DNA from: Bacteroidales bacterium
GTDB lineage: Bacteria > Bacteroidota > Bacteroidia > Bacteroidales > UBA7960
Direction: 5' to 3'
DNA: 35,414 nucleotides
NCBI GenBank assembly: GCA_003567205.1
Contig: PXAA01000114.1
Location: 1 to 35,414, forward strand
Shown here: positions 1 through 35,414 of the stretch, piece by piece
How the letters are laid out: each line of letters starts with the position of its first letter
Position numbering within the stretch: the first letter of the stretch is position 1
Made by a program: the position numbers and the translations under genes
Notes under the pieces: model-generated
The model's database searches: none
Told to the model about the DNA's origin: nothing
Seen by the model: the letters and a program-made list of their open reading frames with translations, nothing else

Positions 1-1059
1 CGGCATGCCGGGTTTTACACCGGTCAGAACGGTGGGTGGGTACCATGCCCCTTGCTGGTCAGGAATTTCGCCACCCAATAAGCATTTGGCGCCTTTCTGC
101 ACGCTGGCGGCAACCTGGTCGTGCAATTCATCGCGCAAAGCCTTGCTGGCCTGTGGCCCTAGATCCATATTTTCTTTCAGGGGGTCACCCATGGTTTTTT
201 CCTTCATGATTTGCACAAACTTTTTTTCAAATTCTTTGCGTAATGATTTGACCACTACAAAGCGTTTGGCGGCAATACAGCTCTGACCGCTATTGATCAG
301 CCGGCTGCTGACACATGTTCGTACTGCATGTTCCAGGTGGGCATCTTCAAGAATGATGTACGGATCGCTGCCACCCAGTTCAAGAACGGTTTTTTTCAGC
401 ATGGAGCCAGCTTTGGAAGCAATTGCGCGCCCGGCGCCAACACTCCCTGTGAGGGTGACCGCTTTAATATGCTGGTTGCCTATGATCTCGCCCGTCTTAT
501 ACCCGGGTACCTTCAGTATACTGAACAAGTGGCCGGGAAACCCGGCCATTTTGAAAGCAGATTCAATAGCCAGGGCCGAACCTGTGACGTTGGAAGCATG
601 TTTTAGCAGGGCGGCATTGCCTGCCATCAATGCCGGGGCGGCAAAACGAAAGACCTGCCAGAACGGGAAATTCCATGGCATTACAGCCAGGACAACCCCC
701 AAAGGACGATAGGCGATATAACTCTGGGTGGCAGCGGTCGGAACGGGCTCATTGGCCAAAAAACCGGCCGCATGCTTTGCATAGTATTCACAAACCCTGG
801 CACATTTCTCAATCTCTGCCCTGGATTGACCAATGGGTTTCCCCATTTCCATGCTGATCAGGCGCGCATTGGTTTCCAGGCGTTCGCGCAATATCCCCGC
901 CAGAACCTTCATGCGTCCGGCCCGTTCAGAAAAACCAGTTTTTGCCCAATTGTTTTGTGCCAGGGCTGTCTGGTCGATGATGACATTGATCTCTTCCGGG
1001 GTGTGCTCAGGATATTCGGCGATGATTTGGCCGGTAGCGGGATTTATTGAGGATAACAT
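1..1059 (-). CDS. NAD(P)-dependent aldehyde dehydrogenase, succinate-semialdehyde dehydrogenase type (C-terminus beyond window edge)
   Basis: Minus-strand frame open from ATG (1059..1057) to the window edge: MLSSINPATGQIIAEYPEHTPEEINVIIDQ...VMPWNFPFWQVFRFAAPALMAGNAALLKHASNV...ELGGSDPYIILEDA...NSGQSCIAAKRF; ALDH catalytic Glu and Cys motifs present. Absent from the ORF track because it has no stop inside the window. Confidence 0.93.
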   Translation of the reverse strand, partial: MLSSINPATGQIIAEYPEHTPEEINVIIDQTALAQNNWAKTGFSERAGRMKVLAGILRERLETNARLISMEMGKPIGQSRAEIEKCARVCEYYAKHAAGFLANEPVPTAATQSYIAYRPLGVVLAVMPWNFPFWQVFRFAAPALMAGNAALLKHASNVTGSALAIESAFKMAGFPGHLFSILKVPGYKTGEIIGNQHIKAVTLTGSVGAGRAIASKAGSMLKKTVLELGGSDPYIILEDAHLEHAVRTCVSSRLINSGQSCIAAKRFVVVKSLRKEFEKKFVQIMKEKTMGDPLKENMDLGPQASKALRDELHDQVAASVQKGAKCLLGGEIPDQQGAWYPPTVLTGVKPGMP

Positions 1060-1079
1060 CTTTAAGATTGTTGAGTTGC

Positions 1080-2003
1080 TTACTGAGGTTTGGTTTGGTC
1101 GTTCAGGAATACCCTGGTTTTTGGCAGGCAATGGGGGTATTTGCACTGGATGAATTCCACGAGTTTTTCCCTGATAAAGACCCTGAGCTCCCAGGCATCC
1201 GGTGAACTGGCAGCACTCATAAGCGCCCTTATTTCCAGGGTGTTTTCTTTTGCATCGGTTACCTGCAAAACATTCACTTTTTTGTCCCAGTGGGGATTGG
1301 ATTCGAGCAGGCGGGTGAGTTCCTTACGCAGGGCGTTGATGGGGATGGTGTAATCGGTGTAAATAAAAACTGTCCCGAGAAGGTCGGCCGAGGTACGTGT
1401 CCAGTTTTGAAAAGGTTTCTCCATGAAATAAGTGGTGGGTACCACCAGGCGCCGCTTATCCCATATCCGCACAACCACATAGGTCAGGTTGATCTCTTCT
1501 ATCCAGCCCCATTCATTTTCCACGATCACTACGTCATCGAGGCGAATGGGCTGGGTAATGGCAATCTGGAATCCCGCCAGGATTGTCCCCAGCGCTTTCT
1601 GGGCAGCCAGCCCGATCACCAGGCCCGCAATACCTGCCGAAGCAAACAGGCTGATGCCGATATTGCGCACTCCTTCAAATTGCATCAGGGTAATACCCAG
1701 GGCAATGAGAACTATTACAAAGATCAGGATCTTTTCCAGGATGTTGTATTGTGTATGCAATTTACGCATGCGCAGATTGTCGGCTACATCTATATCGTAT
1801 CGGGCCAGCAATCTGATTTTTGCCGTGCGGATTACAGCAATAATGCCCCAGGTAATCGCAACAACGAGCAAAATTGAAGCCGTAAGTTGCATGCCGTTGT
1901 GGAAATCTTCCGGGATGAATTCCAGGTACTGTCCAAGGCTTTTGAAAAAAACAGCCAGAAGAAAAACGAGCGCAGGAAGGATAAAACGTTTAAGATGTTC
2001 CAT
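1080..2003 (-). CDS. MscS-family mechanosensitive ion channel
   Basis: 307 aa; N-terminal TM helices, then GIAGLVIGLAAQKALGTILAGFQIAITQPIRLDDVVIVENEWGWIEEINLTYVVVRIWDKRRLVVPTTYF, typical of the MscS pore/beta domain. Confidence 0.93.
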   Translation of the reverse strand: MEHLKRFILPALVFLLAVFFKSLGQYLEFIPEDFHNGMQLTASILLVVAITWGIIAVIRTAKIRLLARYDIDVADNLRMRKLHTQYNILEKILIFVIVLIALGITLMQFEGVRNIGISLFASAGIAGLVIGLAAQKALGTILAGFQIAITQPIRLDDVVIVENEWGWIEEINLTYVVVRIWDKRRLVVPTTYFMEKPFQNWTRTSADLLGTVFIYTDYTIPINALRKELTRLLESNPHWDKKVNVLQVTDAKENTLEIRALMSAASSPDAWELRVFIREKLVEFIQCKYPHCLPKTRVFLNDQTKPQ

Positions 2004-2110
2004 ATCAGCAAATGGGTTTGTCCGGTTGATGTTTTGTGTTTTTCAAAAATACAGTTTTTGCCTGAGCCAAAAAAATACACCAGGTGTTGATTTTGAATCA
2101 CTGGACGCCT

Positions 2111-2118
2111 CAAATTTA
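2111..2118 (-). promoter_or_regulatory. Possible Bacteroidota -7 element (TAnnTTTG) for the mscS-like gene
   Basis: Plus strand caaattta = TAAATTTG on the minus strand, in an AT-rich divergent intergenic region; -33 element not convincing. Confidence 0.3.
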
Positions 2119-2159
2119 ATTAAACATAAAAAAAGTGTAATAAGTATTAATAAATTATT

Positions 2160-2167
2160 TATATTTG
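2160..2167 (+). promoter_or_regulatory. Possible Bacteroidota -7 element (TATATTTG) for the 2197 gene
   Basis: TATATTTG matches TAnnTTTG, 30 nt upstream of the ATG at 2197; -33 element weak. Confidence 0.35.
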
Positions 2168-2196
2168 ACTGAAATTATAAATTTAATCTATTTAAT

Positions 2197-2808
2197 ATGT
2201 TATTTCGAAGATTTGTAAACAGGCACATTCCCGGACTTCGCATATTGCCCGTAAGCATGGCCCATTATGAACCCGGTGTGTTGCTGGATTCAAAAAACTT
2301 GCATTTATTGGGCCATTGCCGCGAAGTGTTGCCTGATGAACCTGAAACATCCTGGGATATACACAATTCGGAGGCAAGCATCGTATACGGGTTAATAGCG
2401 GCAGACCGTAAGCTGGGTGGCGGGGTCCATGCTCTGGGTGTAATTTCCTTAAGCGGCAGGTTTTCGGATGACCTCAGGGTTCATATTGACATCAGTGATG
2501 TACGGGGAGCCTATCTGGGGATCAATCAATTGCAATTGCATCCCAAAATAAATAATCTGCGGCGGATTGACCGGCGTGGCCGGTGGCGTAAGGTCAATGG
2601 CCGCTTTGTGGTATTGGAAAGCTTTTATGCCCGCAAATTTGAAGCCACATTCTATAAAAAGAACCAGCTGATCAACCGGGCTGAACTGGAGAATATGACC
2701 CACATGAATATACACGGCGACCTGGAATATCTTTGGAAATCAGATAAGTCGCTGGTGATTGCCCACAACGATAAAGTGCCTTTTGGGGTCAGGGGCTTTA
2801 TTGTATAG
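2197..2808 (+). CDS. Hypothetical protein, 203 aa, no confident family
   Basis: ATG-started ORF in a divergent intergenic context with an upstream promoter-like element; MLFRRFVNRHIPGLRILPVSMAHYEPGVLLDSKNLHLLGHCREVLP... Confidence 0.75.
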   Translation: MLFRRFVNRHIPGLRILPVSMAHYEPGVLLDSKNLHLLGHCREVLPDEPETSWDIHNSEASIVYGLIAADRKLGGGVHALGVISLSGRFSDDLRVHIDISDVRGAYLGINQLQLHPKINNLRRIDRRGRWRKVNGRFVVLESFYARKFEATFYKKNQLINRAELENMTHMNIHGDLEYLWKSDKSLVIAHNDKVPFGVRGFIV

Positions 2809-2909
2809 GCTGGCGCGCAAATCTGAAAGTATCCCATTGCCGGGTGTCCAAAATCATGTACTTTTGGACTGTAATCATTTCGTTAACCATTTTTATCAGA
2901 GCGGCAATT

Positions 2910-3299
2910 ATGGAAATCAGTGGCACCATTCTTTCAATATTACCAGAACAACAAGGCGAGGGTCGTAATGGTCCCTGGCGCAAACAGGATTTTATCATAG
3001 AAACCCAGGGACAATATCCCCGAAAAGTATGTATCTCCGTGTGGGGTGATAAAATTGATCAGTTCTCATTGAAAGAAGGGGAATATATTACTGCGTCGAT
3101 TAATATCGAAAGCCGTGAATTCAATGGCCGGTGGTACACCGATGTGAAAGCCTGGAAAGTGGATAAGGAAGGGCATGAGGGCCCGCAAGCCGGCCCTGTG
3201 CCGTCCATGCCGGCGGGTATGCCTCCACCATCGGATGCGCCCATGCCCACAGATGAACCAATACCTCCCGCCGGCCAGGAGGATGACCTCCCTTTTTAA
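2910..3299 (+). CDS. DUF3127 domain-containing protein
   Basis: Internal ATG at 2910 preferred over the 2844 start: MEISGTILSILPEQQGEGRNGPWRKQDFIIETQGQYPRKVCISVWGDKIDQFSLKEGEYITASINIESREFNGRWYTDVKAWKV, OB-like DUF3127 signature and Pro-rich acidic tail ending DDLPF (SSB-like). Confidence 0.85.
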   Translation: MEISGTILSILPEQQGEGRNGPWRKQDFIIETQGQYPRKVCISVWGDKIDQFSLKEGEYITASINIESREFNGRWYTDVKAWKVDKEGHEGPQAGPVPSMPAGMPPPSDAPMPTDEPIPPAGQEDDLPF

Positions 3300-3313
3300 C
3301 AGCGTATTGCTGG

Positions 3314-3333
3314 CCTGATGAAACTTCATCAGG
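3314..3333. repeat. Inverted repeat CCTGATGAA-AC-TTCATCAGG overlapping the annotated start of the decarboxylase
   Basis: Perfect 9-bp arms with a 2-nt centre; annotated ATG at 3318-3320 lies inside the left arm. Confidence 0.75.
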
Positions 3334-4781
3334 AAAATATCCATAACTTCGCATCAAAACCTGCGATTATGGACAATGCTGCTTTTCGTCGGTACGGCCA
3401 CGCCTTTGTTGACTGGTTGGCCGATTATTTCGAAAACATTGAGAAACTCCCCGTAAAGTCAAAAACCCTGCCAGGCGATCTTCTGTCTCGCCTTCCTGCT
3501 TCTGCACCAACAGATGGAGAATCGATGGATGAGATTTTTAAAGATTTCCGTGAATTGATAATGCCTGGGATAAGCCATTGGCAGCACCCTGCCTGGTTTG
3601 CTTACTTTCCGGCAAACAACAGCCCGCCATCGGTGCTTGCAGAAATGCTTACTGCCGGACTGGGGAGCCAATGTATGAGCTGGCAGACTTCCCCGGCTGC
3701 CACTGAACTGGAGGAGCGTGTCATGGATTGGCTCAGACAGATGATCGGACTGCCTCCGGAATTTTCAGGGGTTATCCAGGATACAGCTTCCACAGCCAGT
3801 TTGTGTGCCCTGTTGTCTGCCAGGGAGTATGCCACCGGTTTTACAGCCAATCAGAAGGGTACAAATGAACCCCTTGTGGTTTATGCCTCAACAGAAGCAC
3901 ACTCCAGCATTGAAAAAGGGGTCAAGATTGCCGGACTCGGGAAAGACAACCTGCGCCTGATCCAGACCAGGGATGATTTTTCCATGTGTCCGGAATCACT
4001 TGCAAAAGCCATTGAGGAAGACCTGGGCTCAGGACTCAAACCGGCCTGTGTGGTGGCCACCCTTGGCACCACTTCATCCATGGCTATGGACCCGGTGGAG
4101 GCTGTTGCAGATATTTGTAAGCAATACGGTTTATGGCTTCATGTGGATGCGGCTTTTGCGGGTACTGCCGCAGTAGATCCCAATCACAGATGGTTCATGA
4201 AGGGCACCGAAAATTGTGATTCTTTTGTTTTTAATCCACACAAGTGGATGTTAACAAACTTTGACTGTTCGGCCTATTTTGTCCGTGATCCGGAAATCTT
4301 ACTGCGCACCCTTGGCATGCAGCCCGAATACCTTAAAACTGCTGCCGATACAGAGGTGAAGAATTACCGCGACTGGGGTATACAGCTTGGCCGCAGGTTT
4401 AGGGCCCTTAAACTTTGGTTCGTTGTCAGATCTTATGGAACCGGCGGCATTCGTAAAATGGTGAACCGGCACATTACCATGGCAAAGGATTTTTCTGCCC
4501 GGGTGGATTCAGATAAATGTTTTGAGTTGATGGCCCCCCGGCAACTCAGCCTTGTATGCTTCAGATACAAACCTGGTGATACAGATGAAGAGGGCCTCAA
4601 CCAGATAAATCAACAGCTGATGGAGCGGGTGAATGCAACAGGAGAGGTGTTTCTTACCCACACAGTCCTGCGTGGTAAATACACTCTGAGGCTTTCGGTC
4701 GGACAGCGGACTACTTCTGCCAGACATATTCAACAAGCATGGCAACTGATTAAAGAGGCAAGTCAGCAGATTACAGTCTGA
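3318..4781 (+). CDS. Group II pyridoxal-dependent decarboxylase (aromatic-L-amino-acid decarboxylase-like)
   Basis: 487 aa; HWQHPAWFAYFPANNSPPSVLAEMLTAGLGSQCMSWQTSPAATELEERVMDWLRQMIGLP..., HVDAAFAGTAAVDP, FNPHKWMLTNFDCSA (PLP lysine). An alternative start at 3369 (MDNAAFRRYGHAFVDWLADY) is plausible. Confidence 0.92.
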   Translation: MKLHQENIHNFASKPAIMDNAAFRRYGHAFVDWLADYFENIEKLPVKSKTLPGDLLSRLPASAPTDGESMDEIFKDFRELIMPGISHWQHPAWFAYFPANNSPPSVLAEMLTAGLGSQCMSWQTSPAATELEERVMDWLRQMIGLPPEFSGVIQDTASTASLCALLSAREYATGFTANQKGTNEPLVVYASTEAHSSIEKGVKIAGLGKDNLRLIQTRDDFSMCPESLAKAIEEDLGSGLKPACVVATLGTTSSMAMDPVEAVADICKQYGLWLHVDAAFAGTAAVDPNHRWFMKGTENCDSFVFNPHKWMLTNFDCSAYFVRDPEILLRTLGMQPEYLKTAADTEVKNYRDWGIQLGRRFRALKLWFVVRSYGTGGIRKMVNRHITMAKDFSARVDSDKCFELMAPRQLSLVCFRYKPGDTDEEGLNQINQQLMERVNATGEVFLTHTVLRGKYTLRLSVGQRTTSARHIQQAWQLIKEASQQITV

Positions 4782-5256
4782 AACCAATGGCTTCGGTAAT
4801 GTTTGCGTAAAGCTTTTCCAGTTGCGGATAAAGCAAACTGTTCAAACGTGTTTCTTCTTTTATAAGCCAGTTACCATGGTCAATTAAGTCAATCAACATA
4901 AACAGGATGGCCAGGATCAGCCCCCATTTTAAAATGCCGATGGCCAGCCCGGCCAGGCGATTAATAAATCCAAGCATCAGTGCTGAGAATAAATTGGTCA
5001 GCAGGGTGCCAAATAAGCGCATCAGGGCAACCACAAGGATAAAAACAATCACAAAAACCACCACTTTTACTACCTGAATGTTCCAGCTAAAAAGGCTTAT
5101 AACGATATTTCCCAAAATATTGGCCGAAAGAATGGCCAGAAAAACACCGGCCACCAGACCGGCTAAAATAGCCACTTCATGAAAGAAACCTTTCTGGTAA
5201 CCCCTGATGGCGCCCAGCATGAGTACAACGGCAATAATAATGTCCAGTATGTTCAT
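4771..5256 (-). CDS. CvpA family membrane protein
   Basis: 161 aa; MNILDIIIAVVLMLGAIRGYQKGFFHEVAILAGLVAGVFLA..., typical CvpA N-terminus and TM pattern. Confidence 0.88.
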   Translation of the reverse strand: MNILDIIIAVVLMLGAIRGYQKGFFHEVAILAGLVAGVFLAILSANILGNIVISLFSWNIQVVKVVVFVIVFILVVALMRLFGTLLTNLFSALMLGFINRLAGLAIGILKWGLILAILFMLIDLIDHGNWLIKEETRLNSLLYPQLEKLYANITEAIGFRL

Positions 5257-5282
5257 TTGTTTATTGTTTTTTTGAAGGCATG

Positions 5283-5690
5283 CTAAGGATGTCCGAACGA
5301 TACAATGATGTCAAACGCTTCTTGTTTTAATGGCATTACAGACAGCCTGGCCTGGGTTACCAGGGTAATGTTTTCCAGGCGCGGGTCTGATTTGATGGTT
5401 TTTAGGGTAACTGGTTTTTTAAATGCCTGTTCCGGTACAATATCTACCACCACCCATCGCTTGTCGTCTGTGGTGGGATCGGGATAATGTGCTTTGACCA
5501 CCCGGGCAATACCCATGACCCTTTTTTCTGTGACGCTGTGATAAAAAAGCACCATGTCCCCTTCCTGCATCAAGCGCAGGTTGTTCCGGGCCTGGTAGTT
5601 TCTTACGCCATCCCACATTGTGCGGCCGTCTTTAATAAACTGTTGCCAGGAGTATGCTGCGGGTTCGCTCTTTACCAACCAATAATTCAT
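5283..5690 (-). CDS. EVE domain-containing protein
   Basis: 135 aa; MNYWLVKSEPAAYSWQQFIKDGRTMWDGVRNYQARNNLRLMQEGDMVLFYHSVTEKRVMGIARVVK..., EVE/thymocyte-nuclear-protein-1 signature. Confidence 0.93.
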   Translation of the reverse strand: MNYWLVKSEPAAYSWQQFIKDGRTMWDGVRNYQARNNLRLMQEGDMVLFYHSVTEKRVMGIARVVKAHYPDPTTDDKRWVVVDIVPEQAFKKPVTLKTIKSDPRLENITLVTQARLSVMPLKQEAFDIIVSFGHP

Positions 5691-6715
5691 TTCTGTTCTG
5701 TTTTTGAATGATTCAGAATTTTGTATGTTAGTTCCTTGACCAGTTCCCCATGATCTGTTGTTTCATTGCCCAACCCCTTGGATTTAAGATCATAGGTCCT
5801 TAATTGACTGAATATCTCAACAATCCTGTTTGGTGAATAATTTTTTGCCGCCTGAATAAAGTCCTTGATGAAAAAAGGATGGACATTCAGTTCCGAGGCC
5901 GCATTTTTCTGGCTTTTGTCTTTCAAACTATGATACAAAAGCACTTTCGAAAAAAACTGGTACAAGATCCCGGTGGTCATTACAAAGGGATTGGACCGGG
6001 GATTATCGGCAAAATATTTTGTGATCTGGTAGGCTTTTTGTTTGTTTTTGGCCCCCAGTGCATTCTGAAACTCAAACATATTGAAGTCTTTGCTGATGCC
6101 AATATTTTCTTCAATCACCAGGGGTGTGATCTCACTGCCTTTTTCCAGGTTGATAAATAACTTTTTGACTTCATTGACAATTTTTCCCAGATCGGTACCC
6201 AGGTGGTCGGCAAGCAACTGCAGGGCAGCGGGACCAATCCGGTAACCGTTTTGCTTTACGTAGCCGGCAATCCAGGCGGGAACCTGGTTTTCATATAGCT
6301 TTTTACTGTTGTATACCACTCCGGCATTGCTGATGGATTTGTAAAACCTTGTTCGCTTGTCCAGAGTCTTGTATTTGTAGCATATCACCAGGATGGTCGA
6401 ATCAAGGGGCTTCTCTACGTAGGGCATCAATGCTTCGATGTCTTTCAGGTGCTGGGCTTCACGCACAATAACAATATTGTGGCTGGCCATCATAGGATAG
6501 CGCTTGGCCGTACTGATGATGTCGGGTATATCCGTATCCTTTCCGTAAAGGATGGTCAGGTTGAATTCTTTTTCTGTATCTGTAAGAACGCTTTCTTCCA
6601 GGTTGTCGGCAATCACATCAATATAATAGGTTTCTTCTCCCATCAGGAAATAAACCGGATGCACGGCTTTGTTGCCGATATCTTTCAGGATCTGATGAAT
6701 ATTCATTTCAGCCAT
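5687..6715 (-). CDS. holA: DNA polymerase III subunit delta
   Basis: MAEMNIHQILKDIGNKAVHPVYFLMGEETYYIDVIADNLEE...; HolA-like layout. Internal ATG at 6715 preferred over the 6847 start (ORF-track extension is not HolA-like). 4-nt overlap with the EVE gene. Confidence 0.87.
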   Translation of the reverse strand: MAEMNIHQILKDIGNKAVHPVYFLMGEETYYIDVIADNLEESVLTDTEKEFNLTILYGKDTDIPDIISTAKRYPMMASHNIVIVREAQHLKDIEALMPYVEKPLDSTILVICYKYKTLDKRTRFYKSISNAGVVYNSKKLYENQVPAWIAGYVKQNGYRIGPAALQLLADHLGTDLGKIVNEVKKLFINLEKGSEITPLVIEENIGISKDFNMFEFQNALGAKNKQKAYQITKYFADNPRSNPFVMTTGILYQFFSKVLLYHSLKDKSQKNAASELNVHPFFIKDFIQAAKNYSPNRIVEIFSQLRTYDLKSKGLGNETTDHGELVKELTYKILNHSKTEQK

Positions 6716-6791
6716 GAGACTAATGCATTGGGTTATGGCAAAAATAATGAAAGCTTTCGAAGGCAGTCTTTTTTTTGCTGTATATTTGTAT

Positions 6792-7259
6792 ATGCACGAA
6801 TTAAATCTACCGTCTTTCCCTTTAAAGATCATCAAAAGAGAAGGCAAAAGATTCGTATTTGATGTTTTCAGAAAGCGTTATGTGGTGCTTAGCCCTGAAG
6901 AATGGGTGCGTCAGAATTTTTTGTGGTGGCTTAAAACACATAAGGGTTTTCCTGCTTCCCTGATGGTTGTAGAGGCTTCTTTGCAATACAACCGCATGCC
7001 CAGGCGTGCCGATGCCATCGTATATGGTCATAAAAGAAAGCCGGTGATGATTATTGAGTGTAAGTCTGCAGAACAAAAAATTACACAGGATGTGTTCGAT
7101 CAGGTGGCGCGTTATAATTTCCCGCTTGGTGTGCCTTACCTGGTGGTAACAAATGGTTTGGAGCATTTTTGCTGTGTAAGGGACAATAAGGCCGGTGCAT
7201 GGCGGTTTCTGGATGAAATCCCGGATTATTCGGCGGTTGTTTTGAATTGTGCGTTATGA
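6792..7259 (+). CDS. Type I restriction enzyme R N-terminal (HsdR_N)-like domain protein, standalone
   Basis: MHELNLPSFPLKIIKREGKRFVFDVFRKRYVVLSPEEWVRQNF...RADAIVYGHKRKPVMIIECKSAEQKITQDVFDQVARYNFPLGVPYLVVTNG; D-(x)n-ECK nuclease-like core, start at 6792. Confidence 0.87.
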   Translation: MHELNLPSFPLKIIKREGKRFVFDVFRKRYVVLSPEEWVRQNFLWWLKTHKGFPASLMVVEASLQYNRMPRRADAIVYGHKRKPVMIIECKSAEQKITQDVFDQVARYNFPLGVPYLVVTNGLEHFCCVRDNKAGAWRFLDEIPDYSAVVLNCAL

Positions 7260-10153
7260 ATTGTGCGTATTTCGCAGATAATAAGCGAGCCTGGATTATT
7301 TGGTTTTTGCTGCTGGTGCTGATCGGTCCGTTGCAGGGCGGCGGATACCGGGGGGGTGATTTGTCAAAAACCGTTGACAACCCTTATGTTTTGCCCGGCC
7401 ACATTCTTTTTAAACTCATTCCGGAGGCCGATGGAACAGTAGAGGGCTCCGGGGAGATACCCCCGGCCATCGCATCTGTATTAAATTTCAAAAACGCAGG
7501 CCTTCCTTACCGGGTTTTTCCCCATCATGAGCCTCCGGCAGAGAAATATCATTCTTCGGGCAAGGCGCTGGCTGATCTTTCGCGTATTTATGAGGTGGTG
7601 ATTGAAGACCATGGCCGTATACTGGAAACCATGCAGGCCCTTGCAAGCACCGGTCTTACGGAATATGTGCAGCCCCGCTATTTGCCTGAATCTCTCTGGA
7701 TCGAAGAACAACAGCTAAAAACCGGATATTTTCCGAATGATCCCCTGCTTGAAGAACAATACCATCTTGAAAGCATTTCTGCTTTTCAGGCATGGGCCAT
7801 ATCACAGGGCGATACCAATACGGTAATCAGTATAGTGGATACAGGGGTGGATTTATATCATCCGGACCTGGTGGATGCCATCAAATACAATTATGGTGAT
7901 CCCATCAATGGAGAAGATTCAGACAATGATGGTTATGTGGACAATTTTTACGGTTGGGATCTTGGCGAAGGCAACAATGACCCCACATTCAATAAATCTG
8001 CCCACGGATTACATGTTTCAGGCATTGCAGCAGCAACGACTGACAATAATGAGGGAATTGCCGGTGTGGGTTTCAAGTCAAAGTTTCTTCCCGTAAAAAT
8101 TGATGATGAATTCGGCCGGCTTGTAAAGGCCTATGAAGGAATTGTTTATTCGGCCGATCAGGGGGTTGCCGTGATCAATTGCTCCTGGGGGAGTCATTTC
8201 AATTCCGGCCCTTTCGGACAGGATATCATTGATTATGCTGTACTGAACAAGGATGTGGTGGTGGTGGCGGGAGCAGGGAATGCCAATACACCGGAACCTT
8301 TTTATCCTGCTTCTTTTGAGCATGTGCTGGGGGTGGCCGCCACCGACAGCCTCGACTGCAAAACCGGCTTTTCTACCTATGGGGTTTTTGTGGACATAGC
8401 TGCGCCTGGAACCGGCATTTTATCCACCTGGGTCAATGACTCCTATCTGTTTTCAGGCGGAACCTCGATGTCTTCGCCTATTGTAGCCGGAGCTGCCGCC
8501 ATCCTCAGGTCGCACTTCCCTTCAATGGACGCCCTTCAGATCGGGGCCATGCTGAAAATGACCGCCGACCCCATTTACCATGTTGAAGGAAACGAAGCAT
8601 ATGCCGGAATGCTTGGCCACGGGCGCCTGAACCTGTACAGGGCGCTGACTGAAACCCACTGGCCTTATATCCGGATCGCTTCACACCTGACCGGCGAAGA
8701 AGTATTTTCAGCGGCCAGACCTGGAGATACCGTAATGCTGCAGATGGAGTTCCAGAACCTGTTGGCACCCGCCCATGGTGTTACAGCCGTGCTAAGCACC
8801 TCTTCCGGAATGCTTGACATTTTGACAGACAGTATTTTTATGGGGGACATTGACAGCTTTCAATCGGCCAATAATACCGGAAACCCCTTCATTGTCCGGT
8901 TATTACCCGATATCCCCCTAAACCATGAGGTTTTTTTCACTGTTACATTTTATGATGAATCACAGAAAAGAATTGGCCGGCAGTCATTTCGCCGTTTTCT
9001 GAACCTGGATTATGTTGACGTTTATGCGGGCTCCATTACCACGACCATATCCCGAAGGGGTGCGATCGGGTTCAATTATCCGGATTACAGCCTGGGGAAA
9101 GGACTGACCTTTCATGACGGTTACACCGTTCTGAAATCTGGTGGCCTGTTGCTTGCAAACAGCGCAAACAATGTGGTGGACAATGTTTACGGGGCCACCC
9201 CGGGAAGCTTCAGTGAAACCCTCGAGCCGGAGGTTCTTCCGCTGCTGCATACAGATCATCCGCTGGCCCCCATCCGGGTTTCAGGCAAATTGCGTGACCA
9301 ATTCCCTGAAGGATATCCTCCCCTGAACGTGGAAATTGATTACAATGTCTTTTTCTGGGATTCATCGCCCGCAGAAGACTTTTTCATAATACAATACCAT
9401 GTTGTCAACCATTCGGATATTGTTTACCAGGACCTTTTTGCCGGCTTTTTTGCCGACTGGGTGCTGCGAAACAACAAGCTTCACCGGGCAACCTTTGATG
9501 CACCGGACAGGCTGGCTTATTCTTATTCTTCCGGTAGCGGTCATTATGCAGGGATCCAGCTATTGTCGGAGGGACCGGGAATACGTCATTATGCTTTCGA
9601 TAACCAGGGCGCTGATGGGAGTATGCATATTCAGGACGGCTTCTCGGATTTTCAAAAATACTATGCCCTTACTTCCAATCGCTTGTATGCAGGGCATTAC
9701 CAGGCCGACAATGATATTTCCTCCTTGCTCAGCAGTGGTCCCCATAAGCTGACTCCCGGCGATACCCTTACGATTGGTTTTGCCATCCATCTGGCAAATC
9801 GTTTTGACGATATGCTGGAAAATTCTGCTAAGGCCATAACATACTATCAGGCGCTGTCAGATATTGAAACAAGCCTTCCTTCTGTGGCCGCTCCATGTCC
9901 TGAACCCATATATGCCTACCCCAACCCATTCACAAACCGGCTGACGGTCAGGGTCCGCCCCGGATTGCTCGCTCCGCACATTTTGAGCCTGACAGATGTT
10001 TACGGCCGTTTGGTCTGGCAATATCCTGCCGGTTCTTTGCTGAACGCGGAAACCACATTGAATGCAGGAATTGAAGGGCTGCTTCCCGGAATCTATATTT
10101 TACGCCTGTACGGCCCTGAGGTTGATGCCGCCATACGTATTATCAAATGGTAA
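7256..10153 (+). CDS. Secreted S8 (subtilisin-like) serine peptidase with T9SS type A sorting domain
   Basis: Catalytic motifs VISIVDTGVDLYHPDL, HGLHVSGIAA, GGTSMSSPIVAGAAA; signal-like N-terminus; C-term YAYPNPFTNRLTVRV...LPGIYILRLYG. Start ATG 7256 overlaps the upstream stop (ATGA). Confidence 0.93.
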   Translation: MNCAYFADNKRAWIIWFLLLVLIGPLQGGGYRGGDLSKTVDNPYVLPGHILFKLIPEADGTVEGSGEIPPAIASVLNFKNAGLPYRVFPHHEPPAEKYHSSGKALADLSRIYEVVIEDHGRILETMQALASTGLTEYVQPRYLPESLWIEEQQLKTGYFPNDPLLEEQYHLESISAFQAWAISQGDTNTVISIVDTGVDLYHPDLVDAIKYNYGDPINGEDSDNDGYVDNFYGWDLGEGNNDPTFNKSAHGLHVSGIAAATTDNNEGIAGVGFKSKFLPVKIDDEFGRLVKAYEGIVYSADQGVAVINCSWGSHFNSGPFGQDIIDYAVLNKDVVVVAGAGNANTPEPFYPASFEHVLGVAATDSLDCKTGFSTYGVFVDIAAPGTGILSTWVNDSYLFSGGTSMSSPIVAGAAAILRSHFPSMDALQIGAMLKMTADPIYHVEGNEAYAGMLGHGRLNLYRALTETHWPYIRIASHLTGEEVFSAARPGDTVMLQMEFQNLLAPAHGVTAVLSTSSGMLDILTDSIFMGDIDSFQSANNTGNPFIVRLLPDIPLNHEVFFTVTFYDESQKRIGRQSFRRFLNLDYVDVYAGSITTTISRRGAIGFNYPDYSLGKGLTFHDGYTVLKSGGLLLANSANNVVDNVYGATPGSFSETLEPEVLPLLHTDHPLAPIRVSGKLRDQFPEGYPPLNVEIDYNVFFWDSSPAEDFFIIQYHVVNHSDIVYQDLFAGFFADWVLRNNKLHRATFDAPDRLAYSYSSGSGHYAGIQLLSEGPGIRHYAFDNQGADGSMHIQDGFSDFQKYYALTSNRLYAGHYQADNDISSLLSSGPHKLTPGDTLTIGFAIHLANRFDDMLENSAKAITYYQALSDIETSLPSVAAPCPEPIYAYPNPFTNRLTVRVRPGLLAPHILSLTDVYGRLVWQYPAGSLLNAETTLNAGIEGLLPGIYILRLYGPEVDAAIRIIKW

Positions 10154-10188
10154 AGCAACCCCCGGTTCAGATGATTAAATGAAATATG

Positions 10189-10196
10189 TAAATTTG
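10189..10196 (+). promoter_or_regulatory. Possible Bacteroidota -7 element for the ccmF-like gene
   Basis: TAAATTTG matches TAnnTTTG, 22 nt upstream of the ATG at 10219; overlaps a 15-bp palindrome. Confidence 0.4.
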
Positions 10197-10205
10197 TTAC
10201 AAATT
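10191..10205. repeat. Palindrome AATTTGT-T-ACAAATT upstream of the ccmF-like gene
   Basis: Perfect 7-bp arms around one central base. Confidence 0.6.
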
Positions 10206-10218
10206 ACGAAACAATACG

Positions 10219-12603
10219 ATGAATATACAATATGTTGGTGAGCATCTGTTTTGGGGTTACACTGGTCGTTTTACCCTGTTTGTAGCCTTTTTCTCTGCCA
10301 TATTTGCTGCCTTTGCATATTACAGGGCTTCTGCCACCGGGCGTTTGGATTATCGCCAGTGGAGAAGCTGGGGGCGAAAGGCTTTCAGGCTTCATTCACT
10401 CATGGTAGGTCTCGCCTCTGTTGTGTTGCTGTATATCCTGCTCAGCCGTTTCTATGAGTACCGCTATGTTTGGATACATATGGAGAATAGCTTGTCTCTG
10501 GGATATCGCATCGCCAGTTTCTGGGCAGGCCAGGAGGGCAGCCTGTTGTTCTGGGCCCTTTGCCAGGCAGTTTTCGGCCTGTTGCTGATACGCTACGCCC
10601 GGCAGTGGGAGATGCAGGCCATGACCATATTTTCGGTTTCACAGGTCTTCATGATCAGCATGTTGCTGGGATTACGTTTCGGAAACACGGCCATCGGGTT
10701 GGACCCATTCCTCTTATTGAGGATGGCCACTGAAAACCTCGACAACCATTTTTTCCATAATCCCGATTACCTTGCCCTGATCACTGATGGCAATGGTCTG
10801 AACCCATTGCTCCGTAACTTCTGGATGCTGTCGCACCCCCCGGTCACTTTTATTGGTTATGCCGCCGTACTGGTCCCTTTTTGCTATGCCGTTGCGGGTT
10901 TGTGGCGGGGTAAATTCCATGACTGGATCCGGCCTGCATTGCCATGGACCATCCTCGGTGTCTTTTTTCTTGGCGCAGGCATATTGCTTGGGGGTGTATG
11001 GGCATATGAGTCACTGACATTTGGTGGTTTCTGGGCATGGGACCCCATTGAAAATGCTTCGCTGGTCCCCTGGTTGATCCTGGTGGCCGGGCTGCATATT
11101 ATGTTTGTATCCCAAAAGAAAAGGCATAGTTATGCCCCCGCCTTTCTGTTTGTGATCCTGGCCTTTGTTTTTGTGATTTATGCCACTTATCTGACCCGCA
11201 GCGGGGTCCTTTCAGATACTTCCGTGCATTCTTTTGGGAGCGATGGCATGGGTAATCATATTCTTTTTTATTTGTTCACTTTTCTGATCATTGGGTTGGT
11301 GTTGCTTTTTAAAATGTACAGACGCCTACCTTCGAAAGATGGCGAACAAATGTTTACGCGCGATTTCTGGCTCTTTGTGGCTGCCCTTGTTTTGGTGCTT
11401 TCGGCATTTCAGATTATTTTCAGCACCTCCATACCGGTTTTTAACAAGTTGCTCGGCACACAGCTGGCACCCCCCGCCAATGTGGTGGCTTACTACAATA
11501 AATGGCAACTCCCTTTTGCGGTGGCCATTGCCCTGGTGATGGGATTTACCCATTTTATTCGCTGGGGCAGTAACGATTTGAAAACTTTTATGTTGCGAAT
11601 CAGTTTTTCACTTGCCCTGGCGCTTATTGCCACCCTGTTGATAGCCTTATTGTATGGTATTGCCGGAATTGGACATATCCTGATGCTTTTTGCCGCATTG
11701 TTTGCTTTGTTTTCTTCGCTGGACATGCTGTTTCGTTTTCGAAAACAACTGCTTGGTACCGGCGGGGCTGTATCGCACCTGGGTATTGCCCTGTTCTTGC
11801 TGGCTATCTTGCTTACATTCTCAAAAAAAACCATCATTTCAGAAAACACCTCTGGTTTTTTTCTGGGAGAACACTTCAAAGAGACCGAAAACCTTTTGTT
11901 GATCAAAGGCGATATATTGCCAATGGGAGAATATTATGTAAGCTATGCAGGCAGGCGTTTCGACGGGGAACGTTTCCATTACCAGGTCGATTTCCTGAAG
12001 AAAAACCAGAAGGGCGAATATTTCAAGGCATTCAGTTCATTCCCTTCTGTTCTGCTTAACGAGCGCATGGGCAATGTATATGAACCTTATGCAAAGGTCT
12101 TTCCGTTAAGGGATATATTCACGTATGTAACTTTTGCCGACCTGAGCCAGGAAACGGATGCAGACCCCTTTACCCAGGTTGATGCGTTTTCCATTGCTGT
12201 TGGGGACACGGTATTGCTCGACAATAACCAATTGATATTTAAAGATATTACAACAGAGACCCTGACAGACTGGGAACATGATAATAATGTCAGGATCGTG
12301 GCGGTTATGGAACTGAAGACCCATTTCGGGATAAACTATCCGGTGGAACCGGCTTTTATCTTTGCCGATGGTGCGGTTATCCATCAGGATCACCTGGTGC
12401 GGGAAATGAATGTAAAATTCCGTTTTCTTCGTCTTGATGATGAGCCATATACCATTGATCTTGCTCTATATGAAGAAGAACCTGAGTTTATCATTATCAA
12501 GACAGTGATCTTCCCCATGATCAATTTGTTATGGTTTAGCATCGTGATCCTGCTCATTGGTTTATGGATCTCTTTTAACAGCAGGAAGAATGCCGTGCGT
12601 TGA
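10219..12603 (+). CDS. Cytochrome c biogenesis heme lyase, CcmF/CcsA family
   Basis: 794 aa polytopic; SFWAGQEGSLLFWALCQAVFGLLLI, LSHPPVTFIGYAAVLVPF, GGVWAYESLTFGGFWAWDPIENASLVPWLILVAGLH (WWD motif), TYLTRSGVLSDTSVHSFG. Confidence 0.93.
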   Translation: MNIQYVGEHLFWGYTGRFTLFVAFFSAIFAAFAYYRASATGRLDYRQWRSWGRKAFRLHSLMVGLASVVLLYILLSRFYEYRYVWIHMENSLSLGYRIASFWAGQEGSLLFWALCQAVFGLLLIRYARQWEMQAMTIFSVSQVFMISMLLGLRFGNTAIGLDPFLLLRMATENLDNHFFHNPDYLALITDGNGLNPLLRNFWMLSHPPVTFIGYAAVLVPFCYAVAGLWRGKFHDWIRPALPWTILGVFFLGAGILLGGVWAYESLTFGGFWAWDPIENASLVPWLILVAGLHIMFVSQKKRHSYAPAFLFVILAFVFVIYATYLTRSGVLSDTSVHSFGSDGMGNHILFYLFTFLIIGLVLLFKMYRRLPSKDGEQMFTRDFWLFVAALVLVLSAFQIIFSTSIPVFNKLLGTQLAPPANVVAYYNKWQLPFAVAIALVMGFTHFIRWGSNDLKTFMLRISFSLALALIATLLIALLYGIAGIGHILMLFAALFALFSSLDMLFRFRKQLLGTGGAVSHLGIALFLLAILLTFSKKTIISENTSGFFLGEHFKETENLLLIKGDILPMGEYYVSYAGRRFDGERFHYQVDFLKKNQKGEYFKAFSSFPSVLLNERMGNVYEPYAKVFPLRDIFTYVTFADLSQETDADPFTQVDAFSIAVGDTVLLDNNQLIFKDITTETLTDWEHDNNVRIVAVMELKTHFGINYPVEPAFIFADGAVIHQDHLVREMNVKFRFLRLDDEPYTIDLALYEEEPEFIIIKTVIFPMINLLWFSIVILLIGLWISFNSRKNAVR

Positions 12604-12644
12604 GCAGGGCCGGAGAGGCGGACAGACTAAATAAGGGATTAACA

Positions 12645-13424
12645 ATGGAGATGATCGAAAAAATTATACTATTGGGTGCGGGCAATGTGGCCACGCACCT
12701 GGGTATGGCTTTTCAGCGTGCGGGCTACAGTGTTTTACAGGTCTATAGCCGGGAGTCTTTTTCTGCGGAATCCCTGGCGGGAAAACTGGGCTGTGCTTCT
12801 GCTGGCAGGATGGAATCCATCTCTCAGGAAGCAGACTTGTATGTAATTGCTGTTACTGATGATGCCATTGCCAGTGTGGCGGTGCGTTTCCCACATAAGG
12901 ACAAGCTTTTGGTGCATACTTCAGGCACATCCCCCATGGATGTGTTAAAAGCGGGAAGCAATCGGATCGGTGTATTGTATCCCCTGCAAACATTTACCAA
13001 AGAAGTGGCTGTTGATTTCAGCACAGTCCCTATATGCCTGGAATCATACCGATCCGCAGATGATGACCGCATGGAGGCCTTTGCCCGGTCGCTCAGTAAA
13101 ACGGTGGTATGGATCCCGTCGGATCAGCGGCGAATTTTGCATGTGGCGGCTGTATTTGCCTGCAATTTTGTAAACCATATGTACGCCATGGCAGCCGGTA
13201 TCCTGGAAGAAAATGAACTTGGATTCGAGTTGTTGAGGCCCCTGATCGGGGAAACAGCCCGGAAAGTCATGGAAGGAGATCCGCGCGAAATGCAAACGGG
13301 CCCGGCCCGGCGGAATAACAAGAGTATCCTGGAAGAACACCGGAAGATGTTGTCAGCCAACCCTGACTACTGCAAAATATATACTTTTATCAGTGAAAGT
13401 ATACGAAAAACATATAATCCCTGA
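12645..13424 (+). CDS. DUF2520 / Rossmann-like domain-containing protein
   Basis: MEMIEKIILLGAGNVATHLGMAFQRAGYSVLQVYSRE...VHTSGTSPMDVL...GVLYPLQTFTKE; start at ATG 12645. Confidence 0.88.
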   Translation: MEMIEKIILLGAGNVATHLGMAFQRAGYSVLQVYSRESFSAESLAGKLGCASAGRMESISQEADLYVIAVTDDAIASVAVRFPHKDKLLVHTSGTSPMDVLKAGSNRIGVLYPLQTFTKEVAVDFSTVPICLESYRSADDDRMEAFARSLSKTVVWIPSDQRRILHVAAVFACNFVNHMYAMAAGILEENELGFELLRPLIGETARKVMEGDPREMQTGPARRNNKSILEEHRKMLSANPDYCKIYTFISESIRKTYNP

Positions 13425-13450
13425 TTGATACAATAAAAACTTACTTGCTT

Positions 13451-13972
13451 ATGACAAATTTTAAACAACTCCTTTCGAACATCAACACCTTTATTTTTGA
13501 TGTGGATGGAGTGATGACCAGCGGCATCGTTTTACTGAGTCCGGGCGGGGAGATGCTCCGCAGCATGAATGTAAAAGATGGTTATGCGTTGCAACTGGCA
13601 GTCAGAAAATCCTATCGCATAATCATAATTTCCGGCGGCAGTTGTGAATCTGTCAGGCATCGCTTTCAACTTCTGGGTATTGATGATGTGTATCTTGGCG
13701 TGGGAAACAAACTGAAGCTGTTTGAAAAATTATTGGCAGATAACCAGTTGGATGCCAAACAGGTTTTGTATATGGGGGATGACATCCCGGATTATAAAGT
13801 CATGAAGAAAGCAGGTGTGCCTGCCTGTCCGGCAGATGCCGTTGAGGAGATCAAAGCCATTTCAAAATATATCTCGTCTTTCGAAGGCGGAAAAGGCTGT
13901 GTACGTGATGTATTAGAGCAAGTGATGAAAGTCCATGGCACATGGTTTGATGACGATGGCTTTCACTGGTAA
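13451..13972 (+). CDS. KdsC-type HAD family phosphatase (KDO 8-phosphate phosphatase-like)
   Basis: TFIFDVDGVMTSGIVLLSPGGEMLRSMNVKDGYALQLAVRKSYRIIIISGG...VLYMGDDIPDYKVMKKAGVPACPADAVEEIK. Confidence 0.9.
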   Translation: MTNFKQLLSNINTFIFDVDGVMTSGIVLLSPGGEMLRSMNVKDGYALQLAVRKSYRIIIISGGSCESVRHRFQLLGIDDVYLGVGNKLKLFEKLLADNQLDAKQVLYMGDDIPDYKVMKKAGVPACPADAVEEIKAISKYISSFEGGKGCVRDVLEQVMKVHGTWFDDDGFHW

Positions 13973-13984
13973 TAGAAATCTTGT

Positions 13985-14578
13985 ATGAACTGTCTGGAAT
14001 CTTTTAAAGAATACGATATCATCCTGGCTTCCCATTCTCCCCGCCGCAAAGCATTGATGGAAGGTGCCGGCATCCCTTTTCGCATACTGGTCAGGCCTAC
14101 CTCCGAGTTATTTCCTGAGAACATGCCGCCTGCCGGGGTGGTGGCGCATTTGTGCCGCGGGAAAGCCAGCTGCTTTGAGGATGAACTGAAAAAGCCAGGG
14201 GTGGTAGTGATTACAGCCGATACCATTGTGGTGCACCGCGATAAGATCATAAACAAACCGGCCGGTGCCGAAGAGGCCTTTGATATGTTGTCGGAATTGT
14301 CGGGAAGTACCCATGAGGTGTATACCGGGGTATGTATCCGGCGCCAGCAAGAAGAAAGAGTGTTTCATGACCATTCACTGGTAAGTTTCCGCACATTGAC
14401 ATATGATGAGATTTGGTATTATATCAATAATTATTCGCCCTTTGACAAGGCTGGCGCCTATGGTATCCAGGAATGGATCGGTTATATTGGTGTTGCGGAA
14501 ATCCGGGGTTCCTACCACAATGTGATGGGATTGCCGGTGCATAAGGTATATGAAACATTAAAGAAGATGTTGTGTTAA
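13985..14578 (+). CDS. Maf family nucleotide pyrophosphatase
   Basis: DIILASHSPRRKALMEGAGIPFRIL...ITADTIVVHRDKIINKPAGAEEAFDMLSELSGSTHEVYTGV...DKAGAYGIQEW. Confidence 0.94.
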   Translation: MNCLESFKEYDIILASHSPRRKALMEGAGIPFRILVRPTSELFPENMPPAGVVAHLCRGKASCFEDELKKPGVVVITADTIVVHRDKIINKPAGAEEAFDMLSELSGSTHEVYTGVCIRRQQEERVFHDHSLVSFRTLTYDEIWYYINNYSPFDKAGAYGIQEWIGYIGVAEIRGSYHNVMGLPVHKVYETLKKMLC

Positions 14579-17500
14579 GGGAGCTATGGATTTGGTGGTG
14601 GCGGTTCCTGCTGCTTTTGGGTCTGGTGATCATTGCTTCGCCGGAGGTTTGTGCACAGCATGTTGTCATTAACGAGGTGATGGCTTCAAATGCCACCACC
14701 ATTGCCGATGAGGACGGTGATTTTGAAGACTGGATTGAGCTATACAATGCGGGCGGGGATGCTGTTAATCTTTTAGGATACGGGCTTTCGGACGATTACG
14801 GGAACCCATATCGCTGGGTAATCCCCAATATCACCATCCAGCCGGGCGAGTTCCTGCTGATCTGGGCTTCCGGAAAAAACCGAAGTAACCCGGCAAATCC
14901 CATGCATACCAATTTCAGTATCAGTGCAGCCGGGGAGGAGGTGCTGATCACTCATCCCGACGGAACCCGCATCGACGAACTGGGCCCCATCCCCATTCCC
15001 ACAGATATTTCCTATGGACGGAAGCCCGATGGCGGGGGTAAGTGGTTTTTTTTCGCTGAACCCACACCTGGTGCACCAAATACCACTGATGGTTCCGAAG
15101 GCATCCTGGAAGCACCGGTTTTTTCAGCAACAGGCGGTTTTTACACCAGTGGACTGCAGGTGGTTATCAATCATCCCGATCCGGACGCAACCATTGTATA
15201 TACCAGGGATGGTTCAGAACCCTGTATCCAGAATCTGCCGGGAACATTTTACCAATATAAGAACGACTATCCTTTTAATCCTGGTGACCCTTTTGGTGAA
15301 TTCCTCGAACATACTTTCATATCTGAGATATATTCGGAAGAGATTGCGATTGAAGACCGCACACAGGATCCGGACAAGCTGACCCGTATGTCGGCGACCG
15401 TACACACGCCGGATTATATGCCTGACGATCCGGTGTATAAAGGTACGGTGATCAGGGCCCGCGCCTTCAAAGATGGTTTTTTGCCCAGCAATACCATAAG
15501 CCACAGTTATTTTATCACTCCGGAAGGCCACACACGTTTCAGTTTGCCTGTGATTGCTGTCAGTGTTCAGGAAAATTACCTGTTTGATTATCACAACGGG
15601 ATCTATACGCCGGGTGTGGATGCCGATCAGTGGCGTATTGATAACCCCGGCGAGGAGTTTGCCTGGCCATTTGCCGGCAACTTCCATCGCCGGGGGGTTG
15701 AGTGGGAGTATCCTGCTCATATTGAATTGTTTGATCAATCTGACAAAGAAAGGGTACTTGCCCAGGATATCGGCATTCGCATACACGGGGGTGCGACCCG
15801 CTCTTTTCCTATGAAATCGCTTCGCCTTTATGCCCGCAATCGTTACGGGAACTCCCATCTAAACCATGCATTTTTTGGCATGCAACCCCAGGCATACAAA
15901 CGTCTGATATTGCGAAATTCCGGAAATGATTTTCCGACCGATATCTGGCGGCCCGACTTTACCTCACGAACCATGTTCCGCGATGCTGCTATTCAACATA
16001 TTTTGCAGCACATGCGTTTCGATACCCAGGCCTATCGCCCGGCCATTTTGTTTCTCAACGGCGAATACTGGGGACTGCAGAATATCCGGGAACGTTATGA
16101 CAAACATTATCTGCATCGTAAATATGGTGTGGATGAAGAAAATATTGATATGCTCACCGGAAAGGATGAGGTGCAGGAGGGCGATAACCTGCACTACAAG
16201 GCCACCATCGAATACATCGAAACACATGGTGTGGAAAACGATGTGCACTATGCATGGGTGCTGACGCGCATTGATGAGCAGAACTTCATGGATTATCAGA
16301 TAGCAAACATCTTTGCTGATAATACCGATTGGCCGGGGAACAACATCGACTTCTGGCGACTACGCACCAGCGCATTTACCCCCGGCGTACCTTACGGGCA
16401 TGATGGCCGGTGGCGTTGGCTGCTTTTTGATATGGATTTTGGCTTTGGCCTTGTTAACCTTACAGGTGGTAACCAGACTTATAAACATAACACCCTGGAC
16501 TTTGCCACCACTGAAGCAGGATCAGAATGGCCAAATCCACCCTGGTCAACCTTCCTGCTCAGGAGTATGCTGAAAAACGAAACATTCCGGCACCAGTTTA
16601 TCAACCGCTTTGCTGACCAGTTAAATACTGCCTTTCTGCCCGAAAGGGCAAAGGGTGTTATACAGGAGATGCAAGAGGCCATTGCCCCTGAAATAGAGGA
16701 ACACTATAGGCGCTGGGGTTATCCTGAAGCTTATGAGCAGTGGCTTGGGCATGTGGAAGTAATGATTGAATTTGCAGAAAAACGGCCCTACCATCAAAGG
16801 CAACATATCCTTCAGCATTTTGACCTGGATGGTTTATACCGGTTGTCCCTCGATGTGTCTAACCAGCTGATGGGTCATATCCGGGTCAATACTGTGGATA
16901 TTGAATCAAATACACCCGGCGTGGCTGAATATCCTTATCCCTGGCTGGGCAGATATTTTGTGGGAGTCCCGGTCAAAGTAAGTGCCATCGCGGCCCCGGG
17001 ATTTGTGTTTTCACACTGGGAAGGTGCTTCCGGTTCAAGCGAACCAAACCTGTTACTTGATATAAACCAGGATACTCAACTGTCAGCTCACTTTATGAAA
17101 ATTGACACCCCGGTGCTGATCCATTACTGGCTATTTGATACAAGCATACCCAACGATACGCCTTTAATGACACTGGATGCTTTTTACGGTGCCCTGGATG
17201 GCGGGATGATTGAATACCACAGCGCACTCGAAGGCTATCCTTTTGATCCATCCCATCCCATGTGGCGCAAGGCTTCCATGGAAAGGCGTAACCAGCCGAC
17301 AGCCATCAATTATCGTCCGGAAGGCAATCATGGCATTCCCTATCATCAGGCCAATATGCGGGGTTTACAGATCAGGCAGCCCTTTGCCGATAATGGCAGG
17401 GAAAATACCATGATCCTGCATATGCCCACCACGGGTTTCACCGACATCATACTACGTTTTGCGGCCAGGGATGAAGGGGCTGCCGAAACCCTCCTTATCG

Positions 17501-18237
17501 ATTATCAGACAGGGCCTGAGGACTATGAATGGACAACGGCAGGCATTTCATGCTATCAGCTGTCCCTTGAACAGGCCTATCAGCTATATGAAATCGATTT
17601 CAGCCAAATTCCGGCAACAGAAAACAATCCACATTTTAAAGTCCGTATCCGTTTTGACGGTGACCATATGCATGCAGACGATGGCGAACGGGTAACTTTT
17701 AATAACATAAGCCTGGATGGGGTGTCTGTTGGTGCATTTATTGTAAATGCCAGGGCAGGTACGCATGGCAATATTTATCCTTCGGGAAGGATTGCATTGC
17801 ACCAGGGGGAAGACAAGGATTTTTTGATTGTCCCTTTCGAGAATCATTTTATAGAGGATCTTACCCTTGATGGAGCGAGCGTTATGGGTGACATAGAACC
17901 TGTAGGAGAAGGAGGTGCAAAATTCTCTATGACGAACATCAGTGACAACCATAAGCTTCATGCAAGCTTTTCCCTGAATGCTGATATCATTGATATACAT
18001 AAAGATCAGACCGTTTTGTATCCAAACCCCGCCAATGAGATGACCAGCATTGCAGTAATGGAAACCATCCAAAGCATACACATCATCAACCTTTCCGGCC
18101 AGGTTGTATATGAACACAATGCAGTCAATGCCTTAAGCCACGACATCAGTACGGGCACATTCCGGAACGGCATGTATATTGTGGTTATCCGGACGGGCAG
18201 CGGAACCGTATCGAAAAAGCTGCAGGTGATGCGATGA
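14572..18237 (+). CDS. Secreted CotH kinase family protein (paralog 1): signal peptide, lamin-tail domain, chitobiase-like domain, CotH, InlB-B-like, C-terminal jelly-roll-like, T9SS CTD
   Basis: GTG start overlapping the maf stop; VVINEVMASNATTIADEDGDFEDWIELYN (LTD), IVYTRDGSEP, RIHGGATRSFPMKSLRLYAR...RNSGNDF...DWPGNNIDFWR...WLLFDMDFGFG (CotH), C-term VLYPNPANEMTSIAV...GTFRNGMYIVVI. Confidence 0.9.
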   Translation: MLRELWIWWWRFLLLLGLVIIASPEVCAQHVVINEVMASNATTIADEDGDFEDWIELYNAGGDAVNLLGYGLSDDYGNPYRWVIPNITIQPGEFLLIWASGKNRSNPANPMHTNFSISAAGEEVLITHPDGTRIDELGPIPIPTDISYGRKPDGGGKWFFFAEPTPGAPNTTDGSEGILEAPVFSATGGFYTSGLQVVINHPDPDATIVYTRDGSEPCIQNLPGTFYQYKNDYPFNPGDPFGEFLEHTFISEIYSEEIAIEDRTQDPDKLTRMSATVHTPDYMPDDPVYKGTVIRARAFKDGFLPSNTISHSYFITPEGHTRFSLPVIAVSVQENYLFDYHNGIYTPGVDADQWRIDNPGEEFAWPFAGNFHRRGVEWEYPAHIELFDQSDKERVLAQDIGIRIHGGATRSFPMKSLRLYARNRYGNSHLNHAFFGMQPQAYKRLILRNSGNDFPTDIWRPDFTSRTMFRDAAIQHILQHMRFDTQAYRPAILFLNGEYWGLQNIRERYDKHYLHRKYGVDEENIDMLTGKDEVQEGDNLHYKATIEYIETHGVENDVHYAWVLTRIDEQNFMDYQIANIFADNTDWPGNNIDFWRLRTSAFTPGVPYGHDGRWRWLLFDMDFGFGLVNLTGGNQTYKHNTLDFATTEAGSEWPNPPWSTFLLRSMLKNETFRHQFINRFADQLNTAFLPERAKGVIQEMQEAIAPEIEEHYRRWGYPEAYEQWLGHVEVMIEFAEKRPYHQRQHILQHFDLDGLYRLSLDVSNQLMGHIRVNTVDIESNTPGVAEYPYPWLGRYFVGVPVKVSAIAAPGFVFSHWEGASGSSEPNLLLDINQDTQLSAHFMKIDTPVLIHYWLFDTSIPNDTPLMTLDAFYGALDGGMIEYHSALEGYPFDPSHPMWRKASMERRNQPTAINYRPEGNHGIPYHQANMRGLQIRQPFADNGRENTMILHMPTTGFTDIILRFAARDEGAAETLLIDYQTGPEDYEWTTAGISCYQLSLEQAYQLYEIDFSQIPATENNPHFKVRIRFDGDHMHADDGERVTFNNISLDGVSVGAFIVNARAGTHGNIYPSGRIALHQGEDKDFLIVPFENHFIEDLTLDGASVMGDIEPVGEGGAKFSMTNISDNHKLHASFSLNADIIDIHKDQTVLYPNPANEMTSIAVMETIQSIHIINLSGQVVYEHNAVNALSHDISTGTFRNGMYIVVIRTGSGTVSKKLQVMR

Positions 18238-18332
18238 AGCCAAGGAAGAAGGCAAGTATAAATTGTTTGTAAGTAATTAATAATAAGTAATTAGCATTGG
18301 TGGTTTTGTTGAATGTTTTTGGTTTGTGTGAA

Positions 18333-21300
18333 ATGACTTTTCGTGGTTGGCGGTTAATATTGTCTTTGGGTGTGATGTTGATTGTTTCGCATCAGGGCCA
18401 CGGGCAGCATATTGTTATCAATGAGGTGATGGCTTCCAATGCCAGTACCATTGTCGATGAAGACGGGGATTATGAAGATTGGATCGAGCTGTATAATTAT
18501 GGTAAAGAGGCCATTAACCTGGAGGGTTATGGCCTTTCGGATGATTATGGCGATTTGTTCAGGTGGTTTTTTCCGGAGGTGGTTATTGAGGCTGGTGAGT
18601 ATTTGCTGGTATGGGCTTCAGGAAAAAACCGCAGGCTGCCAGAACAGCCACTGCACACTGTTTTTTCCATCAGTTCGGCAGGGGAGGAGGTATTGCTTAC
18701 AGCACCGGATGGAACCATCATCGATGAATTGGAGCCTGTTAATATACCAACCGGTATATCTATTGGGCGCATACCGGGCGATTTAAGCAGTTGGTATTTT
18801 TTTGATGATCCTACGCCCGGGGCCGCCAATACCACGTACGCATGGGTGGGCATCCAGGATCCACCGGATTTTTCGCACCAGGGAGGCTTCTATGATTCAG
18901 ACTTTTTGCTTAAGCTGTCTGCGGATGAAGAAGCAAAGATCTATTATACCCTGGATGGCTCTGTGCCTGATTCGGCCAATGTGGAGGGAAGTGCTTTCAG
19001 TTATAAGGACCAGTATCCCCAGCATCCGGGGGATCCCTTTGGCCCGTTTCTTGAACGGGGTTTCCGGACCCACAGCTATGCAATCCCAATCCAAATCAAA
19101 GATCAGACGGGTAATCCTGATGGCATTCATCGCATCAATACCTCTTTTACCGTGACGCCCCTGTCGCCCCAGGGCGAAGTAACAGAAGGAATGGTCGTGC
19201 GGTCACGGGCTTACAGAGAGGATTATTTGCCGAGCAAGGTGACCACGCATACCTACCTGGTGGGTGAGGGCATCTGTGATCGCTTTGATTTGCCTGTGGT
19301 TTCCATTACCATTCCCGATACTTCGCTGTTTGATTATACGCGTGGCATTTATGTGGCAGGGGAAGCCTTTGATAATTGGAGGGAAGAAAATCCTGACAAG
19401 GAGATATGGCCTGCTGCCCCGGCTAATTGGGGGTATCGTAACATAGAGTGGGAACAGCAAATCCACCTGGAAATGTTTAATACAGATGGATCTTCGATGC
19501 TGCGTCAGAATTTGGGATTGCGCATACACGGAGGCTGGAGCCGTTCGAACCCAAAAAAATCCCTGAGGGTTTATGCCCGCAATATCTATGATACAGATAA
19601 CGAGATATATCATGTCTTTTTTCCCGGACAAGGCCGCACCCTTGATGGTGAGGACCTGGATGTTTTCAAGCGACTTATGTTACGTACAGGCGGCAATGGA
19701 AACCGTATCATCCGGGATGTCGTGGCACAGGACCTCATGATAAACACCCATGTGGGCATACAGCGGGCAGAGCCAGCTGTGCACTTTATCAACGGGGTGT
19801 ATTGGGGGCTGATGAACTTCCGTGACCGCCAGGATCGCTATCATATAGCTTATGAGTATGATATAGACCCGGATAATGTCATTATCATTGACTCCCCTTA
19901 CCGCATAACGGGAACCAACCAGCTTGAAGAAGGCGTACCCGAAGACCTGGAGTATTTTAACATGCTCTATCGTTTGATCACTCAAAACGATATGTCGGAT
20001 AATGAATTGTTCAAAATGGCAGCAGACCAATTAGATATGGATAGCTATATCGACTATTACCTGTCCTTTATTTACCTGGCAAACAGCGATTGGGGCGAGC
20101 GCGACCATGTGGGTGCCAAGCACTTCCGTTTCTGGAGGGTTCGCCAGAGATCCCAAAAGCCAATTCAGGACGGGAAATGGCGCATTATGCTATGGGACTT
20201 TGACAACGGATTTTCTGATTACAATTATGACCTGCTGACCGATGTATTTGATCCGGAAAACGAACCTTCGGCCATTATTCTGAACCTTGCTGAAAATGAA
20301 TGGTTCAAACACCGTTTCATTAACCGGCTGGCAGACCTGATGAACACCCGTTTTCTTCCTGCCCATGCATTGGATGTTCTGGAAAAGCGTTTGCAGGCGG
20401 TAAGCCATGAAGCGCCGATCGATCAGGGGCGCTGGAACCGGAATTCCATCCCCGATGCTGACCACATGCGGGATTTTTTACAGCAACGCCCATCCGTGCA
20501 AAGAAGAGAGACCATGGATGTTTTCGGGCTTCCCGACACCAGCCTTGTGACCCTGAAAACCAATCCTGTCCGTGGAAGCATCCGCATTAACACCATAAAA
20601 ATAAAAGACGGTTTGCCGGGCGTTGATAATCCGGGCAACTGGACTGGCACTTATTTTCATAAAGTTCCCATTGAAATAGAGGCCATTCCTGAACCGGGAA
20701 TGGTTTTCAGTCATTGGGAAGGTCTTCCCGAAAGAACCCCTGCCCGGACAACCATATATCTGGAGCATGACACAACGCTGACAGCGCATTTCTGGGACGG
20801 CATTGTTCATTACTGGCATTTCAATGACCTCCCGGACGATGATTTTGTGGAGAGCGTCAATGCAGACTACAGCCTTTTTCCGGAAGACGCCCTGATCACT
20901 TACCCGGGCAGTGGCCCGGGTTATATGGACAGGGTATCGGAGGGAACCGAGCTCAACGCACACATGGGCGCCGAAGCGGGTTATGGTTTGAGGGTGCGCA
21001 ATCCCTCCGACACCCGCTCATTACTGTTCCGGGTTCCGAGCACGGGCCACAATCATCTAAGCTTTTCCTATGCGGTGCACCGGACAAACAATGGCGCACA
21101 GAAACAATCCGTATATTATTCGCCCGATAACGGCGAAAGTTGGCAGAACATTGCCCCGCAGATAAACATTACCACGGAATATATGCGGCATGCCTATGAT
21201 CTGAGTAAATACCCGGAGGCCAACGACAATCCGGACCTGCTTATTCGTATATTGTTTACCGATGAAGCGGCGGCCAATACTTCGGGCAATAACCGATTCG

Positions 21301-22331
21301 ACAATGTGGTGCTGAAGGTGGCCCCTTTGCAGCTGGACGAAAACAATCCGCCCGCCGGCAAGATTCATGAAGCTTATACATATTCCCTGTCGGCCCGGTA
21401 TGGCGAAAGTCCCTACCGGTATAAGAGGGTGGGTGGCCACTTGCCGCAAGGCCTGGAGCTTTCGGAAGACGGTGCCATATCAGGCATTCCCATGCGCACA
21501 GGATCCTTTGTGTTTGAAGCAGAGGTGACCGATGCCAGGAAAGCCCATGCACGCCACACCTATGTGTTGAAAATATTCGGAGAGCAGCTTATCCATTACT
21601 GGCATTTTAACGATCTGGCCGAAACAACATTGAATTCGGTATTTGCCGATTTCAGTGCAACAGAGCAAAGGGCTTATATTTATTATCATGGCACAGGCGA
21701 TGGCTATATGGACGATGTGGAGGGTACTGAACTGAATGCCTGGTCGGATGCATCGGCTGGTACCGGCCTTCGCATAAGGAACCCTTCTGAAAACCGCGAA
21801 TTGCGGTTCAAAGTCCCTGCCGATGGGTTTGATTACCTGCAATTCTCTTTTGCAGTACATCGTACAAACAATGGCGCCCAATGGCAGCTTCTACAATATT
21901 CACCCGATAACGGGAAGAACTGGGCCACTGTGGGTGCCCAATACCGGATCACAACCGATTATAACCTAAAGAAGTTTAATCTATACAATTACTCCTATAT
22001 CACTGATAACCCGGATTTGTTGTTACGGATATTGTTCCTGGGCCCGGAAGCGGCTCACACTTCCGGAAACAACCGTTTCGACAATGTGGCCTTACGTGGC
22101 GTAATAGCGCCTGAATATCTTGAAAAGGACGAACTCTTTGTTTTTCCCAATCCGGTAACTGATGGGGTTTTATATTTTCTGGACGCCTATGATGTGCGCC
22201 TTTACGATGGTTTAGGATGGCTTGTTTTGTCTGAAACCGGGGTAAAAAAAATAAGGCTCCCGGAACTGGCTTCAGGGGTTTACTTTTTGATAACCGATGA
22301 GGGGAAATACGCAAAAATTATGGTTCCCTGA
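18333..22331 (+). CDS. Secreted CotH kinase family protein (paralog 2): LTD, chitobiase-like, CotH, InlB-B-like, two HYWHFN repeats flanking a putative-Ig domain, T9SS CTD
   Basis: ATG at 18333 (MTFRGWRLILSLGVMLIVSHQGHGQHIVINEVMASNASTIVDEDGDYEDWIELYN); RIHGGWSRSNPKKSLRVYAR, NSDWGERDHVGAKHFRFWR, WDFDNGFS; C-term LFVFPNPVTDGVLYF. Confidence 0.9.
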   Translation: MTFRGWRLILSLGVMLIVSHQGHGQHIVINEVMASNASTIVDEDGDYEDWIELYNYGKEAINLEGYGLSDDYGDLFRWFFPEVVIEAGEYLLVWASGKNRRLPEQPLHTVFSISSAGEEVLLTAPDGTIIDELEPVNIPTGISIGRIPGDLSSWYFFDDPTPGAANTTYAWVGIQDPPDFSHQGGFYDSDFLLKLSADEEAKIYYTLDGSVPDSANVEGSAFSYKDQYPQHPGDPFGPFLERGFRTHSYAIPIQIKDQTGNPDGIHRINTSFTVTPLSPQGEVTEGMVVRSRAYREDYLPSKVTTHTYLVGEGICDRFDLPVVSITIPDTSLFDYTRGIYVAGEAFDNWREENPDKEIWPAAPANWGYRNIEWEQQIHLEMFNTDGSSMLRQNLGLRIHGGWSRSNPKKSLRVYARNIYDTDNEIYHVFFPGQGRTLDGEDLDVFKRLMLRTGGNGNRIIRDVVAQDLMINTHVGIQRAEPAVHFINGVYWGLMNFRDRQDRYHIAYEYDIDPDNVIIIDSPYRITGTNQLEEGVPEDLEYFNMLYRLITQNDMSDNELFKMAADQLDMDSYIDYYLSFIYLANSDWGERDHVGAKHFRFWRVRQRSQKPIQDGKWRIMLWDFDNGFSDYNYDLLTDVFDPENEPSAIILNLAENEWFKHRFINRLADLMNTRFLPAHALDVLEKRLQAVSHEAPIDQGRWNRNSIPDADHMRDFLQQRPSVQRRETMDVFGLPDTSLVTLKTNPVRGSIRINTIKIKDGLPGVDNPGNWTGTYFHKVPIEIEAIPEPGMVFSHWEGLPERTPARTTIYLEHDTTLTAHFWDGIVHYWHFNDLPDDDFVESVNADYSLFPEDALITYPGSGPGYMDRVSEGTELNAHMGAEAGYGLRVRNPSDTRSLLFRVPSTGHNHLSFSYAVHRTNNGAQKQSVYYSPDNGESWQNIAPQINITTEYMRHAYDLSKYPEANDNPDLLIRILFTDEAAANTSGNNRFDNVVLKVAPLQLDENNPPAGKIHEAYTYSLSARYGESPYRYKRVGGHLPQGLELSEDGAISGIPMRTGSFVFEAEVTDARKAHARHTYVLKIFGEQLIHYWHFNDLAETTLNSVFADFSATEQRAYIYYHGTGDGYMDDVEGTELNAWSDASAGTGLRIRNPSENRELRFKVPADGFDYLQFSFAVHRTNNGAQWQLLQYSPDNGKNWATVGAQYRITTDYNLKKFNLYNYSYITDNPDLLLRILFLGPEAAHTSGNNRFDNVALRGVIAPEYLEKDELFVFPNPVTDGVLYFLDAYDVRLYDGLGWLVLSETGVKKIRLPELASGVYFLITDEGKYAKIMVP
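20802..21320 (+). repeat. HYWHFN protein repeat, copy 1 of paralog 2
   Basis: IVHYWHFNDLP...YPGSGPGYMDRVSEGTELNA...GYGLRVRNPSDTRSL...HRTNNGAQKQ...SGNNRFDNVVLKV; matches copy 2 at 21588-22103. Confidence 0.8.
21588..22103 (+). repeat. HYWHFN protein repeat, copy 2 of paralog 2
   Basis: LIHYWHFNDLA...YHGTGDGYMDDVEGTELNA...GTGLRIRNPSENREL...HRTNNGAQWQ...SGNNRFDNVALRGV. Confidence 0.8.
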
Positions 22332-22342
22332 CAAACTGCGGT

Positions 22343-25300
22343 TTACTTGAGCAGGATCATTTGCCTGCTTTCAGATCTGCCCGCGCTTTGCAGGCGGACG
22401 ATATAAACGCCCCCCGGCATTGAACTGCCGTCAAAGACCACCTGGTGTGTGCCCGGCGCACGGAAGCCGTCTGTCAGGTTGGCCACATGCATTCCATACA
22501 GGTTGAATACGTCTATTCTGACATGCCCCTCTTTTTGGGTGGTAAAGGGAATGGTTGTTCTTCCCCGGAATGGGTTTGGATGGTTCTGTTCCAGACCAAG
22601 GCCTGCAGGCTTGTTGTCTTCTGTCGCCACAACCTGGCTTGTCCCGTGCAATACTACATTGTCGAAACGGTTATTTCCTGAAGAGCCTGAGGCCTCTGCC
22701 CCGGTAAACAAGATTTTCAGCTTCAGGTCGGAATTGTTATTTGCCGCTTCGAAACCCGACAGGTCATAGTTGTAATAGGCAAAGCTTGTGCCAATATTAT
22801 ATGTGTAGGCCACCAGGGTCCAACTGATGCCACCATCGGTCGAATAATAGAGTTCCTGTTGCCTGGCCCCGTTGTTGGTCCTGTGCAGGGCAAATGAAAA
22901 TTCCAGGTTTTCATATCCCTTCGATGAAAGGGAAAGAATCAACTCCCTGGTGTTTGAGGGGTTTCTGACCCTGAGGCCGTAACCTGCCCCTGCGTTAAAC
23001 TTTGCATTAAGCAGTGTGCCGTCGGTACGGTCCATATATCCGTTGCCGGTACCGGGATAACTGATATGCGCTGTGTGATCTGTCATGGAGAAATCCGCTT
23101 CCACGTTGTGCAGTGTTCCTTCCGGCAGATCGTTAAAGTGCCAGTAATGAACCACGGCTTTGTGTTCAACATCCAGTACATATGTATGGACATCCTGTGC
23201 TCCTTCCTGGTCGCTTACCACGATGGTGAATTCAAATGTGCCGTAGTCTGTGGGTGTTCCTGACAGATGACCGTTGGATGACAGGTGCATGTCCGGCAGA
23301 ATGCTGCCTGATGTGATCTCATAGGTATATGGTGGTGTGCCGCCTGATGCAGTGAAGTAGTGGCCTGTATACGTTTCGTTCATGAAGGCCGTGGGCGGAT
23401 TGTTTTTATTGATGGTGAGATCAATGGCTGATCCGGCAAGCACCATATTGTCAAAGCGGTTGTTGCCGTCCGGTCCGGAAGCCTCCGGTCCGGTAAACAA
23501 AATTTTAAACTGTAGTTCAGGGTTGTCATTTACTTCGTCCAGGTGCCTGAGATCGAATGTGTATACCTGGAATTCCGGTTCGATGTCATAGGCATCTCCC
23601 ATCTGTATCCAGCTTTGGCCGGCATCGGACGAATAATAGAATTCCTGTTGCCTTGCCCCGTTGGGTGTTCTGTGGGCAGCAAAGGAGAAAACAAGGTCTT
23701 CGTAGCCAGCAGAAGAGGATTGGATAAGTAATTCCCGGGTGTCGGAGGGATTGCGCACCCTCAAACCATAACCTGCTGTGATGCCATGGTGAGCATTGAG
23801 CAGTGTTCCATCGGTGCGGTCCATATATCCATCGCCTGAGCCCGGATAGGTGATATGTGCAGCGCCTGATGCACTATAATCTGCTTCCACCAATTCAATG
23901 TGGCCATCCGGCAGGTTGTTGAAATGCCAGTAATGCAGGAGCGCGTCCTGAAAATAGGCTGTCACACTGGTTTCGCCTTCCATGGCAAAGTTTGTAACGG
24001 GCGATGCGGCCTCATCAATGCCATGCCAATGGCTGAAACGGTGCCCTGGATATGGCAGGGCCTCCAGCTTGATCATCATGTCTTTGAAGTATGTGCCTGT
24101 CCAGGGTTGGCTGTTTCCATTGATCTCCACTGTATTTACACGAACCCTGCCCTGGGATGGGTTTACAATGTTTATGTGCAGGCTGGTTTCCTCTCCCAGT
24201 TCGAATGCTTCGGCCAGATATTGCCGCATATAAGCGGTTCGCTGGGTAGCAAAATCCCGCATAACCTCTATTTCCGATTCCCAGTGGTCCAATCCGTCGG
24301 GCATGCGCCAGCGATGGATGTGTTCCGGCATTTCAGGCAGGTATAGTTCGTGCCAGGTCTCCAGCTGATCCAATACATGGGCTGTTTCAAAGGCCGTGTT
24401 CAGCAAGTCGGAAAAACGGGCAATAAAACGATTGCGAAAGTCTTGGTTCTTGATGAGTGCACGCAATATAAAAGTTGACCATGGCGGATTGGGCCAGTCG
24501 GGCCCGTTGGGCTCGAGCGCAAAGGCAAGGGTGTTGTGTGCGGGACCTTCATTCACCCCTGTTACATAGTCAAAATTAAGACCAAATCCGAAGTCCAGGT
24601 CAAACACCTGCCAGCGCCAACGTCCGTCGAGTCCGGGCGGCGCATCAGGAGTATAGGTGTCTGTATAGTAGCGCCAGTACTGTATGTTGTTGCCCGGCCA
24701 GTCGGTATTCATTACATAGATTTGGCCGATCTGGTAATTCATGAAGTTATCCACATCCATGCGGGTTTTTATTTCCGCGTAGTTGTCCGGATCACCAACA
24801 CCCGGACTTTCGAGGAAGCCCAGCATATCCCAGTAATGCTGAACCCCGTCGGGATTTCCCCTGTCTAGTTCTCCGTGCCTTTCAAGTATCGTGTAGTCCA
24901 TCTCATCGTCCAGACCATAATGGGTCTGGATATACCGGTTGTCGAGCCGGTCGCGGATATTGTGGATTCCCCAATACTCTCCGTTGATAAAAACAATGGC
25001 GGGTCGTGAATATTGCAGGTCAAGACCCATGTCTTTGAGCAATGATTGCATGAAGGCATCCCTGAAAATGGCATCACCCCAGTCGTTTCCACTGTTGCGC
25101 AATAGGAAGCGCTTATAGGCATCGATATCTTTATCGGGAAAGAGCGGATATTCCACCCAGGTTGTACCGTAGTCGGAGCGGGCGTACATGCGCAGTGACT
25201 TCCTGGGGCGGTTTCTGCTGGTACCCCCATGTATGCGGGTACCCATGTCTTGAGAAAAGGCCAGATTTCCGTTTTTTTCAAAAAACTCCAGGTGTACCAG

Positions 25301-26512
25301 GCGTTCCCATTCTTCACCCCGCTGGAAATAGTTGTTGTGGTTTCCATGTACGTATATGCCCGTATCGGCATCGAAAAAAGCACCGGCGTGTGCATTAATG
25401 GAAACAAGGGGCATAGAATAGCGCTGGCTTCCGGTTTCGTGCACAAGATAGCTATGGGTGGCCACTTCGCCGCCGTACCCATTTGGTAAAAATGCGCGTG
25501 CCCTGATGCTGTTGATTTTAAAGATCTCTCCCGCCGGTTCCTGCCAGTGTTCGTTATACACATGCCCCGGACCGATGTTATTGGTGGGGATCATGGATAT
25601 GGTATTGGGATCACCGCTGCGGTCAGTAATTGGGATCGGGGATGAATAGCCGGGGCTGCTCATATCAGGAATGCTGCCATCGGTGGTATAGCGGATGATG
25701 GCCGCAGGGATAACGTCTTCGATTTGGTATACTCCTGCCGGGTATACTGTTCCGTTAAAAGTAATGATGGCATCATTAATGGGTGCGCCATCCTGGTCGA
25801 TCACAACAAATGTTACCGCGAAGGTTTCCGGGCCTTCCGGATCATCATCCGGGTCAATAACGCCCCAAACGTCATAAAAAGTGGTGTTTCCGTAAACTGA
25901 AACCACCCTGTTGGGGTCACCGCCCCATTCACCGCCTCCCCAGCCTGCATTCAGGAAATATTTGTACGCATAATTACCGGGACCCAGTTGGAAGGAAATT
26001 TCGTAAATGTTGTCATCCTCATCCAGGGGCTCCAGGATCATAGCATCATTGGAGCCTGGTTCGGGCCAATGGGGGTCCGCCATGGTGCCGCTTATATATA
26101 CCGCATCGCCGGGCTGATAGGGAGAATTGGTCATGTCGACCTGAAAAGAAACCTGGAAAGATTTGGCCGACGATGACTCCGGCAACAATTCCCGGGTTTC
26201 CCCCTCTTTGCCTTGAGTCTGCAGGGTGATAACAATTTCAACGTCTTGGTCAATAATACTGACCTCTCCATGTACCGGATGATAACCAGTTTTTGCCACT
26301 GTATAGTTGTATATGCCGCTGTAGGCTGTTTCAAGCGTCAAATCGAACGATTCGGTATAAAACCCTCCCTTGTGCGAAAAAGCGGGTGCCTGAATCTGCA
26401 GACCGGTTTTATCCTGATGGCCTGCCAGGGCTTGGCGGGGATAAACCAAGGGCAATAATATGGCCAAGCATATTGCTGCGAAGAAACGGCTGTAAATGGT
26501 ATTGAAAGGCAT
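22343..26512 (-). CDS. Secreted CotH kinase family protein (paralog 3), no LTD; chitobiase-like domain split by a permuted domain insertion; CotH, InlB-B-like, two HYWHFN repeats, T9SS CTD
   Basis: 1389 aa; RIHGGTSRNRPRKSLRMYAR...RNSGNDWGDAIFRDAFMQ...NTDWPGNNIQYWR...WQVFDLDFGFG; C-term LEQNHPNPFRGRTTIPFTTQKEGHVRIDVFNLYG...GGVYIVRLQ. Confidence 0.9.
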   Translation of the reverse strand: MPFNTIYSRFFAAICLAILLPLVYPRQALAGHQDKTGLQIQAPAFSHKGGFYTESFDLTLETAYSGIYNYTVAKTGYHPVHGEVSIIDQDVEIVITLQTQGKEGETRELLPESSSAKSFQVSFQVDMTNSPYQPGDAVYISGTMADPHWPEPGSNDAMILEPLDEDDNIYEISFQLGPGNYAYKYFLNAGWGGGEWGGDPNRVVSVYGNTTFYDVWGVIDPDDDPEGPETFAVTFVVIDQDGAPINDAIITFNGTVYPAGVYQIEDVIPAAIIRYTTDGSIPDMSSPGYSSPIPITDRSGDPNTISMIPTNNIGPGHVYNEHWQEPAGEIFKINSIRARAFLPNGYGGEVATHSYLVHETGSQRYSMPLVSINAHAGAFFDADTGIYVHGNHNNYFQRGEEWERLVHLEFFEKNGNLAFSQDMGTRIHGGTSRNRPRKSLRMYARSDYGTTWVEYPLFPDKDIDAYKRFLLRNSGNDWGDAIFRDAFMQSLLKDMGLDLQYSRPAIVFINGEYWGIHNIRDRLDNRYIQTHYGLDDEMDYTILERHGELDRGNPDGVQHYWDMLGFLESPGVGDPDNYAEIKTRMDVDNFMNYQIGQIYVMNTDWPGNNIQYWRYYTDTYTPDAPPGLDGRWRWQVFDLDFGFGLNFDYVTGVNEGPAHNTLAFALEPNGPDWPNPPWSTFILRALIKNQDFRNRFIARFSDLLNTAFETAHVLDQLETWHELYLPEMPEHIHRWRMPDGLDHWESEIEVMRDFATQRTAYMRQYLAEAFELGEETSLHINIVNPSQGRVRVNTVEINGNSQPWTGTYFKDMMIKLEALPYPGHRFSHWHGIDEAASPVTNFAMEGETSVTAYFQDALLHYWHFNNLPDGHIELVEADYSASGAAHITYPGSGDGYMDRTDGTLLNAHHGITAGYGLRVRNPSDTRELLIQSSSAGYEDLVFSFAAHRTPNGARQQEFYYSSDAGQSWIQMGDAYDIEPEFQVYTFDLRHLDEVNDNPELQFKILFTGPEASGPDGNNRFDNMVLAGSAIDLTINKNNPPTAFMNETYTGHYFTASGGTPPYTYEITSGSILPDMHLSSNGHLSGTPTDYGTFEFTIVVSDQEGAQDVHTYVLDVEHKAVVHYWHFNDLPEGTLHNVEADFSMTDHTAHISYPGTGNGYMDRTDGTLLNAKFNAGAGYGLRVRNPSNTRELILSLSSKGYENLEFSFALHRTNNGARQQELYYSTDGGISWTLVAYTYNIGTSFAYYNYDLSGFEAANNNSDLKLKILFTGAEASGSSGNNRFDNVVLHGTSQVVATEDNKPAGLGLEQNHPNPFRGRTTIPFTTQKEGHVRIDVFNLYGMHVANLTDGFRAPGTHQVVFDGSSMPGGVYIVRLQSAGRSESRQMILLK
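22640..23155 (-). repeat. HYWHFN protein repeat, C-terminal copy of paralog 3 (approximate limits)
   Basis: VVHYWHFNDLPEG...GNGYMDRTDGTLLNA...GYGLRVRNPSNTREL...HRTNNGARQQ...SGNNRFDNVVLHG. Confidence 0.75.
23435..23942 (-). repeat. HYWHFN protein repeat, N-terminal copy of paralog 3 (approximate limits)
   Basis: LHYWHFNNLPDG...GDGYMDRTDGTLLNA...GYGLRVRNPSDTREL...HRTPNGARQQ...DGNNRFDNMVLAG. Confidence 0.75.
25703..26317 (-). other. 205-codon in-frame domain insertion (permuted carboxypeptidase-regulatory-like/FQVDM segment) inside the chitobiase-like domain of paralog 3
   Basis: Residues 66-270: GIYNYTVAKTGYHPVHGEV...FQVSFQVDMTNSPYQ...TFAVTFVVIDQDGAPINDAIITFNGTVYPAGVYQIEDVIPA; removal joins LTLETAYS to AIIRYTTDGSIP as in paralogs 1 and 2. 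Confidence 0.75.
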
Positions 26513-26529
26513 AAAAATATAAAGCGGTA

Positions 26530-27204
26530 TTAATTTTCGTCAAAGAAAAGATTGACATTCTTCACCTGTGAAATCTTTTTCAGTTCCCGGATCATTTGAT
26601 TGCCTTTTTCTTCACTTGTAAGGAATACGTGGTAAGAGAATTCCATCAGTTCACTGCCCTCTTCCCCCAGGGCTTTGACATTGACAAGTTTATGGCGCCT
26701 GCAGTAAGATCTGATAACCTTTGATGTTTTTTCGCCCGTTACGTCATCCGTAACCATTAATATTTGCAGGAGGTATTCTCTTTTGATGGCCAAGCCGAAG
26801 CTGAACTGGCTGATAATCAAAAAAATAAAACTGATAAACAGGGTGCCAAAGATGGCTACGGAATACATTTTGACCCCGGCCGCCAATCCAATGGTCAGTG
26901 CAAAGAAAATGAACATGATGTCGGTGGCATCTTTTACTGCGGTTCGGAAGCGGATAATGGACATGGCCCCCACCATGCCAAAAGCACGTGCCAGGTTGTT
27001 CCCGATCACCATAATGACTATGGAGGTGATCATGGCCAGCATGATCATGGAAACCGAAAAAGAGGAGGAGTAATTCAAGCCCTTATATGTGTACCGGTAC
27101 AACAGGGAGATAATGATGCCGCAAAACAAGGCCACCAGCAGGTTGAATACTACATCCCTGAGGCTGATGGATAAGGTGAATATATCTGAAAAGTCACTGG
27201 CCAT
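26530..27204 (-). CDS. DUF4956 domain-containing membrane protein
   Basis: ARAFGMVGAMSIIRFRTAVKDATDIMFIFFALTIGLAAGVKMYSVAIFGTLFI; start may be 27204 (MASDFSD) or 27255 (overlapping the VTC gene). Confidence 0.88.
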   Translation of the reverse strand: MASDFSDIFTLSISLRDVVFNLLVALFCGIIISLLYRYTYKGLNYSSSFSVSMIMLAMITSIVIMVIGNNLARAFGMVGAMSIIRFRTAVKDATDIMFIFFALTIGLAAGVKMYSVAIFGTLFISFIFLIISQFSFGLAIKREYLLQILMVTDDVTGEKTSKVIRSYCRRHKLVNVKALGEEGSELMEFSYHVFLTSEEKGNQMIRELKKISQVKNVNLFFDEN

Positions 27205-27226
27205 GGAGTTGTTCTCAATAAATGAA

Positions 27227-27970
27227 TTAATAGTGTGCAAATGTTTTATTGACATCGAAGCCGATTACATATTTAGAGAGGGCTTCGTGCCTAAGCTTGA
27301 AATCATGCACGATATTTCTGGCCCAGCCCGGCATCTTGTCTTCAAAATATTTGATTTCCAGGATAAAATGACTTTTAAACAAAAAGCGCATGTCCTCTTC
27401 TGAATACAATTCGTTCAGGTTGGGATAATTCCGGCTGCGGATATTCTTATCAAAGGTAATCCGGGTACCGGCGTTTATTTTGCCGTGATATGCTTCCCTT
27501 TCGTAGGTTACAAGGGTGGTGGGGGTGAAAGACCGGAGTTTATAGTGGAAAAAGAAGCGTTTTGCATCATCCATGCATCGCTGGGGATTCCTGACGCTGG
27601 TAAAATCAAGGTACGTGTTTAATTCTCCGGTATCCAGGAGTTTTTTAAGGTTACTGTATGCCACCGGTGCCCTGTGTTTTTTGATCCTGTTGCCGAATTT
27701 TCGCTTGACCTCCAGGATGACAGGCTTGTCGTTGCCGTTTGTGTTGTACGCCCTGACCCGGAGCTTGCGTCTTTGCTGCAGGCCTTCTATCTTTTCATGA
27801 TAGTTGACAAGGTCGGGGCTGTCGAAATAAATGGATCGTACGCTGTATTGTGGTAAGCCGTTTCCATTGGTGGTGGCATACAGGTCTTCACGGACAAATC
27901 CCCGGATACGGCTTCTTAAGTCGTTCAGGAGATAATAGGGTACCAAATATTTCCGTTCATATCGTAACAT
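27227..27970 (-). CDS. VTC domain-containing (polyphosphate polymerase-like, TTM fold) protein
   Basis: MLRYERKYLVPYY...RSIYFDSPDLVNYHEKIEGLQQRRKLRVRAYN...VILEVKRK...YEREAY...RITFDKNIRSR...ILEIKYFEDKMPGWARNIVHDFKLRHEALSKYVIG. Start 27970 preferred over 27994. Confidence 0.9.
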   Translation of the reverse strand: MLRYERKYLVPYYLLNDLRSRIRGFVREDLYATTNGNGLPQYSVRSIYFDSPDLVNYHEKIEGLQQRRKLRVRAYNTNGNDKPVILEVKRKFGNRIKKHRAPVAYSNLKKLLDTGELNTYLDFTSVRNPQRCMDDAKRFFFHYKLRSFTPTTLVTYEREAYHGKINAGTRITFDKNIRSRNYPNLNELYSEEDMRFLFKSHFILEIKYFEDKMPGWARNIVHDFKLRHEALSKYVIGFDVNKTFAHY

Positions 27971-27977
27971 AAAACCA

Positions 27978-29057
27978 TCAATTCTGGTAAACAACCCTCG
28001 ACAGGCGGAGTATATATTCTTTCAGCGGCACAGTATCGGTAGTGATCCGGGCATCTACGATCATGTTTGGCAGAAGGCGCTCTGTACCCGGATTATCGGT
28101 TAACACCGAAACAAAAATTTTGGGCCGCCGGTTGATCAATTGCACCGTATTATCCATACCAACAACCTTGCCAATGATTTCCGCATGATGGTTGTCGATG
28201 CGGATGCGTACTTCCTGTCCTGCTTGTATATAATTTTTTTCGTGGATATCGACCGGTATAAATATAAGGACAGATGAAAGGTCTGCTATGCGTATCACTT
28301 CATTGGACATCGTTTCCCCAATGTCGTACTGACGGATAATATGGCCTGCAATGGGCGACAAAATATTCATTGCATCCTTGTGTTTCTCAAGTTGGCTGAT
28401 CTGGTCTTCGAGCGAAGCAATGCGCGAACGTACGACGCTCAATTCTTCTTCTTTTTCGCCGGCAAGTATCGCCCGGTAGTTTGATTGTGCGATCTCCAGG
28501 GCATATTGTTTTACCAGCAGATCATTCATGGACAATTCATATTCCTGCCGGGATACCAGATCTTGTTCATACAAATTTGCTATTCTCCCGGTCAGTTTCT
28601 CTTGTGTGGTCAACTCCTGGTGGGCCAAATCCACTTCATCAAGTGCCATCCGGATGGCTTCTGGTTTTTCGCCTGTCAGATAAACCTGCAGGAGGGCCTC
28701 CTGGTACAACATGTCTCCATGCATTTCCACCATTCGCATATCCAGGTCATGGGATATAACCCAGGCTATGGTATCCCCTTTGCGAATCATGGCATCCTGG
28801 ATCAAGGCGTCATTAAACAAAAAGGATACAATATCACCACGTTGGAATTCCAGGACCTTGTATTCGTTCAGACTGCCACTGAGGTGATTTTCCAATACGT
28901 TTACCAGGGTGCCATCGGAAGATTTATATAAGCCCCATTCCTGCAAAGGTTTCACCATTCCTTTGGCGCGGACGGAATAAGGCAACCGCACCACCATCAG
29001 TGAAATGACGGCAACGGCAAAAAGAGCCAATAACAATCCCCAGAATAATTTCTTCAT
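27978..29057 (-). CDS. HlyD-family membrane fusion / periplasmic adaptor protein
   Basis: N-terminal TM, coiled-coil region (ALEIAQSNYRAILAGEKEEELSVVRSRIASLEDQISQLEKHKDAMNILSPIAGHIIRQYDIGETMSNEVIRIADLSSVLIFIPVDIHEKNYIQAGQEVRIRID), lipoyl/barrel-sandwich half motif. Confidence 0.88.
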   Translation of the reverse strand: MKKLFWGLLLALFAVAVISLMVVRLPYSVRAKGMVKPLQEWGLYKSSDGTLVNVLENHLSGSLNEYKVLEFQRGDIVSFLFNDALIQDAMIRKGDTIAWVISHDLDMRMVEMHGDMLYQEALLQVYLTGEKPEAIRMALDEVDLAHQELTTQEKLTGRIANLYEQDLVSRQEYELSMNDLLVKQYALEIAQSNYRAILAGEKEEELSVVRSRIASLEDQISQLEKHKDAMNILSPIAGHIIRQYDIGETMSNEVIRIADLSSVLIFIPVDIHEKNYIQAGQEVRIRIDNHHAEIIGKVVGMDNTVQLINRRPKIFVSVLTDNPGTERLLPNMIVDARITTDTVPLKEYILRLSRVVYQN

Positions 29058-29199
29058 TTGTCAATTATTTAGCTAATATCGTCATTTTTGCGGAATCCTC
29101 AGCCATATAAAGCGTAAACAGGCATTGATGCCCGGTTTCGGTAAATTCGGTAAGTATGGAAAAACCTCTAACAGGACTGATCGCAGCCCGCGAAATTGT

Positions 29200-29889
29200 T
29201 TAATTCCGTCTTCCCAAAAATATCATGATGTAGTAAAGCAAAGTAGCCAGTGAGGCCAGTGCAGCAACCACATAGGTGAGGGCGGCCCATTTCAGGGCAT
29301 CCCTTGCATTGCTGTATTCTTCGCCAACCGTCATTCCGGTATTGGTTAGCCAGGCCAGGGCGCGTTTGGTGGCATCGAACTCTACCGGTAAGGTGATGAA
29401 ACTAAACAAGGTGGTGGCGCCAAACATGACGATGCCGGCAAGCAATATGCCGGGAAAAGCTTCTACGGTCAGGATCCCTATAAGAAGTACCCACTGCATA
29501 TAGCGTGAGCTGACACTTATGACCGGTACCAGTGCGGAACGCATTTTAAGGAAGGCGTATGCATTGGCATGCTGAACAGCGTGTCCGCATTCATGGGCTG
29601 CCACGGCGGCAGCGGCTACAGAACGACCGTTATATACTTCGGGACTGAGATTCACGGTACGGTCGAGTGGATTGTAATGGTCGGTCAATCGTCCGGGGGT
29701 GGAAATTACCCGCACATTTTCAACCCCGCTCTCCCGCAACATTTTTTCGGCTATTTCGCGGCCTGAAAGACCACTGCGAAGGGGCATGCGCGAATACTTT
29801 GTAAAGCGCGTTTTGAGCTGGTTCGACACCAGCCAGCTGAGGATCATGAACACCCCAAAAATGATCAGAATTTCCATATTTATTATCAT
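29200..29889 (-). CDS. Zinc metallopeptidase, YugP-like
   Basis: AAHECGHAVQHANAYAFLKMRSALVPV (HExxH-type HECGH), membrane-spanning; start 29889 or 29877 (MEILIIFGVF). Confidence 0.92.
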   Translation of the reverse strand: MIINMEILIIFGVFMILSWLVSNQLKTRFTKYSRMPLRSGLSGREIAEKMLRESGVENVRVISTPGRLTDHYNPLDRTVNLSPEVYNGRSVAAAAVAAHECGHAVQHANAYAFLKMRSALVPVISVSSRYMQWVLLIGILTVEAFPGILLAGIVMFGATTLFSFITLPVEFDATKRALAWLTNTGMTVGEEYSNARDALKWAALTYVVAALASLATLLYYIMIFLGRRN

Positions 29890-29926
29890 GGATATAAAGG
29901 ATTAAATTTTTTTTTGTTCAGACAGA

Positions 29927-29934
29927 CAAAAGTA
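29927..29934 (-). promoter_or_regulatory. Possible Bacteroidota -7 element for the zinc metallopeptidase gene
   Basis: Plus strand caaaagta = TACTTTTG on the minus strand, 38 nt upstream of the start; no clear -33 element. Confidence 0.35.
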
Positions 29935-30005
29935 ATCAAAAAGCGAACCAGTTGATTTGTTCTGCCAATTTGGCGTCCGTTAAAAAAAGTTAAGCACCCC
30001 CTTTG

Positions 30006-30036
30006 TTTGTAATAAATCATATTCTGATTAGCTTTG
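30006..30036 (+). promoter_or_regulatory. Bacteroidota-type sigma promoter for surE (TTTG-N19-TAGCTTTG)
   Basis: TTTG at 30006-30009 and TAGCTTTG at 30029-30036 with 19-nt spacing; ATG at 30056. Confidence 0.6.
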
Positions 30037-30055
30037 TAGCTGAAAAATAAACCCT

Positions 30056-30829
30056 ATGAAGAAAGCTTTAATTCTCGTTACCAATGATGATGGGGTAATG
30101 GCCCCCGGGATACGCAATCTGGTAAAATTTATGCTCGAACTTGGCGAGGTGGTCGTGGTGGCCCCCGATAAGCCCCAAAGTGGTATGGGACACGCAGTTA
30201 CCATTACCAATCCCCTGCGTTTGGAAAAGATTACCGTAGAGGGGGGCCATGACGAATACAGTTGCAGCGGAACCCCTGTGGATTGTGTGAAACTTGCTGT
30301 GAACAGGGTTTTAAAGCGAAAGCCCGATCTGCTGGTATCCGGTATCAATCACGGCGCCAATTCCTCCATCAGCGTCATCTACAGTGGCACCATGTCGGCC
30401 GCCATAGAAGGGGCTATGGAGAGCATTCCTTCCATTGGTTTTTCCCTGCTGGATTATCGTTTTGATGCAGATTTTACACAAGCGAAAAAATATATCCAAC
30501 AATTGGCATCCAATGTGCTTGAACATGGCCTGCCAAAGGGTATCTGCCTGAATGTCAATATACCAGCCGTTAAAAAAACGGAGATCAAAGGGTTAAGGGT
30601 GTGCCGGCAGGCACGCGGCAACTGGGAAGAAGAGTTTGATTTCAGAAAGGATCCCCGCGGAAAGGACTATTACTGGCTTACGGGCCGTTTTGCCCTGCAT
30701 GAAAACAGCAACGAAACAGATGAATGGGCGCTGGCCAACCAATACATCTCGGTGGTTCCAACCCAGTTCGATTTTACGGCCCACGATCTGATTCCGGAAA
30801 TCAAAAAATGGCAATTTGATGCTGAATAA
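30056..30829 (+). CDS. surE: 5'/3'-nucleotidase SurE
   Basis: ILVTNDDGVMAPGIRNLV...VVVAPDKPQSGMGHAVT...EYSCSGTPVDCVKLAVN...LLVSGINHGANSSISVIYSGTMSAAIEG. Confidence 0.96.
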   Translation: MKKALILVTNDDGVMAPGIRNLVKFMLELGEVVVVAPDKPQSGMGHAVTITNPLRLEKITVEGGHDEYSCSGTPVDCVKLAVNRVLKRKPDLLVSGINHGANSSISVIYSGTMSAAIEGAMESIPSIGFSLLDYRFDADFTQAKKYIQQLASNVLEHGLPKGICLNVNIPAVKKTEIKGLRVCRQARGNWEEEFDFRKDPRGKDYYWLTGRFALHENSNETDEWALANQYISVVPTQFDFTAHDLIPEIKKWQFDAE

Positions 30830-31094
30830 GGATACATGGTTGCTGGGGATAGCCATTGGCATAATTCTGCCTTTGCTTGTTTATGGCCTTGTATTGACCA
30901 TTCTCATTCCCTGGGGTCAGGTGGAGAACCTGATTTATATACCGCGTCCCCGGGTGCCTTTCCTGTTGGCAATATTTTCCAACTTTTTTCCTTTCAGATA
31001 CTATATGGTAAACAAAAAGTTTGACCGGACCGGACGGGGGATACTACTGCTTACTTTTATACTGGCCCTGGTGTTTTTTTATTTCTTTATGTGA
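30819..31094 (+). CDS. Small membrane protein of unknown function
   Basis: ATG at 30819 overlaps the surE 3' end by 11 nt; three predicted hydrophobic segments; lies between surE and lpxB. Confidence 0.75.
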   Translation: MLNKDTWLLGIAIGIILPLLVYGLVLTILIPWGQVENLIYIPRPRVPFLLAIFSNFFPFRYYMVNKKFDRTGRGILLLTFILALVFFYFFM

Positions 31095-31103
31095 TTTGAA
31101 ACC

Positions 31104-32243
31104 ATGGCACGTTATTATATTATAGCCGGTGAATCTTCAGGAGACATGCATGCCGCTAACCTTATGAGCCGGCTGCTGCAGCATGATCCCCAGGCCGATT
31201 TCCGGTTCTGGGGTGGTGATCGTATGCAGCGCGAAGGCGGCCGGATAGTCAAACATATCAGGGAGCTTTCCTTTATGGGTTTTTGGGAGGTAGCCAGCAA
31301 CCTGAAAACCATTTTGCGCAATATCAGTTTGTGTAAACGGGACCTTCTGGCTTACCGGGCCGATGTGCTTATCCTGGTAGACTATCCCGGGTTTAACCTG
31401 CGCATGGCAAAATTTGCCAAAGCCCACGGAATACCAGTGGTATATTATATCGGGCCGCAGGTATGGGCATGGAAACAATCGAGGGTGAAGAAGATCAGGC
31501 GCGATGTGGATAAACTTCTTGTAATTCTTCCTTTTGAGCAGGAATTTTATAAAGGGTTTGACATACAGGTTGAGTTTCCGGGACACCCCCTGCTGGATGA
31601 AGTCATTCCTTTGAGGGAGTCAAAAAACCATGCTTCTTTCAGGGAGAATAACAAGCTGCCGGGTAAACCACTGGTTGCACTCCTTCCAGGGAGCCGAAAG
31701 CAGGAAATCTACCGCATGCTCACAGAAATGACCACCATTGCACCCCATTTCAATGATTACCAGTTTGTGGTTGCCGCGGTTTCAAACCAGGACAAGGCCC
31801 TTTATAGGCGCTTTACTCAAAGAGCCAATGTTTCTGTAGTCTATGACCAGACCTATTCCTTGCTGGCCAATGCAAAAGCCGCTTTGGTGGCAAGCGGTAC
31901 AGCCACTTTGGAAACAGCCCTTTTTTGTGTGCCCCAGGCTGTTTGCTATAAAGCTAATCCGGTGTCTTTTTTTATCGCCCGCCAGCTCATACGGGTCAAA
32001 TACATATCCCTGGTTAATCTCATTATGGATAAGCCTGTTCTCAAAGAGATGATTCAACATGATTTCGGACGGGAAAGCATGCGTATGGAACTGGACGCCC
32101 TGTTGCATGATGCATCTTATCGTCAGGCCATGATAGATGACTACAGGTTGCTGGAGCAAAAACTGGGGGGCCCCGGGGCTTCGGAGAAGGCGGCCCGGAT
32201 AATCAAAGCATTTGTTGATCGCAGGAAAGGAATTATACGCTGA
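31104..32243 (+). CDS. lpxB: Lipid-A-disaccharide synthase
   Basis: YYIIAGESSGDMHAANLMSRLLQHDPQADFRFWGGDRMQREGG...YYIGPQVWAWKQSRVKKIRRDVDKLLVILPFEQEFY...LLPGSRKQEI...ASGTATLETAL. Confidence 0.96.
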   Translation: MARYYIIAGESSGDMHAANLMSRLLQHDPQADFRFWGGDRMQREGGRIVKHIRELSFMGFWEVASNLKTILRNISLCKRDLLAYRADVLILVDYPGFNLRMAKFAKAHGIPVVYYIGPQVWAWKQSRVKKIRRDVDKLLVILPFEQEFYKGFDIQVEFPGHPLLDEVIPLRESKNHASFRENNKLPGKPLVALLPGSRKQEIYRMLTEMTTIAPHFNDYQFVVAAVSNQDKALYRRFTQRANVSVVYDQTYSLLANAKAALVASGTATLETALFCVPQAVCYKANPVSFFIARQLIRVKYISLVNLIMDKPVLKEMIQHDFGRESMRMELDALLHDASYRQAMIDDYRLLEQKLGGPGASEKAARIIKAFVDRRKGIIR

Positions 32244-32345
32244 TAATGAAAATGACACTGTGAAGAAGAAAAGAAGATACTTGCCGCTTGAAGGTGTTTA
32301 ATCACCAATTTATTAAAAATATCATAAAATATATAGTTTTCGGAG

Positions 32346-32365
32346 GATAAATGTATATATTTATC
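32346..32365. repeat. Inverted repeat GATAAAT-GTATAT-ATTTATC upstream of the comEC-like gene
   Basis: Perfect 7-bp arms, 6-nt centre, ending 5 nt before the ATG at 32371. Confidence 0.6.
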
Positions 32366-32370
32366 TTCTG

Positions 32371-34533
32371 ATGGATGCACAACGAACATATATGCCGCTG
32401 CCGAAACTGTTTTTGCCGTTTGGGACTGGGGCGCTGGTTTATTTGAAGTTTGGGGACGTAGTTTCTGCAGGCAACCTTACAATTGGCCTGGTGGCATCTT
32501 CCCTGCTATTGTTTTCAGGTGTCTTCATGAGGATAACATCTTATTGTAAGTCCTGGTATTTCGGATTCAGCATATTTCTGACAATCTTTGTCGCAGGCTA
32601 TATCCTGGCCTGGCAACACGACCAGTTCGGCCGGGAAAAACATTTCAGGCATTATCAGGACCAGCCAGGGTACCTGATGGTGCAGGCAAGGGAACCGCTG
32701 TCTGAAAAGACCAACTCCTACCAGTTGCTTGTGGATGTCCTTTATTTTGTAAACGACAGCCTGCATGAACACGTTGAAGGCCGTTTGATCCTTTACCTGG
32801 CAAAAGACAGCCTGGTTCCTGAAATAGCATACGGGGATCGCCTGCTTATCGGGAATATTTTTGATGATATCGCCTCTCCGCAGAACCCCAATGCATTTAA
32901 TTACCGGCAATACCTTGCCCGGAACAACATATTCCATTCCACATATATCCCCAACGACCAATGGCATCATACAGGAGAAAACCATGGTCGCAATTACATA
33001 CGCCTGGCCTTCAGGCTACGTGAACAGGCCATGATGGTTTTTAAGAAAAATCCGTTGTCGGAACGCGACTTTGCGGTAATTACTGCATTGTTGCTGGGAT
33101 ACCGGGAATACCTGGATGAAGATCTCAGGCGCGAATTTGCCGGGGCCGGGGCAATGCATATACTGTGTGTTTCAGGTCTGCACGTGGGCATCATTTTTAT
33201 GGTCCTCAAAAACATTTTTTCGTTTTTTGTCCGCATTCCCGGAGGTCGCCATTTCCGGACCCTGTGCATTATCCTGTTTATTTGGCTTTATGCAGCCGTT
33301 ACCGGGTTCAGCCCCTCGGTACTGAGGGCATCTGTCATGTTTAGCTTCGTAGCAGTGGGGCAAAGTTTCCGGAGACCCACAAACATATACAATACATTGG
33401 CTGCTTCTGCCTTTGTGCTCGTTATCAGTAATCCAATGATTATCACACATATTGGTTTTCAATTATCTTATCTGGCCGTAATCAGCATTGTTAGCCTCCA
33501 ACCCCGCATATATGACATCATGTCCGTGAAACAGCCGATTCTGAACAAAGCCTGGTCTATTATTACGGTTTCACTGGCTGCACAATTAGCCACCGGGCCG
33601 TTGGCCCTGCACTATTTCAACCAGTTTCCCAATTATTTCCTATTGACCAATCTGGTGGTGATCCCCCTTGCAGGCATTATTATTTATACTTCCCTTTTGA
33701 CGCTTTTGCTGAACGCTGTTCCTGTGGCCGGTATATTCATGGGTTACATGCTGTCCGCATCACTTAACTGCCTGCATCAATCCGTGCGCCTTATCGAAGA
33801 CTTGCCTTATTCAACCGCCCGGGGAATTTATTTGACTGCCCCGGAAACAATCCTGATATTTGCCTTCCTTGTTTTCCTTTTTGCATACTGGATCTGCGGC
33901 AACCGTAAATCCCTGCTGACAGCGCTCGTAATTTTACTTGTTATGGTATCCTCCTTTTCACAGCGCGGCATCCGCAACAGTATGCAGCGGGCTTTTGTGG
34001 TGTATAGCATTAACCGGGCCACTGCCATAGATTTTATTGTCGGGAAAAAAACCTATTTACTGGCTTGCGACCAGGTAATGTCGGATCCAAGGTACAAAGA
34101 GTACAATATATCAGCCAATCGCCTGAAAAAAGGGGTTTTTGGCAGGAATCAGTCATTTGCCCTGTGTGATTCATCTGCCCATTTTTCAGTTGACGGCTTT
34201 GCGCGCAATGGGGAGTTGTTGGTGTTTAATGGTTTAATTATGCTTATGATCAGTGAGGAGGGTTTTTACAGGCTGCCTGACAGCAAAGATTATGTTGAAA
34301 TAACAGAAAATTTACCAGGGCATCTTTCCTTTCCATTTGAGGTGGATTATTTATTGATCACCCAAAATCCCCGCCTGAATATGCCTCATATTTTCCGGTC
34401 AATTAAACCTGCCAGGGTGGTTATCGATGCTTCCAACAGCCGGTGGAATGCAGACCGCATAGAAGAAGCCTGCATCGAAGCCGGGATTGAGGTCTGGAAT
34501 GTGCGGCGCCGGGGGGCTTATCAGGGGGGATAA
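32371..34533 (+). CDS. ComEC/Rec2 family competence protein
   Basis: 720 aa; DUF4131-like N-terminus, AGAMHILCVSGLHVGIIFMVLKNIFSFF, AAVTGFSPSVLRASVMFSF, NPMIITHIGFQLSYLAVISI. Confidence 0.92.
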   Translation: MDAQRTYMPLPKLFLPFGTGALVYLKFGDVVSAGNLTIGLVASSLLLFSGVFMRITSYCKSWYFGFSIFLTIFVAGYILAWQHDQFGREKHFRHYQDQPGYLMVQAREPLSEKTNSYQLLVDVLYFVNDSLHEHVEGRLILYLAKDSLVPEIAYGDRLLIGNIFDDIASPQNPNAFNYRQYLARNNIFHSTYIPNDQWHHTGENHGRNYIRLAFRLREQAMMVFKKNPLSERDFAVITALLLGYREYLDEDLRREFAGAGAMHILCVSGLHVGIIFMVLKNIFSFFVRIPGGRHFRTLCIILFIWLYAAVTGFSPSVLRASVMFSFVAVGQSFRRPTNIYNTLAASAFVLVISNPMIITHIGFQLSYLAVISIVSLQPRIYDIMSVKQPILNKAWSIITVSLAAQLATGPLALHYFNQFPNYFLLTNLVVIPLAGIIIYTSLLTLLLNAVPVAGIFMGYMLSASLNCLHQSVRLIEDLPYSTARGIYLTAPETILIFAFLVFLFAYWICGNRKSLLTALVILLVMVSSFSQRGIRNSMQRAFVVYSINRATAIDFIVGKKTYLLACDQVMSDPRYKEYNISANRLKKGVFGRNQSFALCDSSAHFSVDGFARNGELLVFNGLIMLMISEEGFYRLPDSKDYVEITENLPGHLSFPFEVDYLLITQNPRLNMPHIFRSIKPARVVIDASNSRWNADRIEEACIEAGIEVWNVRRRGAYQGG

Positions 34534-34544
34534 GCGGGAAGCCT

Positions 34545-35150
34545 TCAGAACACAGTCAGAATAAGGGTAACCAATATGGGGACGAGCATGGTAAGCAGTA
34601 TGCCATGAAACAATGCAATGATGGCAAACTCTTTGCCCGATGCGGTGGTAATGATAGGCAGGCTTGTATCCATGCTGGTGGCCCCGGCTGCACTGATCGG
34701 AGCCAGTTTACCAAAATATATGGCCATGACCGGGGCCATGACCAGGGTTATGATCTCGCGAATGATGTTTGAAAGCAACGCAATGACCCCCAGTGTTTCA
34801 CTGTGCATTTGCGTAATCAGAATGCTCGAAAGGCTGTAATACCCAAATCCGGCGCCTACGGCCATACCTTCCCTGATCCCCACGCTGTCGACAAACTGAA
34901 CAACAACTAATACACCGGCAAAGGTGCCCGCAATGGTGGCAAGTGGCAGAAGGAACAGCCGGATCCCCTGCTCCCTGAGCAATGAAAGAGAACGTTGATC
35001 GGCACCGATACTGATGCCCACCAGAAACATCAGGACATATAAGGCGTATTTGCCAGGATTGCTGCCATCAATGATCAGGGGCAGCCAGCCGGAATATCCC
35101 AACAAGATCCCCAGTGAAAATGCCAACAATATTTTCAGACTGTTTTTCAA
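34545..35150 (-). CDS. LysO family lysine exporter, C-terminal-type subunit
   Basis: YVLMFLVGISIGADQRSL...MAVGAGFGYYSLSSILITQMHSETLGVIALLSNIIREIITLVMAPVMA...GATSMDTSLPIITTASG, YbjE/LysO signature. Confidence 0.88.
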   Translation of the reverse strand: MKNSLKILLAFSLGILLGYSGWLPLIIDGSNPGKYALYVLMFLVGISIGADQRSLSLLREQGIRLFLLPLATIAGTFAGVLVVVQFVDSVGIREGMAVGAGFGYYSLSSILITQMHSETLGVIALLSNIIREIITLVMAPVMAIYFGKLAPISAAGATSMDTSLPIITTASGKEFAIIALFHGILLTMLVPILVTLILTVF

Positions 35151-35157
35151 AACCTTC

Positions 35158-35414
35158 TTATCGTTTTTTAAAATATAACTTCCACAGAATCAGGGCAAGG
35201 GCAATACTCCCGGTCATGGCGGCAACACTGAATACCAAGGCGGTCAGCCCCAGGGAAGGCAACGTCGACATGATCAGCGGGTCGCGGCCGATGGTCAGAC
35301 CAAGCAGAAATAGCAGTAAAAAGATACTCCATATGATCAGCGTATCCAATACCCTGATCACGCGGGGTCTATGCCTGATCAGGTATCCTACAAATATGCC
35401 CGCCGACATAATGA
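35158..35414 (-). CDS. LysO family protein, N-terminal-type subunit (5' end probably beyond window edge)
   Basis: GIFVGYLIRHRPRVIRVLDTLIIWSIFLLLFLLGLTIGRDPLI resembles the LysO/YbjE N-terminus; frame remains open to the window edge, internal ATG at 35409. Confidence 0.75.
   Translation of the reverse strand, partial: IMSAGIFVGYLIRHRPRVIRVLDTLIIWSIFLLLFLLGLTIGRDPLIMSTLPSLGLTALVFSVAAMTGSIALALILWKLYFKKR

Follow-up and report, generated by a model that had tools for sequence, protein, structure and literature searches.

Probable out-of-phase capture of one FQVDM-CPreg repeat unit within the chitobiase-like domain of a Bacteroidales CotH-like protein

Domain insertions of the A1-B-A2 type and nested insertions of the A1-B1-C-B2-A2 type have been documented (PMC13114784). 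Circularly permuted inserted domains occur in RNA polymerase according to a remark in PMC13114784, which cites Manriquez-Sandoval & Fried 2022, and RNA polymerase also carries recursively inserted, domain-swapped HABAS domains (PMC11515920). For CotH proteins, a neighbourhood of CotH, polyphosphate polymerase (VTC) and DUF4956 genes was described next to the Pel operons of Gram-positive bacteria (PMC7112168). The window analysed here, a whole stretch of 35,414 nucleotides of Bacteroidales DNA, resembles that neighbourhood in that its CotH-like genes adjoin DUF4956 and VTC genes, but it comes from Bacteroidales and its CotH-like proteins have type IX secretion tails. Directly upstream of CotH paralog 3, at 26530-29057 (minus strand), there are DUF4956, VTC (polyphosphate polymerase) and HlyD-like genes. 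A literature search found no published description of the combined chitobiase, carboxypeptidase-regulatory-like (CPreg) and FQVDM architecture that we describe for this paralog.

The window contains three CotH-like genes, and the translated open reading frame of paralog 3 agreed with its description in an earlier interpretation made without database searches (the sequence-only reading). Pfam profiles detected CotH, Fn3_assoc, CHB_HEX_C_1 and a type IX secretion sorting tail in paralog 3, and its assignment as a CotH kinase-like protein is predicted from the PF08757 match given below. The features are as follows.

14572..18237, plus strand: CotH-like paralog 1, with an uninterrupted chitobiase-like domain
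18297..22331, plus strand: CotH-like paralog 2, with an uninterrupted chitobiase-like domain, convergent neighbour of paralog 3
22343..26512, minus strand: coding sequence of CotH-like paralog 3, 1389 aa, secreted, with a type IX secretion sorting tail
26423..26512, minus strand: putative N-terminal signal-peptide-like segment, about residues 1-30, as read from the sequence
26318..26392, minus strand: CHn, the N-terminal part of the chitobiase-like domain, residues 41-65 (QAPAFSHKGGFYTESFDLTLETAYS)
25703..26317, minus strand: inserted unit as delimited in the sequence-only reading, residues 66-270
26222..26317, minus strand: CPc, the second half of the CPreg domain, residues 66-97
26165..26221, minus strand: linker 1, 19 aa, poorly conserved
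25853..26164, minus strand: FQVDM domain, a CBM20/CBM48-like beta-sandwich, residues 117-220
25826..25852, minus strand: linker 2, Asp/Pro-rich, 9 aa
25703..25825, minus strand: CPn, the first half of the CPreg domain, residues 230-270
25433..25702, minus strand: CHc, the rest of the chitobiase-like/Fn3_assoc domain, residues 271-360
24227..25237, minus strand: CotH kinase-like domain, residues 426-762 (PF08757, E = 6.7e-53)
22355..22579, minus strand: type IX secretion sorting domain, residues 1312-1386 (PF18962)

Between the last two domains, residues ~855-1035 and 1120-1290 of paralog 3 (window 22640-23950, minus strand) form a duplicated domain of ~180 aa that starts with HYWHFNxLP. A putative Ig domain separates the two copies and the same layout is found in paralog 2. 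The duplicated domain is without a clear Pfam name and has multi-copy relatives elsewhere in the family (e.g. G011:C180 and G020:C40).

The chitobiase-like domain of paralog 3 is split by a unit in which the second half of a CPreg domain comes first, followed by the FQVDM domain and the first half of the CPreg domain. The split was examined with two profiles made from relatives, a host profile of 12 uninterrupted chitobiase domains and a CPreg profile of 15 contiguous CPreg repeats. Neither included an insert-bearing gene, and every deletion and every re-joining was scored around the coordinates listed for the inserted unit. The chitobiase-profile score of paralog 3 was 131 bits for the unmodified protein and 163 bits after deletion of residues 67-270. 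Joining the ends of the insert gave a CPreg-profile score of 97 bits, compared to 54 and 35 bits for the separate halves. The joined ends also matched Pfam CarboxypepD_reg (PF13620) with E = 9.5e-7 and 29.5 bits, against a curated cut-off of 32.3, whereas the unmodified paralog 3 protein gave no CarboxypepD_reg match at E <= 1 in Pfam. Array repeats of relatives clear the PF13620 cut-off: a three-copy protein scores 86.1 bits and a single repeat 39.1 bits. The host domain belongs to the chitobiase/beta-hexosaminidase C-terminal-like family (PF13290), for which the unmodified paralog 3 protein gave a partial match above the cut-off (profile positions 13-54 of 67). CHB_HEX_C_1 and Fn3_assoc cover the equivalent segment in paralogs 1 and 2, which are uninterrupted as had been claimed; in paralog 3 these Pfam matches start only at residue 263 or 265.

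These scores bear out most of what the sequence-only reading had proposed for the domain: the order of the three parts of the insert, which is the same in orthologs, the restoration of a chitobiase domain by deletion and the formation of a CPreg repeat by joining the ends. Of the claimed in-frame 205-codon insertion the split was confirmed, but the length was corrected to 204 codons by both profiles (residues 67-270 with the host profile, 66-269 with the CPreg profile). The crossover point can shift by several residues, since the register around the hairpin is common to host and donor. In both families the cut falls at a Gly turn that precedes a Tyr-Thr strand, in agreement with the suggestion that the breakpoints are equivalent positions ahead of YT strands.

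Units of FQVDM and CPreg, sometimes in tandem, are present in other proteins of the same genomes, where the CPreg domain is contiguous and complete or nearly so. The unpermuted repeat order foreseen in the sequence-only reading thus exists as FQVDM-CPreg arrays in relatives. The split and reversed CPreg domain was found only in the paralog 3 ortholog group, and the copies checked in other proteins were contiguous and mostly complete; the CPreg domain in this group is a circular permutation of its contiguous homologs. The unit lengths obtained with the host profile and the CPreg profile agreed in all 14 orthologs tested and ranged from 196 to 224 codons. Without its two linkers the unit measured 175-176 aa across the 14 orthologs. 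In the unpermuted array of protein L022 the FQVDM domains start 182 residues apart and the linkers are 1 and 5 residues long, which gives a core period of 176. The insert therefore corresponds to exactly one array period. Judged from its sequence, the inserted unit is a stretch of an FQVDM-CPreg array that begins halfway through one CPreg domain and ends halfway through the following one. In the insert-bearing proteins the two linkers mostly exceed those of the arrays in length (11-20 vs 3-5 aa for linker 1, 4-29 vs 0-6 aa for linker 2). No second copy of the insert was found in its own genome, where it occurs once in a 75% complete assembly, and no closest donor array could be named from the poorly resolved FQVDM tree, in which the inserted FQVDM clade is without a close sister. 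Three CotH-like proteins (L079, L080 and L081, from genomes G056, G047 and G053) have an uninterrupted chitobiase domain and carry an FQVDM domain at the N-terminus, ahead of an LTD-like segment.

The FQVDM domain resembles a CBM20/CBM48-like starch/glycogen-binding-type module by sequence and fold. Comparison with PDB profiles gave a match to the glucoamylase starch-binding domain (E = 3.7e-5), and a Foldseek comparison with CBM20 gave a TMt of 0.74; the interpretable Foldseek matches are those of the CBM20-like part. A related array protein passes the Pfam cut-offs for CBM_20 and AMPK1_CBM. A glycan-binding role of the domain on the secreted protein may reasonably be inferred from these sequence and model comparisons.

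The same junctions were found in 14 orthologs from genera g1, g3, g4, g22 and g24 of one Bacteroidales family. Some of the insert-bearing orthologs come from named Bacteroidales assemblies, whose samples mostly bear the label CSSed; these we take from the isolate names to be soda-lake sediments. The locus is syntenic and convergent with paralog 2 in G004, G014, G011 and G016. Close relatives lacking the insert, a comparison that the sequence-only reading had pointed to, comprise homologs from genus g5, from G046 (g22) and from two genomes of Balneolia, all with an uninterrupted domain. The Balneolia proteins have a short N-terminus without an LTD domain, as in the insert clade, and an uninterrupted site, e.g. 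SVHDGLEIRYTTDG in L047; genus g5 has the LTD domain, which the insert clade lacks. These Balneolia homologs (L043 and L047) are close CotH-like proteins from another phylum that branch beside the insert clade, which suggests gene transfer between Balneolota and Bacteroidales.

Mapping the insert on a tree of the CotH region required two changes, which with paralog 1 as outgroup are one gain and one loss. A single origin of the insert is well supported. Furthermore, when compared with 54 other FQVDM domains, the inserted ones group as a single clade (support 89/61, present in 92% of bootstrap trees). The tree does not settle the branching order of Balneolia and genus g24, and this leaves some room for two gains or for gene transfer. 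A later loss in G016 and G012 is probable: both are nested inside the insert clade, their domain is uninterrupted and holds a small number of additional residues at the site, and keeping them outside the clade was borderline rejected (AU p = 0.044), where the G012 call takes two contigs as pieces of one gene. In L010 and L071 (G016) and L086 (G012) the unit is absent and the extra residues left at the site (AGASYSIDELEIRYT; ENNEDAKLEIRYT) are possibly deletion scars.

The dN/dS values were 0.03-0.30 in every segment with an estimate, the split halves included, which indicates purifying selection; CHn was unchanged in one pair, and the more distant pairs were close to synonymous saturation. The motifs of all four halves (CHn, CHc, CPn and CPc) are kept in the orthologs. 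In a 295-genome sample of the order, no match spanning both halves of the left junction was found outside the family. The arrangement is old, inherited and functionally constrained. Any implication of the sequence-only reading that the event is recent is not supported.

The best overall explanation, to which we assign a probability of about 0.75, is that one array unit was captured out of phase via a Gly-turn/Y-T hairpin common to both families and that the split domains then reassembled in a nested manner. In the ancestor of one Bacteroidales family, one FQVDM(CBM20-like)-CPreg repeat unit would have entered a secreted CotH-like protein, in frame, at the hairpin that links two strands of its N-terminal chitobiase-like domain. 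The donor unit would have been out of phase, with its CPreg domain cut at the Gly turn just before an xYxYT strand, a turn that would correspond to the Gly turn ahead of the IRYT strand of the host. Each profile reaches across a junction: that of CPreg covers part of CHn (hmm 34-72 at ORF 58-106), that of the chitobiase domain part of CPn (hmm 18-125 at 261-378). We infer a recombination route in which a crossover or template switch at one homeologous hairpin may have left the array and re-entered it at the same point one period later; integration of an excised one-unit circle could be an alternative route. Using one hairpin twice would yield exactly one period, permuted and in frame. The linkers on either side of the CBM20-like domain would have lengthened afterwards. 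Capture of a unit out of phase from a tandem array was already suggested from the DNA alone, and it is now backed by arrays in donor order, uninterrupted relatives, the unit length, the single-origin tree and purifying selection. Since the event is old, DNA traces of the crossover would be gone. The hexamer CTATAC, earlier put forward as a shared signature of the two junctions, was rejected as a recombination footprint: of the 14 orthologs, only 2 (this genome and one other) have it after both junctions, and it is a codon coincidence resulting from the Tyr-Thr codons.

An identical final product could arise from two successive recombinations, with an array gene fused upstream of the chitobiase C-terminal part and the N-terminal part restored upstream later. 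The N-terminal domains are labile in this family, as seen from the LTD domain that g5 has and the insert clade lacks and from the N-terminal FQVDM domains in G056, G047 and G053, but this route requires neither an exact one-period unit nor the same register point on both sides, and no one-junction intermediate was detected among 47 family genomes, nor, for the left junction, in 295 genomes of the order; we regard it as unlikely. Even less probable is that the insert was ancestral and that genus g5, Balneolia and other lineages lost it. Loss of the unit did probably occur in G016 and G012, but the domain is uninterrupted in the outgroup paralogs and in every member of g5 and Balneolia examined, so that several clean losses would be needed and parsimony disfavours this history. 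An assembly chimera, previously named as the main alternative, could be suspected in a metagenome-assembled genome that is a fragmented draft of 145 contigs and 75% complete. The identical architecture in 13 other genomes, independently named assemblies among them, excludes such an artefact.

With respect to folding, we think it most likely that CPn with CPc and CHn with CHc each reassemble as nested domains. The CPreg halves and the chitobiase halves would thus each form a discontinuous domain, and the reassembled surface protein would display one additional glycan-binding-like module next to its N-terminal domain. The longer linkers around the FQVDM domain fit an arrangement in which this domain is looped out while CPn meets CPc. 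An AlphaFold2 prediction of the insert alone gave pLDDT values of ~76-88 for both CPreg halves. For the full region, four of the five AlphaFold2 models had a pLDDT of 42-48; the single usable model was fairly confident for CHn and CPc but not for CHc, which was mostly at 41-65. The protein might instead consist of hybrid beta-sandwiches, with CHn and CPc forming one chimera, CPn and CHc a second, and the CBM20-like domain between them as beads on a string. Such hybrids would agree with the recognition of the pre-junction strand by the profiles of both families, with the start of the Pfam CHB_HEX_C_1 match at residue 263, within CPn, with the joint confidence of CHn and CPc in the full model, and with a pLDDT of CPc that is ~10 lower without the host flanks (insert alone vs full model). 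A chain of beads, however, needs no lengthening of the linkers around the CBM20-like domain, the CPreg halves remain fairly confident when the insert is predicted alone, and the motifs of all four halves are still conserved. We consider it possible, but doubtful, that two beta-sandwich families swapped halves at an interchangeable strand-turn-strand hairpin, in one step and with an out-of-phase array unit, to give two inherited hybrid sandwiches. Linker lengths, predictions and kept motifs together lean towards nested reassembly.

The origin of domain-in-domain insertions and of permutations is usually lost in deep time, while in this case the stages coexist among related genomes. Out-of-phase capture would account jointly for the permutation, the reading frame and the unit length, and it gives a clear structural prediction. 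It would show one way in which nature can build nested, circularly permuted domains. As in the nested insertions described earlier (PMC13114784), the chitobiase halves flank the CPreg halves, which in turn flank the CBM20-like domain. Unlike in those cases, the inserted piece is one out-of-phase repeat period and not a whole domain, and close relatives reveal the donor-type arrays, the uninterrupted host and also the point of permutation. The RNA polymerase inserts are similar in that the inserted domain is permuted with respect to standalone homologs and that recursive insertion and swapping are seen, but they concern other folds and proteins, lie deep in bacterial history and have a generating mechanism described as unclear, whereas the paralog 3 case falls within a single family. 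Permuted and nested insertions thus have precedents, and what is unusual here is the occurrence of the arrays, the uninterrupted host, the inserted state and a probable loss within one family and its near relatives.
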